Assembly: GCF_016908635.1 (NCBI RefSeq)
Contig: NZ_JAFBEG010000001.1
Span: 186,001-250,000 of the forward strand
Length of the DNA stretch: 64,000 bases
Direction: 5' to 3'
Origin: Sporohalobacter salinus
GTDB taxonomy: Bacteria > Bacillota > Halanaerobiia > Halobacteroidales > Acetohalobiaceae
Under the pieces are notes generated by a model. It did no database searches and was not told the origin of the DNA. It worked only from the letters and a program-made list of their open reading frames with translations. Positions 1-64,000 of this stretch are shown in pieces (the first letter of the stretch is position 1; the number at the start of each line of letters is the position of its first letter). A program made the position numbers and the translations under genes.

Positions 1-379
1 AGGAATTCCTCAAGTTACTTATGCAACAGATCTTAATATAGAAGGTAAAGAGGTAGAAGTAAAAAGACAATTAGAAGATGGCTATAGTATAATTGAAACA
101 GAATTACCTCTATTAGTAACAGTATTAGATGATATTAATGACCCTAGATATCCTTCAATTAAAGGAATAGTAGACGCCTATAGAAAGCAAGAAATAGAAG
201 TTTGGGGAGCAGATGACTTAAAGTTAGATGAGAGTAGATTAGGTTTAGATGCTTCTCCAACAAAAGTTCATAAAACTTTTGTTCCTACTCATGAGAAAAA
301 AGGAGAAATTTTAGAAGGGGATCCAAAAGAGCAAGCCAAAGAACTAATAAATAAACTAAAAGAAGAAAAAGTTGTTTAA
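1..379 (+). CDS. etfB: electron transfer flavoprotein beta subunit, 3' part
   Basis: The window opens inside this frame; 125 C-terminal codons are visible up to TAA. The segment starting GIPQVTYATDL and containing NDPRYPSIKGI and the VWGADDL stretch is the typical end of EtfB, which binds AMP or, in bifurcating ETFs, FAD. EtfB pairs with EtfA to pass electrons between acyl-CoA dehydrogenases or other flavoenzymes and ferredoxin/NAD. It lies 24 bases before etfA, the usual pairing. The start and the upstream partner genes are outside the window. Confidence 0.93.
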   Translation, partial: GIPQVTYATDLNIEGKEVEVKRQLEDGYSIIETELPLLVTVLDDINDPRYPSIKGIVDAYRKQEIEVWGADDLKLDESRLGLDASPTKVHKTFVPTHEKKGEILEGDPKEQAKELINKLKEEKVV

Positions 380-403
380 TAAGCTTAAAGGAGGTAATAA
401 AAA

Positions 404-1687
404 ATGTTAGAAATTATAGAGGAAAGTTGTACCGGCTGTGGTATATGTGTAGATAAGTGTCCATTTAACGCTTTAGAGATGAAAGATGAAGTGGCAGTAG
501 TTAATGAAAATAAATGTACTTTATGTGGAGTATGTGTAGAAGCTTGTCCAGTAGATGCGATGGAAATAGAAGATAAACAAGAAAATACATCTCAAGTAGA
601 TCTTTCAGCTTATGATGGAGTTTGGGTATTAGCAGAACAAAGATCAAATAAATTATTGGATGTATCTTTAGAGCTAGTTAGTGAAGCTAGAAAATTAGCA
701 GATGAATTGGATGAAGAAGTATCAGCAGTTTTATTAGGTGACGATATAGAACATGGAGCCCAAGAATTAATTGCTTATGGAGCTGATCATGTTTATTTAA
801 TAGAAGATGAAGCATTAAAGGATTATAGAACTAATGCTTATACTCATGTAACAGCTGAATTAATTGAAGAATATAAACCAGAAATAGTTTTATTAGGGGC
901 TACTCATAACGGGCGAGATTTAGGACCAAGATTAGCTTCTAGATTGGAGACAGGTTTAACAGCAGATTGTACTGAATTAGCAATAGATCAAGAAAAGGAA
1001 ATTTTATTACAGACTCGTCCAGCTTTTGGCGGGAACTTAATGGCTACCATTATTTGCCCAGATCATAGACCGCAGATGTCAACAGTAAGACCAGGGGTAA
1101 TGGTTAAGTCTGAACCTGATTATAGTCGAACTGGGAATATAACAAAAGCAGAGGTGGATTTAGGAGATGAGATTGAATCAGAAGTTAAGAATCGAATTTT
1201 CAATATTAATTCTCATTTACATGATGCAGAAATTTTCACTAGAATTAAAGAGATAGTAAAAGAAGCTAGTGAAAGTGTTAATTTAGAAGAAGCCGAGATA
1301 ATAGTAGCAGGAGGAAGAGGAGTAGGAGAACCAGAAAGATTTACAGTAATTGAAGAATTGGCATCTGAGTTAGGAGGAGAAGTAGGAGCTTCAAGAGCAG
1401 TAGTAGATGAAGGATGGATAGCTCAAGAACATCAAGTTGGTCAAACTGGTAAGACAGTACAGCCGAAATTATATATAGCTTGTGGTATATCAGGAGCAAT
1501 TCAACATAGAGCAGGGATGGAGAATTCAGATTATATTATAGCAATTAATACAGATAAAGATGCAGAGATATTTAATGTTTGTGATTATGGGATTGTAGGA
1601 GACTTGCATGAAATAGTACCATTGTTATGTAAGGCATTTAAAGGAGAAGGAGATAATCAAACTAAAGAAGAAGTTGTCGCTAGCTAA
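404..1687 (+). CDS. etfA: electron transfer flavoprotein alpha subunit with N-terminal 2[4Fe-4S] ferredoxin domain
   Basis: 427 residues, longer than plain EtfA (about 320) because of an N-terminal ferredoxin: cysteines 9, 12, 15, 19 and 38, 41, 44, 48, each set CxxCxxCxxxCP. The alpha domain follows, and the C-terminal FAD-binding part is clear (GGRGVGEP, GASRAVVDEGW, QVGQTGKTV, ACGISGAIQHRAGM). Ferredoxin-fused EtfA is known in anaerobes, for example CarE of the caffeyl-CoA reductase complex, and is linked to flavin-based bifurcation or ferredoxin-coupled dehydrogenases. A strong AAAGGAGG sits 9 bases before ATG. Which dehydrogenase it serves cannot be told from this window. Confidence 0.95.
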   Translation: MLEIIEESCTGCGICVDKCPFNALEMKDEVAVVNENKCTLCGVCVEACPVDAMEIEDKQENTSQVDLSAYDGVWVLAEQRSNKLLDVSLELVSEARKLADELDEEVSAVLLGDDIEHGAQELIAYGADHVYLIEDEALKDYRTNAYTHVTAELIEEYKPEIVLLGATHNGRDLGPRLASRLETGLTADCTELAIDQEKEILLQTRPAFGGNLMATIICPDHRPQMSTVRPGVMVKSEPDYSRTGNITKAEVDLGDEIESEVKNRIFNINSHLHDAEIFTRIKEIVKEASESVNLEEAEIIVAGGRGVGEPERFTVIEELASELGGEVGASRAVVDEGWIAQEHQVGQTGKTVQPKLYIACGISGAIQHRAGMENSDYIIAINTDKDAEIFNVCDYGIVGDLHEIVPLLCKAFKGEGDNQTKEEVVAS

Positions 1688-1698
1688 GAATAAAGGCA

Positions 1699-1741
1699 GA
1701 TTATCCCCTTTTTGAACTAGGAATTCAAGGAGGGGATAATC
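1699..1741 (+). terminator. inverted repeat after etfA
   Basis: Arms GATTATCCCC (1699-1708) and GGGGATAATC (1732-1741) are perfectly complementary around a 23-base loop. There is no T-tract after the right arm, so termination is only a guess; it may stabilise the 3' end of the etf mRNA. Confidence 0.45.
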
Positions 1742-2090
1742 ACAATTGATTGAAATTAATAAATTTAATAGGTTGGTAGTTATAAGATTATAATTTTAAT
1801 TGTGTGTGTGAACATATTTAAGTATATTATTTATTATTTTTATTAAATAAATTATTTTAATTTGTATAATTTATGGTTTATTTGTGATTTATATAGTTTT
1901 TATATATAATTTAAATAATTGGTGAATTATAAATAGATATAATCAAAAATAATTAGGAAGTTAAAATGACAAATTTTATTATTTAAATATTGTTATTTTA
2001 ATATCGAAGATCCTCTCAACACTTTTAAAATAACATACAGTTTAAGAATGTTCTTTCTAATTTTTAAATAAGATTTTATAGGGGAATGTA
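1742..2090. other. AT-rich spacer, no gene seen
   Basis: About 350 bases of extremely AT-rich sequence between etfA and the sigma-54 activator gene. No open frame with a ribosome site, no RNA gene and no clear consensus promoter was found. Confidence 0.6.
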
Positions 2091-2159
2091 ATGTTATTTA
2101 TTGTAAAAATAAAGGAATATTATCCATTATTAGATAATTTAAAAAGTGGGAGGGGTAGC

Positions 2160-4241
2160 GTGAAAGTATCTAAGATAATGACTAAAAGTCCTATTACATT
2201 AAACAAAGATAATTCGATTAAAAAGGCAGCGGAAATATTTTATAGTGAGAAAATAGATGGTGCCCCGGTTATTAACCAAAAGAATAAGTTAATAGGTATT
2301 TTTACTAAAAGTCATTTAATGAGAGCAATAAAGGAAGGATTAAAGAACCATATATCTGTAGGAAAATTAATGCAACAAAAAGTAGTAAAGATAAAAGAAG
2401 ATAGAACACTGCGGGAAGCTTGGAAAATAAAAGTAGGGAGATTACCGGTTGTTAACAAGAATAATGAGTTAGTTGGAATATTAACAAGGACAGATTTAGT
2501 TGAGGCTTTTTATCAACAATCACAGGAAGTAGTAGGTGAATTAACTACAATATTAGATTCATCACATAATGGAATTATTGCTATTGATTTAGAAGGTAGA
2601 ATTACTACTTTTAATTTAGCGGCTGAAGAAATGTTAGATTGCAAAGTGGATGAAGCTCTTGGAAAACATATTAAGGATATTTTACCTAATACAAAGCTAT
2701 TGGATATTTTAGAGACAGAAAAAGAAGAGTTTGGAGGGAAAATAAATTTCGGTGATGTTACTGCTTTGATTAATCGAAGTCCAATCTGTAAAGATGGAGA
2801 GTTAAGAGGTTCAATGGCTATCTTTCAGGATATTTCTGAGTTAGAGGAAGTGTCGGAGGAATTAAATACAGTAAAGAATTTAAACAAAGAGTTGGATGCT
2901 ATTATAGAATCAGTTTCAGATGGACTTTATATTACAGATGGATATGGAGATACGATTAGAATTAATAGTGCTTATGAAGAGATCACAGGAATCAAAAGTG
3001 AAGAAGTATTAGGTAGAAATATGAAAGACTTAGTAGAAGAAGGGGTATTTTCTGAAGCAGTTACCTTCCAAGTGTTAGATAAAAGAGAACCAGTAAGTGT
3101 TATGCATGAGATTAAAACAGGGCAGAAGGTTTTAAGTACTGGAAATCCTGTTTTTAATGAAGAAGGGGAGATAGTTAGAGTAGTAACCACTGCTCGAGAT
3201 GTAAAAGAATTAAATCATTTAAAACAAGAATTAGAGAAGACTAAAGAATTAAGTAAAAAATATTATTCTGAGTTAGAAAAGCTACGTCTACAACAGCTAG
3301 AGCTTGATGAAGTAGTGGTTAAAAGTGAAAAAATGAACAAAATTTTTGATTTAGCATTACAAGTAGGAAGAGTTGATTCTACAGTTTTGATCACTGGTGA
3401 ATCAGGAGTAGGCAAAGAAATTATCGCCAGAACAATCCATAAAGTAAGTGACCGCAAGGATGGTTCGTTAATTAAAGTTAATTGTGGAGCAATTCCAGAT
3501 AATTTATTAGAAGCAGAACTATTTGGTTATGAAAAAGGGGCTTTCACTGGTGCTAAATCCGAAGGTAAACTGGGGATGTTTGAGTTAGCCAATGATGGTA
3601 CTCTATTTTTGGATGAAATAGGAGAACTGCCATTAAATTTACAGGTTAAATTATTACGTGCACTGCAAGAAAAACAGATAATGAGAATAGGTGGGACCGA
3701 GAGTATAGATATTAATACTAGAATAATTTCAGCTACTAATCGAGATTTAAATCAGATGATGATTGAAGGAAAGTTTAGAGAAGATCTTTATTATCGGTTA
3801 AATGTAGTACCTATCTATGTTCCCGCTTTACGGGATAGGCGAGATGATATTGCTCCATTGATTTCTTATTTTTTAGATAAGTTTAATGATAAATTTAATA
3901 CTAATAAAAAATTAACCTTAGATGCTATTAAAGCTTTGGAGGGTTATAATTGGCCAGGGAATGTTAGGGAATTAGAAAATTTAATTGAAAGATTAGTAGT
4001 AATGGCAGATAGAGATATGATTAATATGGATTATCTCCCGAAACATATTAATAAGACACAGGAAGAGGAGCGGGATATTGAAATTTGTGATATTATTCCT
4101 CTTAAGCAAGGAGTTTCTAAGGTGGAAAAGGATTTAGTAAAGATGGCTTTAGAGAAGTATGGTAGTACTTATAAAGCTGCTGAAATGTTAAAAGTAAGTC
4201 AGCCTACAGTAGTAAGGAAAAAAAATAAATATGAAATTTAG
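2160..4241 (+). CDS. CBS-PAS sigma-54-dependent transcriptional activator
   Basis: 693 residues from GTG at 2160, which has GGGAGGGG in front and puts the first CBS motif (VSKIMTKSPI) at the N terminus; an in-frame ATG at 2091 would add 23 residues with a weaker site. Domain order: two CBS domains (about 5-118), PAS (about 125-230), PAS (about 243-350), AAA+ sigma-54 domain (about 387-610) with Walker A GESGVGKE (413-420) and the sigma-54 contact loop GAFTGA (460-465), then a TyrR-like helix-turn-helix ending in KAAEMLKVSQPTVVRKK. The CBS pair suggests adenosyl-ligand sensing; the design resembles PrdR-type activators of amino-acid fermentation. No convincing -24/-12 promoter was found beside it, so the target is unknown; the neighbouring amidohydrolase is the nearest candidate. 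Confidence 0.9.
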   Translation: MKVSKIMTKSPITLNKDNSIKKAAEIFYSEKIDGAPVINQKNKLIGIFTKSHLMRAIKEGLKNHISVGKLMQQKVVKIKEDRTLREAWKIKVGRLPVVNKNNELVGILTRTDLVEAFYQQSQEVVGELTTILDSSHNGIIAIDLEGRITTFNLAAEEMLDCKVDEALGKHIKDILPNTKLLDILETEKEEFGGKINFGDVTALINRSPICKDGELRGSMAIFQDISELEEVSEELNTVKNLNKELDAIIESVSDGLYITDGYGDTIRINSAYEEITGIKSEEVLGRNMKDLVEEGVFSEAVTFQVLDKREPVSVMHEIKTGQKVLSTGNPVFNEEGEIVRVVTTARDVKELNHLKQELEKTKELSKKYYSELEKLRLQQLELDEVVVKSEKMNKIFDLALQVGRVDSTVLITGESGVGKEIIARTIHKVSDRKDGSLIKVNCGAIPDNLLEAELFGYEKGAFTGAKSEGKLGMFELANDGTLFLDEIGELPLNLQVKLLRALQEKQIMRIGGTESIDINTRIISATNRDLNQMMIEGKFREDLYYRLNVVPIYVPALRDRRDDIAPLISYFLDKFNDKFNTNKKLTLDAIKALEGYNWPGNVRELENLIERLVVMADRDMINMDYLPKHINKTQEEERDIEICDIIPLKQGVSKVEKDLVKMALEKYGSTYKAAEMLKVSQPTVVRKKNKYEI

Positions 4242-4334
4242 CAGAATAAGATTAGTTATTAATAATAAATTTTAACTTTTTATTTATCAGCCAAGTGTAA
4301 TATTAGCTAAGTGTATTAGAAGGAGATGCTATTA

Positions 4335-5882
4335 GTGCAGACATTAGCCGATCTTATTCTTTATAATGGAAAAATTATTACTTTAGATGAGGAAGATAGA
4401 ATAGTTGAAGCAGTTGCAGTTAATAAAGGCGAGATTATTGCTGTTGGTACTAACCAGGAGATAAAGGAGTTTATGACTGATAATACTTATAAGCTTAATC
4501 TTGAAGGTAAGACTGTAGTTCCTGGTTTTATTGATAGTCATGTTCATTTTGTTCAAACTGGTTTGAATAAATTATTTTTAAATTTTACTGGTGTGAATAG
4601 CCAAGAAGAGATGTTAGATTTGATTAGAAATAAGGCTGAGAAATTAGTTGATGGAGAGTGGATTTATGGTGTTGGTTTTGATGAAAACAATTTTGCTAAC
4701 TTACAATTGCCTACTAGATGGCAGTTAGATAAAATTGCTTCAGATAATCCAGTGTGGCTTAGTAGAATTGACTGTCATTCTTGTGTATTGAATAGTAAGG
4801 CCTTAAAATTATTAAATATATCGCAGAGTATTTTAGGTTTAGATAAGGATAGGTCAGGACGATTGACAGGAATAATTAGAAATAAGGCTAATTTCAAAGT
4901 GAGGAATTGGATATTAGATAATATTCATTATAAAAAACGAGTTAAAGCATTGCAGATTGCTACTAAGTTAGCTTTGGAGGCTGGAATTACAACTATCCAT
5001 AGTATGGAAGGCGGAGGTTTATTTAGTGAATTAGATTTAAAATTACTGTTGGAAGTTAAAGAAAAAAACCCTTTGGATATAGTAGTCTTTAATCAGACTA
5101 TGGATGTAGAGCGAGTTTTAAATTTAGGATTGAATAGAATTGGAGGATGTATTGCTTTAGACGGCTCAATTGGTTCACGAACAGCAGCATTAAAAGAACC
5201 TTATGCTGATGATCCAACACAAGACTTCCAATTATATCATTTTCAGCGAAGAATTAATAAATTTGTAACTAAGGCTCATAAAGAAGGGTTGCAGATTGCA
5301 GTTCATGCTATTGGAGGGCAAGCTATTAATCAGATTTTGAAAGCTTACGAAGTAGCTCAAAAGAAATATCCTAGAGATAACCCCAAACATAGAATAGAGC
5401 ATGGAGAACTTATTGATCAACAACAGATAAATAAAGCTAGAGAATTAGGAGTAACACTTTCTATACAGCCGGCATTTGATTATTATTGGGGTGGAAGTGA
5501 TGGTATGTATGGTACCCGCTTAGGTGCTAGAAGGGCTAAAAGAACTAATCCATACCGTAATATTATAGATGCTGGATGCTTGATAATAGGAGGTTCTGAT
5601 AGTGATGTAACACCTATGAATCCTTTGTTAGGTATTCATGGAGCAGTGAATCATTCTAATCCTGAGCAGCAGTTAACTATAAAGGAAGCACTAAAATTAT
5701 TTACTATTAATGCAGCTAGAGCAACTTCTGAAGAAGATATAAAAGGTAGTATTGAAGTAGGCAAAGTAGCAAACTTTACTATTTTAAATCAAGATCTATT
5801 AGCAGTTTCCAAAGAAAAAATTAAGGATATTAAAGTAATAAAGACAATTATTAATGGAAAGATTCATTATTCGCGTTGTTAA
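4335..5882 (+). CDS. YtcJ-type metal-dependent amidohydrolase
   Basis: 515 residues. GTG at 4335 is preferred: AAGGAG at 4320-4325 lies 9 bases upstream, whereas the in-frame ATG at 4326 abuts it directly. The protein has the amidohydrolase_3 layout: N-terminal beta domain, metal motif HVH in GFIDSHVHF, HAIGG and HRIEHGEL further metal ligands, GGSDSDVTPMNP near the C terminus and the closing TINAARA segment. Family members hydrolyse amide or formyl bonds of exocyclic substrates; the substrate here cannot be predicted. It lies 93 bases after the sigma-54 activator and ends at a hairpin shared with the convergent gene. Confidence 0.88.
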   Translation: MQTLADLILYNGKIITLDEEDRIVEAVAVNKGEIIAVGTNQEIKEFMTDNTYKLNLEGKTVVPGFIDSHVHFVQTGLNKLFLNFTGVNSQEEMLDLIRNKAEKLVDGEWIYGVGFDENNFANLQLPTRWQLDKIASDNPVWLSRIDCHSCVLNSKALKLLNISQSILGLDKDRSGRLTGIIRNKANFKVRNWILDNIHYKKRVKALQIATKLALEAGITTIHSMEGGGLFSELDLKLLLEVKEKNPLDIVVFNQTMDVERVLNLGLNRIGGCIALDGSIGSRTAALKEPYADDPTQDFQLYHFQRRINKFVTKAHKEGLQIAVHAIGGQAINQILKAYEVAQKKYPRDNPKHRIEHGELIDQQQINKARELGVTLSIQPAFDYYWGGSDGMYGTRLGARRAKRTNPYRNIIDAGCLIIGGSDSDVTPMNPLLGIHGAVNHSNPEQQLTIKEALKLFTINAARATSEEDIKGSIEVGKVANFTILNQDLLAVSKEKIKDIKVIKTIINGKIHYSRC

Positions 5883-5938
5883 CTGAAGATTTATTATTGA
5901 AAAAAGAAGTTAATTAATTTATTTAAGTGTCTATAATG

Positions 5939-5970
5939 AAAAACAGACTAACTGCTAAGTTAGTCTGCTT
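5939..5970 (-). terminator. bidirectional terminator
   Basis: Arms CAGACTAACT (5944-5953) and AGTTAGTCTG (5958-5967) with a 4-base loop. On the minus strand the stem is followed by five Ts, so it mainly ends the dehydrogenase transcript; on the plus strand it can end the amidohydrolase transcript. Confidence 0.85.
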
Positions 5971-5983
5971 TAATTGTTCTATT

Positions 5984-6937
5984 TTAATTCATGATGTTTT
6001 GGGGATTATCTTTCAGCCATGCTTCAATATTTTCAAATACAGTATTGGCTCTTCTATAAAAAGCTTCTGGAGTGGCAAAAGCAACATGGGGAGTTACTAC
6101 TGTATTAGGAGAATTAAGTAGTGGATGACCTTGTGGGATAGGAGGTTCCATCTCAAATACATCGATACCTGCTCCTGCAATTTGTCCTTTTTTTAAAGCA
6201 GTTGCCAGAGCTTTATTATCTACAATTGGTCCTCGAGCTACATTTATGAAAATACTTGACTTTTTCATTAAATTAATCTTTTCTTCGTCTATTATTCCTT
6301 TAGTTTCTTTATTGTGAGGAAGATGTAGACTTACTATATCACTTTCTTTCATTAAAGTATTTAAGTCTACATATTCAATTCCTAATTCTTTCCCTTGTTG
6401 TTTTTCAACTTTATCATATCCAATTAATTTACACCCAAAGGCTTTAGCTATTTCAGCTACTCTTAATCCTATACTTCCTGTTCCAATTATTCCTAACTTT
6501 TTTCCGTGGAGTTCGTTGCCTATTAAACCTGTTCTAGTTTTTTCTTTTCTAGTAGCAATATCACAAGTAACTATATTTCTCATTATAGTAATCATAAATC
6601 CTATTGCTAACTCAGCTACTGAGTGAATTGAATAACCAGGAGCATTACAGACTGTAATTTCCTTTTCGCGACATATTTTTAGGTCAATATGGTCTACACC
6701 TGTAAAAGCAACAGAGATCAGTTTGAGATTTGAACAGGCTCTGATAATTCTTTCAGATAAAGGTAAATTGGTAATAATTAATATATCAGCGTAAGAAGCT
6801 CTTTCAATTATCACATCTTCATTTTCCACTCTATTATCGTAAGCTACAAATTCATGGTCTTGCTCTTCTAAATTTGCTTTGAGATCATTGATAATTTCCT
6901 TTTCTACTGCTAGTGGCTCTAACATTACTATTTTCAT
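5984..6937 (-). CDS. D-isomer-specific 2-hydroxyacid dehydrogenase
   Basis: 317 residues. NAD-binding Rossmann motif GTGSIGLRVAEIAKAFG, substrate/catalytic Arg in INVARGPIVD, the Asp/Glu segment GAGIDVFEMEPP and catalytic His in VTPHVAFATPEAF are all present. Such enzymes reduce 2-oxoacids (pyruvate, glyoxylate, hydroxypyruvate) to D-hydroxyacids with NAD(P)H. There is no ACT or regulatory C-terminal domain, so it is unlikely to be a classical SerA. It is a single gene, convergent with the amidohydrolase and divergent from asnB, with a 38-base palindrome in front. The exact substrate is unknown. Confidence 0.9.
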   Translation of the reverse strand: MKIVMLEPLAVEKEIINDLKANLEEQDHEFVAYDNRVENEDVIIERASYADILIITNLPLSERIIRACSNLKLISVAFTGVDHIDLKICREKEITVCNAPGYSIHSVAELAIGFMITIMRNIVTCDIATRKEKTRTGLIGNELHGKKLGIIGTGSIGLRVAEIAKAFGCKLIGYDKVEKQQGKELGIEYVDLNTLMKESDIVSLHLPHNKETKGIIDEEKINLMKKSSIFINVARGPIVDNKALATALKKGQIAGAGIDVFEMEPPIPQGHPLLNSPNTVVTPHVAFATPEAFYRRANTVFENIEAWLKDNPQNIMN

Positions 6938-6964
6938 TATTATCTAACCCCCTTTAGTATTATT

Positions 6965-7002
6965 ATGTTAAATGAACTATGTAATTATAGTTTATTTAAC
7001 AT
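6965..7002. promoter_or_regulatory. long imperfect palindrome between divergent genes
   Basis: Sixteen-base arms at 6965-6980 (ATGTTAAATGAACTAT) and 6987-7002 (ATAGTTTATTTAACAT) with one mismatch and a 6-base centre. It lies 28 bases before the dehydrogenase start and about 170 bases before asnB, so it may be an operator for one or both, or an untranslated-leader hairpin. Confidence 0.5.
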
Positions 7003-7174
7003 GTGATTAATAGAAATTTGACTTATTACATTATTACAATGTAGAGAAAGGATTTTCCTACAAAAAAGTATTTTATCACATTCATGGTTTAATTCACGTA
7101 TAATGAAAATGTAATACAATATATGAAATTAACTAACATAATTATAATAATAAATGAAAAGAGAGGTGAAAGAT

Positions 7175-9016
7175 ATGTGTGGTATTGCAGGTTGGGTAGA
7201 TTGGGAAGTCAATATGAATCAGCAGCGGTCTATTATAGAAGAAATGGGAAAGAGTTTAGAATGTCGTGGGCCGGATGAGAAAGGGGAATGGTTTTCAGAA
7301 AATGTTGGTTTTGCTCATAGGCGATTAATTGTAATCGACCCTGAAGGTGGAAAGCAGCCTATGGTGAAGAAATATAAAGGTAATACATATGTGATCACTT
7401 ATAATGGAGAATTATATAACACTCCAGAATTAAGGAGAAAGTTAAAGAATAGGGGACATAAATTTGATAGTGACTCTGATACGGAGGTAGTGTTGACCTC
7501 CTATATGGAATGGGGAAAGGAATGTGCTAAGTATCTAAATGGGATCTTTGCTTTTGGGATCTGGGATCAGAAGAAAGAGTTTTTATATTTAGTTCGGGAT
7601 AGGATTGGAGTTAAACCGCTTTTTTATACTCAACAAAATGGTAGATTGTTATTTGGTTCTGAGTTAAAGGCGCTTTTAGCTCATCCTGATGTAGAAGCAG
7701 AGATTGGTACTGAGGGTTTGGCTCAAATTTTTGTTATGGGACCGGCTAGAACACCAGGGCATGGTGTTTTTTGTGGAGTAAACGAAGTAAGGCCAGGGCA
7801 TTATATGATTTATGACTGCGATGGTTTAAGGGAAAGTCAGTATTGGGGTCTGGAAAGCAAGCCGCATACTGATACTTTAAAAGAGACAGTCCAGAAAGTA
7901 CGAGAATTATTTATAGATACAGTTGAACGTCAGCTAGTGTCTGATGTTCCTATCTGCACCTTATTATCTGGTGGACTTGACTCTAGTGCTATCACAGCAG
8001 TTGCTAGTAAAGCTTTAAAAGAAGCAGGAAAGGGACAATTACATACTTATTCAGTTGACTATGAGGGGAATAAAGAGTACTTTGAATCTAATGATTTTCA
8101 ACCTGATGCTGATAATCTATGGGTGGATCGGGTCTCTAATTATTTGGAGACGAAGCATCATTCTGTGATTCTTGAGAATTCTCAGTTGGTAGAGGAACTA
8201 CCGACTGGAGTTTATGCACGAGATTTACCGGGAATGGCTGATATCGATATATCCCTTTATCTCTTTAGCTGTGCTATTAAGAAGGACTTCACGGTTGCTG
8301 TTTCTGGAGAGTGTGCTGACGAAATTTTTGGTGGTTATCCTTGGTATCACAGTGAAGAAGCACTACAAGCTAATACTTTTCCTTGGTCCCGGCGGCTGAA
8401 GGATAGAGTTAGACTATTATCTCAAGATTTAATTGATAGAATAAAACCTGAGGAATATATGGCAGCTAAGTATCAAAAGGCTTTAGATGAGGTTCCGAAT
8501 TTACCAGAAGAAGATGCAAAAAATGCCCGCATGCGGGAGATGTTTTATATCAATCTTACTCGCTGGATGCCGACGCTGTTAGACCGTAAGGATCGAATGA
8601 GTATGGCTACTGGATTGGAAATTAGGGTTCCCTTTTGTGATCATCGGCTTGTAGAATATGTCTGGAATATTCCTTGGGAGATGAAGAATTATGGTGGCAA
8701 CAGGAAAGGTATTTTGCGTGAAGCACTAAAAGGAATCTTACCAGAGGATGTTAGGCTGCGGCCTAAAAATCCTTATCCTAAAACCTTTAATCCTGATTAC
8801 TTTGCTGCTACTAGAGACTGGTTATTAGAGATTTTGAATGATGCTAATGCACCTTTAGTTGATTTGCTTGATGTTGATGCTGTACGTAAGTTAACAAAAG
8901 CTGACCAAGGTTTTGATATTCCCTGGTTTGGACAGTTAATGCGTTTACCGCAGTTATTTGCTTATTTAATTCAAGTTAATACTTGGCTAGAAAAGTATAA
9001 TGTAAATATTAAATAG
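7175..9016 (+). CDS. asnB: asparagine synthase (glutamine-hydrolysing)
   Basis: 613 residues. The start is fixed at ATG 7175 because class II glutamine amidotransferases need Cys2 exposed after Met removal (MCGIAGWVDW); GAGAGGTGA lies 5 bases upstream, while an in-frame ATG at 7154 would bury the nucleophile. The N-terminal glutaminase domain (RGPDE, YNGELYN, SDTEV) is followed by the synthetase domain with the PP-loop SGGLDSSAI and the SGECADEIFGGYPWY motif. It makes asparagine from aspartate, ATP and glutamine. It is monocistronic, ending at a strong hairpin, and stands just before a glutamate synthase operon. Confidence 0.95.
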   Translation: MCGIAGWVDWEVNMNQQRSIIEEMGKSLECRGPDEKGEWFSENVGFAHRRLIVIDPEGGKQPMVKKYKGNTYVITYNGELYNTPELRRKLKNRGHKFDSDSDTEVVLTSYMEWGKECAKYLNGIFAFGIWDQKKEFLYLVRDRIGVKPLFYTQQNGRLLFGSELKALLAHPDVEAEIGTEGLAQIFVMGPARTPGHGVFCGVNEVRPGHYMIYDCDGLRESQYWGLESKPHTDTLKETVQKVRELFIDTVERQLVSDVPICTLLSGGLDSSAITAVASKALKEAGKGQLHTYSVDYEGNKEYFESNDFQPDADNLWVDRVSNYLETKHHSVILENSQLVEELPTGVYARDLPGMADIDISLYLFSCAIKKDFTVAVSGECADEIFGGYPWYHSEEALQANTFPWSRRLKDRVRLLSQDLIDRIKPEEYMAAKYQKALDEVPNLPEEDAKNARMREMFYINLTRWMPTLLDRKDRMSMATGLEIRVPFCDHRLVEYVWNIPWEMKNYGGNRKGILREALKGILPEDVRLRPKNPYPKTFNPDYFAATRDWLLEILNDANAPLVDLLDVDAVRKLTKADQGFDIPWFGQLMRLPQLFAYLIQVNTWLEKYNVNIK

Positions 9017-9025
9017 TTTTTATTT

Positions 9026-9056
9026 AGGCTTCTCCTGTTTTGTAGGAGAAGCCTTT
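9026..9056 (+). terminator. rho-independent terminator of asnB
   Basis: Perfect 11-base arms AGGCTTCTCCT (9026-9036) and AGGAGAAGCCT (9044-9054) with a 7-base loop, 10 bases after the stop codon; only a short T-run follows. Confidence 0.85.
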
Positions 9057-9123
9057 ATATATTAGTAAATTTAAGTTTTAGGATTTAGGTATTAAATAAA
9101 AAAGTTAAAAAATAGATAATTTA

Positions 9124-9152
9124 TTGACATAAGTTTAGATGACTTTTATAAT
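9124..9152 (+). promoter_or_regulatory. consensus sigma-A promoter
   Basis: TTGACA (9124-9129) and TATAAT (9147-9152) are both perfect with 17-base spacing. It points at the decayed nadE frame and possibly reads on into the glutamate synthase operon. Confidence 0.75.
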
Positions 9153-9232
9153 CAACATAAATATAACACAAATCTAACATTAAAGTGTTGTTTAGCATCA
9201 TTTAAGTTAATAAAGATGAAAGCAGAAAATTA

Positions 9233-9464
9233 TTGGTAAGTAAAGAGTTAGATATTGATTATGAAATAATTGATTTCGATGATGCATTTGAAACATTGTT
9301 AAGTACAGTGGAAAATTCTGATAATAAGATGGCTAAAGCTAATATGAACCCGCGGTTTAGAATGGTGGTTCTATATTATTATGCTGAATTAAGGAATAAT
9401 TTAGTTATTGGGACTTAGCTATGAAGAAATAGATCGTTATATTTTAACTGGCGAAGCAGAATAA
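9233..9464 (+). pseudogene. nadE: remnant of NAD+ synthetase, internally deleted
   Basis: From TTG 9233 a 61-residue frame contains NMNPRFRMVVLYYYAE then NLVIGT, the conserved NadE stretch preceding the GTGNKSE motif, and stops at that point (9416-9418). About 10 bases on, in another frame, GLSYEEIDRYILTGEAE matches the usual NadE C terminus and ends at TAA 9462-9464. The middle of the enzyme and its N-terminal ATP-binding loop are missing, so this is a deletion relic of an NH3-dependent NAD+ synthetase. The family assignment rests on motif recognition only. Confidence 0.7.
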
Positions 9465-9680
9465 ACATAGATTATAGTTGTTGTCGGTGCATGAGTTTTA
9501 ATGTTGGTAATTGTCTGTTTATGCTAAGTTTATATAAAAAATAAATCAAATTAGAACTAAAGAAGTTGGTAAAGAAGATATTTAAGCTTTAGCTCGGGGA
9601 TAAAACTTGAGGGTTTTATATTATGAAAAAGGCTTGCAAGCAATAGAAAAATATTATATAATTATTATACCTTAGAAAAC
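9465..9680. other. spacer with unrecognised, possibly decayed coding sequence
   Basis: About 215 bases without an intact gene. Around 9550-9600 a frame interrupted by stops reads like former coding sequence (TKEVGKEDI, then ALARG), but it is too short to assign. Confidence 0.35.
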
Positions 9681-9705
9681 GAAAATGATTTTCATATTAT
9701 GAAAA
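9681..9705. promoter_or_regulatory. Fur-box-like overlapping palindromes
   Basis: GAAAATGATTTTC (9681-9693) is a perfect 6-1-6 palindrome and overlaps TTTTCATATTATGAAAA (9689-9705), a perfect 7-3-7 palindrome. Their composition and overlap resemble classical iron-responsive Fur boxes. They end 30 bases before the first glutamate synthase gene. Which regulator binds is inferred. Confidence 0.5.
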
Positions 9706-9734
9706 CAATGTTGATTAAGTGAGAGGTGAAATAG

Positions 9735-10838
9735 ATGAGAGGTAGTAGACCACAAGAAAAGATTATGTCAGGCTGTGCTATTAGTGGAATTCTGAATCGA
9801 AAAGGGAAAAGATTCTCTGGAGAAGAGATTATGGAGTCTATCGCTTTAATGCATGAAAGATCCAATGGATTAGGTGGTGGTTTTGCTGCTTACGGGATTT
9901 ATCCTGAGCATAAAGATAAGTATGCTATCCATATGTTTTATGATGATTTAAAAGCTAAGGAGAAAACGGACCATTTTCTGAATCGTCACTTTGAGATTAC
10001 AGTTAGTGAAAAAATTCCAACGATAGAGATAGAAGCTATTGATAATCCACCGATTATCTGGCGCTATTTTGTTGAAGCAGATCATCAGAAGTTGGAATCT
10101 TCAGGTTTAACAGAAGATGAATATGTAGCTCAATGTGTAATGAACATTAATTCTAATTATCGAGGGGCTTTTGTAGTTTCTAGCGGTAAGAATATGGGGG
10201 TTTTTAAAGGAGTTGGTTACCCCGAGGATATAGGTGAGTTTTATCAGTTAGAAGATTATGAGGCCTACTTATGGACAGCTCATGGCCGCTTTCCAACTAA
10301 TACACCTGGCTGGTGGGGCGGAGCTCATCCATTTACTCTATTAGATTGGTCGATTGTACATAATGGTGAGATTTCCTCGTATGGAGCCAATAAACGCTAT
10401 TTAGAGATGTTCGACTATCAATGTACAATGCAGACTGATACAGAAGCAATTACCTATCTGTTTGATTTGATGTTAAGAAAGCATGATCTACCGCTTGAAG
10501 CAGCAGTTAAGTCTTTAGCAGCTCCATTATGGAGTGAGATTGAGCGAATGGATGAAAAAGAAGCAAAGATTGCTAAATCAATTCGGACTGTCTATGGTAG
10601 TGCTTTATTAAATGGGCCTTTCTCTATTATTTTAGGTCATAAAGATGGATTCATTGCTTTAAATGACAGAATTAAGTTACGTCCCCTAGTTGTGGCTAAA
10701 GATGAAGCTAGGACTTATGTTGCTAGTGAAGAGTCAGCTATTCGCGAGATATGTCCTAATCCAGATGAAATCTGGACACCGCGTGGTGGCGAAGCAGTAA
10801 TTGAATTATTAGAGGGGAGGAAAGAAGCATGGGGTTAA
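9735..10838 (+). CDS. glutamate synthase, class II glutaminase subunit
   Basis: 367 residues. GAGAGGTGA lies 6 bases before ATG 9735. Cys14 in MSGCAISG is the expected N-terminal nucleophile; the preceding 13 residues would be a propeptide, as in large GltB proteins whose propeptide is cleaved. The remainder carries the GATase features: HERSNGLGGGFAAYGIYP, WTAHGRFPTNTPGWWGGAHPF, VHNGEISSYGANKRY and TDTEAITYLFD. It releases ammonia from glutamine for the FMN subunit encoded next, whose start overlaps this gene by 10 bases, implying translational coupling. Confidence 0.9.
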   Translation: MRGSRPQEKIMSGCAISGILNRKGKRFSGEEIMESIALMHERSNGLGGGFAAYGIYPEHKDKYAIHMFYDDLKAKEKTDHFLNRHFEITVSEKIPTIEIEAIDNPPIIWRYFVEADHQKLESSGLTEDEYVAQCVMNINSNYRGAFVVSSGKNMGVFKGVGYPEDIGEFYQLEDYEAYLWTAHGRFPTNTPGWWGGAHPFTLLDWSIVHNGEISSYGANKRYLEMFDYQCTMQTDTEAITYLFDLMLRKHDLPLEAAVKSLAAPLWSEIERMDEKEAKIAKSIRTVYGSALLNGPFSIILGHKDGFIALNDRIKLRPLVVAKDEARTYVASEESAIREICPNPDEIWTPRGGEAVIELLEGRKEAWG

Positions 10839-12331
10839 ATTTAAAGAGTCCAGAATTTATAGTTGAACGAAATTCGGATAAATGTATTGAATGTCAGGTG
10901 TGTGAACGGCAGTGTGCTAATGAAGTTCATTGGTATGATGAGGATTTAGAGCAGATGCGGGCTGAAGATATTAATTGTGTTAATTGTCATCGTTGTGTAA
11001 CACTTTGTCCAACTAATGCATTAGTAATCAGAGAATATCCACTTGAGTATAAGCAGAATAGTAATTGGACAGAAGAAATGATTACTAATATACAGAAGCA
11101 GGCAAAGACAGGTGGAATTTTACTGACTGGGATGGGAAATCCAACAGAGAAGAAGATTTATTGGGATCATATTCTACTGAATGCTAGTCAGGTGACTAAT
11201 CCTTCTATAGATCCTTTGCGGGAACCTATGGAACTTAAGACATACTTAGGTCGCAAACCAGATAAAGTAGAATTTAATGAAGCAGGAGAAGTTGAAGATT
11301 TACCGCCGCAGTTAGAATTAGAAACTCCTATTATGTTTGGGGCAATGTCTTTTGGTTCTATCAGTATCAATGCTTGTAAGGCTTTAGCTCAGGCTGCTAG
11401 TGAAATGGGGATGATGTATAATACTGGTGAAGGCGGTTTGCATGAAGATCTTTATCAATATAAAGATAGGACTATTGTTCAAGTAGCTTCTGGACGTTTT
11501 GGAGTACATCAGGAATATTTAAATGCTGGAGCAGCGATTGAGATTAAGATAGGTCAAGGGGCAAAACCTGGTATTGGCGGTCATTTGCCGGGAGAAAAAG
11601 TAGGGAAAGAAGTATCTAAAACTCGAATGATTCCCGAAGGTTCTGATGCACTGTCACCAGCGCCGCACCACGATATTTATTCTATTGAAGACTTACGTCA
11701 GTTAATCTATGCTTTAAAAGAAGCAACTGATTATGAAAAGCCGGTTTCTGTCAAAATTTCAGCCGTGCATAATGTAGCAGCTATTGCTGCTGGAATTGCT
11801 ACTGCTGGAGCAGATATTATTGCTATTGACGGCTACCGAGGTGGTACTGGTGCAGCTCCGACAATGATTCGAGATAATGTCGGAATTCCAATTGAATTGG
11901 CATTGGCTGCTGTAGATGATAGATTGCGTGAAGAAGGACTGCGAAATAATGTCTCTTTAGTAGTTAGTGGTAGTATCAGAAATAGTGCTGATATAGTAAA
12001 GGCTGTAGCATTAGGGGCTGATGCTGTTTATGTTTCTTCGGCAGCATTAGTTGCTTTAGGCTGTCATATGTGCCAGAAATGTTATACTGGTAAGTGTAAT
12101 TGGGGAATTGCTACTCAAGAACCTAAGTTAGTTAAACGGTTAAATCCAGAACTTGGCGTTAAACGAGTTAAGAATTTAATTGAAGGATGGTCTCACGAGA
12201 TTAAAGAAATTTTAGGAGGAATGGGGATCAATGCCTTAGAGAGTCTGCGTGGGAATCGGTTGATGTTGAGGGGAATGGATTTAACAGAGAAAGAGTTAGA
12301 TATTTTGGGGATTAAACATGCAGGTGAGTAA
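10829..12331 (+). CDS. gltB: glutamate synthase, FMN/ferredoxin subunit (archaeal type)
   Basis: 500 residues. The N-terminal ferredoxin has cysteines 19, 22, 25, 29 and 50, 53, 56, 60. The FMN-binding glutamate synthase barrel follows (MFGAMSFGSIS, TGEGGLHEDLY, IKIGQGAKPGIGGHLPG, SPAPHHDIYSIEDL, DGYRGGTGAAP) with a late cysteine cluster CHMCQKCYTGKC for an Fe-S centre. It reductively aminates 2-oxoglutarate with ammonia channelled from the glutaminase. The classical GltB is split here: the glutaminase precedes and the GXGXG domain is the last gene of the operon. Confidence 0.92.
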   Translation: MGLNLKSPEFIVERNSDKCIECQVCERQCANEVHWYDEDLEQMRAEDINCVNCHRCVTLCPTNALVIREYPLEYKQNSNWTEEMITNIQKQAKTGGILLTGMGNPTEKKIYWDHILLNASQVTNPSIDPLREPMELKTYLGRKPDKVEFNEAGEVEDLPPQLELETPIMFGAMSFGSISINACKALAQAASEMGMMYNTGEGGLHEDLYQYKDRTIVQVASGRFGVHQEYLNAGAAIEIKIGQGAKPGIGGHLPGEKVGKEVSKTRMIPEGSDALSPAPHHDIYSIEDLRQLIYALKEATDYEKPVSVKISAVHNVAAIAAGIATAGADIIAIDGYRGGTGAAPTMIRDNVGIPIELALAAVDDRLREEGLRNNVSLVVSGSIRNSADIVKAVALGADAVYVSSAALVALGCHMCQKCYTGKCNWGIATQEPKLVKRLNPELGVKRVKNLIEGWSHEIKEILGGMGINALESLRGNRLMLRGMDLTEKELDILGIKHAGE

Positions 12332-12368
12332 TTATAGATTGAAATTGATAAATTAAGGAGGAGATGTA

Positions 12369-12812
12369 ATGAAACGAGTCTATGCTAAAGAAGAATACTG
12401 TCTGGGCTGTAGGCTCTGTGAAGTTTATTGTGTTGTTAATCATTCTAAGTCACAGGATATAATTAAATCTCATAAATTGGAAGAGATTACACCGCGGTTA
12501 GTAATTGAATCTAAAGGAATAATATCTTTTGCCCTGCAGTGTCGTCATTGTGATGATGCTGCCTGCACGAAGGCTTGTATTACTGGAGCACTGCAAAAAG
12601 ATTCTAAAACAGGTGAGGTAACTTATGACCAGGAAAAATGTGTAGGCTGTTGGACTTGTATTATGGCCTGTTCCTATGGAGCAATTCGAAGAGATGAATC
12701 TGGTCAAAAAGTAATTTCTAAATGTGATCTATGTGGTGAAGAAGAAAGTGAACCAGCTTGTGTAACAAACTGTCCTAATGGTGCGTTAGTATTTGAAGAT
12801 AGAGAAGAGTAG
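12369..12812 (+). CDS. HycB-type polyferredoxin
   Basis: 147 residues with sixteen cysteines in four groups (11/14/17/21, 58/61/66/70, 91/94/97/101, 119/122/131/135), enough for four [4Fe-4S] clusters, as in HycB/CooF/DmsB-type electron-transfer subunits. GGAGGAG precedes ATG. Between the FMN subunit and the flavin oxidoreductase it very likely carries electrons between them. The gap to the next gene is only 12 bases. Confidence 0.88.
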   Translation: MKRVYAKEEYCLGCRLCEVYCVVNHSKSQDIIKSHKLEEITPRLVIESKGIISFALQCRHCDDAACTKACITGALQKDSKTGEVTYDQEKCVGCWTCIMACSYGAIRRDESGQKVISKCDLCGEEESEPACVTNCPNGALVFEDREE

Positions 12813-12824
12813 GAGGTGGATAAA

Positions 12825-14084
12825 ATGGATTATGTAATTATCGGTAATTCAGCTGCAGGGATCGGAGCTGTTGAAGGAATTAGAGAGGTTGACTCAAAAG
12901 GTAGGATTACACTTATTTCTGATGAACCATATCATACTTACTCGCGCCCGTTAATTTCTTATTACTTAGCTAATAAAGCAAATTGGGAAACAATGAAATT
13001 TCGTTCAAATGATTTTTATGCTGAAAATAATGTTGAGACTAAGTTAGGAATGAAGGCTGTTGGAATCAATGAAGCAGATAAAAGTGTTAATTTGGCTAAT
13101 GGTGAGAAGATAGAGTTTGATAAATTATTAGTAGCTACTGGAGGTACCCCTTTTATTCCTCCGATAGAAGGAGTAGATAAGAATAATATTTATAACTTTA
13201 TCAAGTTAGATGATGCTAAATCTATTGCTGGAGATATTGAAAATTTAGAAACAGGTAAGGTTGTAATTTTAGGTGCTGGGCTTATCGGGTTGAAGGCAGC
13301 GGAAGCATTATTCAAACAGGGGTTAGAAGTGATTGTTGTAGAATTAGCTGATCAAGTTTTAAATGCAATTTTAGATGATGAAGCGGCTAAATTAGTTCAA
13401 CAGCATCTTGAAGAAAAAGGAATTAATTTTATATTTGAAGATACAGTTACTCAATTTCTTGGTGAAGATAAAGTCACAGGAGTTAGGTTAGAGTCAGAGA
13501 AGGAATTAGATTGTGATTTGGCTATTGTAGCTGCAGGAGTAAAACCAAATATCGAAGTAGTAGAAGAAACAGATATAGAAGTTAATCAAGGAATTATTGT
13601 TAATAACAAGTTAAAAACAAGTATTACCAATATTTATGCTGCTGGAGATGTAGCTGAAAGTAATAATTTAGTTCGTGATATTAAAGAAGTAGTTCCCATT
13701 TGGCCGGATGCTTATAATCAAGGGTGGACAGCTGGAAAGAATATGGCTGGAGTTAAAGAAGATTATTTAGAATGTTTTTCTCGAAATTCAATTGGTTTTT
13801 TTGGTTTACCTATGATTACGGCTGGTATCATTGAACCTGAAAGTGATGACCATGAAGTCTTAGTTACTAAAAATGAAGAGGAAAAGGTTTATAAGAAGAT
13901 AATTCTACAGAATGATAGAATTATAGGTTTTATTTATTTAAACGATATTGACCGGGCAGGAATTTTGACAGGTTTAATTAAGGAAAAGCAGAGCATAACT
14001 GAAGTTAAAGATGAATTACTTGCTGATAACTTTGGTTATTTATCTTTTAATAAAGAATGGCGTCAAGAAAGATTAGCCAAGTAA
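12825..14084 (+). CDS. FAD/NAD(P)-dependent oxidoreductase
   Basis: 419 residues from ATG 12825 with AGGAGGTG at 12811-12818; an in-frame GTG at 12816 lies inside that ribosome site. Two dinucleotide folds are visible: FAD site YVIIGNSAAGIGAVEGIRE at the N terminus and NAD(P) site VVILGAGLIGLKAAEAL near residue 150, then the FAD motif TNIYAAGDVAE. It belongs to the NADH:rubredoxin/nitrite reductase-like pyridine nucleotide disulphide oxidoreductases. In this operon it probably feeds NAD(P)H electrons through the polyferredoxin to the FMN subunit, replacing GltD. Confidence 0.88.
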   Translation: MDYVIIGNSAAGIGAVEGIREVDSKGRITLISDEPYHTYSRPLISYYLANKANWETMKFRSNDFYAENNVETKLGMKAVGINEADKSVNLANGEKIEFDKLLVATGGTPFIPPIEGVDKNNIYNFIKLDDAKSIAGDIENLETGKVVILGAGLIGLKAAEALFKQGLEVIVVELADQVLNAILDDEAAKLVQQHLEEKGINFIFEDTVTQFLGEDKVTGVRLESEKELDCDLAIVAAGVKPNIEVVEETDIEVNQGIIVNNKLKTSITNIYAAGDVAESNNLVRDIKEVVPIWPDAYNQGWTAGKNMAGVKEDYLECFSRNSIGFFGLPMITAGIIEPESDDHEVLVTKNEEEKVYKKIILQNDRIIGFIYLNDIDRAGILTGLIKEKQSITEVKDELLADNFGYLSFNKEWRQERLAK

Positions 14085-14101
14085 GGATGGGAGGGAAGAA
14101 G

Positions 14102-14839
14102 ATGGCGACAATAAAGGCAGATGGTGTTTATTATAAAGACTTAAATGAGCGGGTGAAAGAATTAATTAAAAACGGTGAAGAAGAAATTATTTTAGAAAAT
14201 GTTAATGGTCAGCGTTATATAGGTGATGGATTAAATAGTGATATTAAATTAATTGTTAATGGTATTCCAGGAAATGACTTAGCTGCTTTTACTAGTGGAG
14301 TAGAGATAATTGTTAATGGCAACGGGCAGGATGGAATTGCGAATACTATGAATGACGGACGATTAATAATTAATGGTCAGACAGGAGATACATTAGGTTA
14401 TAGTATGCGTGGTGGTAAAGTCTATGTTAGAGATAGCGTCGGTTATCGAGTAGGAATCCATATGAAGGGCTATCAGGATAAACAGCCGACAATCATTATC
14501 GGAGGTACAGCAGGTGACTTTTTTGGTGAATATATGGCCGGCGGGCGCTTAATTTTGTTAGGGCTTAACCGTAAAGATAATGAACAAATTGTTGGAAACC
14601 ATGTAGCAGTTGGAATGCATGGGGGAGTCATCTATATTAGAGATGAAATTGCAGATCACTTAGTAGGATTGGAAGTAAAAGTTACAGAAGCTAATCAAGA
14701 TGATAGACAGGAAATTAGAGATTACTTAACTGATTATTGTCAGCAGTTCAATTTCAACTTGGAAGAAATAATGGATGCTAAATTTTCTAAAATAATTCCA
14801 GTTTCACATCGACCATATGGTAATATGTATGCTTACTAG
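14102..14839 (+). CDS. glutamate synthase GXGXG domain subunit
   Basis: 245 residues from ATG 14102 behind GGGAGGGAAG; the frame is open further upstream and overlaps the oxidoreductase gene, but the ribosome site marks 14102. The protein is a right-handed beta helix of repeated G-rich turns (IPGNDLAAF, GNGQDGIANT, GQTGDTLGYSMRGGKVYV, GGTAGDFFGEYMAGGRLILLG), the GltB C-terminal domain, here a separate polypeptide. It is structural, holding the glutaminase and synthase together. It is the last gene of the operon. Confidence 0.9.
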   Translation: MATIKADGVYYKDLNERVKELIKNGEEEIILENVNGQRYIGDGLNSDIKLIVNGIPGNDLAAFTSGVEIIVNGNGQDGIANTMNDGRLIINGQTGDTLGYSMRGGKVYVRDSVGYRVGIHMKGYQDKQPTIIIGGTAGDFFGEYMAGGRLILLGLNRKDNEQIVGNHVAVGMHGGVIYIRDEIADHLVGLEVKVTEANQDDRQEIRDYLTDYCQQFNFNLEEIMDAKFSKIIPVSHRPYGNMYAY

Positions 14840-14903
14840 GGATAAACTAGATATTTATGTAAATAACCAGGGGGTGATATTTAGTTTCTTTTAAATATAA
14901 TAA

Positions 14904-14938
14904 AAAAATAAAAATTTTGAGCAGGAATTTTTATTTTT
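14904..14938 (+). terminator. AT-only hairpin, possible weak terminator
   Basis: Thirteen-base perfect arms AAAAATAAAAATT (14904-14916) and AATTTTTATTTTT (14926-14938), loop 9. It has only A/T pairs but ends in a T-rich run; it may close the glutamate synthase operon. Confidence 0.4.
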
Positions 14939-14964
14939 ATGTATAATCAATATAATAAGGAATT

Positions 14965-14980
14965 CGAAACTTTGTTTTAT
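14965..14980. promoter_or_regulatory. KdgR/IclR-like operator before the regulator gene
   Basis: CGAAACTTTGTTTTAT: half-sites GAAAC and GTTTT around TTT. It overlaps a TATAAT at 14978-14983 and lies 31 bases before the IclR-type gene. It matches the near-perfect site at 15829-15843 in layout and in continuing into TATAAT, suggesting autoregulation. Confidence 0.55.
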
Positions 14981-15011
14981 AATAAGAAACGGAAGTCAGG
15001 AGGGCATTTAG

Positions 15012-15794
15012 GTGAGAAGAAAACCGACAAATTTAGTTAAATCTTTAGATCGTTCGGTTGATATTTTAGAAGAATTGGCAAAGTATAAAGAAGGATTAGG
15101 AGTAACAGAGTTAGGTAATAGGTTAGATATTCATAAGAGTTCTGTTCACAGATTATTATCTACTTTAGTTTATAGAGGGTTAGTTGAGCAAGATGAAGAA
15201 ACTGGAAAATACAAATTGGGATTGAAAATTTTTGAATTGGGGAGCAAAATCTTTAATGATTTAGAAATTAAGGAATACGCTAGACCATATTTAGAGCAAT
15301 TAGTTGAAGAAACTAGTGAAACTGTACATCTAGTAATTCTTGATCAAGGAGAAGTTTTATATGTTGACAAGGTAAAAAGTCCAGAAACTATTACTATGGC
15401 TTCGCAAATAGGATCTAGAGGTCCAGTTCATTCTACTGGAGTTGGTAAAGCAATCACTGCTTATTTAGATGAAAAAGAAATAGATAATATAATTGAAAAG
15501 TGGGGAATGCCTAAACGCACTAAGAATACAATTACTGATCTTCAAGATTTTAAAGAACATTTAGATTTAATTAAAAAAAGAGGATATGCTGTAGATGATA
15601 TTGAAAATGAACCAGGAATTAGGTGTGTAGCTGCTCCTATTTTTGATTATAATGGAGAAGTAATAGCTGCAGTTAGTGTTTCGGGACCAACTATGAGAGT
15701 GACTAAGGAAAGGATTTCTAAACTAGCAAAGAAAGTTAAAGAAACTGGATTACAAATATCCTATCGTTTGGGGTATAGCCCTAATCATCAGTAA
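15012..15794 (+). CDS. IclR-family (KdgR-like) transcriptional regulator
   Basis: 260 residues from GTG 15012 with CAGGAGGGC 8 bases upstream. The N-terminal winged helix (SLDRSVDILEELAK, GVTELGNRLDIHKSSVHRLLSTL) is followed by the effector domain (RPYLEQLVEETSETVHL, STGVGKAITAYL, GIRCVAAPIFDYNGEVIAAVSVSGP). Its closest functional type is KdgR, which responds to 2-keto-3-deoxygluconate-like acids. It sits immediately before the TRAP/aldonate operon, and both promoters carry the same palindrome type, so it most likely represses that operon and itself. Confidence 0.88.
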   Translation: MRRKPTNLVKSLDRSVDILEELAKYKEGLGVTELGNRLDIHKSSVHRLLSTLVYRGLVEQDEETGKYKLGLKIFELGSKIFNDLEIKEYARPYLEQLVEETSETVHLVILDQGEVLYVDKVKSPETITMASQIGSRGPVHSTGVGKAITAYLDEKEIDNIIEKWGMPKRTKNTITDLQDFKEHLDLIKKRGYAVDDIENEPGIRCVAAPIFDYNGEVIAAVSVSGPTMRVTKERISKLAKKVKETGLQISYRLGYSPNHQ

Positions 15795-15828
15795 GGAGAG
15801 AGAAGTTGATTATTTTATTACTTCATAT

Positions 15829-15847
15829 TAAAACACTGTTTTATAAT
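15829..15847. promoter_or_regulatory. KdgR/IclR-like operator overlapping the -10 of the TRAP operon
   Basis: TAAAACACTGTTTTA (15829-15843) is a perfect 6-3-6 palindrome close to the known KdgR consensus (AAAC, short spacer, GTTT). It runs into TATAAT at 15842-15847, so binding would block the promoter of the TRAP operon. Confidence 0.65.
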
Positions 15848-15988
15848 GCGATAAAAGCTTAGATATAAGTTTTTAAATAAAGAGATTATTCAATAGAGAT
15901 AGTCCTAACAGATAATAAGATTTTAGTATTTTTATAAGGAGGTGAAAAGGAAGGAGTATCAAAAAAATTTACTATTTAACAAAACTGG

Positions 15989-16020
15989 GTTTCTTATTAA
16001 GAAACAAGTGCAATGCACTT
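15989..16020 (+). promoter_or_regulatory. two abutting hairpins in the dctP leader
   Basis: GTTTCTTATTAAGAAAC (15989-16005, 7-bp stem, 3-base loop) is followed without a gap by AAGTGCAATGCACTT (16006-16020, 7-base arms around one A). They lie about 70 bases before dctP in a leader of over 200 bases and may affect mRNA stability or bind a regulator. Confidence 0.5.
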
Positions 16021-16089
16021 ACAATTCCACAGTTGATTGGGGACTATAGTTGATTAGAATCAGGAATTCAAATTAAAGGAGGAAACTAA

Positions 16090-17142
16090 ATGTTCAATAA
16101 AAAGCTTGTATCAGTGGTTTTAGTCTTAGTTTTATTGGGAGGTTCTCTTTTATATCTTACAGGTGATGCTAACGCATGGTGGATTTTTGGTGATGATAAA
16201 GAGGAAGAAAATAAGACTTATACTATTCGAGCTGGTATTGGATTAAATGATAAATCTGCGCAGTATAAAGCATTAGAAAAGTGGAAGCAGATGGTTGAAA
16301 AGAGAAGTGATGGTCGAATCAAGATGGAATTATATCATTCTAGCCAGCTTGGTGATGATCGTGAAATGATGGAAGCATTGCAATTAGGAACTCAAGAAGT
16401 GACTTGTCCTTCTACTGCTCCAATTGGTGAATTTGTAAGTGAATTTAAGGTATTTGATTTACCATTCTTATTTCCAAATAATGAAACTGCAGATTATGTT
16501 TTAGATAGTAAAATTGGTCAGAATTTACTTAAAAAATTAGAAGATAAGGGTATGATTGGATTGGCTTATTGGGAGAATGGTTTTCGCCATTTAACTAATA
16601 GTAAGCGAGCTGTTAAAACTCCTGCAGATGTTAAAGGATTAAAAGCAAGAACTATGGAGAATCCAATGCACTTAGCTGCTTGGAGAGAAATGGGGGCTAA
16701 TCCAACTCCAATGGCTTTTGGTGAATTATTTTCTGCTATGCAGCAAGGGGTTGTAGATGGTCAAGAAAATCCATGGGGGACAATTTATTTACAAAACTTT
16801 TATGAAGTTCAGGATTATGTAACTAATACTGGTCACGTTTATTCTCCATTTGTATTAATGATTTCTAAGAAATTCTATGATAAGTTGCCAAAAGATTTAC
16901 AGAAGATGCTTAAAGAGACAGCTAAAGAAGTTAAAGATTATCAAAGAAGGATTAATCGCGAAATGAATGCTGAGTATAGAGAGAAGTTAAAAGATAAAAT
17001 GAATGTAACTATCCTATCTGCTGAAGAAAAGCAACCATTTAAAGAAGCAGTTCAACCAGTTTATGATAAGTATAAAGATGAAATTGGTGCTGACTTAGTT
17101 GAGTCTGTATTGCAAAAGGTAAAAGAATATCAACAAAAATAA
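16090..17142 (+). CDS. dctP: TRAP transporter solute-binding protein
   Basis: 350 residues. It has a signal peptide of about 29 residues (K-K, then a hydrophobic run, ending DANA) and the DctP fold: AGIGLNDKSAQYKALEKWKQMV, the GDDREMMEALQLGTQE segment, GFRHLTNSKRAVKTPADVKGLKAR with the conserved carboxylate-binding Arg, and MQQGVVDGQENPWG. It captures an organic acid outside the membrane and delivers it to DctQM. With the downstream enzymes the ligand is most likely an aldonate such as D-galactonate. GGAGGAAACTAA precedes ATG. Confidence 0.93.
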   Translation: MFNKKLVSVVLVLVLLGGSLLYLTGDANAWWIFGDDKEEENKTYTIRAGIGLNDKSAQYKALEKWKQMVEKRSDGRIKMELYHSSQLGDDREMMEALQLGTQEVTCPSTAPIGEFVSEFKVFDLPFLFPNNETADYVLDSKIGQNLLKKLEDKGMIGLAYWENGFRHLTNSKRAVKTPADVKGLKARTMENPMHLAAWREMGANPTPMAFGELFSAMQQGVVDGQENPWGTIYLQNFYEVQDYVTNTGHVYSPFVLMISKKFYDKLPKDLQKMLKETAKEVKDYQRRINREMNAEYREKLKDKMNVTILSAEEKQPFKEAVQPVYDKYKDEIGADLVESVLQKVKEYQQK

Positions 17143-17156
17143 TAGTTATTAAAATT

Positions 17157-17183
17157 AAAGGGGGAGTGAATATCCCCCCCTTT
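17157..17183 (+). terminator. intercistronic hairpin between dctP and dctQ
   Basis: AAAGGGGGA (17157-17165) pairs with TCCCCCCCTTT (17173-17183) across a 7-base loop, with two extra Cs. G/C-rich stems after dctP are common in TRAP operons and let the binding protein mRNA accumulate over the permease mRNA; that role is inferred here. Confidence 0.6.
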
Positions 17184-17207
17184 CCAAATTCAAAGAGGTG
17201 ATTTATA

Positions 17208-17738
17208 TTGTTTAAAAAAATATATAGTTTATATAAATATTTTGTAATAAGCATAACAATTGCCATTATGCTTATTGTTAATATAAATGTCTTTTCTCGT
17301 TATGTCTTAAACCATTCTTTAGGGTGGGCTTCTGAATTGTCTAGATATATATTCATTTGGGTAACTTTTTTAGGGACAGTATTGGCTTATGATAATAATG
17401 AACATATTGGATTAGATTTTGTAATAGATATGCTGCCTAAACAAATAAAACCCATAATTAAGTTAGTAGGAGATTTATTAGTTTTATCTGTTTTAGTTAT
17501 TTTATTAAAAACAGGGATTACGGTAGTTAATGTAACGAATAACACTTCTCCAGCTTTGGGGCTTAGATTAGGATTAGTTTATTCGGTTATACCTCTTAGT
17601 GCTTTGATAATGATAATTATTAATTTAAAAAAGATAAAGAATAGATTCAATAATTTTTTAAGCACCTTAAAAACTGATGACAAAGTTATTGACACAGAAT
17701 ATCAAAAAGACAATGAAATTAGTACTAATAATGCATAA
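17208..17738 (+). CDS. dctQ: TRAP transporter small permease
   Basis: 176 residues from TTG 17208 with GAGGTG 7 bases before it. Four membrane segments are visible (about 13-35, 48-68, 85-105, 125-147), with the family motif NVFSRYVLNHSLGWASELSRYIFIW and an acidic, cytosolic C-terminal tail. DctQ pairs with DctM to form the membrane part of the sodium-driven TRAP transporter. It is separated from dctM by 12 bases. Confidence 0.9.
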   Translation: MFKKIYSLYKYFVISITIAIMLIVNINVFSRYVLNHSLGWASELSRYIFIWVTFLGTVLAYDNNEHIGLDFVIDMLPKQIKPIIKLVGDLLVLSVLVILLKTGITVVNVTNNTSPALGLRLGLVYSVIPLSALIMIIINLKKIKNRFNNFLSTLKTDDKVIDTEYQKDNEISTNNA

Positions 17739-17750
17739 TTAAGGAGGTGT

Positions 17751-19046
17751 ATGTTGGTGTTACAATTATTTTTAGGTAGTTTGTTCTTTTTTGTATTTTT
17801 AGGAATTCCAGTAGCGTTTAGTTTAGGGTTATCAAATATGATAATAATGTCTGCTATGGACTTTGATTTTATAATTATGACTAAGAAGATGATTTCTGGG
17901 ATTAATAATTTTCCTTTGTTAGCTATTCCTTTTTTTATGTTTGTAGGTAAGATAATGAATACAGGAGGAATAGCTAAAAGGTTAGTTAGATTTGCGGATT
18001 CTTTAGTAGGGTTTATTACTGGAGGATTAGGTCATGTTAATATTTTAGCTAGTATGTTTTTTGGTGGGATTTCTGGTTCAGCTATTGCTGATACTGCAGC
18101 AATTGGAGGTTTATTAATTCCTCCTATGGTAGAAGAAGATTATCCCCCTTCTTATTCAGGGGCAATTACTGCTGCTTCAGCTGTAATTGGAATTATTATT
18201 CCGCCTAGTATTCCTTTTATTTTATATGGAATTACAACTAATACTTCGATTGCAGGCTTGTTCATGGCCGGAATTATTCCGGGTATTATTGTTGGTTCAG
18301 CCTTAATGTTAACTACTTATTTTACAACTAAAAAAGGTGGTTATGGTAATTTAGAGGTTACTGAAGATAAAAGTTTTAGTTTTAATAAAGTTATTTCCTC
18401 CTTTAAGGAAGCAAGTTTAGCATTATCTCTACCGTTGTTAATTGTAGGCGGTATTTTAGGTGGTATCTTTACTGCTACAGAGGCAGGAGCTATTGCAGTT
18501 ATTTTAGCTTTGATTTTATCAATGGGAGTTTATAAAGAAATCGAAGTCAGTGATTTACCACAGTTATTATTAGAAACTGCTAGAGTAACAGCAACTGTTT
18601 TATTTTTATGTGGAATGGCAATGGTAACTGCTTGGTTATTAACAACTGCTAGAGTTCCTTATAAATTGGCTGCATTAATTAATAGTATTGCTAGTAGTCA
18701 AATAGTTATCATGTTGATGATTAATTTATTGTTATTAATTGTTGGTTGTGTTATGGATTTAACTCCAGCTTTATTAATTTTAGCTCCAATTTTATTACCA
18801 GTAGTTGAACAACTTGGTATTAGTCCAATTTATTTTGGGGTGATTATGTGTATTAATTTAGGAATAGGTTTAATAACTCCGCCAGTAGGAACGGTACTTT
18901 ATGTTGCTTGTGGAGTAGCTGATGTAAAGATGGAGCAATTAGTTAAGTCTATTTTACCTTTTTTAATTACTTTAATTGCGGTATTAATTTTATTAATTGC
19001 TTTTCCACAATTAGTTATGTTTATTCCTAATATGATTATGGGATAA
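17751..19046 (+). CDS. dctM: TRAP transporter large permease
   Basis: 431 residues, about twelve hydrophobic segments, with DctM signatures NFPLLAIPFFMFVGKIMNTGG, FFGGISGSAIADTAAIGG, IIPPSIPFILYG, FTATEAGAIAV and LGIGLITPPVGTVLYVACG. It is the ion-coupled transport subunit. AAGGAGG ends only 3 bases before ATG 17751, so the GTG at 17757 or TTG at 17754, in the same frame, could be the true start; the difference is two residues at most. Confidence 0.93.
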   Translation: MLVLQLFLGSLFFFVFLGIPVAFSLGLSNMIIMSAMDFDFIIMTKKMISGINNFPLLAIPFFMFVGKIMNTGGIAKRLVRFADSLVGFITGGLGHVNILASMFFGGISGSAIADTAAIGGLLIPPMVEEDYPPSYSGAITAASAVIGIIIPPSIPFILYGITTNTSIAGLFMAGIIPGIIVGSALMLTTYFTTKKGGYGNLEVTEDKSFSFNKVISSFKEASLALSLPLLIVGGILGGIFTATEAGAIAVILALILSMGVYKEIEVSDLPQLLLETARVTATVLFLCGMAMVTAWLLTTARVPYKLAALINSIASSQIVIMLMINLLLLIVGCVMDLTPALLILAPILLPVVEQLGISPIYFGVIMCINLGIGLITPPVGTVLYVACGVADVKMEQLVKSILPFLITLIAVLILLIAFPQLVMFIPNMIMG

Positions 19047-19076
19047 TTCCCTTGAATAGTTGAGGAGAGTAATTCT

Positions 19077-19532
19077 ATGATTGCAATTGGATCAGATCAT
19101 GTTGGATATAGTTTAAAAGAGTTAATAAAGAATTGTTTTGATCAGAATAATGTTGAATATCAAGATTTTGGTACTTTTAATGAAGAAAGAGTTGATAGTG
19201 TTGATATTGCACAATTAGTTTGTGAACAAATAATGAATGAAGAGTATGAAAAAGGAATTTTAATTTGTGGAACAGGCATTGGCATGTCAATTTCAGCTAA
19301 TAAAATTCCTGGTATTAGAGCAGCACTAGTGGAAAATATATATTCTGCCCAAATAAGTAAAGAGCATAATGATGCTAATGTTATTTGTATGGGAGCTAGG
19401 ATTATTGGGAGTTCATTAGCAAAAGAGATTATAAGTTGTTGGCTGCAAGCAGATTTTGATACTAAAGAAAGAAGAATTAGAAGAAAAAATAAAATTCAAG
19501 CTATTGAAAAGAAATATAATAAATGTGATTAA
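19077..19532 (+). CDS. rpiB: RpiB/LacAB-family sugar-phosphate isomerase
   Basis: 151 residues, the normal RpiB size. Conserved parts: IAIGSDHVGYSLK (Asp-His substrate contacts), GILICGTGIGMSISANK with the catalytic Cys, EHNDANVICMGARIIG with the active-site His. Family members are ribose-5-phosphate or galactose-6-phosphate isomerases, and some, such as DhuI, isomerise unsaturated uronate products. Position between a TRAP transporter and aldonate genes suggests an acid-sugar isomerase rather than housekeeping Rpi, but this is inference. Confidence 0.8.
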   Translation: MIAIGSDHVGYSLKELIKNCFDQNNVEYQDFGTFNEERVDSVDIAQLVCEQIMNEEYEKGILICGTGIGMSISANKIPGIRAALVENIYSAQISKEHNDANVICMGARIIGSSLAKEIISCWLQADFDTKERRIRRKNKIQAIEKKYNKCD

Positions 19533-19544
19533 GGAGGGGTTGTA

Positions 19545-20522
19545 ATGTCTCAATTTAAAGTTATGGTTACAGACTATGAATATGAAACATTAAGGTATGA
19601 AGAGGAAGTATTTGAAAAGATTGATGCCCAATTTCTAAAAGCACAAGCTAAAACAGAAGAAGAAGTTATTGAAGCTGCTCCAGAAGATGTAGATGGTTTA
19701 TTGGTTCAGTATGCTGAGATAGGAGAGAAAGTATTTGAAGTTCTATCTGACTTAAAAGTTGTAGCTCGTTATGGAATAGGAGTAGATACAGTAGATCTAG
19801 AAGCAGCAACTGAACATGGAGTAAAAATAGTTAATGTAGCAGAGTATTGTCAAGATGAAGTATCTGACCAAGCTATGGCTTTATTATTAGCTTGTGCTAG
19901 AAAGCTTGTTTTACTTAATAATGATGTTAAGGTTGGCAACTGGGACTTTAATATTGCAAAGCCTATTTATCGATTACGAGGTAGGAGTTTAGGAATTATT
20001 GGTTTTGGGAGGATCCCACGTAAATTAGCAGAAAAAGCTGCAGCTTTTGGATTAGAATTATTAGTTTATGATCCATTTATAGATGAGGAAATAGCAGCGA
20101 AATACGGTGTTAAATTAGTTGAATTAGATGAATTAATGAAAAAATCAGATTTTGTATCAGTCCATGTACCTCTAAATAATGATACCAGACATATGATTAG
20201 TACTAAAGAATTTAAGTTGATGAAAGAGTCAGCTTTTATTATTAATACAGCTAGAGGAGCAGTAATAGATGAAGCGGCATTGATTGAAGCTTTAAAAAAT
20301 AAGGAGTTGGCTGGAGCGGGTTTAGATGTAACAGAGCAAGAGCCAATTGAAAATGATAATCCATTATTAGAGATGGATAATGTAATTATTACCCCTCATG
20401 TAGGGTGGTATTCTAAAGAGGCACAGATTGAGTTACAGACTAGAGCAGCTGAAGGAGTTTCAGATGTATTAGCTGGTAAGGAACCTAAGTATTTAGTTAA
20501 TCAAGAGATATTAGATGAATAG
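19545..20522 (+). CDS. D-isomer-specific 2-hydroxyacid dehydrogenase of the sugar-acid operon
   Basis: 325 residues with GFGRIPRKLAEKAAAFG (NAD site; the usual second Gly-x-Gly position carries Ile-Pro), NTARGAVIDEAAL (Arg), GAGLDVTEQEPIE (Glu) and ITPHVGWYSKEAQ (His). It belongs to the phosphoglycerate-dehydrogenase-like/CtBP group without an ACT domain. It starts 12 bases after the rpiB-like gene and precedes kdgK, so it probably reduces or oxidises a 2-oxo/2-hydroxy sugar acid in the same pathway. The exact substrate is unknown. Confidence 0.87.
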   Translation: MSQFKVMVTDYEYETLRYEEEVFEKIDAQFLKAQAKTEEEVIEAAPEDVDGLLVQYAEIGEKVFEVLSDLKVVARYGIGVDTVDLEAATEHGVKIVNVAEYCQDEVSDQAMALLLACARKLVLLNNDVKVGNWDFNIAKPIYRLRGRSLGIIGFGRIPRKLAEKAAAFGLELLVYDPFIDEEIAAKYGVKLVELDELMKKSDFVSVHVPLNNDTRHMISTKEFKLMKESAFIINTARGAVIDEAALIEALKNKELAGAGLDVTEQEPIENDNPLLEMDNVIITPHVGWYSKEAQIELQTRAAEGVSDVLAGKEPKYLVNQEILDE

Positions 20523-20573
20523 GTTTAGTTAGATAGAAATTATAAAACAAATGAAAATTAGGGGAGGGGAATT

Positions 20574-21524
20574 ATGTTAGATGTAGTTACTCTTGGAGAG
20601 ACTATGGTGATGATGAATCCTGTAGAAGCAGGAAGTTTAAAATATATTTATGATTATAAGAAGCAGTTAGGAGGAGCAGAAAGCAATTTTGCTATTGGTC
20701 TAGCTAGATTAGGTCATCAAGTAGGTTGGTTTAGTAAATTAGGAAAAGATCCACATGGAGAGTATATTAAATCTTTTATTAGAGGAGAGGGAGTAGATAC
20801 TTCTCAAGTTAAATTTACTTCTAAAGCTCCGACTGGACTATATTTTAAGGAAAGAAGAGAATTAGGCGAAAGTAATGTTTACTACTATAGGCATGATTCA
20901 GCTGCTAGTAGAATGAAGCCAGAAGATTTATCAGAAGATTATATTGCTCAAGCTAAATATTTACATCTGACAGGGATTACTCCTGCATTAAGTGATTCAT
21001 GTCACAAGACAATATTGGAGGCAATTGAAATAGCTAACAAGAATAATGTTAAGGTTTCTTTAGATCCTAACTTACGTTTGAAATTATGGAGCAAAGAAAG
21101 AATGAGAGAAGTTATGTTAGATTTATTTAAGCAAGCTGATATCGTCATGCCTGGAATAGAAGAGGGAGAAATTTTATTGGGAACAGATGATCCAGAAGAA
21201 ATAGCTGATCAAATTTTAGATTTAGGTGCTGAAATTGTAATAGTTAAATTAGGAGCTGAAGGTGCTTTGGTAGCTAATAAAGAGGCTAAAGAGGAAGTTG
21301 CAGGTTATTCAGTAGAAAGAGTTGTGGATTCAATTGGAGCAGGAGATGGTTTTGCTGCTGGATTTATTTCTGGGCAATTAAGAGGAGCTAATATAGTAGA
21401 TTCTACCAAGTTAGCTAATGCAGTAGGTGCTTTTGCTACTACAGTTATTGGTGATGTAGAAGGGCTACCTACTAAAGAAGAAGTTGAAGTATTTACTGGT
21501 CAGAAAGAAGCTATTACTAGATAG
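20574..21524 (+). CDS. kdgK: 2-keto-3-deoxygluconate kinase (PfkB family)
   Basis: 316 residues. PfkB signatures: GGAESNFAIGLARLGHQVGWFSKLGKDPHGEY near the N terminus and DSIGAGDGFAAGFISG at the C terminus with catalytic Asp258. The YFKERRE segment and the DPNLRLKLWS motif are typical of KDG kinases. It phosphorylates KDG or KDGal at O-6, giving the substrate for the aldolase encoded 16 bases downstream. In E. coli the galactonate pathway uses the unrelated kinase DgoK, which is not seen here. Confidence 0.88.
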   Translation: MLDVVTLGETMVMMNPVEAGSLKYIYDYKKQLGGAESNFAIGLARLGHQVGWFSKLGKDPHGEYIKSFIRGEGVDTSQVKFTSKAPTGLYFKERRELGESNVYYYRHDSAASRMKPEDLSEDYIAQAKYLHLTGITPALSDSCHKTILEAIEIANKNNVKVSLDPNLRLKLWSKERMREVMLDLFKQADIVMPGIEEGEILLGTDDPEEIADQILDLGAEIVIVKLGAEGALVANKEAKEEVAGYSVERVVDSIGAGDGFAAGFISGQLRGANIVDSTKLANAVGAFATTVIGDVEGLPTKEEVEVFTGQKEAITR

Positions 21525-21540
21525 TAGTGGAGGGATGAAA

Positions 21541-22197
21541 ATGCAAAAACAACAAAAATTGCAAACAATTGTTGATAGTGGAGTTGTAGCAGTCATTAGA
21601 GGTATGGAAGCTGATAAAGTAGTTAATATTGTTGATGCTCTTTTAGAGGGAGGAGTAAAAGCTATAGAAATAACTTTAAATACTCCCGGAGCTATAGATT
21701 TAATTGAAGAAGTATCAGAAAAAGTAGAGAATACAGAAGCAATTGTAGGAGCTGGAACAGTATTAGATGGTGAAACAGCTAGATCAGCTATTTTGGCTGG
21801 GGCTGAATTTGTTTTTGCTCCTAACTTAAATCAAGATGTAATTGAAGTTTGCAATCGCTATGGGACAGTAGTTATTCCAGGAGTGATGACTCCAACAGAA
21901 ATTGTTAATGCTTATCAGGCTGGAGCTGATTTAGTAAAAGTATTTCCAGCAGGAGTTCTGGGGCCTAAATATATTAAGAGTGTTAAAGGACCTTTAGATC
22001 ATATTCCAATGATGCCTACTGGGGGAGTTAATTTAGATAATGCTGCTGATTTTATTGAAGCTGGAGTAGTAGCTCTTGGAGTTGGAAGTGATCTAATTGA
22101 TAAAGAGGCTATAGCAGAAGGAAATTATAAAGTTATAACTGAAAAGGCTAAACAATTAACTCAAGTTGTAAAAGAGACTAAAGAATCATTAACGTAA
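21541..22197 (+). CDS. eda: 2-dehydro-3-deoxy-6-phosphogluconate/galactonate aldolase
   Basis: 218 residues. Of two in-frame ATGs (21535 and 21541), 21541 is at proper distance from GGAGGG (21529-21534). The class I aldolase residues are Glu43 in AIEITLNTP and the Schiff-base Lys133 in LVKVFPAG, agreeing with E. coli Eda. It cleaves KDPG (or KDPGal) to pyruvate and glyceraldehyde-3-phosphate, the last step of the pathway encoded by this operon. Confidence 0.93.
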   Translation: MQKQQKLQTIVDSGVVAVIRGMEADKVVNIVDALLEGGVKAIEITLNTPGAIDLIEEVSEKVENTEAIVGAGTVLDGETARSAILAGAEFVFAPNLNQDVIEVCNRYGTVVIPGVMTPTEIVNAYQAGADLVKVFPAGVLGPKYIKSVKGPLDHIPMMPTGGVNLDNAADFIEAGVVALGVGSDLIDKEAIAEGNYKVITEKAKQLTQVVKETKESLT

Positions 22198-22264
22198 TAA
22201 TATAATTAATTTATATGATCTTTAAAAAAGTTGAGCAATTATAAATTCAAAAGTGGTGATAAAG

Positions 22265-23413
22265 ATGAAAATTACTAACCTAGAAAGTTTTATTGTGCCT
22301 CCTAGGTGGTTATTTTTAAAAATAGAAACAGATGAGGGAATTAGTGGCTGGGGAGAGCCAGTAGTTGAAGGAAGAGCCAAGACAGTAAAAGCTGCTGTGG
22401 AAGAATTAAGTGATTATTTAATTGGAGAAGATCCTTTTAGAATAGAAGATCATTGGCAAGTTTTATATCGATCTGGTTTTTATCGCGGCGGGCCAATTTT
22501 AATGAGTGCTATTGCAGGTATAGATCAGGCATTATGGGATATTAAAGGGAAGTATTATGATGCCCCTGTTTATGAACTATTAGGAGGAGCCTGTAGAGAT
22601 TCAATTAAGGTATATTCGTGGATTGGTGGAGATAGACCGAGTGATGTAGGAGAAGCAGCTAAGGAGAGAGCAGAATCAGGATTTACTGCCATTAAGATGA
22701 ACGCAACTGAAGAATTACAGTATATTGATTCTAATAAGAAGGTAGCAAAAGTAATAGATAGAGTAGCTAAAGTTCGGGAAATAGTAGGAGATGATTTTGG
22801 CATTGGAATTGATTTTCATGGACGGGTACATAAGCCAATGGCTAAAGTATTAGCCAAGGAATTGGAAGTTTATAATCCGATGTTTATTGAAGAGCCAGTA
22901 GTATCTCAGAATAATGAAGCATTAGAAAAAATTGCTAGCCAGACTAAAATTCCAATTGCAACAGGAGAAAGAATGTTCTCTCGTTGGGATTTTAAAGATT
23001 TACTAGCTAGTGGTTATGTAGATATTATCCAACCGGATCTTTCTCATGCTGGAGGAATTACAGAGTGTAAAAAGATTGCTGCTATGGCAGAGGCCTATGA
23101 TGTGGCAGTGGCTTTTCACTGCCCATTAGGCCCAATTGCTTTGGCAGCTTGTTTACAGGTAGATGCAACGGCACATAATGCTTATATCCAAGAACAGAGT
23201 TTAGGAATTCATTACAATCAAGGTAGTGATATATTAGATTATTTAGTTGACCCATCAGTATTTGAATATCAAGATGGTTATGTAGATATTCCTCAGGGTG
23301 CAGGCTTAGGAATTGAGATTGATGAGAACTGTGTTCGAAAAAAGGCTCAGAAGGGACATAATTGGAAGAATCCAGTTTGGAGACATGAAGATGGAACAGT
23401 TGCTGAATGGTAA
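22265..23413 (+). CDS. dgoD: D-galactonate dehydratase
   Basis: 382 residues from ATG 22265 (AAGTGGTGA just upstream), the same length as E. coli DgoD. Enolase-superfamily metal ligands fall at Asp183, Glu209 and Glu235 and the catalytic histidines at 185 and 285, the known DgoD positions. Long stretches recall Dgo[46 protein letters not shown] and the final [11 protein letters not shown]. It dehydrates D-galactonate to 2-keto-3-deoxygalactonate. This is the best substrate evidence for the operon. Confidence 0.93.
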
Positions 23414-23438
23414 TGAAATTAAGAGATGGAGGGAAAGT

Positions 23439-25157
23439 ATGCTAAAGAGTCAAAAATTAAGAAAAGTGGGAGTAGAAATTGATCCTCTACGATTAGCTGC
23501 AGGGTGGGATAGAGAGGATTTATCTAAGCCTCAAATTTTAATTGATAGTACTTATGGAGATAGCCATCCAGGTAGCTTTCATTTAGATAGGGTAGTTGAT
23601 GGAATAGCTAAAGGAGTAGATGCTATAGGGGCTAAGCCAGCTAAATTTACAGTAACTGATATTTGTGATGGGATAGCTCAAGGTCATGATGGAATGAATT
23701 ATTCTCTTGTTTCACGAGAGATGATTACTAATATGGTTGAAATTCATGCTTTAGCCCATCCTTATGATGGAATCATGCTTACTTCTTCTTGTGATAAGGC
23801 AATTCCAGCTCATTTAATGGCTGCAGCTAGAGTGGATATACCAATGATTCATGTACCTGGTGGAACTATGAGTCCTGGTAGAGAAGGTTTAACTTTAGAA
23901 AAGATAGGCACCTATGCTGCTCAGTTAGAACGAGGAGAGATTACAGAAGAAGAATTTACAGAATATCAGAATGAAGCTTGCCCAAATTGTGGTTCTTGTC
24001 AGTTTATGGGGACTGCTAATACTATGCAGGTAATTGCAGAGGCATTAGGTTTGGCCTTACCTGGATCTGCTTTGGCTCCAACTCAAGATGAGATTCTTAT
24101 TGATTTTGCAGAACGTGCTGGAAAACAGATTTCAAATTTAATTGAAGCAGATATTAGACCAAGTGATATTTTGACTAAGAAAGCTTTTGAGAATGCAATT
24201 ACTCTTCATGCAGCAGTAGCTGGCTCTACAAATGCTTTATTACATATTCCAGCTATAGCTTATGAAGCAGATATTGAGATTGACCCAGAATTATTTGATG
24301 AGATTCATAGCCAAACTCCTTATTTAACTAATATAATTCCAAGTGGAGAACATGCTTGTGAGGCTTTATGGTATGCTGGAGGAGTACCGGCAGTGATGGA
24401 AGAAATTAAAGATTTATTACATCTTGATCAAATGACAGTTACAGGTAAGACCTTAAGAGAAAATTTAAAAGAACTTAAAGATAATGGATTTTTTGAAAAA
24501 TGTAGAATGGAATTGGAGAAAAATTATAATATTAAAAGAAAAGAAATTTTAAAAACTAAAGAGGATCCTATTTCCAAGCAAGGAGCAGTAGCAGTTTTAA
24601 AAGGTAATTTAGCTCCTGAGGGGGCAGTTGTTAAGCATTCTGCGGTAGCAGAAGAAATGCATCAACATATTGGACCAGCTAGAGTCTTTGATTGTGAAGA
24701 AGAAGCTAAAGCAGCAATTATCAATAAAGATATTAAACCAGGCGATGTTATTTTTATTCGTTATGAAGGACCAAAAGGGACTGGAATGCCGGAAATGTTT
24801 TATACTACAGAAGCTTTAGCTTCAGATCCTGAATTAGTATCTACTACTGCTTTAATTACTGATGGGCGTTATTCGGGAGCAACTCGAGGTCCAGCAATTG
24901 GTCATGTTTCTCCTGAGGCAGCAGAAGGAGGTCCGATTGCTTTGGTAGAAGATGGAGATTTAATTGAAATTAATATTCCTGAGCGAAAATTACAGATTAT
25001 AGAAGTTCAAGGAAATAAAAAAGGGCAAGAAATCAGTGAAGTATTGGCTAATAGAAGAAAAGAGTGGTCTAAGCCGGCGCTTGGTGCTCAAAAAGGAGTA
25101 CTAGCTCAATATTCTAAATTGGCTACTTCTCCTATGCAAGGGGGATACATGAAATAA
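23439..25157 (+). CDS. IlvD/Edd-family dehydratase, probably sugar-acid dehydratase
   Basis: 572 residues from ATG 23439 behind GGAGGG. Fe-S/metal cysteines: Cys76 (TDICDG), Cys118 (TSSCDKAIPAH) and the group CPNCGSC at 181-187 before QFMGTANTMQ; C-terminal VSTTALITDGRYSGATRGPAIGHVSPEA is the family signature. The family includes dihydroxyacid dehydratase, Edd and aldonate dehydratases (xylonate, gluconate). Position as the last gene of a KDG/KDPG operon argues for an aldonate dehydratase, which would give a second entry beside DgoD; a role in branched-chain amino acids cannot be excluded. Confidence 0.85.
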   Translation: MLKSQKLRKVGVEIDPLRLAAGWDREDLSKPQILIDSTYGDSHPGSFHLDRVVDGIAKGVDAIGAKPAKFTVTDICDGIAQGHDGMNYSLVSREMITNMVEIHALAHPYDGIMLTSSCDKAIPAHLMAAARVDIPMIHVPGGTMSPGREGLTLEKIGTYAAQLERGEITEEEFTEYQNEACPNCGSCQFMGTANTMQVIAEALGLALPGSALAPTQDEILIDFAERAGKQISNLIEADIRPSDILTKKAFENAITLHAAVAGSTNALLHIPAIAYEADIEIDPELFDEIHSQTPYLTNIIPSGEHACEALWYAGGVPAVMEEIKDLLHLDQMTVTGKTLRENLKELKDNGFFEKCRMELEKNYNIKRKEILKTKEDPISKQGAVAVLKGNLAPEGAVVKHSAVAEEMHQHIGPARVFDCEEEAKAAIINKDIKPGDVIFIRYEGPKGTGMPEMFYTTEALASDPELVSTTALITDGRYSGATRGPAIGHVSPEAAEGGPIALVEDGDLIEINIPERKLQIIEVQGNKKGQEISEVLANRRKEWSKPALGAQKGVLAQYSKLATSPMQGGYMK

Positions 25158-25207
25158 GTTTAAGGGAGGACTAAAAGTGAAAATTAGTTGAAGATATTCT
25201 AATCAAA

Positions 25208-25236
25208 TTGCATTTTTTCGCCATACTATGTATAAT
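25208..25236 (+). promoter_or_regulatory. promoter of fxsA
   Basis: TTGCAT (25208-25213) and TATAAT (25231-25236) with 17-base spacing, 47 bases before the fxsA start. Confidence 0.7.
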
Positions 25237-25283
25237 AAAGTAATGTAGATAATTAAGAAAGTAAATTACAAGAAGGTGAAAAG

Positions 25284-25829
25284 ATGTTGATTAGATTGTT
25301 ACTTTTATTTACTATAGTACCGATAATAGAATTAGCTTTATTAATCAAATTAGGGAACTATGTTGGGTTATTACCGACATTAGGATTAATTGCTATAACT
25401 GGTATTATCGGTGCTTCGTTAGCACGTAGTCAAGGTTTTTTAGTGATTAATCAGATTCGAAATAAGTTGTCAACAGGAAGTTTACCAGCAGATAGTTTAA
25501 TTGAAGGATTATTAATTTTAATTGGTGGAGGATTATTATTGACTCCAGGTTTATTAACTGATGTTACAGGTTTTAGTTTGATAATTCCTATTACTCGAAA
25601 AGCCATCAGGAGGGTGGCTAAAGTAAAATTAAAGAACCAGATTACTAAAGGTAATATTCAATTTAGTTTTTTTGGTAATAATAAGAGTAGTAGAGATAAT
25701 CAGGAGTATAATTGGCAGCAGACTGATAAAAAAGATAATGATTGGAATAATCTATCAGATTCAATTGATGTGGACTTTAAAGAAGTGGATAATGATAATG
25801 AGGATGACAATAGTAAGAAGAATAAATAA
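25284..25829 (+). CDS. fxsA: FxsA-family membrane protein
   Basis: 181 residues. The first 110 are the FxsA domain: membrane segments at about 3-22, 27-46 and 75-100, with IVPIIELALLIKLG, ITGIIGASLARSQG and the GGLLLLTPGLLTDVTG-like segment (GLLLTPGLLTDVTGF). The last 60 residues are polar and Asn/Asp-rich. FxsA is a cytoplasmic-membrane protein known for suppressing phage-T7 exclusion in E. coli; its normal role is unknown. It is a single gene with its own promoter, convergent with uvsE. Confidence 0.9.
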   Translation: MLIRLLLLFTIVPIIELALLIKLGNYVGLLPTLGLIAITGIIGASLARSQGFLVINQIRNKLSTGSLPADSLIEGLLILIGGGLLLTPGLLTDVTGFSLIIPITRKAIRRVAKVKLKNQITKGNIQFSFFGNNKSSRDNQEYNWQQTDKKDNDWNNLSDSIDVDFKEVDNDNEDDNSKKNK

Positions 25830-25843
25830 TAACTTAACATATA

Positions 25844-25877
25844 AAGAGTTAGGAAGTTTAGCTTTCTAGCTCTTTTC
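25844..25877 (+). terminator. bidirectional terminator between fxsA and uvsE
   Basis: Arms 25844-25855 (AAGAGTTAGGAA) and 25863-25874 (TTTCTAGCTCTT) pair over 12 positions with two G-T wobbles and a 7-base loop. It overlaps the 3' end of uvsE. Confidence 0.65.
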
Positions 25878-26763
25878 TTAATTTTAGTACAGCCTTATCC
25901 TTCTGTTTAGCCTCAATCATTACATCAAAGTTATGGTCTACAGCTAAATTTAGAAATTTCTTAAAGGCAGCAGCGTCTATATAATCAGCATGATGTCGTG
26001 GTTTTTCTTCGCTATAAGGACTGGAAAAATGGATTTTAGGTTTTCGTTTGCTCCAAGTAGCAAAAATTTTAGGAAGATACTTTTTTAGATTTTCTCCTTG
26101 ATTATAACAGTTGTGGTGATGAACATCTAAGACCATAGGGATTTCTAGTTCTTGGCAGATTTCTAATACGTCTCCAATGGAATAAGATGTATCATCATTT
26201 TCTAATACTATTCTATTTTGAATAGTTGAGTCTAATCGTTTGAAGTTAGTTATGAATCTGTCCTTGGCTTTCTTTTTATTACCATAGACTCCGCCAGTGT
26301 GGGTCACCATTTTGGCAGTTGAGTCCAAATTCATAGCTTCTAATACACGATTATGATATTCTAAATCTGTTTTTGCTTTAGTAAACACATCTTCTTTAGG
26401 TGTGTTAATTACAGTGTATTGTCCTGGATGAGTGCTGACTTTAAGTCCATTCTCTGTGATGATCCTGCCTATTTTGGCAAATTTTGTTGCACATTCTTCA
26501 GTATAATCCCAGATTTGCCCCAACTGGTGAGTAGCCAGCGGGACAAGTTGGGAAGAAAATCTATAAAGCTTGATATTTTCGGCAATATTATGCCATAAAA
26601 GTCGAATAGTATTTTGGAGATTAGTTTCAGTAATGCGTTTTAACTTCCAGTGACGTGTTTCAGAGTCATCAATTTTTTTAAATTGTTTAATGGTAACAGT
26701 TTTAGCTGTTGAACAGTCCTTGATTATATTACTGATACAGGCGTATCCAAAATCTAACTCCAT
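25858..26763 (-). CDS. uvsE: UV DNA damage endonuclease
   Basis: 301 residues, normal UvsE length. TIM-barrel metal motifs: FGYACIS at the N terminus, YRFSSQLVPL, VSTHPGQYTVIN, VTHTGGVYGNKK, RIVLENDDTSYSIGDVLEIC, MVLDVHHHNCY, KIHFSSP and the final DVMIEAKQKDKA. It nicks 5' to UV photoproducts, starting an alternative excision repair. It is the last gene of a three-gene minus-strand operon, 14 bases after the HDAC-like gene, an unexpected pairing with metabolic enzymes. Confidence 0.95.
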   Translation of the reverse strand: MELDFGYACISNIIKDCSTAKTVTIKQFKKIDDSETRHWKLKRITETNLQNTIRLLWHNIAENIKLYRFSSQLVPLATHQLGQIWDYTEECATKFAKIGRIITENGLKVSTHPGQYTVINTPKEDVFTKAKTDLEYHNRVLEAMNLDSTAKMVTHTGGVYGNKKKAKDRFITNFKRLDSTIQNRIVLENDDTSYSIGDVLEICQELEIPMVLDVHHHNCYNQGENLKKYLPKIFATWSKRKPKIHFSSPYSEEKPRHHADYIDAAAFKKFLNLAVDHNFDVMIEAKQKDKAVLKLRKELES

Positions 26764-26777
26764 ATTGTCACTCCTGT

Positions 26778-28103
26778 TTAGTGATTAGTTAATAATTTAT
26801 CCTCTTTTTTATCTTGTAAATAGATATAATTAAAGTCTGATTTAGAAATTTCATATTTATTATAACCTAATTGGCGACATTCATTACAGACATCAAATGG
26901 TAAAATTATATTTCTAGTTTCTCCTATTGAGAGCGGGACTGCTCGAGAATCAATAATCATCAATCCAGAACAGTCAGGACAGATTTTAATCTTTATTTGT
27001 TGGTTCTCTCTAATCTGAGCTGTATCATAAAAAATGTTGTGTTGAGTAGTATAGTAATCTTGAGTATTGAATTTAGCTTGAATATCGATTTCATCTCTTT
27101 TCTTCCAGCTTGAAAGTAATTTATCTACTCTCTTTTTAATAATATCAGTAATTTTAGTAGATTGTTTTACAATTTTTGAATTATAATCTGGTTCCTTAAT
27201 ATAGCTATAGTCCAAACCAGCCATTGCTAGCATAATTCCAGTATTAATATAAGGAAGAGCAGATTCAATTGAGTATCCTCCTTGCAAAATAGCAAGGTCT
27301 GGATCTAGTTTTTCATTTAATTCTGCATATCCTTGAGCAGTAATTTTCATTTGAGTTAGTGGATCACTATAGTGATTGTCCTGACCGGCTGCATTAATAA
27401 TTAAATCAGGATCAAAATCATCTAAAATAGGTAATATTAAATTATCTAGTGCATAATGAAGACCCTGATCGGTAGTATTAGTTGGTAAGGGGAGATTGAT
27501 TGTTCTTCCAAAAGCTCCTGGGCCACCTAAGTCATCAGTAAAACCAGTTCCTGGAAATAATGTCCGGCCATCTTGATGGATGGAGATATGCAATACATTA
27601 GGATCATTATAATAGATATTTTGCGTGCCGTCAGCATGATGAGCATCAGTATCAACAAAAGCAATTTTTAGATCTGAACCATACTTTTGGCGGAGGTATT
27701 CTACCATAATGGCTTCATTATTAACAGTACAAAAGCCTCTGGCACCATATACTATTCGGAAAGCATGATGTCCAGGAGGACGAATAATGGCAAAGGCTTT
27801 GTCAACTTCTTGTTGCATGACTAATTCTGCTGCTTTGATAGCACCGCCGGCAGAAATTAAATGGGGTTTAGAAATTATTGATTCAGTATCTGGAATACAA
27901 ATATGGGTACGATTAACATCATCGATTGTAGCTACTAAAGGATTGTACTCTTCAATTCCCTCTATATCAAGTAGTCCTTCTTCTAACACCTGATCTTTGG
28001 TATATAATAATCTTTCTTTTCGTTCTGGATGTGTAGGAGAAATAGACCAGTCAAAGGCCGGGAAGAAGACCAATCCTAAGTTATTTTTTGCTTTAATTTG
28101 CAT
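26778..28103 (-). CDS. histone-deacetylase-family hydrolase with C-terminal zinc ribbon
   Basis: 441 residues. The HDAC/AcuC fold covers about 10-300: RPPGHHA (His112/113), DTDAHHADGTQ with zinc ligands Asp153 and His155, AAGQDNH with Asp242, and GGYS with the transition-state Tyr277. About 65 residues follow, including CPDC (375-378) and CNEC (406-409), which look like one treble-clef or zinc ribbon, not part of standard AcuC. Bacterial members deacetylate small molecules (acetylpolyamines) or proteins such as acetyl-CoA synthetase. The gene overlaps the hydantoinase-like gene by 11 bases, so the two are translationally coupled. Confidence 0.88.
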   Translation of the reverse strand: MQIKAKNNLGLVFFPAFDWSISPTHPERKERLLYTKDQVLEEGLLDIEGIEEYNPLVATIDDVNRTHICIPDTESIISKPHLISAGGAIKAAELVMQQEVDKAFAIIRPPGHHAFRIVYGARGFCTVNNEAIMVEYLRQKYGSDLKIAFVDTDAHHADGTQNIYYNDPNVLHISIHQDGRTLFPGTGFTDDLGGPGAFGRTINLPLPTNTTDQGLHYALDNLILPILDDFDPDLIINAAGQDNHYSDPLTQMKITAQGYAELNEKLDPDLAILQGGYSIESALPYINTGIMLAMAGLDYSYIKEPDYNSKIVKQSTKITDIIKKRVDKLLSSWKKRDEIDIQAKFNTQDYYTTQHNIFYDTAQIRENQQIKIKICPDCSGLMIIDSRAVPLSIGETRNIILPFDVCNECRQLGYNKYEISKSDFNYIYLQDKKEDKLLTNH

Positions 28104-29751
28104 TTGTTCTCCTCCTTCCTGGTTTGACTTGAGCTGTTACCTTAATAATTTGTCCAGTTGTCTTAAAACCACGAATTAAATTAAAGGTTTCACTATTAGT
28201 AATTTTGATTTCTGCTGTTTGGTTTTTAAGGTTACTATTTAGTTCTTGCTGGGCTATTTTTTTTGCAGTTTCTAAATTAAATTCATCTGTAATTTCTTTT
28301 TCAATACCTAGTTCCGGAATATTATAATAACTGCGGGAGGTATCAGCATATAGCGTGCATTCCTTGGTAGTACGGGCTAAAGCTGCTCCTACAGCATTAG
28401 CTACAGCAGAATGGTCAGGAACTTCATATTTTAAATTTAGTCTATTAGCTAATTTGGGGATTATAGTCTTAGCAGGACCGCCGATTCCAACTAATCTAGT
28501 TGGTTGAATTGTATTATCTGTTAATAATTTGTTAATTGTATAGACGGGTTGATTATTTAATTTAGTTAGGATTTGATTGATCTTAGTTTGGATTTGAGAA
28601 CAGAATTTAGTTATAATTTTCTCAGCTAATTCTGAGGTTGAAAGGTGCAATTTTTTAGCTAAAGGATTTAAACTGGCTGTTGCCTTCTTTTTATCTCCGT
28701 TGTTAGTTAAATTTAGATAGACTAATGCATCTGTTGGTGTAGGTGCTGGACCGCCAAAAGCAGCAGCTGATCCTTTACGTTGCGGTCCGATTTTAAGCTT
28801 ACCATCCTTAATTTGAATTAAACTATCTCCTCCAACACCGATAGATTGATTATATAGTCCTCGCACAGAAGTCTTATAATTATTGATTGTAATTCCTTTT
28901 GGTTTAAATATAGGCTCTTGTCCAACGAAGAGTGAAATATCAGTAGTTGTTCCGCCAATATCCAATCCTAAGGTTGTTTCAGTTGGTTTAGTGAGAGCAA
29001 GAATTCCCATAATACTAGCAGCTGGACCGGAATTAATACTTTCAATTGGAAGATTTTTTGCCTCCTTTAAAGGCATAGTACCACCATCAGCTTTTAATAT
29101 ATAGACTGGAGCTTCTAAATTTAACTTGTTCAATCCGGTTTGAATATCAGATATAAATTTATTATGGGGTTTTTGTACTCCAGTATTGAGATAAGTAGTA
29201 GCTATTCGACGGGGATAATTTAATTTACCGGACAATTTATGACTGAGAGTAATATTTTTGATTTCGGGAAAATTATTTTCTATTATTTTTTTGATTTTTA
29301 GCTCTTGGCTTGGATTACGAGTAGAAAACTTACCGCAAATACCAATATTGTTAACCCCTTGTTTAATAAAATTAGCAACTCCTTTTTTTACTTCTTTCTC
29401 AGTAATATCTTTTACTTTTCGTCCTCGGTGATCAATAGATCCGGAAATTATTTTAGTATAAGGACTGTAGTTATACCACGCTGGATTAAGACCAGGACCA
29501 GGAATTAATAATAAACCCGTTGAATGTCCTCCTCCTTTAATAATTAAGTTAGTAATTAAAGTAGTACTTAGGACCAATCTATTTAGATTATTTCTATTTG
29601 AATTAGAAGTTAGCTTTTGACAGCTAGATAGAATGGTATCAGCTAAATTATGATAGTCGGTAGGCAGTTTATTATGGTTGATTAATTGATCATTTTTATC
29701 CAGTAATACTCCGTCGGTATGAGTACCTCCTATATCTATTCCTAATTGCAT
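28093..29751 (-). CDS. hydantoinase/oxoprolinase (HyuA-type) family protein
   Basis: 552 residues from ATG at 29751 with GGAGGTG 9 bases ahead; a GTG at 29769 overlaps that site and is rejected. ASKHA-type ATPase motifs: LGIDIGGTHTDGVLLD, NSGPAASIMG, TLGLDIGGTTTDISLF and VGIGGPAKTIIPKLA. Family members use ATP to open cyclic amides (5-oxoproline, hydantoins) and usually need a HyuB partner, which is absent. The C-terminal region also resembles short HyuA-like proteins acting alone. First gene of the operon with the HDAC-like hydrolase and UvsE. Substrate unknown. Confidence 0.85.
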   Translation of the reverse strand: MQLGIDIGGTHTDGVLLDKNDQLINHNKLPTDYHNLADTILSSCQKLTSNSNRNNLNRLVLSTTLITNLIIKGGGHSTGLLLIPGPGLNPAWYNYSPYTKIISGSIDHRGRKVKDITEKEVKKGVANFIKQGVNNIGICGKFSTRNPSQELKIKKIIENNFPEIKNITLSHKLSGKLNYPRRIATTYLNTGVQKPHNKFISDIQTGLNKLNLEAPVYILKADGGTMPLKEAKNLPIESINSGPAASIMGILALTKPTETTLGLDIGGTTTDISLFVGQEPIFKPKGITINNYKTSVRGLYNQSIGVGGDSLIQIKDGKLKIGPQRKGSAAAFGGPAPTPTDALVYLNLTNNGDKKKATASLNPLAKKLHLSTSELAEKIITKFCSQIQTKINQILTKLNNQPVYTINKLLTDNTIQPTRLVGIGGPAKTIIPKLANRLNLKYEVPDHSAVANAVGAALARTTKECTLYADTSRSYYNIPELGIEKEITDEFNLETAKKIAQQELNSNLKNQTAEIKITNSETFNLIRGFKTTGQIIKVTAQVKPGRRRTNAN

Positions 29752-29916
29752 ACTATTATACACCTCCACTTATTTATTTCGATGAGCTATAATTGATTCC
29801 TTTAGATTTTAGTTTTAGAATTTATTTTAACCAGATTATAAAATATTTGGTGAAAAAAGAGGATAATTAAGAAAGCGTGTACAATTTAGTATAATAAATG
29901 TTGGGAGGGATAGTTA

Positions 29917-31056
29917 ATGGATGGTAGCGATAGTCATTCAAGAATGGAATTAAGCGATGAGGAAATTAAACGTCGTAAAAAGTTTGTTGGTTTTGATGAA
30001 GAAGATGAACAAATATTAGCTGAAATGAGAGAACTATTTGCTGATGAAGCTGATGAGGTTATAGATTATTTTTATAATACTATAACTCAATTTCCTAGTG
30101 CTAATAAATTTATAGAGGAAAATAGTACTGTTGTAAGGTTAAAAAAAGCGCAGAAGGAATATTTTTTAGAATTAGTAAATGGTAATTATGGTTATGATTA
30201 TTTTAAAGAACGTTTTAAGATTGGGGAAGTTCATGATGAAATTGACCTTACACCTGAATTTTATATTGGTGCTTATGCTATTTATTATAATAAGGTATTA
30301 CCTATGTTAGCTGAAAAGTATTCTCATGATCAGGAAAAGATGATTAAAGCTTTTATGGCTTTTATTCGAATTACTAACCTGGACATGCAAGTAGCTATGG
30401 AAACTTATATTAAAGAATTTATGGAATTAGATAATGTAATAGATACTTTAGAACATGCTACTAGTGATGTAGCTGGTATTTCAGATGAATTAGCTACTTC
30501 CAGTGATAATATCAGTCAAGTAGCCGATGAATTGACTAATAAGATTATTGGCATTTCAGATAATAGTCAAGAACAGTCAGAGGTAGTAGAAGAAGCAACA
30601 AATGAGATTAGGAATTTAGCTAAGATGTCTGAAGAGACTTCTAAACAGATTGAGGAAGCAATTAATACAATTACTGAAATTTCTGATCAGACTAATATGT
30701 TGGCTTTAAATGCCCGAATTGAAGCAGCTAGAGCTGGAGAACAAGGTGAGGGATTTGCTGTTGTAGCTGAAGAAGTAAAGGAATTAGCTCAGGAATCCAC
30801 TGAGGCTGTAGAAAGAATTGAGAAGATGATTACAGAAGTGCAAGAAGAGACAGTTAAGACTGCCTATAAGACAGTGGACATGATTGAAAATATTTCTGAT
30901 GCTTTCACAGAAATTGTAAATTCAACTCAAGAAGCTACTGCTTCTACAGAAGAACAGACAGCAACTATCCATGAGATGGCTAATTCAGCTCAGACTTTAG
31001 CTGATGTTTCGAATGATATGCAGCAATTAGTAGAGAAGTTCAAGGATAAATTATAA
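29917..31056 (+). CDS. soluble globin-coupled methyl-accepting chemotaxis protein (HemAT-like)
   Basis: 379 residues without membrane segments. The N-terminal 180 residues are a globin-coupled sensor: heme-ligand His106 in [23 protein letters not shown] matches the HemAT signature. A coiled-coil signalling domain follows, with the MCP hairpin tip [31 protein letters not shown] around 265-295. It should sense O2 or another heme ligand and drive CheA, i.e. escape from oxygen in an anaerobe. GGGAGGG precedes ATG. CheX is encoded convergently. Confidence 0.9.
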
Positions 31057-31085
31057 TAAGTTAAAATTTGATTTTTAAAATAGAT

Positions 31086-31113
31086 AGTCGCCCTTATAAG
31101 GGCGACTTTTTTA
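31086..31113 (+). terminator. strong shared terminator
   Basis: A perfect inverted repeat with 11-base arms, AGTCGCCCTTA (31086-31096) and TAAGGGCGACT (31097-31107), then a T-run to 31112. It ends the receptor gene and faces the 3' end of the CheX gene. Confidence 0.92.
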
Positions 31114-31575
31114 TTATGGATTTGTAATTGAAATATTGACTTCAAATTCCCCTAATTCAGTTTTAAGCGGAATAGCTAATACTTTTGTGGTATCCATAGA
31201 GATTATCTGGTTATCACCAACGATAACTTGTGGGGGGGCAATATCACAAGTATAATTTCCTTCATGAAGATAAGTCATAGCCTTTCCACTTATGATGTTA
31301 GCTAACTCTCCAATAGCTGAAGTAACAAATTCATCTAATTCATTTATTTCCATTCCTGACATTTTTTCCACCATAGATAAAGCCATATCTTCAGAAAAAC
31401 TAAATAGGATAGAACCGGATAAATCTCCTGTAATGCTAATTGAGATATTAGCTCGTTTAGCGGAGATAACTCCTGTTTTAGTTACCATATCCCCTTTTTT
31501 AGGATTGACCTGAAGCATATTTTCTAATATTTCATTTGTAGCAGTTAAAATAGGATTTAAATGTTTAGTTTTCAT
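31114..31575 (-). CDS. cheX: CheX-type CheY-P phosphatase
   Basis: 153 residues, the normal CheX length. The ExxN catalytic pair Glu90/Asn93 is in SAIGELANIISGKA, and the protein has the CheX beta-sheet pattern (NISISITGDLSGSILFSFSEDMAL, near-C-terminal AIPLKTELGEFEVNISI). CheX removes phosphate from CheY-P to reset chemotaxis. It is convergent with the HemAT-like receptor and shares its terminator. Confidence 0.87.
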   Translation of the reverse strand: MKTKHLNPILTATNEILENMLQVNPKKGDMVTKTGVISAKRANISISITGDLSGSILFSFSEDMALSMVEKMSGMEINELDEFVTSAIGELANIISGKAMTYLHEGNYTCDIAPPQVIVGDNQIISMDTTKVLAIPLKTELGEFEVNISITNP

Positions 31576-32001
31576 TTCTGGTCCTCCTTAAATAGATTTC
31601 TAATTTTCATATGTATTTTTAATTTACTTCAGATTAATTTATAATCACTCCTTTTATAACAAAAAATAATAAAATTTCTATTTATATATTATATAATTTT
31701 AATAAACTTTTTAATAATCCTTCAATTATTATTAAAAATAATAATTAGTGAAATAAATTATATAGAATTTTGATTTTTATCACAGTTAATTTTGTAATGA
31801 ATATAAATAAAATTAAAGCTAGTTTAATGAGTGATTATATGCCAAAAAACTTATTTGAATAGGAAATTTAATTTTAAAAGTTAGAACAGAAATTAGATCA
31901 GTATTAATAGATTATATTTTTTATTGAAAGAAAAGTTAACGATTTTATACAACCTTACATAATATGTAATAAATTGTAGTAAGGCTAAAGGAGGGGTATA
32001 A
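31576..32001. other. AT-rich spacer, no gene seen
   Basis: About 425 bases between divergent genes. It holds an all-A/T hairpin (31724-31746) and, near the downstream gene, a small inverted repeat TTACATAATATGTAA nested within CCTTAC/GTAAGG (about 31953-31984). No gene or consensus promoter is supported. Confidence 0.5.
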
Positions 32002-32247
32002 ATGACTTTTGAAGAACAGCTACAGGCTCAAGTAGGAGACTTTATGACCGTTATAATTAAGTCAGGAGGGGATTCTTGTAAGCATAGGGGAATTTTATGT
32101 TCAATTCGTGATGACTTTATTGTTTTGGTCTATGATGATGAACGAATAGAGATACCTATAAATCAGATTGCTTCTGTTCGTAAGTTAGCCGGTGGTGTTT
32201 CTGAAGAAGATTATTATGATGATCGCTGCTACGAAGACTGGAATTAA
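32002..32247 (+). CDS. small Sm/SH3-like beta protein, paralogue 1
   Basis: 81 residues, AAAGGAGGGG before ATG. The core runs QVGDFMTVIIKSGG, a CKHRGILCSI segment, DDFIVLVYDDERIEIPINQIASV. It looks like a five-strand Sm- or SH3-like barrel and is clearly related to the next gene (32269) and to the C-terminal half of the minus-strand gene at 32523. It ends in an acidic YYDDRCYEDWN tail. Similar short proteins occur among Firmicute spore-associated or DUF families; the function is unknown. Confidence 0.72.
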   Translation: MTFEEQLQAQVGDFMTVIIKSGGDSCKHRGILCSIRDDFIVLVYDDERIEIPINQIASVRKLAGGVSEEDYYDDRCYEDWN

Positions 32248-32268
32248 AAGAAAAAGGGGGGGGTAATA

Positions 32269-32496
32269 ATGCTTTATGACTTTGTTGAAGATTTAGAAAC
32301 TCAGGTCGGTGATTCCATAGAAATTGTGATTAATGCAGGAAAAGGTTGTTGTTCACACCGAGGGATATTATCTCAGGTAGGAGTAGATTTTGTTACTTTA
32401 ATTGATGGAGATGAGAAAATAGAGATTCCTTTTGATTCTATTGCAGCAATAAAAAAACAGGCTTGTGGGGCTACAGATAAAAGAATGGATCCATAA
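32269..32496 (+). CDS. small Sm/SH3-like beta protein, paralogue 2
   Basis: 75 residues, starting 21 bases after paralogue 1 behind GGGGGGG. It shares with it the frame QVGDSIEIVINAG, a Cys plus SHRGILSQV, VDFVTLIDGDEKIEIPFDSIAAIKK. The cysteine before the HRGIL segment is kept in both copies and doubled here. Probably co-transcribed with paralogue 1 and able to form a heteromer with it. Function unknown. Confidence 0.7.
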   Translation: MLYDFVEDLETQVGDSIEIVINAGKGCCSHRGILSQVGVDFVTLIDGDEKIEIPFDSIAAIKKQACGATDKRMDP

Positions 32497-32505
32497 AAAA
32501 AGGTG

Positions 32506-32537
32506 GAGTCAGAGGGTTGAAGTTAACCTTCTGACTC
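32506..32537 (-). terminator. terminator shared by convergent Sm-like genes
   Basis: Arms GAGTCAGAGGGTT (32506-32518) and AACCTTCTGACTC (32525-32537), one G-T wobble, 6-base loop. Seven consecutive Ts follow on the minus strand. Confidence 0.85.
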
Positions 32538-33005
32538 TTGAATTTCTGTATTTAAATCAAATAAAGTATCAATTGTTTTTTTTATAATTTGTTTTACTTC
32601 TTGTTTGGATAAATGAGATGTAGTTGCTTTATTAGGATTAGTAATAACTGCTGTGATTTTTTTAATAGGAATTTTAGTGATTCTAGGTGTATTGATTAAA
32701 GTTATGAAGTCACCTTCAATTCTAGCTAAAATTCCTTGAAAAGAGTCTAGTTGTTGATTACTATTTGTAATAATGCGGACAAAGCTATCACGGTAATTGA
32801 TTAGTTCCTGTCGAAAGTTATTAAGAGTTTGATTTTTTATTAATTTCTTAGTTGAATTAGTGTTTTTTGGGGTAGATATATTATCTTTTTTTTGGTTTTT
32901 TTGTCTATTTTCTTCCGACTTGTTTTTCTTTTCTTTAGTGTTTTTATTAGTTTTTTCAAACCATGTTTCCGTTTTGGAAGTACGAATATCAGAGTTATGT
33001 AACAT
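32523..33005 (-). CDS. Sm/SH3-like protein with charged N-terminal extension, paralogue 3
   Basis: 160 residues. Residues 1-60 are Lys/Asn/Thr-rich and probably disordered. Residues about 65-115 (INYRDSFVRIITN, DSFQGILARIEGDFITLIN, TKIPIKKITAVI) repeat the beta core of the two plus-strand paralogues at 32002 and 32269. A short helical tail follows (SKQEVKQIIKKTID). GAGGTG lies 8 bases before ATG. The basic tail could bind nucleic acid or an acidic surface, but no function is known. Confidence 0.68.
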   Translation of the reverse strand: MLHNSDIRTSKTETWFEKTNKNTKEKKNKSEENRQKNQKKDNISTPKNTNSTKKLIKNQTLNNFRQELINYRDSFVRIITNSNQQLDSFQGILARIEGDFITLINTPRITKIPIKKITAVITNPNKATTSHLSKQEVKQIIKKTIDTLFDLNTEIQESEG

Positions 33006-33267
33006 CGGTATAACACCTCTTATTAAATCTAACAGCAGTTTAAAATTAAGCTGCTTGTAATATGATTATATGCAAGTAAGTAATAAAGTGTTACTAATTA
33101 TATGAATCCAAAATAAAAGTAGAAAATGATTATTTACTTAATTTAAGAGAAATAATTATTTTTCAGAATAAATAAACTATTATTACAATAATAGTTTATT
33201 AAGGAACCTATCCGGTGACCTACTTTTAAAATTAATTTAAAGTGAATAAAAAATTATTTGTAGGGTT

Positions 33268-34071
33268 TTAGCTTATAGTAATATCTTTTCTTAACTCTAT
33301 AAGATTTGGACCAAAATTTTCATCAAGATTATTTTTATATTTATTATAAATTTCAGCAATAAAAATATCATGAGAGATAAATTTTTCTGCTAATAACATA
33401 AAACTTTCATTTTGAGTCCAGACAGCATAATTATTATTTTGTTTAAATACACCGAACAAGGATTCTTTTTCATCTTTTACAATTGTTAGCCATTTACCTC
33501 TTTTATTAGCATGTTCTTTCATTTCTTTCATTTGATGATAATAAACTTTTCCTATATCACAATTTTCTATATTATAAACTACTAATACTATTTTAACGCC
33601 TCGTTTTTCTGCTTCTTTTAGTTGATCATAAAAGATTTGTAGTTGCTCGTTCCAAATTTCTAAGTATAGAGTATCATTTGCTTCATCAATTATTTCTTCT
33701 ATTTTATTTTTTATTTGGTTTTCACTTTCTAAATGCCAAACATAATCAATTTTATTTTGCTGTAAATTTTCTAAATTGTCTTTTACAAATGAAATTGATT
33801 CTTCAACTGAGTTTCGGTATCTTTTTAAAAATTCTTCAACAGGTAATGGAGAATAGTGAACTGGATTTTCTTTTTTGGAAACAGCTAATCCCTTAGAAAC
33901 CAGATTTTTAACTGCTTCATAAACTTTAGATTGAGGTACATCTGAGTTTTTGCTTATTTTATAGGCTGTACTATCAGGATATTGGAGTAGTGTAATATAA
34001 GTTTTGGCATCATATTTAGTTAATCCCATATTTGTAAATTGATCAATTACTTTTTCTCTATTTTTTATCAT
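33268..34071 (-). CDS. TrmB-family transcriptional regulator
   Basis: 267 residues from ATG 34071, 8 bases after AAGGAG; a GTG at 34080 overlaps the ribosome site and is rejected. The N terminus is a TrmB-type winged helix (NMGLTKYDAKTYITLLQ, TAYKISKNSDVPQSKVYEAVKNLVSKGL), followed by a coiled coil (about 85-115) and a C-terminal phospholipase-D-like sensor half (EIIDEANDTLYLEIWNEQL). TrmB proteins sense metabolites. It is divergent from the arginine deiminase operon with a 14-base palindrome between, so it probably controls arc expression. Confidence 0.85.
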   Translation of the reverse strand: MIKNREKVIDQFTNMGLTKYDAKTYITLLQYPDSTAYKISKNSDVPQSKVYEAVKNLVSKGLAVSKKENPVHYSPLPVEEFLKRYRNSVEESISFVKDNLENLQQNKIDYVWHLESENQIKNKIEEIIDEANDTLYLEIWNEQLQIFYDQLKEAEKRGVKIVLVVYNIENCDIGKVYYHQMKEMKEHANKRGKWLTIVKDEKESLFGVFKQNNNYAVWTQNESFMLLAEKFISHDIFIAEIYNKYKNNLDENFGPNLIELRKDITIS

Positions 34072-34298
34072 TATTTTCACTCCTTTGTTTTATTATAGGT
34101 GTATTAGTTTAATAATTATGAGCTAGTTTTAATAATTATAAGATATTTTTATGGAAGTTTCAACTTAATCTACTTTATTTGGGGTAACGAACTCTAATTT
34201 ATGTTAATTTTTTGAAATTATCAATTCCCATATTTTGACATTTTATAATTCTATTAGTGCCATAATTTTCAAATCTTGTATTTTTTCAGCATTAATTC

Positions 34299-34327
34299 TT
34301 GACAAAAGGTTAATTATATTTTATAAT
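34299..34327 (+). promoter_or_regulatory. consensus promoter of the arc operon
   Basis: TTGACA (34299-34304) and TATAAT (34322-34327), both perfect, spacing 17, about 90 bases before arcA. Confidence 0.88.
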
Positions 34328-34343
34328 TTAGTCAGAGTTATTC

Positions 34344-34357
34344 ACTACTATAGTAGT
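34344..34357. promoter_or_regulatory. palindromic operator candidate just after the arc start point
   Basis: ACTACTATAGTAGT is a perfect 14-base palindrome located about +10 to +24 of the predicted arc transcript, a position suited to repression. The divergent TrmB regulator or ArgR could bind; the sequence is unlike the usual ARG box. Confidence 0.5.
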
Positions 34358-34416
34358 TAGTAAAAAATAAACTATAATTATTATGAAATGTGAAAGTATA
34401 AAGAGGAGGGAAACAA

Positions 34417-35682
34417 GTGGGAACTACAGTTAAGAAAAGAGAAACTAATGTAGATAATAGGCCGTTTAATGTAACTTCAGAAATAGGAAATTTGAAAAAA
34501 GTTTTATTACACCGTCCCGGTTTAGAAGTAGAAAATTTAACACCTGAGTTATTAGATAGGCTATTATTTGATGACATTCCATACTTAGATATAGCCCAAA
34601 AAGAACATGATGCTTTTGCTAAAGTTTTAAAAGACAATGGAGTTGAAGTCGTATATCTAGAAGACTTAGCAGCAGAAACAGTTGAAATGTCAAAAGTTAG
34701 ATCAGAATTTATAAATCAGTTTTTGGATGATGCTGGTGTAAGAGGGGAAAGTTCAAGAGAAATATTAAAAGAATATTTTGCTGATATGGATGAGGAGACA
34801 TTAATCCATACGTTAATTGCTGGAGTAAGGAAGAAAGATATTCCAGATTTTTCTGCTAGCTCTTTGAGTGATAAGATAGATACTAATTATCCTTTCGCTT
34901 TAGATCCAATGCCTAATTTATACTTCACACGAGATCCATTTGCTACTATTGGTTCCGGAATTACACTTAATAATATGAGAACACAGGTAAGAAATAGAGA
35001 GACAATTTTTGCTGAGTTTATCTTTAAATATCACCCTGAATTTAAAGAGGCAGATATTCCATATTGGTTTGATAGAAACCAGGATTCTACTTCTATTGAA
35101 GGTGGAGATGAATTAATTTTAAACAAACATACATTAGCTATTGGGATTTCACAAAGAACAGATGCTGAATCAGTAGAAACAGTAGCTAAGCGATTATTAT
35201 TTAATGAAGAAGAACCTTTTGAACGAGTATTAGCTTTTAAAATTCCAGAAAAACGAGCTTTTATGCATTTGGATACAGTATTTACAATGATTGATTATGA
35301 TAAGTTCACTATTCACAGTGGAGTAGAAGGTCCACTAAAGGTATATTCTATGACTGCTGGGAAAGATGGAGAGCTAAATATTGTAGAAGAACAAGATAGA
35401 TTAGAAAATATTTTAAAGAAGTATTTAGGATTAGAAGATGTAACTTTAATTAGATGTGCTGGTGGAGATAGAATTGATGCTGGAAGAGAGCAGTGGAGTG
35501 ATGGGTCTAATACATTGGCAATTGCTCCAGGAGAAGTAGTAGTTTATTCAAGAAATCATAAAACTAATGAAGTACTAAGAGAGCATGGAATAAAGCTACA
35601 TGAAATTCCTAGTTCAGAACTATCTCGGGGACGAGGTGGACCTAGATGTATGAGTATGCCACTTGTTCGCGAGAATTTATAA
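34417..35682 (+). CDS. arcA: arginine deiminase
   Basis: 421 residues from GTG 34417 behind GAGGAGGG. Guanidino-modifying enzyme motifs: [46 protein letters not shown] and catalytic Cys411 in [10 protein letters not shown]. It converts arginine to citrulline and ammonia, first step of the energy-yielding arginine deiminase pathway completed by the next two genes. The operon has a consensus promoter and a likely local TrmB regulator. Confidence 0.97.
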
Positions 35683-35714
35683 TTATAAATAAATATATAT
35701 AGGGAGGAATTAAT

Positions 35715-36710
35715 ATGGCTTTTAATCTAAAAGGTAGAAATTTTCTTTCACTATTGGACTTTAGTCGTAAAGAAATTAATTACTTATTAAAATTATCTGA
35801 GGATCTTAAAGACAAAAAGCGAGCTGGAATTAAGGGAGATAGATTAGAAGGAAAGAATATAGCATTGATTTTTGAAAAATCTTCAACTAGAACTCGTTGT
35901 GCTTTTACAGTAGGAGCTAGAGATGAAGGAGGAATGCCTGAATTCTTAGGAAAAGATGATATTCAGTTAGGAAAGAAAGAAACTGTAGCTGATACAGCTA
36001 GAGTTTTAGGTCGTATGTTTGATGGAATTCAGTTTAGAGGATTTGACCATGAAACAGTTGAGATTTTAGGAGAACATTCTGGAGTTCCAGTTTGGAATGG
36101 TTTAACAGATAAATATCATCCTACTCAAATTCTAGGAGACTTTTTGACAATTAAAGAAAACTTTGGTTGTTTAGAAGGGATTAACTTAACATATGTTGGC
36201 GATGGAAGGAATAATATGGCTAATTCTTTGATGACTGGCTCTGCTAAGCTTGGTCTAAATTACACTATTGTAGCTCCTAAGAAATTACACCCAGATGAGG
36301 ATTTAGTAGAAGAATGTAGAGAATTAGCAGAGGAATCTGGAGCAACAATTACAATTACAGATGATCCAGTTGAAGGAGTAAAAGGTGCAGATGCTCTTTA
36401 TACAGATGTATGGGCTTCAATGGGAGAAGAAGGAGATTTTGAAGAAAGAATTAAGCTGTTGAAACCATATCAAGTCAATATGGAGATGATAGAAAATACT
36501 GGTAATGAAGATGTGATCTTTTTACACTGTCTTCCAGCTTATCATAATACAGAAACTGAAAATGGTCAGAAAATTTACGAGGAGTATGGTATTAAAGAAA
36601 TGGAAGTTACAGATGAAGTATTTGAAAGTAAGTATTCTAGAGTCTTTGATGAAGCAGAAAATAGAATGCATACAATTAAAGCAGTGATGGTTGCTACTTT
36701 GGGTAAATAA
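35715..36710 (+). CDS. arcB: ornithine carbamoyltransferase, catabolic
   Basis: 331 residues. Carbamoyl-phosphate site SSTRTRCAF (STRT at 57-60), [11 protein letters not shown], ornithine site VWASMGEE and HCLPAYH are intact. In this operon it phosphorolyses citrulline to ornithine and carbamoyl phosphate. It lies 32 bases after arcA with GGGAGG ahead of ATG. The anabolic ArgF reaction is also possible, but context favours the catabolic direction. Confidence 0.96.
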
Positions 36711-36807
36711 TCAATTTGTAATGTGTTATGTTTGTTCTTAGTAAGATTTTGATTATTTACAATAGTACAAAATTTCAGAACATAATAGGAATAATAGGAG
36801 GAATAAT

Positions 36808-37737
36808 ATGGCAAGAATAGTTGTTGCTTTAGGGGGGAATGCCTTAGGGGATACCCCACAAGAACAGCGAAAAGCAGTTGAAAATACTGCAGGTTCAATA
36901 GTTAATTTGATAAAAGAAGGACATGAAGTAATTTTAGCTCATGGTAATGGACCGCAAGTTGGAATGATTAATTTAGCTTTTGAAGATTCTTCTGCTAACG
37001 GTAGTGGGGTTCCAGAGATGCCATTTCCAGAATGTGGAGCAATGAGTCAAGGATATATAGGGTATCATTTGCAGAACGCAATAGGTGAAAAACTAGAAGA
37101 GGAGAATGTTGATAGATCGATTGCTTCTGTAGTGACCCAAGTAATTGTGGATGAAAATGATGATGCTTTTGATAATCCAACTAAACCAGTTGGTAGTTTT
37201 TATTCAAAAGAAAAAGCTGAAGAATTAGAGAAAGAAAAAGGCTATAACATGATAGAGGATTCAGGAAGAGGATATAGAAGAGTAGTACCAAGTCCAATTC
37301 CAGTTGATATTGCTGAAAAAGAAGTTTTAAAAACCTTAGTAGATGATAATCATTTAGTAATTGCCTGTGGTGGAGGTGGGGTTCCTGTTGTTAGAGAAGG
37401 TTCTAAATTAAAAGGAGTTCCAGCCGTAATTGATAAAGATTTTGCAAGTGAAAAGTTAGCTGAAATTTTAGATGCTGATATGTTGGTTATTTTAACAGCA
37501 GTAGAGCAAGTTGCTCTTAATTTTGGTCAAGAAAATGAAGAATGGCTTTCTAAAATGGATACGGAGATGGCAAAAGAATATTGTAAAGAAGGTCATTTTG
37601 CTGAAGGAAGTATGCTGCCTAAAGTAGAAGCTGGAATAAAGTTTGCTGAATGCGACAGTAATAATAAAACACTAATTACTTGTTTAGAAAAGGCTAAGGA
37701 TGGATTGGATGGGAAAACTGGAACTGTTATTGCTTAA
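36808..37737 (+). CDS. arcC: carbamate kinase
   Basis: 309 residues, standard length. Motifs: VVALGGNALG at the N terminus, LAHGNGPQVGMI, FPECGAMSQGYIGY, GRGYRRVVPSPIP, ACGGGGVPVV, KDFASEKLAEILDAD and EGSMLPKVEAGI. It makes ATP from carbamoyl phosphate and ADP, the energy-yielding step. It is 97 bases after arcB with TAGGAGGA before ATG. Confidence 0.96.
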   Translation: MARIVVALGGNALGDTPQEQRKAVENTAGSIVNLIKEGHEVILAHGNGPQVGMINLAFEDSSANGSGVPEMPFPECGAMSQGYIGYHLQNAIGEKLEEENVDRSIASVVTQVIVDENDDAFDNPTKPVGSFYSKEKAEELEKEKGYNMIEDSGRGYRRVVPSPIPVDIAEKEVLKTLVDDNHLVIACGGGGVPVVREGSKLKGVPAVIDKDFASEKLAEILDADMLVILTAVEQVALNFGQENEEWLSKMDTEMAKEYCKEGHFAEGSMLPKVEAGIKFAECDSNNKTLITCLEKAKDGLDGKTGTVIA

Positions 37738-37748
37738 GGTTTCTAACA

Positions 37749-37816
37749 GGTAATTAATTTTGACTTAAAGGAGTGTGGAACCAGCCTTAAAAAGGGGGGC
37801 CTCACTCCTAATTACC
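37749..37816 (+). ncRNA. structured intercistronic RNA element between arcC and the aminopeptidase gene
   Basis: Two nested stems: GGTAATT (37749-37755) with AATTACC (37810-37816), and AGGAGTG (37769-37775) with CACTCCT (37803-37809). The right arms are contiguous; the left arms are separated by a 13-base bulge. The enclosed 27 bases can form a further CCTT/AAGG stem. It matches no riboswitch class I recognise. It may be a processing, stability or regulatory element for the downstream genes. Confidence 0.5.
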
Positions 37817-37839
37817 ATAGTGTAATTGGGGGATAATTT

Positions 37840-38793
37840 ATGAATGAATTAGAAGAAGCGGCTAAAACGGTAATTGAAGATTGTATGGATATTAGTGAAG
37901 AGGAAACAGTGTTAATAGTTACAGATGATTATTTATTTGAGGTGGGACAAGTATTATTTGAATTAGCTAAGACAAGAGCAAAAGAAGCGGTTTTAACAGA
38001 AATTACTATCAGAGAAAATGATGGAGAAGAACCTCCTGCTGAAGTCTCTGAATTAATGCAGCAATTTGATGTAATCTTATTACCTACTTATAAATCTTTA
38101 TCTCATACTCAAGCTCGACAAAAAGCTAATAAAGCTGGAGCTAGAATAGCTAGTCTTCCTGAAGTGACTATGGAAGTTATGGAAGATACGCTAACTGTTA
38201 ATTATCACAAAATTAAAGATAGAAGTTTAAAGTTAGCAGAAAAATTAGAGCAGGCAGAAACTGCAAAGGTAATAGCTCCTAATGGTACGAATATAGAGAT
38301 GTCTATTAATGGTCGGTCTGGTCATCCGGATACAGGTATTTATCACAATAGTGGTGATTTTGGTAATTTACCAGCTGGAGAGGCTTATATAGCTCCAGTT
38401 GAGGGAACTGCAACTGGTAAATTTGTTGTAGATGGTTCTATGAGTGGAGCAGTTGTAAATACTGAAGAAATAGAATTAATAGTTGAAGATGGTTATGTTG
38501 TAGATATAAAAGGAAAGGAAGCAGCTAGTGATTTAGAGAAAGTAGTGAACCAATATGGTAAAAAAGCAAAGAATATTGCTGAGTTGGGAATTGGAACTAA
38601 TGACCAAGCAAAATTATGTGGAAATATAACAGTAGATGAAAAGATTATGGGCACAATACATATAGCAATTGGTGATAATATGGCTTTTGGTGGAAAAGTA
38701 GAAGTAGATTCTCATTTAGATGGGATCATTACAAATCCAACCCTAGAATTAGATGGAGAAATAATAATGGAAGAGGGTAATTTAAAATTATAA
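37840..38793 (+). CDS. M29-like aminopeptidase
   Basis: 317 residues. Related to the thermophilic aminopeptidase (M29) group: metal-ligand Glu residues in the GEAYIAPVEGTATG segment and near IAELGIGTN, then GTIHIAIGDNMAFGG and the HLDGI segment with further His/Asp ligands. It probably releases N-terminal residues from peptides. Its place between arcC and a transporter suggests it supplies arginine from peptides, an inference from context. GGGGG precedes ATG. Confidence 0.82.
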   Translation: MNELEEAAKTVIEDCMDISEEETVLIVTDDYLFEVGQVLFELAKTRAKEAVLTEITIRENDGEEPPAEVSELMQQFDVILLPTYKSLSHTQARQKANKAGARIASLPEVTMEVMEDTLTVNYHKIKDRSLKLAEKLEQAETAKVIAPNGTNIEMSINGRSGHPDTGIYHNSGDFGNLPAGEAYIAPVEGTATGKFVVDGSMSGAVVNTEEIELIVEDGYVVDIKGKEAASDLEKVVNQYGKKAKNIAELGIGTNDQAKLCGNITVDEKIMGTIHIAIGDNMAFGGKVEVDSHLDGIITNPTLELDGEIIMEEGNLKL

Positions 38794-38963
38794 TTTCATG
38801 ATAATGTAAGGTTTAATTTATTTTAAAAGTAAAAAAGATTACTAATTTGTTGGGAAATTTTTTAAGTATTATTTAAAAAGGATTACTTTAGTGTTTAAAT
38901 ATATATAGGGATACTACTTATTTATGGAGGCTTATAAAATCCAATTGTGAAGGGAGAATAGAA

Positions 38964-40376
38964 ATGTTTTCTTTAAAAGATTTTAAAATGCCTAGTGCAT
39001 ATACTATACTTATAACTCTTATTATAGTTGTAGCTTTATTAACTTGGATTGTGCCAGCAGGTAAATATCAACAACAAAACGGGAAACCAGTTCCTGAAAC
39101 TTATCATCAAGTAGAACAGAATCCTCAAGGAATATTTGAAATTATCATGGCTCCAGTGAGAGGTTTTCATGATGCAATCGGTGTATCTTTTTTTATTCTT
39201 GTCATTGGAGGTTATTTGGGAATAGTAATGGAAACTGGAGCGATAGATTCTGGAATAGCTCATATCACTAGAGCCTTAAAGGGAAAAGAAAAATGGATGA
39301 TTCCAATTTTGATGATAGCTTTTGGATTAGGTGGAACTTCTTTTGGAATGTGTGAAGAAACTATAGCCTTTTATCCGTTGGTTATACCAGTATTTTTAGC
39401 TGCTGGTTATGATGTAGTTACTGCTGTATCAGTTATTCTTTTAGGGGCAGGTGTTGGATGTTTAGGTTCAACTGTTAATCCTTTTGCTACAGGAATAGCT
39501 TCTGGATTTGCTAAAGTTTCAATTGGAGAAGGAATAGGGCTTAGGCTTTTAATTTTAGTAGTGTTAGAAGCAATAGCTATTTATTATGTAATGAAATATG
39601 CCGATAAAGTGAAAAAAGATCCTTCAAAATCAATTGTTTATGATTTAAGAGAACGAAATCGAAAACATTTTCTTCATTCTGAATCCCAAGATGAGAATGA
39701 ATTTCCTGAGTTAACAGGTAAAAGAAAGTTGATTTTGGGTTTGTTTTCAATTTCATTTTTAGTGATGATATTTGGTGTAATTCCGTTCGAAGATATAGGG
39801 ATTACTTTTCTTCCTACATTAGGATGGTGGTTTAAAGAATTAACAGCTTTATTTTTTGTATCAGCTTTAGTAGTAGGTTTAGCAGGAGGTTTAAGTGAAG
39901 GAGAAATAGTTTCATCATTTATTGAGGGAGCTCGTGATTTATTGGGAGTTGCCTTTATTGTTGGTATATCTAGAGGTATAACTGTTGTAATGGATCATGG
40001 TCATATTTCAGCTACCTTTCTGCATTGGGGAGAAAGTACTCTTTCTCAGTTAGGTGAAATACCATTTATTATATTTACTTATTTATTTTACATTCCATTA
40101 TCCTTTTTGGTGCCTTCTACTTCTGGATTAGCTACATTATCTATGCCTATTATGGCTCCTATTGGAGAATTTGCAGGTGTTGGTAGAGAGCTAGTTGTTA
40201 CAATTTATCAGTCTTCAGTAGGAATTGTTAACTTATTTACTCCAACAAGTGGAGTAGTAATGGGAGCTTTGGCTATTGCTAAGTTACCTTATGATCGCTG
40301 GATAAAACATGTTTGGAAATTAGTAGGTATTTTGATAGTAGCAAATATTATTTTATTATCTATTGGAACTATATAA
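38964..40376 (+). CDS. YfcC-family transporter, candidate arginine/ornithine antiporter
   Basis: 470 residues with about twelve membrane segments and a charged central loop (about 205-250). The N-terminal ITLIIVVALLTWIVPAGKYQ, FGLGGTSFGMCEETIAFYPL, LGAGVGCLGSTVNPF, and LVPSTSGLATLSMPIMAP motifs are typical of the YfcC/ArcD-like group of Na+ or amino-acid carriers. At the end of the arc operon it is likely the arginine/ornithine exchanger, as other ArcD families are absent here. It is closed by a strong terminator. The substrate is inferred. Confidence 0.83.
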   Translation: MFSLKDFKMPSAYTILITLIIVVALLTWIVPAGKYQQQNGKPVPETYHQVEQNPQGIFEIIMAPVRGFHDAIGVSFFILVIGGYLGIVMETGAIDSGIAHITRALKGKEKWMIPILMIAFGLGGTSFGMCEETIAFYPLVIPVFLAAGYDVVTAVSVILLGAGVGCLGSTVNPFATGIASGFAKVSIGEGIGLRLLILVVLEAIAIYYVMKYADKVKKDPSKSIVYDLRERNRKHFLHSESQDENEFPELTGKRKLILGLFSISFLVMIFGVIPFEDIGITFLPTLGWWFKELTALFFVSALVVGLAGGLSEGEIVSSFIEGARDLLGVAFIVGISRGITVVMDHGHISATFLHWGESTLSQLGEIPFIIFTYLFYIPLSFLVPSTSGLATLSMPIMAPIGEFAGVGRELVVTIYQSSVGIVNLFTPTSGVVMGALAIAKLPYDRWIKHVWKLVGILIVANIILLSIGTI

Positions 40377-40402
40377 ATTTCATTTAATATGTGGTGAGAA
40401 TA

Positions 40403-40435
40403 AATATAGGGGTAATATTACCCCTATATTTTTTG
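40403..40435 (+). terminator. strong terminator of the arc operon
   Basis: Perfect inverted repeat with 14-base arms at 40403-40416 (AATATAGGGGTAAT) and 40417-40430 (ATTACCCCTATATT), followed by a T-run to 40434. Confidence 0.93.
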
Positions 40436-40542
40436 TTATATAGTTTAGAGTTAAGATTATGTACTAAAAATCATTCATTATAATAGTAATTATTTACTTT
40501 TTTAGATATAATTTAGTTATAAGATAAAAGGAGGGGGTAAAG

Positions 40543-41001
40543 TTGAATGAAAGGCAGTCTGAAATTCTAAATATAATTCGAAATGAAACAGTTAATACTC
40601 AACGTGAGTTAGTTGAAAAATTACATAAAAGAGGTATTAGAGCTACTCAATCTACCGTATCTCGTGACATTAAAAGATTATCTTTGGTAAAAATTATTGA
40701 TCAAAATGGGGAATATAGGTATACTATTCCAGAGTCTGATTCAGGTCAGGAAAAAAAAGGATGGATGAAAAAAGTAATTGATGATTTTGCACTAGAAGTT
40801 AATATCTCTAATAATTTAATAATTATAGATAGTTTGCCTGGATCAGCTGATACATTAGGAGCAGCAATAGATCAAGTTGATTTTAGTGAAGTAATTGGGA
40901 CAGTAGCTGGAGATGATACATTACTTTTGGTAATAAAACCTCCCGAAAAAGCTAAAAAACTTTATAATGAATTTAAAATGATGATTGAGAAAAACTATTG
41001 A
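40543..41001 (+). CDS. argR: arginine repressor
   Basis: 152 residues from TTG 40543, GGAGGGGG upstream. N-terminal winged helix with TQRELVEKLHKRGIRATQSTVSRDIKRLSLVK, and C-terminal arginine-binding/oligomerisation domain with IDSLPGSADTLGAAIDQ and GTVAGDDTLLLV. It controls arginine synthesis and catabolism in response to arginine. It lies between the arc operon and argS, and the argS start is only 15 bases after it. Confidence 0.95.
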   Translation: MNERQSEILNIIRNETVNTQRELVEKLHKRGIRATQSTVSRDIKRLSLVKIIDQNGEYRYTIPESDSGQEKKGWMKKVIDDFALEVNISNNLIIIDSLPGSADTLGAAIDQVDFSEVIGTVAGDDTLLLVIKPPEKAKKLYNEFKMMIEKNY

Positions 41002-41016
41002 TAGAGGAGGTAAAAT

Positions 41017-42687
41017 ATGTCTTTTATATTTGAAATTGAAAGAAAATTAAAAGAAAAATTAAGAGAAGCAATCAAAAGATCAGTGGGATTAGAGATTGAA
41101 GAAATACCAACTATTAAGTTAGAGGATCCCCGAGAAGAAAAACATGGTGATTATGCTACTAATATTGCAATGGTTTTATCCGGTAAAAGTGAGAAATCAT
41201 CACGGAAAATTGCAACTGAGATTTCAAATAATCTAGAAAATTTCAATTATTTATCAAAAGTTAAAGTAGCAGGACCAGGTTTTATTAATTTTTATCTTAA
41301 AAATGATTGGTTATATGAAGTGTTAACAGAAATTAAAGAAAAAGGAATGGATTATGGTAGAGTTAATGTAGGAGAAGGGGAAAAAGTACAAGTAGAATTT
41401 GTTAGTGTTAATCCAACTGGCCCCTTACATGTTGGGCATGGACGAGGAGCGGTAGTAGGAGATGTGCTAGCTAATCTTTTAGATGTTGCTGGCTATGAAG
41501 TTAGTAAAGAATATCTTATAAATGATGCTGGTAATCAGATGGATATGTTGGGTAGATCAGTAGCAGTGAGATATCAACAATTGTTAGGAAAGGAAGTTTC
41601 TTTTCTGGAAGAGGGATATAGAGGAAGTTATATTGAAGATATAGCAGAAGAAATTAGAATTAAAAATGGGGATGAATATTTAGAAAAGGCTAACAATGAT
41701 GAAATTGAATATTTTCGAGAGTATGCTTATGATAAAATGCTGAATAGAATTAAGCAAACAGTAAATGAGTTTGGAATAAGTTTTGATAACTGGTTTAGTG
41801 AAAGAAGTTTACATCCTGAAGCAATTGAAGAGGTTGTACAAGAGTTAAAAGAAGTCGAATATATTTATGAAGAAGATGGAGCTTTATGGTTTAAATCTAC
41901 TGAATTTGGCGATGATAAGGATCGAGTAGTGATAAAGTCTGATGGTTCTCCTACTTATTTTGCTGCGGATATCGCATATCATAAGAATAAATTTGAACGA
42001 GGATTTGATAAAGTAATAAATATTTGGGGAGCAGATCATCATAGTCATGTAGATAGAATGAAAGCAGTAGTTGAAGCTTTAGGATATGATACTGAATCTT
42101 TATCAATTATTTTAGTACAAATGGTTACATTATTTGAAGATGGAAATGAGGTGCAGATGTCAAAACGAGCTGGTGAATTTATTACTTTGCAGGATGTAAT
42201 TGATGAAGTAGGAGTTGACGTGGCTAGGTATTTTTATATTATGCGAGATACGGATAGTCAACTAGATTTTGATTTAGAACTTGCTAAACAAGAATCTACT
42301 AATAATCCTATTTATTATGTCCAATATGCTCATGCGAGAATCTGTAGTTTATTAGAAAAAAAAGAAAATGAAAATGTTAAATTGCCTGATATTGAAGAGA
42401 TAGATTTAACAAATTTACAGGCAGAAGAAGAGATAGATTTACTTAATAAATTAGCTTCCTATCCAAAAGAAATTTCAAAATGTGCTAAAACTAAAGAGCC
42501 TCATCATTTAGCTCAATTTGTTTATGATTTAGCCTCTAAATTTCATAGTTTCTATAATAAATGTCCAGTTATACTTAATGATAAAGAAGTGATGTATGCT
42601 AGATTGCATTTAGTTATAGCATGTAAGCAAATATTAAAGGATATACTTGAGAATTTATTAGGCATTTCTGCTCCTGAAAAAATGTAA
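41017..42687 (+). CDS. argS: arginyl-tRNA synthetase
   Basis: 556 residues, class I. HIGH-type motif HVGHG in NPTGPLHVGHGRGAVVGD, KMSKS-type motif QMSKRAGEF, N-terminal additional domain (EDPREEKHGDYATNIAM) and DALR anticodon domain at the C terminus (YVQYAHARICSLL onward). It attaches arginine to tRNA. Co-transcribed with argR, so arginine charging and repression may be linked. Confidence 0.97.
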   Translation: MSFIFEIERKLKEKLREAIKRSVGLEIEEIPTIKLEDPREEKHGDYATNIAMVLSGKSEKSSRKIATEISNNLENFNYLSKVKVAGPGFINFYLKNDWLYEVLTEIKEKGMDYGRVNVGEGEKVQVEFVSVNPTGPLHVGHGRGAVVGDVLANLLDVAGYEVSKEYLINDAGNQMDMLGRSVAVRYQQLLGKEVSFLEEGYRGSYIEDIAEEIRIKNGDEYLEKANNDEIEYFREYAYDKMLNRIKQTVNEFGISFDNWFSERSLHPEAIEEVVQELKEVEYIYEEDGALWFKSTEFGDDKDRVVIKSDGSPTYFAADIAYHKNKFERGFDKVINIWGADHHSHVDRMKAVVEALGYDTESLSIILVQMVTLFEDGNEVQMSKRAGEFITLQDVIDEVGVDVARYFYIMRDTDSQLDFDLELAKQESTNNPIYYVQYAHARICSLLEKKENENVKLPDIEEIDLTNLQAEEEIDLLNKLASYPKEISKCAKTKEPHHLAQFVYDLASKFHSFYNKCPVILNDKEVMYARLHLVIACKQILKDILENLLGISAPEKM

Positions 42688-42715
42688 TTAAAACTAATTG
42701 AATTCATATTAATAT

Positions 42716-42753
42716 AAGCAGCTTAGTTCTAGTATACTAGAACTAAGCTGCTT
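42716..42753 (+). terminator. 38-base perfect palindrome after argS
   Basis: Nineteen-base arms (42716-42734 and 42735-42753) are fully complementary with no spacer, beginning AAGCAGCTTAGTTC. There is no T-run after the stem, so it may be a stability hairpin or terminator of an unusual sort. Confidence 0.7.
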
Positions 42754-43068
42754 TAGTAGTAGATAATTTAAATGATATCAAATTTATAAGTAATATTTTA
42801 AAATGGAAAGAACTTAATTGTATTTTTTATTATTTACTTATATATTCTATTTAAATATACTATAGTTTATTAAAAAATAATATAAATCCCCTTGAATAGG
42901 TTGGATATTAATGTTAAGTTTTGATAAAATATTTATAGTTTGGTTTTCTTTTTGACCTATTCTGATTTTTGCAAAATGATAATAGTTAATTATTTGTAAA
43001 TAATCAGCTATGACATAACATAATATAAGATTGGGAATAAATTAAAAACTATTAGGAGGGAGAATATA
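42754..43068. other. AT-rich spacer before pgi
   Basis: About 315 bases with no supported gene; only scattered A/T-rich promoter-like hexamers. The pgi ribosome site GGAGGGAG lies just before 43069. Confidence 0.5.
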
Positions 43069-44490
43069 ATGAGTAAGCCTAGATATCAGCAGGAAGAATG
43101 GCGGGAGAAGATGAAGATTAGATTGGATGTTAATAATATGTTTGCTAACCAGATAGGAGAGAAGCATGGTTTTACTCCAGAAGATATTAATAATTTAGAA
43201 AAAAGATTAGTAGCAGCTCATAAATCTATTAAAGAAGCAAAACAAGAGGGGAAATTAGGATTTATGGAACTGCCAGAGACACAAAAAGAAGTGGCTAATA
43301 AGATAAAAAAATTAGTAGCTGAAAAAAGAAATGAATTTGATAACTTTGTTGTATTAGGTATTGGTGGTTCTGCTCTAGGATCGATAGCGTTGCGAACAGC
43401 TTTTACTAATTCTTATGATCAAAAAGCACCTAGATTATTTATTTCTGATAATGTTGATCCAACTAAATTTAAAGAAATGTTAAAAACTTTAGACTTGGAA
43501 AAGACAGTTTTTAATGTAATTTCCAAATCGGGTGGAACAGCAGAAACTATGAGTCAGTTTTTGATTGCTCGTGATTTAGTAGCTAAAGAGCTAGGAGAAG
43601 ATAAAATAGCAGAACACTTTATTGCTACTACAAGTAAGGATTCTGGAAAATTAATTAAAATAGCGCAAAAAGAAGGCATGGAAACCTTTCATATTCCTGA
43701 TAATGTAGGAGGGAGATTTTCGGTTTTAACGCCTGTTGGTTTATTACCAGCTGCTTTCTGTGGTATTAATATAGAAGAATTATTAGCAGGAGCAGAATAT
43801 ATGGATCGTAGATGTGATACAGATGATATTTGGAAGAATCCTGCTTACTTGAATGCTACACTTCAATATTTGGCAGATCAAAACGGAAAAAGAATATCAG
43901 TTATGATGCCATATGTTGATAAATTAAAAGATATTGCTGATTGGTATCGACAGTTATGGGCTGAGTCTTTAGGGAAAGAAAAGAATAGAGAAGGAGATAT
44001 AGTGAATGTCGGTCCTACACCAATTAAAGCATTAGGAACTACTGACCAACATTCACAGGTTCAATTATATATGGCCGGTCCTTATGATAAGGTGATTACC
44101 TTTTTAACTGTTGATGATTATGGTGCAGAAGTAGAAATTCCTGAAGAATACAGTGAAATTGAGGAAGTTTCTTACTTAGGCGGACATACTTTGAATGAAT
44201 TAATTACTACAGAACAGACGGCAACAGAACTAGCTTTAACTAAAAGACAACGATTAAATGCTACTATTAATCTTCCGCGGGTAAATGAGTTTACTATTGG
44301 GCAGCTGTTCTATATGCTTGAATTACAAACTGCATTTGCTGGTGAATTATATAATATTAATGCATTTAATCAGCCAGGAGTAGAGTTAGGAAAGAATTAT
44401 ACTTATGGAGTATTGGGACGAAAAGATTATGAAGAGATGAAAGAAGAATATGAGTCAAGAACTCAAAAAGATGATAAATTAATTTTATAG
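43069..44490 (+). CDS. pgi: glucose-6-phosphate isomerase
   Basis: 473 residues. Motifs: VVLGIGGSALGSIALRTA, NVISKSGGTAETMSQFL (phosphate site), GGRFSVLTPVGLLPAA, WAESLGKE, TDQHSQVQLYMAGP and the C-terminal NQPGVELGKNY. It interconverts glucose-6-phosphate and fructose-6-phosphate in glycolysis. It is a lone gene with AT-rich spacers on both sides and no visible operon partner. Confidence 0.97.
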   Translation: MSKPRYQQEEWREKMKIRLDVNNMFANQIGEKHGFTPEDINNLEKRLVAAHKSIKEAKQEGKLGFMELPETQKEVANKIKKLVAEKRNEFDNFVVLGIGGSALGSIALRTAFTNSYDQKAPRLFISDNVDPTKFKEMLKTLDLEKTVFNVISKSGGTAETMSQFLIARDLVAKELGEDKIAEHFIATTSKDSGKLIKIAQKEGMETFHIPDNVGGRFSVLTPVGLLPAAFCGINIEELLAGAEYMDRRCDTDDIWKNPAYLNATLQYLADQNGKRISVMMPYVDKLKDIADWYRQLWAESLGKEKNREGDIVNVGPTPIKALGTTDQHSQVQLYMAGPYDKVITFLTVDDYGAEVEIPEEYSEIEEVSYLGGHTLNELITTEQTATELALTKRQRLNATINLPRVNEFTIGQLFYMLELQTAFAGELYNINAFNQPGVELGKNYTYGVLGRKDYEEMKEEYESRTQKDDKLIL

Positions 44491-44712
44491 ATAGCAAAAA
44501 TATAATATGTTGAGCATTTTTGATTCTGGAATTTTTTTCAATGTTAATTTTCTTATTCTAGGTTATAATACTACAAAAATGATATTAGAATTTTAATCAG
44601 TAAATTTTTTAGGAGAAGATTCAAAAATTAAAAAGGATTTGTTTGAATTTTAGTGAATAAGTTTATTAGGGCGATTAAAATAAGGAATTAGAATGATTTA
44701 GGAGGATAAAGA

Positions 44713-45777
44713 GTGAATCGAAGAAAACTTAAAATACTATTTCCATTATTGATTTTTTTACTCATATTCAATATCTATGCAGTAGCTTTTGCCTCTAGTT
44801 TAGGAGTTAGGGATTTAGAAGTTGGGATGCGGGGAGATGATGTTAAATTACTACAAAAGAGGTTGAATAATTTAGGTTACAGTATAGAGGTTGATGGTAT
44901 TTTTGGTAGAGAAACTAAAGAAGTAGTAAGGAAATTTCAGACAAAAAAGAATTTATTATCAGATGGAATTGTAGGTCCTAGGACTATTTATTATCTACAG
45001 AATGCCAAAATTGATTTGGAATATAAAGTTCAGCCAGGCGACTCACTATCTGAATTGGCAAAAGAATATGATGTTTCTATTAATGCGATCAAAAAAGCTA
45101 ATGATCTTAAAGATTCAACAATTATAGTTGGACAGAAGTTAATAATTCCTGATACTGCAATAGGTGGTGGAAAAGAAAAAAATCTTTATAATATTATTAT
45201 CGAATATAAAGTTAAGTCTGGAGATACATTATCGGAATTAGCTAATAGATATAATAGTGATATCTCTGAAATTAAAGAGTTAAATAATTTGAATGCCCCT
45301 CGGATTAAAGTTGGACAAACTTTAAAGATCCCCAGAAAAGCTCGTGGGGTTAAGGTAAGTGGGAGTACTTCTAGTTATCACCGACCAAGATTTATTTGGC
45401 CGGCTAAAGGTAGAATAAGTTCTAAATTTGGTTATAGAATCCATCCTATCACTTCTGAGCGGCATTTTCATGGTGGCATTGATATAGCTATTCCCCGTGG
45501 GACTACAGTTAAGGCAGCAGCTTCTGGAAAGGTTGTTACAAGTTCATGGGTTAAGGGTTTTGGGTATACTGTAATTATCAGACATAAAAAGCGAGTTAAA
45601 ACCTTATATGCTCATAACTCCCGATTATTAGTTAGGTCTGGTCAGTATGTGCGACAAGGACAAGCTATTTCGCGTTCAGGTAGTACTGGGCGTAGTACTG
45701 GTCCACATCTTGATTTTAGAATTTTAATTGATGGAGATCCTATTGATCCTTTGGACAAACTTCCACATAGATATTAA
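44713..45777 (+). CDS. M23-type cell-wall endopeptidase with peptidoglycan-binding and two LysM domains
   Basis: 354 residues from GTG 44713 (AGGAGGATAAAGA ahead). Signal peptide about 1-27 (ends AVAFA); peptidoglycan-binding type-1 domain about 32-97 (VGMRGDDVKLLQKRL, VDGIFGRET); LysM about 103-147 and 164-208 (YKVQPGDSLSELA, YKVKSGDTLSELA); M23 domain about 225-345. Zinc-site residues His253, Asp257 and His301 and His332 are present, but the usual HLH is HLD: Asp334 replaces a zinc-ligand His. The enzyme may be altered or an activator only. It acts outside the membrane on peptide cross-bridges. Confidence 0.9.
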   Translation: MNRRKLKILFPLLIFLLIFNIYAVAFASSLGVRDLEVGMRGDDVKLLQKRLNNLGYSIEVDGIFGRETKEVVRKFQTKKNLLSDGIVGPRTIYYLQNAKIDLEYKVQPGDSLSELAKEYDVSINAIKKANDLKDSTIIVGQKLIIPDTAIGGGKEKNLYNIIIEYKVKSGDTLSELANRYNSDISEIKELNNLNAPRIKVGQTLKIPRKARGVKVSGSTSSYHRPRFIWPAKGRISSKFGYRIHPITSERHFHGGIDIAIPRGTTVKAAASGKVVTSSWVKGFGYTVIIRHKKRVKTLYAHNSRLLVRSGQYVRQGQAISRSGSTGRSTGPHLDFRILIDGDPIDPLDKLPHRY

Positions 45778-45786
45778 AGTTATCTA

Positions 45787-45825
45787 ATTAAGTTTCTGGT
45801 CATGCGACCAGAAACTTAATTTTAT
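45787..45825 (+). terminator. strong terminator after the M23 gene
   Basis: Fifteen-base perfect arms ATTAAGTTTCTGGTC (45787-45801) and GACCAGAAACTTAAT (45806-45820), loop ATGC, then TTTT. Confidence 0.92.
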
Positions 45826-46006
45826 TAAAGTTTAAAAAACTTTAATATATAGAAGGTATTTAACTTAGAATATAGAAGAAATATTAATAAGTATATTATT
45901 TTTTATAAGAGATTTGTGAAAAAATGAACATCAATTGTAATTGTAGAAAAATATCGTTAAAAATTCAGGGAAATGGTTAATAAGAAAGTAAGGGGGAAGG
46001 GGATAA

Positions 46007-46366
46007 ATGAAACTTAAAGATATTAAGGATATTACGAAATCAAAAGTGATAGTAGGAGAAAATAACTTAGACCTAGAAATTAATGCAGCTTGTGGTGCTG
46101 ATTTAATGAGTGATGTATTAGCCTTTACTGCTGAAAAAACTCTCTTATTAACAGGATTAACTAAGCTTCAAGTTATTAGAACTGCTGACTTAATTGATTT
46201 AGCGGCAATTATTTTTGTTAGAGGGAAACAGCCGAGTGAAAAAACAGTAAAATTAGCTAAAGAAAGTGAGATTCCTCTTTTATATACTGATTATACTTTA
46301 TATGAATCATCTGGTCGACTGTATCAGGCGGGGTTAAGAGGAGATAGTCCAAAGGAGGAAGTATAA
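46007..46366 (+). CDS. DRTGG-domain protein 1
   Basis: 119 residues. A single DRTGG domain (related to the HPr-kinase N domain): VIVGENNLDLEINAACGADLMSDVLAF, TGLTKLQVIRTADLIDLAAIIFVRGKQPS, EIPLLYTDYTLYESSGRLYQAGL. DRTGG domains occur with CBS and phosphotransacetylase proteins and are thought to be small-ligand sensors. It is followed after one base by the CBS-ATPase and is paralogous to the gene at 47323. First gene of a five-gene regulatory module. Confidence 0.85.
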   Translation: MKLKDIKDITKSKVIVGENNLDLEINAACGADLMSDVLAFTAEKTLLLTGLTKLQVIRTADLIDLAAIIFVRGKQPSEKTVKLAKESEIPLLYTDYTLYESSGRLYQAGLRGDSPKEEV

Positions 46367-46367
46367 T

Positions 46368-47285
46368 TTGCAGAATTTTACATTAGAAATAACTAAGCAG
46401 ATTTCGGCTGATTTAACAATTAATGATATTATGACTGATGATGTAATTACATTACGTCCCGATAATAAGCTTAAAAATGCTAAAGAAATTATGCGCCTTA
46501 GAAAAATTTCCGGAATTCCTATTGTTGATAAGGATAAAAGGCTGCTTGGGATTATTAGTATTGATGACATTATTCAGGGACTTGAATATGATAAATTAGA
46601 TAATAAAATTAGTGATATGATGAGTACAGATTTAATTACGGTTAATCAAAATAGTTCAATTTCTGATGTCATATTTAAGTTTAAGAAGTATAAGTTTGGG
46701 AGATTACCTGTAATAGATGATAATGATAAATTAGTAGGACTTATTACTCCAGGAGATATCACTCGAAAATTATTAGCTAAGATGAAAGAGGAGATAAGTA
46801 AAGATGGTTTTGGCGAAGATAAAGTTAAAAAAGAAATAAAGAAGGGAAATGAAGAAGAGCTTCCTCCTTTGGAGTTGCAGATTGAAGGTGGCGATTTTAA
46901 AAGCGGTGGAAGTGCATCTAGTAAAATTAAGAATGTTTTAAAGAAATTAGAGATTAAAACACCTTTAATTAGAAAAGCAGCTATTATAGCTTATGAAGCG
47001 GAGATGAATGTAGTAATTCATGCTAAGCGAGGTAAAATATTGTTAGAAGCTGATCAAAATCAAATTAAAATCATTGTTGAAGATTCAGGTCCGGGAATTA
47101 AAGATATAGAATCTGCTATGAAGCCTGGTTATTCTACTGCTTCTGAGTATATTCGGGAACTAGGCTTTGGAGCTGGTATGGGTTTGGCAAATATTGAACG
47201 TTATTCAGACGAATTAAATATTGAATCAAAAGTAAATCAAGGTACTAGAATAGAAGCAGTGATTTATCTGGATTCAGATGATTAA
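46368..47285 (+). CDS. CBS-domain anti-sigma-like ATPase
   Basis: 305 residues from TTG 46368 with AAGGAGG upstream. Two CBS repeats (about 18-75 and 82-140: IMTDDVITLRPDNKL, DMMSTDLITVNQNSS) precede a linker and an RsbW/HATPase_c domain (about 190-305) with the N-box AYEAEMNVVIHA, G1 EDSGPGIKD and G2 GFGAGMGLANIERY motifs. Adenylate binding to the CBS pair would steer a serine-kinase or anti-sigma activity. Partner unknown. Confidence 0.87.
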   Translation: MQNFTLEITKQISADLTINDIMTDDVITLRPDNKLKNAKEIMRLRKISGIPIVDKDKRLLGIISIDDIIQGLEYDKLDNKISDMMSTDLITVNQNSSISDVIFKFKKYKFGRLPVIDDNDKLVGLITPGDITRKLLAKMKEEISKDGFGEDKVKKEIKKGNEEELPPLELQIEGGDFKSGGSASSKIKNVLKKLEIKTPLIRKAAIIAYEAEMNVVIHAKRGKILLEADQNQIKIIVEDSGPGIKDIESAMKPGYSTASEYIRELGFGAGMGLANIERYSDELNIESKVNQGTRIEAVIYLDSDD

Positions 47286-47322
47286 TTTAAAAGTTTGCTA
47301 GATATAAAGGAGGCGCTAAATT

Positions 47323-47655
47323 GTGAAGTTAACAAAAGTTGTTTCTAAGTTAGATTTAGAAGTGAGTGATAAATCAATTAATTTAGATTCTAAAATAACA
47401 GGAGGTTATTCTTCTGATTTGTTGAGTCATGTAATGGGGCAGGCTGAACCGGGTAACTTATGGATTACTATTCAGACACATCAAAATATAGTAGCAGTAG
47501 CGTCTTTAATTGAATTATCCGGGATTATAATTGTTGATGGAGTAGATTTAGATGATGAAACTATAACTAAGGCTAGAGAAGAAGAAATTCCTTTATTAAC
47601 TACTGAATTATCAGCTTATGAAGTAGCAGGTCGTCTGTATAAACTAGGAGTTTGA
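47323..47655 (+). CDS. DRTGG-domain protein 2
   Basis: 110 residues from GTG 47323 with AAAGGAGG ahead. Same domain as 46007 (SKITGGYSSDLLSHVMGQAEPGNLWITIQTHQ-type core, HQNIVAVASLIELSGIIIVDG, EIPLLTTELSAYEVAGRLYKLGV). It may pair with the first copy in sensing. It stands between the CBS-ATPase and the PHP gene. Confidence 0.83.
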   Translation: MKLTKVVSKLDLEVSDKSINLDSKITGGYSSDLLSHVMGQAEPGNLWITIQTHQNIVAVASLIELSGIIIVDGVDLDDETITKAREEEIPLLTTELSAYEVAGRLYKLGV

Positions 47656-47671
47656 GGAGTATTATATAATG

Positions 47672-48409
47672 ATGGAATATTTAGCTGATCTTCATATTCA
47701 TACAGTTCTGTCTCCTTGTGGAGATTTGTTAATGACACCGCAGAATATTATTCATGCGGCAGAAGAAAAGGAGATAGATATTTTAGCAATTACTGACCAT
47801 AATTCAGCTGGAAATTTGGAGGTAGCTTTAGAATTAGCTGAAGATTCAGATGTTAATATTATTCCGGGGATAGAGATTGAAACTAAAGAAGAAATTCATT
47901 TAATTGCTCTTTTTCCAAGTTTAGAAGAGGTGCTTTCTTTTCAAAAAATGATTTATTCTCATCTACCTTCGATTGATAATGATGAAGAACTTTTTGGCCC
48001 ACAATTAATTACTGACAATGAGGATCAATTTGTAGGTAGATTGGAACAATTACTTTTAGTGTCGATTGATCTTTCTTTAGAAAGAGCTATATCTGAGGCT
48101 AGGAGTAGAGAGGGAATAATTTTTCCAGCCCATGTTGGTAAAAAGGAGTATAGTATATTATCTAATTTAGGTTTTATCCCAGACGAAATCAATTTTTCAG
48201 TGTTAGAACTTTCTAAAAACAGCTCTAAAGCAGAGTTATATGATAAATTTCCTACAATAAAGTCTTATCCTTTAATAAAATCTTCAGATGCACATTATAT
48301 ATCTGATATATCACCACATATTAAATTTGATTTAAAAGCTCCAATATTGTCGGAGATTAATTTGGCTTTTAAAGGTAAAAAAGGACGTAAGGTAACATTT
48401 AATAATTGA
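47672..48409 (+). CDS. PHP-domain phosphoesterase
   Basis: 245 residues from the second of two adjacent ATGs (47669/47672), GAGGAG upstream. PHP motifs: DLHIHTVLSPCGD (HxH), ITDHNSAGN, GIEIETKEEIHLIALF, HVGKKEY and SSDAHYISDI. Metal-dependent phosphoesterase/hydrolase of the PHP superfamily. Similar genes occur in the regulatory group beside [FeFe]-hydrogenase operons; the substrate is unknown. Confidence 0.88.
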   Translation: MEYLADLHIHTVLSPCGDLLMTPQNIIHAAEEKEIDILAITDHNSAGNLEVALELAEDSDVNIIPGIEIETKEEIHLIALFPSLEEVLSFQKMIYSHLPSIDNDEELFGPQLITDNEDQFVGRLEQLLLVSIDLSLERAISEARSREGIIFPAHVGKKEYSILSNLGFIPDEINFSVLELSKNSSKAELYDKFPTIKSYPLIKSSDAHYISDISPHIKFDLKAPILSEINLAFKGKKGRKVTFNN

Positions 48410-48432
48410 TTATACTTATGGAGGAATAGAAA

Positions 48433-48990
48433 GTGAAAGAGTTATCACTACATATTTTAGATTTAGTACAGAATTCCATTAAAGCTGGAGCTACAGAAAT
48501 AAAAATAAAAGTAATTGAGGATTTGGTGGCTGATCAAATGAAGATTCTGATTGTAGATGATGGTAAAGGAATTTCTGATGAGTTTCTTGAAGAGGTATTA
48601 GATCCTTTTACTACAACTAGAACTACTCGAAAAGTAGGATTAGGTTTGCCTCTTTTTCAAGCTGCAGCTGAACAGTGTAGTGGAGGACTTAATATTTCAT
48701 CTAAAGAGGGGGAAGGTACAAAAGTAAAGGCGACTTTTCAGCATAGTCATATTGATCGTGCACCATTAGGGGATATTGAGGAAACTATTGCAACAATAAT
48801 TCAAGGAAATCCTAATTTGGAGATCTATTATCGACATGTAATCAATGATGAAGAATTTTTATTTGCTACATCTGATTTTAGAAAGAGATTAGAGGAAGTG
48901 CCTCTTGATGAACCAGAGGTACTTAGCTTTATTAAAGAATATTTATCAGAGAATATAGAAAAATTAAAGCAGCAGAATTATAAAGATTGA
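48433..48990 (+). CDS. stand-alone histidine-kinase-type ATPase
   Basis: 185 residues. HATPase_c domain alone: LHILDLVQNSIKAGATEI (N-box), VDDGKGISDEF (G1), KVGLGLPLFQAAAEQ (G2), GEGTKVKATFQ. No phospho-acceptor His domain is visible, so it is either an anti-sigma-like kinase or a subunit of a split kinase. The last 70 residues are not a recognised domain. Final gene of the DRTGG/CBS/PHP module. Confidence 0.85.
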   Translation: MKELSLHILDLVQNSIKAGATEIKIKVIEDLVADQMKILIVDDGKGISDEFLEEVLDPFTTTRTTRKVGLGLPLFQAAAEQCSGGLNISSKEGEGTKVKATFQHSHIDRAPLGDIEETIATIIQGNPNLEIYYRHVINDEEFLFATSDFRKRLEEVPLDEPEVLSFIKEYLSENIEKLKQQNYKD

Positions 48991-49211
48991 AATTAAATTT
49001 AAGATTTAAGCAGGAAGTTTTGTATTGATATAGAAAGAGTAAATCGAAGACATATATTTTTTAAAAGATTGTGAAAATAATAACTTTGATTAATTTGACT
49101 ATGTAGAGGTATAAGTGAAGGAATATTAATTTAAAAATATGATTGAATTTTCAGACAGATATTTAATGAAATTTGGTATATTTTTAAATTTAATGTAAAG
49201 GAGTGGTGATA

Positions 49212-49373
49212 ATGATATGTACTATTTGTGGTGAAGAAGTTTCTAGTCAAAAGTCCTGTAATATTTGTAATGAATGTGAAGAAAAGATAGATGAATTATC
49301 TCGAAAAATATTGAAATCACATAAGAAACTTACACTTCGCCATATAAAACAGGTTAAATGTAGTAATGCATAA
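49212..49373 (+). CDS. 53-residue zinc-ribbon protein
   Basis: Short gene with AAAGGAGTGGTGATA before ATG 49212. The product starts MICTICGEEV, then CNICNEC, giving a zinc-binding arrangement with Cys3/Cys6 and Cys16/Cys19/Cys22, followed by a basic helix (SRKILKSHKKLTLRHIK) and a late Cys. It is followed by a hairpin, which supports a real transcript. It could be a nucleic-acid-binding or adaptor protein; no family was recognised. Confidence 0.65.
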   Translation: MICTICGEEVSSQKSCNICNECEEKIDELSRKILKSHKKLTLRHIKQVKCSNA

Positions 49374-49400
49374 TTTAATTAAAAGGTTATATTATTTGGC

Positions 49401-49430
49401 AAAGATTGTGCGTTTACGCACAATCTTTAT
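49401..49430 (+). terminator. terminator after the zinc-ribbon gene
   Basis: Arms AAAGATTGTGCG (49401-49412) and CGCACAATCTTT (49417-49428), loop TTTA, perfect 12-bp stem, T-rich tail. Confidence 0.85.
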
Positions 49431-49535
49431 TATTATGTTGTAATTTCAATTTAAAAACAGGAAAATATATGATTAAGATAGAATAACTAAATATAATCCC
49501 TTTAACTGAGCTTTTATATCTAGGAGGCAGAATGA

Positions 49536-51860
49536 ATGTTAAATCAAAGAAGACTAATTATATTATTTACATTACTTGTTTTAATATGTTATATATTGCC
49601 TGTTTTTGCTTCAAATATGATGTTTAAGGCATTTATTAATGACAAACTTATAGAATCTAATCTTAAAGTTAAACAAGAAGGGGAAAATTTATTAGTTCCT
49701 GTGGGAATATTAGCTGACGGATTTGACTTAAAGGTTGAATGGAAAAATTTAATTAAAACGGTTAATATTAAATTTAATGATAAATTAATTAAATTACGAG
49801 TTGGAGAAAACAAGGCTCAAATAGGAGATAGAGTTAAAAGGTTATCTTCTCAAGTTAAATTAGAAGAAGGGAAAGTTTTAATTCCAGTAGATTTTATGAG
49901 TGAAATATTAGGATATAAAGTAAGTTGGGATGATAATACGCTGCATTTTTTTAAACCTTCTTCTAAGGTGAAAGAAATTACATATGAAAATCAGAAAGCC
50001 GAAGGAATTATTAAAATCAAAACTACAAAGCAGCCTGATTATGAGATTAACCAATTAACAAATCCAGATCGTTTGGTTATTGATATACATAATTCCCGAT
50101 TAGTAAAGGGGATTGAGGATATTGCTATTAATAATGGTCTAATATTTCAAATTAGGAGCGGCCAGTTTAAAACAGGGGTTACAAGAATTGTATTAGACCT
50201 CTATCAACCTCTTGATTATAAAGAAGAAGTTATTAAAAAAGGAAAAAATCATCAGTTAATCTTAAAGATGAATCCTCAAATTACTAATTTTAAATACGAC
50301 AGTAATAAAGGATTGTTTTCAATTTCGGCTACTGATGAATTGACTAATTATGAAACGAAATTTATTAAAGATGATAAAAAAATGATAGTTAAGTTTCCGA
50401 ATATGACTTTAGATGTAGTAGAGGATGAGTTTGAAATAAATAGTAAGTTAGTAGAAAGTGTTAATTTAAGCCAATTTGAAGAAGGAGGAGCTTCCATAGT
50501 AAAAGTTAGCTTTAAAGTGAATAAATGGTTTGAATTAAATATTAAAAAAGATCCGAAAGATAATAATAGGTTATTGTTGCGTCCACAAAGAAGAGTGGGA
50601 TTAGTAAGTGTAGATTATGATTCACAAGAAGGTGAAGTTAAAATCAAAACTGAACAGCCGGTTACTTCACAAGCAGTTCCTTTAGAAAAGGGGGATCGTT
50701 TAGTTGTTGATTTTCCAAATACAGTCTTTCGGAATTTAAGTCAAAATATTTCAGTAAAAGATGATTTTATAGAAGAAATCAGAATAGCTCAATTTAATAA
50801 AGACATAGCTAGAACAGTGATTGATTTAAAAGAGTTAGTAAATTATGAGCTTGAAAATAGGAAAGACAAAAAAACAGGTGATTATATTACAGTAGTAAAC
50901 TTAGATTTACCTAATGATTTAAAGTCTAAACCTAATAATAATACTATAGTACAGGAAACTGATGAGGAACAAAAGCAGCTAAAAGCTGTTGATATAAAGC
51001 AGCAAGGTTTAAAAACGGAATTACAGGTTAAGTTAAATAATAAATCTAATTATCAAATAAAGAAGTTTACTTATCCAGATCGGATAGTGATTGATATTCC
51101 AGGTACTAATGCTGCTTTAAAGCCAACAGAAATTGCTGAGCCTAAAGGAATTATAAAAGATGTTAGAGTTAGTCAGTTTTCACGTGATCCTATGACAGCT
51201 AGAGTAGTGTTTGAATTACCGTATACAGTTGATTATCAAGTATCATCAAAAGATAAGACTGATAGAATAAATATTAAATTTAAAGAAAATGTTAATCAGA
51301 ATGATTTAAATTTAACAGGAAAAACAATTATGGTTGATGCTGGACATGGTGGAGCTGATCCTGGAGCTATTGGACCTGATGGGACTATGGAGAAGGATGT
51401 TAATTTAAATATTTCTAAGCGGCTAGCTGCTCTTTTACGAGAAGCAGGAGCTAATGTTAAGATGTCTAGGAAAAGTGATAAGTATATTACTCTCTGGGAT
51501 CGAACAAATGAGGCTAATAAGTTAAACTGTGATATATTTGTTAGTATTCATGCAAATTCTCATAAAAGAAATGAAGCATCTGGGATTGAAACTTATGTAT
51601 ATCCTGGTAGTTATGGTGATACTTTAGTACTGGCTAAGAAGGTACAGAATACATTATATGAAAAGGTAAAGTTACCTAATCGTGGAGTTAGATTTGAAAA
51701 CCTTTATGTTTTGGAGAATACTAATATGCCTTCGATTTTAGTTGAGGTTGGTTTCTTAAGCAATCGTAAAGAAGAAAAATTGTTGAATGATCCTGAATTT
51801 AGGCAAAAGTCTGCTCAAGGTATTTATAAAGGTATAATTGCCTTTTTTAATCGTAAGTAA
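49536..51860 (+). CDS. N-acetylmuramoyl-L-alanine amidase with multiple AMIN domains
   Basis: 774 residues. Signal peptide about 1-25; copper-amine-oxidase-N-like domain about 30-135; AMIN-type repeats about 145-250, 265-360 (diverged), 365-465 and 490-585, each with a (P/K)DRLV(I/V)D-like strand; catalytic Amidase_3 domain 597-774. Zinc and catalytic residues His604, Glu619, His672 and Glu737 lie in VDAGHGG, MEKDVNL, VSIHANS and VEVGF. It cuts the amide between muramic acid and the peptide stem outside the cell. Four AMIN-like repeats are more than the one or two in AmiC. GGAGG precedes ATG. Confidence 0.93.
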   Translation: MLNQRRLIILFTLLVLICYILPVFASNMMFKAFINDKLIESNLKVKQEGENLLVPVGILADGFDLKVEWKNLIKTVNIKFNDKLIKLRVGENKAQIGDRVKRLSSQVKLEEGKVLIPVDFMSEILGYKVSWDDNTLHFFKPSSKVKEITYENQKAEGIIKIKTTKQPDYEINQLTNPDRLVIDIHNSRLVKGIEDIAINNGLIFQIRSGQFKTGVTRIVLDLYQPLDYKEEVIKKGKNHQLILKMNPQITNFKYDSNKGLFSISATDELTNYETKFIKDDKKMIVKFPNMTLDVVEDEFEINSKLVESVNLSQFEEGGASIVKVSFKVNKWFELNIKKDPKDNNRLLLRPQRRVGLVSVDYDSQEGEVKIKTEQPVTSQAVPLEKGDRLVVDFPNTVFRNLSQNISVKDDFIEEIRIAQFNKDIARTVIDLKELVNYELENRKDKKTGDYITVVNLDLPNDLKSKPNNNTIVQETDEEQKQLKAVDIKQQGLKTELQVKLNNKSNYQIKKFTYPDRIVIDIPGTNAALKPTEIAEPKGIIKDVRVSQFSRDPMTARVVFELPYTVDYQVSSKDKTDRINIKFKENVNQNDLNLTGKTIMVDAGHGGADPGAIGPDGTMEKDVNLNISKRLAALLREAGANVKMSRKSDKYITLWDRTNEANKLNCDIFVSIHANSHKRNEASGIETYVYPGSYGDTLVLAKKVQNTLYEKVKLPNRGVRFENLYVLENTNMPSILVEVGFLSNRKEEKLLNDPEFRQKSAQGIYKGIIAFFNRK

Positions 51861-51874
51861 GGAGGAAGAAATTA

Positions 51875-52393
51875 ATGATGACATATAAAGAGAAGAAGAG
51901 TTATCTTTTAATTGCAGGGATCACCTTAACTTCAGTACTTATATTATCTGTTTTATTTACTGCTCCCCAGACTAAAATGAAAGAAGTCAAGCTTTATTTT
52001 GGCTATAATCAGGGGCAGAATTTAAAGACAGAAATAAGACAAGTCAAAGCAGATCAATTATATGTTAATACTATTCAGGAGTTAATTAAAGGGCCAACCA
52101 ATGAAAGTTTGGAACAAACAATGCCAAAAGGAACTAGATTGTTAAATTCCAAATTAAAAAAAGAAGTCTTAGTTTTGAATTTTAATTCTAAGTTTAGAGA
52201 AAATCATTGGGGTGGGAGTACTGGTGAAATTACTACTATTTATTCTATTGTTAATACTATGGCTCAGTTTCCCAAAATTGAACAAGTTCAATTTTTAATT
52301 AAAGGAAAAGAGGTTGAAAGTTTAGTAGGTCATATGGATTTAACGGCTCCAATTGCTCCTAGTGATGAATTGATAAAATATGAAATAGATTAA
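51875..52393 (+). CDS. gerM: GerMN-domain membrane-anchored protein
   Basis: 172 residues. An uncleaved-looking N-terminal membrane anchor (about 10-30) without a lipobox Cys, then one GerMN domain (VKLYFGYNQGQNLKTEIRQV, TIQELIKGP, MPKGTRLL, VLVLNFNSKF, GEITTIYSIVNTMAQFPKIEQVQFLIKGK). GerM acts in sporulation and germination, helping hold the cell-wall complex between mother cell and spore. It lies 14 bases after the amidase, so both probably act on the envelope. Unlike B. subtilis GerM it has one domain rather than two. Confidence 0.88.
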   Translation: MMTYKEKKSYLLIAGITLTSVLILSVLFTAPQTKMKEVKLYFGYNQGQNLKTEIRQVKADQLYVNTIQELIKGPTNESLEQTMPKGTRLLNSKLKKEVLVLNFNSKFRENHWGGSTGEITTIYSIVNTMAQFPKIEQVQFLIKGKEVESLVGHMDLTAPIAPSDELIKYEID

Positions 52394-52421
52394 AAAGTAG
52401 TTAATGTTTTTGCTTGCTATA

Positions 52422-52700
52422 ATGCTAGACTTAATTGAAGTTAGAAAGATATTGGAGGTCGAAAGTGTTGCTTTAGCAATCAAAAGGGCTACTGAAGAGG
52501 AAACCAAAAAGATAAGTAAAGTAATTAAAGATATGGAACAGAATGTTAAAGAAGGTAGATTAGGGGGATGAAGCAGATGTCAGATTCCATATTGCAATAG
52601 TTAAAGCAACTCACAATTAGATGTTTACCTAAGGTTATGTATATTCGCTTAGAAACAATCAAAAATTAATTAAAGAAATTAATGGAATGAAGGAATGAGT
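52422..52700 (+). pseudogene. remnant of a GntR/FadR-type regulator (FCD domain)
   Basis: From ATG 52422, LDLIEVRKILEVESVALAIKRATEEE and the stretch to about residue 50 match the start of an FCD effector domain; a stop (TGA near 52568) follows, and the continuation DEADVRFHIAIVKATHN, in another frame, is the next FCD motif (metal-ligand Asp and His). Further stops follow. The N-terminal helix-turn-helix is absent, so this is a decayed fragment. Confidence 0.75.
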
Positions 52701-52703
52701 TTA

Positions 52704-53124
52704 ATGAAAACATTGTCATTTGCAGTTTTAGCTATGTTTTTTTTGGGGGATAGCTCCTATATTTGGTAAACTTGGATTAGTAGAATTAAGTCCATTTCTT
52801 GGTTTGGCAATTAGAAGTTTTATAATTAGTGGTTTATTATTAATTTATGGAGTAGCAACAGGTGAATTTAGTGGTATTAATGAGATTGGTACTTATCCTT
52901 TACTTTATATAGCTGCTGAAGGAATTTTTGCTTCGTTATTAGGACATTTAGCTTACTTTTATGCTCTTAAATTTGGTGCTGCTTCGCAAGTAGTTCCTTT
53001 TGTAGCAGCTTATCCATTAGTTACTGTTATAGCTGCTATTCTATTTTTGAAAGAAGGATTTAGTTGGGAAAATTTAATTGGAGTTTTATTAATTATAATT
53101 GGTATATTTATTATTAAGAGATAA
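52704..53124 (+). pseudogene. EamA-type small transporter with a frameshift in a T8 run
   Basis: From ATG 52704 (AAGGAATG ahead) the product begins MKTLSFAVLAMFF and meets a stop; dropping one T of the eight at 52737-52744 restores WGIAPIFGKLG and an open frame through LIGVLLIIIGIFIIKR at 53124. The full product would be about 140 residues with four membrane segments, a one-domain EamA/DMT transporter. The frameshift is a single base in a homopolymer, so it may be a true mutation, a phase-variable tract or a read error. Confidence 0.75.
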
Positions 53125-53436
53125 GAAGAGAGCTTTCGGTACTTTAGGAGTATATTTTTTGCTATTTATATCAAAATTCTATTATAATATTTCTGCATTT
53201 TAAATTAATAAATGATAATATAGGATTAAAAATTGAAGTAGATTTTTGGTTTAAAGGAGATAGATTTTAGGGATGATTCTGCTAATTAATGATTTTGGTG
53301 AAGCAAAGATTAAAGTTTTTCAATTAGGCTCTATCCAGGAGTAAAGGAATTAATTTAAAAATAGGATTTAAATTATAGTTTGCTTGATATTGATATATTA
53401 TAAATGGTGGAAACTTCAAGGAAGCTTATTATATAG
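53125..53436. other. spacer with degraded coding remnants
   Basis: About 310 bases. A short phrase reading MILLINDFGEAKIKV near 53275-53320 looks like an eroded gene but is too short to assign. No intact gene is supported. Confidence 0.35.
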
Positions 53437-53471
53437 CCGACATTTATGATTTGCCATAAATGTCGGTTTTT
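53437..53471 (+). terminator. strong terminator at the end of the decay zone
   Basis: Arms CCGACATTTATG (53437-53448) and CATAAATGTCGG (53455-53466), perfect, loop 6, followed by TTTTT. It has kept its form although the preceding genes are broken. Confidence 0.9.
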
Positions 53472-53552
53472 ATTATTTAAAGATGATTTTTTATCAAAAT
53501 CTAAATTAAAGTTTATCTATGATTTACAGTAGACGATTTGTGATTACAAAGT

Positions 53553-54077
53553 TTAATTATTTCTATATTTTGGTGGTTTAATCGTCCAGCTTTTCATTTT
53601 TCCATATTCATAAAGTCGGTCATAAAGTTTTAATTCTTTTATCAACATATCTTTAAAAAAGCTTCTAATTTCTGCATTTCCACTGCCAGTAAAAGCTTTA
53701 CCCTCAATAGGAATAAAATTTTGAATCCCTCTAAAAACTCGTCTAAAGATATATTTATCTGTTATTTTTTCAACATTTTTAGTAATAGGTATATCTTCAA
53801 TGGGCTTCTTATTTGGCATTGTTGCTCCATATTTTTTCATTAAGTTTTCTATTCTGTTGATATCATTTGTAAGTTCTTTTAAGCCATCTTCTAATATTAA
53901 ATTTAAGTCTTTATCTTTAGCGAAACTTTTTAGTAATTGGGTAGTTCTTATAACATCATAGCGAGCTGTTAAAACATCCCATAAGTACCAAACTTCGTTA
54001 ACACTAATTTCATTTTGTAGTTCTTGGCTAGATTTAGATTTACTTATTAATTCTTGGATTGTTTTTAATATTTTCAT
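53553..54077 (-). CDS. DUF3231-like helical protein
   Basis: 174 residues, all-helical with no signal peptide. ISVNEVWYLWDVLTARYDVIRTTQLLKSFAKDKDLN and LEDGLKELTNDINRIENLMKKYGATMPNKKP resemble one half of DUF3231 / CotF-like ferritin-fold proteins of spore formers. A ribosome site AAAGGAATT precedes ATG. Possible spore-coat or ferritin-like role, unproven. It is a lone gene. Confidence 0.65.
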   Translation of the reverse strand: MKILKTIQELISKSKSSQELQNEISVNEVWYLWDVLTARYDVIRTTQLLKSFAKDKDLNLILEDGLKELTNDINRIENLMKKYGATMPNKKPIEDIPITKNVEKITDKYIFRRVFRGIQNFIPIEGKAFTGSGNAEIRSFFKDMLIKELKLYDRLYEYGKMKSWTIKPPKYRNN

Positions 54078-54208
54078 ATAAAATTCCTTTCTTTTAAGTA
54101 GTTATTTTAATTTTATTTTTTAAAAGTTTTAATAAAATTATTCAGAACATGATTAATGCTATTAATTTAATAAATTTCTATATTTTAGGAGATTACATAC
54201 CGTGTTTA

Positions 54209-54237
54209 TTGACATATGTTTAAAAAAGGATTATAAT
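54209..54237 (+). promoter_or_regulatory. promoter of the Fur-family gene
   Basis: TTGACA (54209-54214) and TATAAT (54232-54237) with spacing 17. The block TTATTGACATATG (54206-54218) recurs unchanged at two further promoters at 54734 and 58242. Confidence 0.85.
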
Positions 54238-54269
54238 ATAAATATCAGGGAATAATAGGAGGAATATAT

Positions 54270-54737
54270 ATGGAAGTGGAGGTTGAGAAAGACAGCAAGG
54301 TTAGAGAAGTTATAAATAATATAGAACAAAAGAAAGACTTTCGCTTGACTTCCCAACGAAAGATTATTCTCAAAACGCTTATTGAGAATAACGATCGACA
54401 TCTTTCTGTAGATGATATTTATAATTTAATTAAAGAGAAGAATAATTTTATAGGGATAGCAACTATTTATAGAACATTGGATTTATTTGAAGATTTAGGA
54501 GTAGTTGTAAAGCGAAATTTTGGTAATAAGTCAGCCAAATATGAATTTGTATTTGAAGATGAAACTAAACATCATCATTTGATCTGTAAGTCATGCGGAA
54601 AAGTTATAGAAATTGATAATTTTTTGGCTGATGATATAAAAGAAGAAATAATGAAAATTAAAGAATTTCAAATTATAGATTATTCTTTACATATATATGG
54701 GTATTGTAAAGAATGCAAAGGGAATAATACTTATTGA
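54270..54737 (+). CDS. Fur-family metal-responsive repressor
   Basis: 155 residues. Winged helix RLTSQRKIILKTLIEN, GIATIYRTLDLFEDLGVV; metal region HHHLICKSCGK with His101-103; zinc cysteines 107/110 and 146/149 as in PerR/Fur. Family members are iron, zinc, manganese or peroxide sensors; the subtype cannot be fixed. Its own promoter and that of the ORP-like cluster directly downstream share a sequence block, so it probably autoregulates and controls those genes. Confidence 0.9.
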   Translation: MEVEVEKDSKVREVINNIEQKKDFRLTSQRKIILKTLIENNDRHLSVDDIYNLIKEKNNFIGIATIYRTLDLFEDLGVVVKRNFGNKSAKYEFVFEDETKHHHLICKSCGKVIEIDNFLADDIKEEIMKIKEFQIIDYSLHIYGYCKECKGNNTY

Positions 54738-54762
54738 CATATGATCAAAACCATGTTATAAT
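54731..54762 (+). promoter_or_regulatory. promoter/operator of the ORP-like cluster
   Basis: TTGACA (54734-54739) and TATAAT (54757-54762), spacing 17, starting inside the end of the Fur-family gene. Contains TTATTGACATATGATCAAAA (54731-54750), close to the promoters at 54209 and 58242. Confidence 0.85.
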
Positions 54763-54808
54763 ATTTTTGCATTCTAAGTTAAAGACAAATTAAAAGGAGC
54801 TGATATTA

Positions 54809-55171
54809 ATGAAAATTGCTTTAACTGCTGCTGATAATACAGGACTGGAAGCTAAAGTAGATCCTCGATTTGGACGAGCTTCTTATTTTGGTATTGTTGA
54901 TTTGGAATTAATGGAGGTAGAATTTATAGATAATTCTGCTGCAAATGCTTCTAGTGGAGCAGGTATTCAAGCAGCTCAATTATTATCAGATCAAGAAATA
55001 GAAACTTTAATTTCAGTGAAAGTAGGACCTAAAGCTTTTGATGCATTACAGTCTGCTGGGATTGATATTTATACTGTAGATGGCGGGAAATTAAAAGAAG
55101 TAGTTGAATTATATAAGAATGAGAATTTGAATAAATTAGATAATCCAACTAATCCTGGTCATATGGGATAA
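54809..55171 (+). CDS. NifX/NifB-type iron-molybdenum cofactor-binding protein 1
   Basis: 120 residues, single Nitro_FeMo-Co domain: LTAADNTGLEAKVDPRFGRASYFGIVD, DNSAANASSGAGIQAAQLL, VKVGPKAFDALQSAGIDIYTV. Such small proteins bind Fe-S-Mo clusters or precursors; in Desulfovibrio they accompany MinD-type ATPases in the orange-protein (ORP) complex. First gene of the cluster behind the shared promoter motif, 20 bases before an ATPase gene. Confidence 0.88.
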   Translation: MKIALTAADNTGLEAKVDPRFGRASYFGIVDLELMEVEFIDNSAANASSGAGIQAAQLLSDQEIETLISVKVGPKAFDALQSAGIDIYTVDGGKLKEVVELYKNENLNKLDNPTNPGHMG

Positions 55172-55191
55172 ATAGATAGGGATGGTTAATA

Positions 55192-56034
55192 ATGAAAATA
55201 ACAATTTTAAGTGGTAAAGGAGGTACAGGAAAGACTACTGTAGCTACTAATTTAGCTTTATCGTTAAATAATGCACAGTTTCTAGATGCAGATGTTGAAG
55301 AACCTAATTCTTACATCTTTGTTAAGCCAAATTTTGCAGATAGAAAAGAGTTAGTTTGGCGCGAAGTACCTAAAATTGATCAAGAAAAATGTACAAATTG
55401 TCAAGAATGTGTAGAGTTTTGCGAATATAATGCTTTAGCTTCATTTGGTAATGATTTAATGGTCTTTCCTGAATTATGTCATAGTTGTGGTGGATGTAAG
55501 CATATATGTCCTGAAGGTGCAATTATAGAAGATAATAAAGAAGCAGGACAGATAAAGTGGACTCCTGATGTTAATGGTTTAGAATTTTGGCAGGGGGAAT
55601 TAAATATTGGAGAAATTTCAGCTGTTCCAGTAATTGAGCAATTAAAAGAACATATTAATGAAGAAAAGACAGTAATTATGGATGCTCCTCCTGGGACTAC
55701 TTGTCCTACAGTGGAGGCAGCTATTGATAGTGATTACTGCATAATAGTTACTGAACCAACTCCGTTTGGTCTTCATGATCTTAAGATGGCAGTGGAAGTA
55801 GTAAAGAAATTAGATAAACCTTATGGAGTTATTATTAATCGTTCAGAAAATGATGCTAATCAAATTATTGAAGATTATTGTACTGCTGAGGATATTCCAA
55901 TTTTACTACGAATTCCCTTTAAACGACAGATTGCAGAATTATATTCTGAAGGGTTTCCATTTATAGAAGAATTACCAGAATGGCAAGAACGTTTTAAAGA
56001 AGTTCTGGGTGAAATAGAGAAGGTGATCGAATGA
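55192..56034 (+). CDS. MinD-type ATPase with inserted ferredoxin domain, 1
   Basis: 280 residues. Deviant Walker A GKGGTGKTT (9-17) and a 2[4Fe-4S] ferredoxin inserted at about 60-110 with cysteines 67/70/73/77 and 96/99/102/106. MDAPPGTTCPTVEA and LDADVEEPN are MinD/Mrp-superfamily motifs. Orthologues form the ORP complex with NifX-like and Mrp proteins in sulphate reducers and other anaerobes. It overlaps the next ATPase gene by 4 bases (ATGA), so translation is coupled. Confidence 0.92.
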   Translation: MKITILSGKGGTGKTTVATNLALSLNNAQFLDADVEEPNSYIFVKPNFADRKELVWREVPKIDQEKCTNCQECVEFCEYNALASFGNDLMVFPELCHSCGGCKHICPEGAIIEDNKEAGQIKWTPDVNGLEFWQGELNIGEISAVPVIEQLKEHINEEKTVIMDAPPGTTCPTVEAAIDSDYCIIVTEPTPFGLHDLKMAVEVVKKLDKPYGVIINRSENDANQIIEDYCTAEDIPILLRIPFKRQIAELYSEGFPFIEELPEWQERFKEVLGEIEKVIE

Positions 56035-56897
56035 AGAAAGTAACGGTAATAAGTGGAAAAGGTGGGACTGGAAAAACAATAGTTACTGCTAATTTGACAT
56101 CGATGGCAGATAATTTAGTTTTAGCTGATTGTGATGTAGATGCTCCTAATATGCATTTATTAATGGCCCCAGAAATCTTAAATGAAGATATATTTAGAGG
56201 GGGAAAATTAGCAGTTAAGAATAATGAAAAGTGTATAGACTGTGGTTTATGTAAGAGACTCTGTAATTTTGGAGCTATAACTTCTGATTTTGAAGTAGAT
56301 AAACTTAAGTGTGAAGGTTGTGGTTTATGTGTGGCCAAATGTCCTACTAATGCTCTACAGCTTAATATAGAGGATACAGGCGATATTTATTTATCTCGTT
56401 CTAAATTTGGACCTATGGTTCATGCTAAATTAGGGATTGGAGCTGAAAATTCCGGTAAATTAGTTAGTGAAGTGAGTCAGAAAGCAGAAGTCCTTGCTAA
56501 AGAACAGGAAAAAGATCTTGTTTTAGTTGATGGTTCACCAGGAATTGGTTGTCCAGTTGTTGCTTCTCTTAATGGAACAGACCTAGCTTTAATTGTAACT
56601 GAGCCGACTAAATCTGGATTAGCTGACTTAAAACGTGTTTTACAAGTAACTGAACACTTTGATATTCCTGCTTTAGTAGTTATTAATAAATTTGATTTAA
56701 ATGAAAACATAGCTGTTGAAATAGAAGAATTTTGTCAAGAACATGATATTATGTTAGCAGGTAGAATTCCTTTTGATTCATTAGTAGTGGAGGCAATGCG
56801 GCAGGGAGAATTAATTGTTGAGTATAGTCCTGAAAGTCAAGTAACTTCTGCTTTAAAAATGATTTGGGAAAGAGTAAATAATAAACTTAAGGAGTGA
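56031..56897 (+). CDS. MinD-type ATPase with inserted ferredoxin domain, 2
   Basis: 288 residues and paralogous to the preceding gene. Walker A GKGGTGKTI (9-17), cysteines 68/71/74/78 and 94/97/100/104 in the inserted ferredoxin, DGSPGIGCPV at the Walker B region. The start is the ATGA overlap. The two ATPases most likely form a heterodimer, loading or transferring a metal cluster to the NifX-like proteins encoded on each side. Only 5 bases to the next gene. Confidence 0.92.
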   Translation: MKKVTVISGKGGTGKTIVTANLTSMADNLVLADCDVDAPNMHLLMAPEILNEDIFRGGKLAVKNNEKCIDCGLCKRLCNFGAITSDFEVDKLKCEGCGLCVAKCPTNALQLNIEDTGDIYLSRSKFGPMVHAKLGIGAENSGKLVSEVSQKAEVLAKEQEKDLVLVDGSPGIGCPVVASLNGTDLALIVTEPTKSGLADLKRVLQVTEHFDIPALVVINKFDLNENIAVEIEEFCQEHDIMLAGRIPFDSLVVEAMRQGELIVEYSPESQVTSALKMIWERVNNKLKE

Positions 56898-56902
56898 TTG
56901 TA

Positions 56903-57235
56903 ATGAAAAAAATAGCAGTACCTACTGATGGTAATAATGTTGCAGAACATTTTGGTCGTTGCCCGGAGTATACTATTGTAGAAATTGAGGGAGAAAAAGT
57001 AAACAATAAGGAGGTAATAGATAATCCTGGGCATAAACCCGGTTTTTTACCGCGGTATCTAAATGACCAGGGAGTTGATATTGTTTTAGCTGGAGGTATG
57101 GGACGTAGAGCTAAAGACTTATTTGATGAAAATGAAATTGATGCAGTGACTGGGGTAACAGGTTCAGTTGATGAAGCCATTGAATGTTATTTAGCCGGGG
57201 ATTTAGATTCGGAAGAAAATATTTGTGATCATTAA
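56903..57235 (+). CDS. NifX/NifB-type iron-molybdenum cofactor-binding protein 2
   Basis: 110 residues from ATG 56903 (AAGGAG at 56889-56894; the in-frame GTG at 56894 overlaps that site). Motifs: VPTDGNNVAEHFGRCPEYTIVEIE, GHKPGFLPRYLNDQGVDIVLAGGMG, GVTGSVDEAIECYLAG. It carries an extra HFGRC cysteine, a typical cofactor ligand, that the first NifX-like protein lacks. Probably binds the Fe-Mo or Mo-Cu type cluster of the ORP-like complex. Confidence 0.88.
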   Translation: MKKIAVPTDGNNVAEHFGRCPEYTIVEIEGEKVNNKEVIDNPGHKPGFLPRYLNDQGVDIVLAGGMGRRAKDLFDENEIDAVTGVTGSVDEAIECYLAGDLDSEENICDH

Positions 57236-57295
57236 GTTTATAGGATTATTGATTTAGAATGAGTTTGTAGATAGATAAAGGAGGGATAGCTAGGG

Positions 57296-58105
57296 ATGTA
57301 TGAATTGGAAAATGGAAAATTTGATTTAGAATATGGTAGTGTAAATGAAGGTTTGATTTCAGTAGCTAGTGGAAAAGGTGGAGTAGGAAAGTCTACTGTA
57401 ACTGTAAATTTAGCAGTTGCTTTAAATAAATTAGGTAAACAAGTAGGGATTATTGATGCTGATATTCGAGGATTCAGTATTCCGCGAATTTTGGGTTTAA
57501 CAGAAGAACTACAGGCACTAGAAGATAAAATGTTAAAACCGCCTGTAGCTAAAGGGATTAAAGTTATGTCTATGGGTTCTTTAGTTGAAGAGGAAGCTCC
57601 TATTATTTGGCGGGCACCTTTGCTGCATGGGACTTTAGAACAGTTTATGAAAGAAGTGCAGTGGGGAAAATTGGATTATTTGTTATTTGATTTACCGCCA
57701 GGAACAGGTGATATGCCGTTAAACATAATGCAGAATTTACCAGAATCGGAAGTAATGATTGTAACTACTCCTCAGATTACTGCTACTAATGTAGCTGGTC
57801 GAATTGGAAAAATGGCCGATAAATTGGAATGTGAAACATTAGGGGTAGTAGAAAATATGTCTTATTATCAGTGTACTGATTGTGGAAATAAAGATTATAT
57901 CTTCGGTCAAGGTGGAGGTAAAGATATAGCCGAAAAATTAGAAACTAAACTTTTAGGTAAGCTTCCGTTATTACCAGATATTAGAGAAGATAGCGATCAA
58001 GGAAAATCAATTATATTAGAAAATCCTGAAGCAGATGTAAGTAAAGAATTTATTTCTATTGCTGAAAAAGTTATAAATAAAAAGCGTAATTTTAAATCAA
58101 TTTAA
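57296..58105 (+). CDS. mrp: Mrp/NBP35-type Fe-S carrier ATPase
   Basis: 269 residues. Walker A SGKGGVGKST (25-34), IIDADIRGF, LLFDLPPGTGD and the cluster-binding CxxC at Cys193/Cys196 (CTDCGNKDYIFGQGGG). Mrp carries [4Fe-4S] clusters to apoproteins. Here it ends a cluster of ATPases and NifX-like proteins, the order seen in ORP operons. AAGGAGGG lies upstream of ATG, and a terminator follows. Confidence 0.93.
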   Translation: MYELENGKFDLEYGSVNEGLISVASGKGGVGKSTVTVNLAVALNKLGKQVGIIDADIRGFSIPRILGLTEELQALEDKMLKPPVAKGIKVMSMGSLVEEEAPIIWRAPLLHGTLEQFMKEVQWGKLDYLLFDLPPGTGDMPLNIMQNLPESEVMIVTTPQITATNVAGRIGKMADKLECETLGVVENMSYYQCTDCGNKDYIFGQGGGKDIAEKLETKLLGKLPLLPDIREDSDQGKSIILENPEADVSKEFISIAEKVINKKRNFKSI

Positions 58106-58132
58106 GTTTAATTATCTATCATAGTTTTTGCT

Positions 58133-58164
58133 AAGCCCTTACTTTAAAATAGTAAGGGCTTTTG
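58133..58164 (+). terminator. terminator of the ORP-like operon
   Basis: Arms AAGCCCTTACT (58133-58143) and AGTAAGGGCTT (58151-58161), loop 7, then a short T-run. Confidence 0.9.
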
Positions 58165-58238
58165 TAATTAAAAATCACATATTGATTTTATCCTTTGGAA
58201 AAAAATTTTTGAAAAAAATAGATGTGATTCCAAATCGG

Positions 58239-58296
58239 TTATTGACATATGATCATAAATACGCTATAATAATATTGTATTGAACAAATGATCAAA
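58239..58296 (+). promoter_or_regulatory. promoter and repeated operator of the DUF5320 gene
   Basis: TTGACA (58242-58247) and TATAAT (58265-58270), spacing 17. The block TTATTGACATATGATCA (58239-58255) matches the promoters at 54209 and 54734, and a second half-match, TGAACAAATGATCAAAA (58281-58297), lies downstream of the start point. Confidence 0.85.
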
Positions 58297-58316
58297 ATAT
58301 CAAAGGAGTGATTTAA

Positions 58317-58652
58317 ATGCCTTGGGGAGATGGAACAGGTCCAGAAGGATTAGGTCCTATGACTGGAAGAGGTGCAGGTTATTGTGCAGGTTATAATCGA
58401 CCTGGTTATGCAAATAGTATGTCAAGACGAGGTTTAGGACGTGGATTTGGTCGTGGTTGCGGCCGAGGTATGGGTAGACCTAGTAATAACAAAAGGATGA
58501 TGAATCGTAGAGTATCGACCTATCGTCCGGCTAAAGATCAAACAGAAGCAGAGATTAATTATCTACAACAGGAAAAGGAAGCGCTAAAAAATGAATTAAA
58601 GGCAATTCAAGAACGAATTTCAGAATTAGATAGTGAGAATAATAAAGAATAA
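58317..58652 (+). CDS. DUF5320-domain protein
   Basis: 111 residues. N terminus MPWGDGTGPEGLGPMTGRGAGYCAG is the DUF5320 signature; then a Gly/Arg-rich region with two Cys (GRGFGRGCGRGMGRP), and a C-terminal coiled coil (about 80-108). Such proteins accompany NifX/Mrp/MinD clusters in anaerobes; the function is unknown. It has its own promoter with the cluster motif and its own terminator, so it may be made in excess over the upstream operon. Confidence 0.85.
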   Translation: MPWGDGTGPEGLGPMTGRGAGYCAGYNRPGYANSMSRRGLGRGFGRGCGRGMGRPSNNKRMMNRRVSTYRPAKDQTEAEINYLQQEKEALKNELKAIQERISELDSENNKE

Positions 58653-58660
58653 TTAGTTTA

Positions 58661-58694
58661 AATAGTCTACCTATAAATTAGGTAGACTATTTTT
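58661..58694 (+). terminator. terminator of the DUF5320 gene
   Basis: Arms AATAGTCTACCT (58661-58672) and AGGTAGACTATT (58680-58691), loop 7, T-run. Confidence 0.92.
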
Positions 58695-58782
58695 AATTTT
58701 TATATGCATCTTAATAAATTCGAAATTAAAGAAGATTTTAATTAAAAAGATCTATAAGATAATTAGTTAAAGACTTAATTGC

Positions 58783-58811
58783 TTGACAATTTTTATTAGA
58801 ATTTATATAAT
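58783..58811 (+). promoter_or_regulatory. promoter of the nag operon
   Basis: TTGACA (58783-58788) and TATAAT (58806-58811) with spacing 17, 80 bases before the NagR-type gene; the dyad at 58829 lies between. Confidence 0.87.
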
Positions 58812-58825
58812 ATTATTAAGATTAA

Positions 58826-58866
58826 TTGGTATATACAACATATCATATATTCCATATGTTATATAC
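58826..58866. promoter_or_regulatory. NagR-type dyad operator
   Basis: TTGGTATATACAAC (58826-58839) resembles the GntR/NagR dre half-pattern TTGGTATAGAC. Together with GTATATACAACATAT (58829-58843) and ATATGTTATATAC (58854-58866) it forms an inverted arrangement just downstream of the start point, so autorepression by the adjacent regulator is likely. Confidence 0.55.
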
Positions 58867-58890
58867 TTTTAGTGATAGGGGGAATTTATT

Positions 58891-59628
58891 ATGAAAAAGG
58901 TTTCAAAAGATAATCCATTACCTTTATATCATCAATTGAAAGAAATATTACGTGAGAATATTGATAATAAAGTTTTAAAGCCTGGTGATCCTATTCCAAC
59001 TGAAAGAGAGTTAGTTGATATTCATGATATAAGTAGAATGACAGCTAGAAAGGCAATTATGGCTTTAGTAAATGAAGGTTTATTATACAGAGAACAGGGG
59101 AAAGGGACGTTTGTAGCTGATCCAGAACCTAAGATGAAACATGAATTATCTAAGTTAACTGGTTTTACTGAAGAAATGAAAGAGAAAGGGATGGAAACTA
59201 AAACAGAAATAATTTCTTTTGAATTTGAGTCTGCATCTAATAAAATTCGAAAACATTTAGAATTACCAAATGATGTAGAACAAGTAATTAAAATAAAAAG
59301 GCTTAGATATGTAGAAAAGGAGCCATTTTCATTAGAGACTGTATGGATTCCTTATGATCTTGCTTCAAATTTAACTGAAGATATATTAACAGGAAATTCT
59401 TTATATAATATATTTCGCAATAAATATGGTTATGAATTAGAACAAGCAAGACAAACTGTAGAACCGATAATGTTAACTGATTATGAAGGGGGGTTATTAG
59501 GCTTAAACGCTAATTCTTTAGCCTTATTATTTAGAAGAACAACTTATTTGAAAGAAGATAGAATTATTGAATATACTAAATCAATTTATAGAAGTGATAA
59601 TTATAAACATGAAGTAATTTTGAAATAA
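58891..59628 (+). CDS. nagR: GntR/UTRA-family regulator, NagR-like
   Basis: 245 residues. N-terminal GntR winged helix (PLPLYHQLKEILRENIDNKVLKPGDPIPTERELV, SRMTARKAIMALVNEGLLYREQGKGTFVA), C-terminal UTRA domain (VIKIKRLRYVEKEPFSLETVWIP, QTVEPIMLTDYEGGLLGL, IEYTKSIYRSDNYKHEV). NagR/YvoA of B. subtilis binds glucosamine-6-phosphate or GlcNAc-6-P. First gene of the nag operon, 14 bases before murQ. Confidence 0.88.
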   Translation: MKKVSKDNPLPLYHQLKEILRENIDNKVLKPGDPIPTERELVDIHDISRMTARKAIMALVNEGLLYREQGKGTFVADPEPKMKHELSKLTGFTEEMKEKGMETKTEIISFEFESASNKIRKHLELPNDVEQVIKIKRLRYVEKEPFSLETVWIPYDLASNLTEDILTGNSLYNIFRNKYGYELEQARQTVEPIMLTDYEGGLLGLNANSLALLFRRTTYLKEDRIIEYTKSIYRSDNYKHEVILK

Positions 59629-59642
59629 TAGGGGGATAAAAT

Positions 59643-60515
59643 GTGGCTGAGAAGCGAAATAAGGATACTGTAGATATTGATAAACTAGGGACCACTGAAA
59701 TTATAGATAAGATAAATGATGAAGATAAGAAAGTTGCTTTAGCTGTAGAAAAAGAGCAAGAAAATATAGCTAAAGCAGTGGATTTAATAGTAAAAAGATT
59801 AAAGAAAGATGGAAGATTATTTTATATTGGGAGTGGTACTAGTGGAAAGTTAGGAGTTATTGATGCTTCAGAATGTCCTCCAAGTTTTGGAATAGATGAT
59901 TCAATGGTTCAAGGTATTATTTCTGGTGGTGATAAAGCTTTAAGTGACTGGTTAGAGCATACAGAAGATGATGAAGAGTTAGCAAGTAAAGATTTACAAG
60001 ATAAAGGAGTAACTGAAAAAGATATAGTAGTAGGAATTACTGCTAGTGGTAACACTCCTTATGTTATGGCGGCAATTAAATATGCTAATCAAATAGGAGC
60101 TACTACCATAGGTTTAATTTGTAATCCTGAAGGAAAATTGAAAGAAAATTGCGATAATTACATTTGCATTGATGTTGGTCCTGAAGTGATTATGGGGTCT
60201 ACTAGGATGAAAGCTGGAACTGCTCAAAAAATGGTTTTAAATATGTTAAGCACTGCTAGTATGATTAGACTAGGAAAAGTTTATAGTAACTTAATGATTA
60301 ATGTAAAACCAATTAATGAAAAGTTAAAGAAGCGAGCTAAAGAAATTGTACATTTAGTAACAAAGGCAGATGAATCGTTAATAACAGAAGTTCTGAAAAA
60401 ATGTGATTATGATGCGAAAGTAGCAACAGTCATGATTAAGAAAAAGTGTAGTGTAATTGAAGCTCGAGATTTCATAAGCAAAAACGATGGAGTTATTAAC
60501 CAATTTGTTTTGTAA
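59643..60515 (+). CDS. murQ: N-acetylmuramic acid 6-phosphate etherase
   Basis: 290 residues from GTG 59643, which overlaps an out-of-frame ATG. SIS-domain enzyme: YIGSGTSGKLGVIDASECPPSFG, GLICNPEGKL, GSTRMKAGTAQKMVLNML and the C-terminal helical part. It removes lactate from MurNAc-6-P to give GlcNAc-6-P, which the next genes consume. It is about 10 residues shorter than usual. Confidence 0.93.
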   Translation: MAEKRNKDTVDIDKLGTTEIIDKINDEDKKVALAVEKEQENIAKAVDLIVKRLKKDGRLFYIGSGTSGKLGVIDASECPPSFGIDDSMVQGIISGGDKALSDWLEHTEDDEELASKDLQDKGVTEKDIVVGITASGNTPYVMAAIKYANQIGATTIGLICNPEGKLKENCDNYICIDVGPEVIMGSTRMKAGTAQKMVLNMLSTASMIRLGKVYSNLMINVKPINEKLKKRAKEIVHLVTKADESLITEVLKKCDYDAKVATVMIKKKCSVIEARDFISKNDGVINQFVL

Positions 60516-60536
60516 TTACTAGTGAGGTGAGAGAAA

Positions 60537-61679
60537 ATGAAGGGGCTGAAAAACGGAAAAATAATCACCAAAGATGAAGTATTAGATAATAAAGTATTAC
60601 TTTTTGATAAGGAAATAATTGAGATAATTGACCAAGAAGAAATAGATAGATATGATAGGGTGGAATTGATGGATGTTAAGGGGAATTATATTTCGCCGGG
60701 GTTTCTAGATCTCCATATTCATGGGATTAAAGGTTATGATACAATGGATGGGAATTATGAAGCTGTGTCAAGTATAAGTAATATAATTTCTAAAAAAGGA
60801 GTAACATCTTTTTTACCTACTACAATGACTATGGATCAAGAGTCTATTTATAAGTCTTTAGATGTAATAAAAGATTCTATAAAAAAGAATATACAAGGAG
60901 CTACTATTTTAGGAGCTCATCTGGAAGGACCATTTATTAATGAAAAATATAAAGGAGCTCAAAATGTTGATTATATTCAAGAACCTAATTATAAATTCAT
61001 TGAAGATTATTTAGATGTAATTAAAATGATTACTTTAGCTCCTGAGATTAAACAAAGTTATGAGTTCATGGATAGAATAAAAGATGAAAATATTGTTTTA
61101 TCAATAGGACATTCAAATGCTAAATATGAAGAAGCTTTGGAAGCAATTAATAAGGGGATTTCTCATGCTACACATACTTTTAATGCTATGTCTTCTTTTC
61201 ATCACAGAGAGCCAGGAGTAGTAGGCGCAGTTTTTAATAGTGATATTACTTGTGACATAATAGCTGATAAATTTCATGTTCATCCTGATAATTTTGATTT
61301 ATTATTAAAAATTAAAGGGCGAGATAAAATAAGTTTAATTACTGATTCTATGAGAGCAGGTTGTATGAAAAATGGCATATATGAGTTAGGCGGTCAAAAA
61401 ACAACTATAAAAAATGGTTCAGTTAGATTAGATGATGGTACTTTGGCTGGGAGTATTTTAACTTTAAATTTGGCTCTTAAAAATTTTAAAGATTATAGTG
61501 GTCTCGATTTAATGGAAGCTGTTAAACTAGTTTCCTTAAACCCAGCTAAAGTATTGGGGATTAATGATTCAAAAGGAAGTATTGAAATAGGAAAGGATGC
61601 TGATATTACTCTATTTAACGATGATATTGATATTAAAGCAACAATTGTTGAAGGTGAAATTGTCTATAACAATTTATAA
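60537..61679 (+). CDS. nagA: N-acetylglucosamine-6-phosphate deacetylase
   Basis: 380 residues. Amidohydrolase: ISPGFLDLHIHGIKGYDTMDG (HxH), GAHLEGPFINEKYKGAQ (Glu metal ligand), IGHSNAKYEEALEAI, HATHTFNAMSSFHHREPG, and catalytic Asp in LITDSMRAG. It yields glucosamine-6-phosphate for NagB and acetate. GAGGTGAGA precedes ATG. Confidence 0.96.
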   Translation: MKGLKNGKIITKDEVLDNKVLLFDKEIIEIIDQEEIDRYDRVELMDVKGNYISPGFLDLHIHGIKGYDTMDGNYEAVSSISNIISKKGVTSFLPTTMTMDQESIYKSLDVIKDSIKKNIQGATILGAHLEGPFINEKYKGAQNVDYIQEPNYKFIEDYLDVIKMITLAPEIKQSYEFMDRIKDENIVLSIGHSNAKYEEALEAINKGISHATHTFNAMSSFHHREPGVVGAVFNSDITCDIIADKFHVHPDNFDLLLKIKGRDKISLITDSMRAGCMKNGIYELGGQKTTIKNGSVRLDDGTLAGSILTLNLALKNFKDYSGLDLMEAVKLVSLNPAKVLGINDSKGSIEIGKDADITLFNDDIDIKATIVEGEIVYNNL

Positions 61680-61703
61680 AAAGAAGAAAAAGGGGAGATT
61701 GAA

Positions 61704-63128
61704 ATGAAAAAAAGATTTATTGGTCAAATACAAAGAATTGGCAAGGCATTAATGTTACCTATTGCAGTTTTACCTGCTGCAGCTTTATTGTTAAGGTTAG
61801 GGGCTGGTGATGTTTTAGGAATACCATTTGTAGAAGCGGCTGGAGCAGCTATATTTAATAATTTAGCATTATTATTTGGGATAGGTGTAGCAATTGGTAT
61901 ATCTTTTGATGGTTCTGGGGCAGCGGGTTTAGCGGGGGCAGTTGGATATTTTGTAATTACTGAAGGAGCTAAATCAATTAATACAGATATTAATATGGGG
62001 GTTTTAGCGGGGATTATTGCTGGACTTGTGGCTGGAGCACTATATAATCAGTTCTATGACATAGATTTACCAGATTATTTAGGTTTTTTTGCTGGTAAAA
62101 GGTTTGTTCCAATTATCACTGGAGCTTCATGTGTATTACTAGCTGGAATATTTGGCTATGTTTGGCCTCCAATTCAGATTGTTATTGAGATAGTAGGTAA
62201 TTGGATTATTGGAGCAGGTGCATTAGGTGTTTTTGTTTATGGAGTTTTAAATAGATCGTTAATACCATTAGGATTACATCATGTTATGAATAGCTTTATT
62301 TGGTTTGTATTTGGTGAATATACTAATGAAGCTGGTAAAGTAGTAACTGGTGATTTGTCAAGATTTTTTGCTGGTGATCCTAATGCAGGTAGTTTCATGG
62401 CAGGGTTTTATCCAATCATGATGTTTGGTTTACCTGCGGCTGCATTAGCTATGTATCATACTGCAGAATCTAAAGATAAAAAAGAAGTATCAGGGGTTTT
62501 ATTTAGTATGGCATTTACTTCATTTTTGACTGGGATTACAGAACCACTAGAATTTAGTTTTGTATTTTTAGCGCCATTTTTATATTTGATTCATTCATTA
62601 TTAAGCGGAGTTTCAATGGCGGTTACTTATGTGTTGGGTATTAAGCATGGTTTTGGGTTTTCTGCTGGAGCAATTGATTATTTCTTAAATTATGGTTTAG
62701 CTACTAAACCTTTTTTATTGATTCCAATAGGAATTGTAACTTCTACTGTCTATTACTTTTTATTTAAATTTGTAATTCAAAAGTTTGATTTGCCAACTCC
62801 AGGAAGGGTAGGATCAGATGAGATAGAAAATGATATGAGTGTTATGCCAGATAAACACCAAGATTCTGTTGATGGAAGTATAGATAAAGCGAAAAGTTAC
62901 ATTAACTATTTGGGTGGGGCAGATAATTTGGAGACAGTAGGAGCTTGTATTACTAGATTAAGGTTAACCGTTGAAGACACTAATAAGATTGATGAAAGTG
63001 GGCTAAAAAAGTTAGATGCCACAGAGGTGATTAAGTTAGATGAAGAAACTGTTCAGGTTGTAGTTGGTACTAAAGCAGAAAAGGTTGCAATTTCTATTAA
63101 TGAAGAATTAAATAATAGACAGCAATAA
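61704..63128 (+). CDS. nagE: PTS EIICB, N-acetylglucosamine type
   Basis: 474 residues. EIIC domain (about 1-370) with about ten membrane segments, LMLPIAVLPAAALLLRLG, RSLIPLGLHHVMNSFIWF and ITEPLEFSFVFLAPFLYLIHSLL; EIIB domain (about 390-470) with phosphorylated Cys415 in VGACITRLRL. No EIIA domain, so an EIIA must come from elsewhere. It imports and phosphorylates GlcNAc (or MurNAc). GGGGAG precedes ATG. Confidence 0.92.
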   Translation: MKKRFIGQIQRIGKALMLPIAVLPAAALLLRLGAGDVLGIPFVEAAGAAIFNNLALLFGIGVAIGISFDGSGAAGLAGAVGYFVITEGAKSINTDINMGVLAGIIAGLVAGALYNQFYDIDLPDYLGFFAGKRFVPIITGASCVLLAGIFGYVWPPIQIVIEIVGNWIIGAGALGVFVYGVLNRSLIPLGLHHVMNSFIWFVFGEYTNEAGKVVTGDLSRFFAGDPNAGSFMAGFYPIMMFGLPAAALAMYHTAESKDKKEVSGVLFSMAFTSFLTGITEPLEFSFVFLAPFLYLIHSLLSGVSMAVTYVLGIKHGFGFSAGAIDYFLNYGLATKPFLLIPIGIVTSTVYYFLFKFVIQKFDLPTPGRVGSDEIENDMSVMPDKHQDSVDGSIDKAKSYINYLGGADNLETVGACITRLRLTVEDTNKIDESGLKKLDATEVIKLDEETVQVVVGTKAEKVAISINEELNNRQQ

Positions 63129-63147
63129 GTATATTGGAGGTAAGATA

Positions 63148-63879
63148 ATGAGATTGCAAGTTTTAGAAGATTATGAAGAAATGAGTGTTAAAGCTGCTAG
63201 TATTGTTGCTAGCCAAGTTACCTTAAAGCCGAATTCTAATTTAGGATTGGCTACAGGATCTACTCCTTTAGGTATGTATAATAATTTAATTAGAATGTAT
63301 AAAAAAAATTTAATTAACTTTGAGGAAGTGGTTACTTTTAATTTAGATGAGTATGTAGGATTGCCTGCTGATCATCCTCAAAGTTATCATTATTATATGT
63401 TTGATAACTTTTTTGATAAAGTAAATATTCCCCCAGAAAAAATATATATTCCTTCGGGAGTAGGAGATAATTTAAAGCAAATTTGTAAAAAATATGATCA
63501 AAGCATTAATAGTCATGGAGGGATCGATTTACAAGTTCTAGGGATTGGGAAGAATGGTCATATTGGATTTAATGAACCAGATAATAAATTAAGAACAAAT
63601 ACCCATGTTGTAAAATTAACAGAAGAGACTATTAATGATAATAGCCGATTTTTTGATTCAATAGATGATGTTCCTAAAAAAGCAATTTCAATGGGAATGA
63701 GTTCAATTATGAAGTCTAAAAAAATCCTATTATTAGCTAGTGGAGAACAAAAAGCAGAAGCAATTAAAAAAGCAATAAATGGAGAAATTACAACAGAACA
63801 TCCTGCTTCACTATTGCAATTGCACTCAGATGTTACTATTTTAGTTGATAAGGATGCAGCTAAATTGTTAAATGGATAA
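63148..63879 (+). CDS. nagB: glucosamine-6-phosphate deaminase
   Basis: 243 residues, standard length. LATGSTPLGMYNNLI (phosphate loop), TFNLDEYVGLPADHPQSYHYYM with catalytic Asp, GIGKNGHIGFNEP with His and Glu of the active site, and the C-terminal ALKKA-type helix (EAIKKAINGE). It converts glucosamine-6-phosphate to fructose-6-phosphate and ammonia. It ends the nag operon. Confidence 0.97.
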   Translation: MRLQVLEDYEEMSVKAASIVASQVTLKPNSNLGLATGSTPLGMYNNLIRMYKKNLINFEEVVTFNLDEYVGLPADHPQSYHYYMFDNFFDKVNIPPEKIYIPSGVGDNLKQICKKYDQSINSHGGIDLQVLGIGKNGHIGFNEPDNKLRTNTHVVKLTEETINDNSRFFDSIDDVPKKAISMGMSSIMKSKKILLLASGEQKAEAIKKAINGEITTEHPASLLQLHSDVTILVDKDAAKLLNG

Positions 63880-63952
63880 TAAGAGGTGTGTTTTTAATGT
63901 GATTTTATATTAGGAAATACTAGGGAGAAAACAGTTATAATTTAGATGAGAT

Positions 63953-63988
63953 AAAAAGCAAGAAGCTGACAGCTTCTTGCTTTTTATT
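63953..63988 (+). terminator. terminator of the nag operon
   Basis: Fifteen-base perfect arms AAAAAGCAAGAAGCT (63953-63967) and AGCTTCTTGCTTTTT (63971-63985), loop GAC, then T-rich. Confidence 0.95.
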
Positions 63989-64000
63989 AGACTTATCTTT

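Follow-up and report, generated by a model that had tools for sequence, protein, structure and literature searches.

Which task is served by a set of control genes known from hydrogenase operons when it stands without a hydrogenase? The question is raised by a locus of the anaerobe Sporohalobacter salinus, in a 64,000-nucleotide stretch of genomic DNA that we refer to as the window. An initial annotation placed a run of DRTGG, CBS-ATPase, DRTGG, PHP, and HATPase genes at 46007–48990, stated that such a group precedes nuoE/nuoF-like and [FeFe]-hydrogenase genes in several anaerobic Firmicutes, and proposed that either the hydrogenase genes had moved away or the module had a wider task. All five genes are confirmed by their open reading frames and by Pfam, with scores above the curated cut-offs for every protein (Table 1). 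Most likely, they form a redox/energy phospho-signaling module that has an exchangeable sensor (H2 via the hydrogenase HydS, adenylates via CBS domains) and acts on the bifurcating hydrogenase and Rnf.

Table 1. Features of the module locus, in window coordinates.
Feature	Position	Strand	Description
Candidate Rex operator TTGTGAAAAAATGAACAT	45914–45931	+	93 bp before DRTGG1; 12 of 14 specified positions
DRTGG1	46007–46366	+	119 aa; Pfam PF07085, 31.5 bits
CBS-CBS-HATPase (SpoIIAB/RsbW-type GHKL)	46368–47285	+	305 aa, TTG start; Pfam 2xCBS + HATPase_c_2, 110/37 bits
DRTGG2	47323–47655	+	110 aa, GTG start; Pfam PF07085, 27.8 bits
PHP-domain phosphoesterase	47669–48409	+	246 aa; Pfam PF02811, 34.2 bits
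HATPase2 (GHKL ATPase with C-terminal extension)	48433–48990	+	185 aa, GTG start; Pfam HATPase_c, 59.3 bits
Zinc-ribbon protein gene	49203–49373	+	56 aa from GTG, 54 from ATG; weak DUF4428 match, below cut-off
Intrinsic terminator after zinc-ribbon gene	49401–49428	+	12-pair stem, T-rich tail

The five genes form one operon-like run on a single strand, with gaps of 1, 37, 13, and 23 bases and with ribosome-binding sites. The CBS-HATPase has the GHKL boxes, including the catalytic Glu/Asn (YEAEMN, DSGPGI, GFGAGMGLAN), and these are conserved as YE.EMN, D.GPGI, and GFGAGMGL.N; against the anti-sigma F factor model, the protein reaches 63 bits, under the cut-off of 135. Both of its CBS domains have G-h-h-[ST]-x-x-D type motifs (GIISIDD, GLITPGD), i.e., motifs of the adenosine-site type. 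DRTGG2 has a conserved motif of its own, Y..DLLS.VM, and the PHP residues of metal-ligand type (H9, H11, H44, E69, H77, H155, D207, H209) are invariant in 20 sequences. The AF2 model of DRTGG1 (pLDDT 92.7) has its best PDB matches in the DRTGG domains of 2ioj (AF1212) and of a CBS-PPase (3l31/3l2b), and it also resembles HPr-kinase N-domains. The HATPase2 model (pLDDT 92.6) gives GHKL matches to MutL N-terminal domains and to histidine kinases; the C-terminal extension of its GHKL domain is conserved. Among the open reading frames of and around the module, none is apparent for a STAS protein or a sigma factor, so that a SpoIIAB-like partner switch would lack its usual substrate. No RNA family of Rfam matched the sequence around the module, and a search of viral contigs with the PHP protein found nothing.

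In a sister species (G001), the five genes recur in the same order, at 75–83% identity and between the same M23 and amidase genes. Comparison of the window genome (G000) with this sister gives dN/dS values of about 0.08–0.31 for the module genes, i.e., purifying selection. Of 398 genomes sampled across the phylum, 154 have the module PHP; together with the order conserved in the sister, this means that the five-gene set is not a chance assembly. Downstream, a zinc-ribbon gene and then a cell-wall gene had been noted. Both are present, the latter being an AMIN/amidase gene beyond the terminator, while the length of 53 residues given for the zinc-ribbon protein did not hold. Among relatives, the zinc-ribbon gene was seen beside the module only in the sister (L025, 8109–8285, 66%), and its membership in the module is unproven.

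The linkage to hydrogenase genes that the initial annotation described is borne out in relatives. In families f5–f11 of the same class, nuoE and nuoF adjoin the module at 19/19 loci examined, as does hydA except on one truncated contig, typically in the order DRTGG1-HATPase-HydS-DRTGG2-PHP-nuoE-HATPase2-Trx-nuoF-hydA. Hydrogenase linkage is also seen at many Clostridia loci. Because the linkage is common, the finding that would have told against the initial annotation, namely that module and hydrogenase genes never co-occur in relatives, was not made. From a contig scan (446 matches, 80 kept), the 398 phylum genomes, and fetched neighborhoods, we collected 144 loci with HATPase upstream of PHP: 68 have HydA, 14 have Rnf without HydA, 27 have NuoF only, and 35 have none of these, the last two counts being inflated by contig ends and by the limits of the windows taken. 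Comparison of genomes shows that in most of them the module is part of a bifurcating [FeFe]-hydrogenase operon that includes HydS.

HydS, the protein embedded in the module of relatives, has 430–450 residues. It combines Fe_hyd_lg_C with two ferredoxin clusters and with an FeS domain at the C terminus, and it lacks a PAS domain. The C-terminal four-cysteine motif is present in 107/107 sequences. The residue before the H-cluster cysteine is never Cys (99 readable cases), so the proton-relay cysteine is gone, and the M353 position is Ser or Thr in about 100 of the 107. By the published criteria for M2e/group D [FeFe]-hydrogenases (PMC8163306), applied to these sequences, the embedded protein is a group D (M2e) “putative sensory” hydrogenase. 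Within the class, HydS adjoins PHP in all PHP-bearing genomes (38) except G000, G001, and G019. In the window, the place between HATPase and DRTGG2 that HydS would occupy is a gap of 37 bp only, and no group D HydS was found in G000, in G001 (one contig), or in G019, all of which have the CBS-HATPase. We considered that HydS had merely been relocated within the genome, and rejected this for G000 and G001, where no group D HydS occurs anywhere. The initial annotation had overlooked that group D HydS lies inside the module of relatives and is absent here, and that CBS domains mark the HydS-less form.

Module and hydrogenase are also separate in the window genome. As the initial annotation stated, the module stands alone: no hydrogenase genes lie among the neighboring open reading frames. 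The 2.68-Mb genome has four Fe_hyd_lg_C genes at three loci, all elsewhere: contig C11 has nuoE-Trx-nuoF-hydA at a contig end, C1 has nuoE-nuoF-hydA away from the module, and C17 has an Hfs-type pair accompanied by a SpoIIE-like phosphatase. The genome contains a third DRTGG gene on C3, and after it come a second CBS-HATPase gene, a [2Fe-2S] gene of Trx-like type, and rnfCDGEAB. The sister also keeps this rnf-side DRTGG1+CBS-HATPase pair, and the window and rnf copies diverged before G000 and G001 split.

The rnf operon is a recurrent neighbor of the module. In the taxonomic order of the window genome, the arrangement is folC-SPOR-DRTGG1-HATPase-HydS-DRTGG2-PHP-(HATPase2-Trx)-rnfCDGEAB, and family f4 of the class likewise has the module upstream of rnfCDGEAB. 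Genomes with the module at rnf have their hydrogenase operon in one of two forms, nuoE-HATPase2-Trx-nuoF-hydA (family f2) or, without HATPase2, nuoE-Trx-nuoF-hydA (G001 and G019). In the window lineage, then, the module apparently left the hydrogenase operon, via the rnf operon, and afterward left Rnf also. Both halves of the proposed alternative are true to this extent, since module and hydrogenase parted and since in several lineages the module adjoins rnf or rex or stands unlinked, which indicates a role beyond the hydrogenase. The task of the module in the window lineage is thus probably wider than hydrogen alone.

CBS domains and HydS rarely share a locus. Among the 144 loci, 22 have CBS only, 111 HydS only, 4 both, and 7 neither, the last being six loci of Nitrospirae type and one from Alkalibaculum. 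The raw association is strong (Fisher p 4e-16), though the loci are related, and the CBS state changes only five times on the module tree, i.e., there are few independent events. In independent pairs, HydS never changes in the same direction as CBS and changes in the opposite direction in one to three, numbers with which a tree-aware sign test cannot reach significance. With related loci and few CBS changes, we therefore claim near-exclusion as a pattern rather than as a proven dependency. CBS domains are the distinguishing feature of the HydS-less form.

A further link is to the gene rex. In the class of G431, the gene immediately before the module is rex, as judged by its sequence. Three of these rex-linked loci (L242, L261, L262) have the five-gene composition of the window, and three others (L246, L265, L266) have it minus HATPase. 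The window genome has a rex gene, and the sequence before DRTGG1 contains a candidate Rex box, of which the sister keeps the first half-site only. Over the whole window, Rex boxes are not more frequent than expected by chance; we therefore rely on enrichment across the family, and the window box has candidate status only. Rex-like palindromes lie upstream of DRTGG1 at 18% of loci, of nuoE at 24%, and of rnfC at 21% (19 regions only), compared with 3% for unrelated genes and about 1% for PHP and HydS. Published studies report that Rex controls the hyd operon in C. bescii (PMC6391272) and C. thermocellum (PMC8457756).

That the genes act as one functional unit is supported by natural fusions: DRTGG1-HATPase (six cases), HydS-DRTGG2 (two; L122, L202), PHP-HATPase2 (two), and HATPase2-Trx (two). 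By these pairings, DRTGG1 goes with the protein that bears the CBS pair, and DRTGG2 goes with HydS. HATPase2 is single-copy per genome, including the window genome, and its presence or absence agrees with that of PHP in 57/59 genomes; the exceptions are a genome that is 72% complete and G020, which has no PHP and keeps the rest of the module. Even in family f2, whose HATPase2 gene belongs to the hyd operon and whose PHP gene lies beside rnf, HATPase2 tracks the module. Comparison of genes and loci thus gives a conserved unit under purifying selection, repeatedly re-linked, that in the window lineage has lost HydS and has CBS domains on its kinase-like protein.

How might such a unit work? The CBS domains of a DRTGG-bearing CBS-PPase bind AMP and Ap4A (PMC7705103), and by analogy we infer adenylate binding by the CBS and DRTGG domains here, as we infer phospho-transfer and the ligand of the module. 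In the proposed mechanism, DRTGG1 and the CBS pair would sense an adenine nucleotide (AMP/ADP/ATP or ApnA), and this sensing would gate the SpoIIAB-like ATPase. The ATPase would then phosphorylate or otherwise switch a partner within the module, with DRTGG2 as the favored candidate, and PHP would remove the mark. HATPase2, whose gene in other genomes lies between nuoE and the [2Fe-2S] Trx gene or is fused to Trx, would hand the state to the NADH/ferredoxin enzymes, HydABC and Rnf. In HydS-bearing genomes, H2 may be the input instead, through HydS and DRTGG2, and in part of the family, expression may be coupled to NADH/NAD+ by Rex. A SpoIIE-type phosphatase adjoins the module at two Chloroflexi loci (L094, L153); these phosphatases, like that of the Hfs cluster in the window genome, are compatible with a phospho-switch. 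As a whole, the best explanation, which we consider somewhat better than an even bet, is that the locus is the HydS-less, CBS-type form of a widespread anaerobic module and operates by this adenylate-gated mechanism.

Several other readings share part of this evidence. The genes could encode assembly or maturation helpers, with the GHKL ATPases as Hsp90/MutL-type clamps and PHP and DRTGG as adaptors, for cofactor insertion or assembly of NuoE/NuoF/HydA and Rnf. The position of HATPase2 between hyd subunit genes, its fusion to Trx in two genomes, and its MutL-like model would fit such a role, as would the fact that hyd and rnf both encode multi-cofactor complexes; against it, a sensory-type hydrogenase and CBS and DRTGG domains are features typical of sensing systems, trimeric hydABC-type loci exist in genomes without any module (G003 L282, G009 L284), and no complex adjoins the stand-alone and rex-linked forms. 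We regard it as unlikely. Control of transcription only, with the H2 or redox state relayed to hyd and rnf transcription and the small DRTGG proteins binding DNA, is less likely again. Land et al. mention an AraC-type regulator beside TamHydS, and Rex links occur across the module family, but domain-model searches gave no helix-turn-helix or other DNA-binding domain in the five window proteins, DRTGG2 is the gene after HydS in the HydS-bearing loci examined, and the structural matches of DRTGG1 are to DRTGG and HPr-kinase N-domains.

Two further readings remain. That the locus is a decaying remnant of a hydrogenase operon could be argued from the loss of group D HydS in both congeners and of the hydABC linkage; yet all five genes are intact with their catalytic motifs, and other lineages (L242, L106, L156) have the same set of five genes. 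We reject this very improbable reading on the G000/G001 dN/dS values. Scarcely credible is a PHP-based defense or nucleic-acid-processing locus with no redox tie: PHP matches TrlF-type and other PHP proteins below threshold, but the PADLOC matches are weak (25.5 bits, over the first ~90 residues of models of 674–681 residues), PADLOC found no defense family beyond this fragment, the score falls short of the cut-off for the large PHP-ATPase protein of PHP anti-phage systems (TrlF, PDC-M49A; 56.8 versus 350 bits), and the conserved linkage is to redox enzymes.

The proposed signaling module can also be set against its closest counterparts. With the HydS/HydABC operon (Thermoanaerobacter mathranii TamHydS and relatives), it shares DRTGG1, HATPase, DRTGG2, PHP, and HATPase2 in the same order, a likeness drawn from Halanaerobiia and Clostridia loci rather than from the T. 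mathranii operon itself; the window locus differs in having no HydS, nuoE, Trx, nuoF, or hydA and in the two CBS domains of its HATPase. The Rnf-linked module of Halanaerobiales (Orenia metallireducens, Halonatronum saccharophilum, Candidatus Frackibacter) has the gene order of the window, and the window genome keeps its paralogous DRTGG1+CBS-HATPase pair at that site, whereas the window copy lies apart from folC-SPOR and rnf and has no HydS. The rex-DRTGG1-CBS-HATPase-DRTGG2-PHP-HATPase2 cluster (L242, L261, L262) has an identical five-gene composition, and neither locus has a hydrogenase or HydS; its flanks are folC/rex and maf-radC-mreBCD, and those of the window are M23 peptidase and amidase genes. 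The regulatory region of CBS-PPase (CBS-DRTGG-CBS, Clostridium perfringens, the source of 3l31/3l2b) has both domain types, but in the window these are on separate proteins encoded by adjacent genes, and the output is a GHKL ATPase rather than a pyrophosphatase. Finally, the SpoIIAB/RsbW anti-sigma kinases share the HATPase_c_2 fold and the N, G1, and G2 boxes with the CBS-HATPase, which differs in its N-terminal CBS pair and in having no sigma or STAS partner encoded nearby.

That group D HydS is linked to hydrogenase genes was already known. What appears undescribed in the open-access literature, where our search found no account of the gene set, is the module as a unit, together with its links to Rnf and rex, the fusions, and the alternation of CBS and HydS. 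Group D [FeFe]-hydrogenases are studied as H2 sensors whose mode of signaling is an open question (PMC8163306, PMC13104023), and HydS-DRTGG2 fusions beside a SpoIIAB-like ATPase, PHP, and HATPase2 provide a candidate pathway. The window form offers a naturally occurring variant that has lost the H2 sensor and has CBS domains, and Rnf, the other NADH/ferredoxin enzyme of anaerobes, is linked to these control genes as well. The window genus, having no group D HydS, is one where the wider role is testable. More broadly, and with a little less than even confidence, we suggest that the module may be a general, undescribed redox/energy signaling core of anaerobes, which would use interchangeable sensors (HydS for H2, CBS for adenine nucleotides), would control the bifurcating hydrogenase and Rnf, and would be the missing signal-transduction partner of group D hydrogenases.

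Upstream of DRTGG1, the first gene of the DRTGG/HATPase/PHP module, a block is strongly conserved between S. salinus and its sister species, and is a candidate promoter or other regulator site. Elsewhere in the S. salinus genome, a second DRTGG1 and CBS-HATPase set, together with a Trx-like [2Fe-2S] gene, directly precedes rnfCDGEAB. The genes directly downstream of rex suggest that a predicted bifurcating formate dehydrogenase is under Rex control. Separately, a Rex-like box lies 31 bp ahead of the Hfs-type hydrogenase operon.

Features of the S. salinus genome (L, fetched gene neighbourhood; C, contig)
Feature	Location	Strand	Remark
Conserved block ATATATAGAAGGTATTT.A.TTAGAATATAGAA	window 45850-45895, upstream of DRTGG1		comparison with sister species
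DRTGG1 and CBS-HATPase paralogues, Trx-like [2Fe-2S] gene, then rnfCDGEAB	L008 6160-13557 (C3)
rex, then nuoF, NuoG/HydA-like gene, formate-dehydrogenase-like gene	L263 5684-11162 (C13)
Rex-like box ATGTGAAAAAAATAACAA	L011 upstream of 12731 (C17)	-	12 of 14 specified positions match

Among other lineages, L242, L246, L261, L262, L265 and L266 share the order rex-module-maf-(radC)-mreBCD, placing rex on one side of the module and cell-shape genes on the other. The Nitrospirae-type loci (L129, L141, L157, L159, L160 and L162) lack both CBS domains and HydS, the group D putative sensory [FeFe]-hydrogenase. The CBS-type module adjoins a SpoIIE-type phosphatase gene in Thermoflexales/Anaerolineales MAGs (L094 and L153); in another genome (L280), it is missing only PHP and is separated from rnf by Mrp/NifH-like ATPase genes. 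In module loci L099 and L108, the genes agree in order, length and BLAST score; the MAGs that contain them carry the bin labels Actinomycetota and Calditrichota, of which one or both are probably mistaken.

Halanaerobium polyolivorans (L112) carries HydS as two separate ORFs of 249 and 80 aa, probably through a frameshift or sequencing error. HydS is naturally fused to DRTGG2 in proteins of 565 aa (L122) and 563 aa (L202), and these fusions could reveal how group D HydS docks on its partner.
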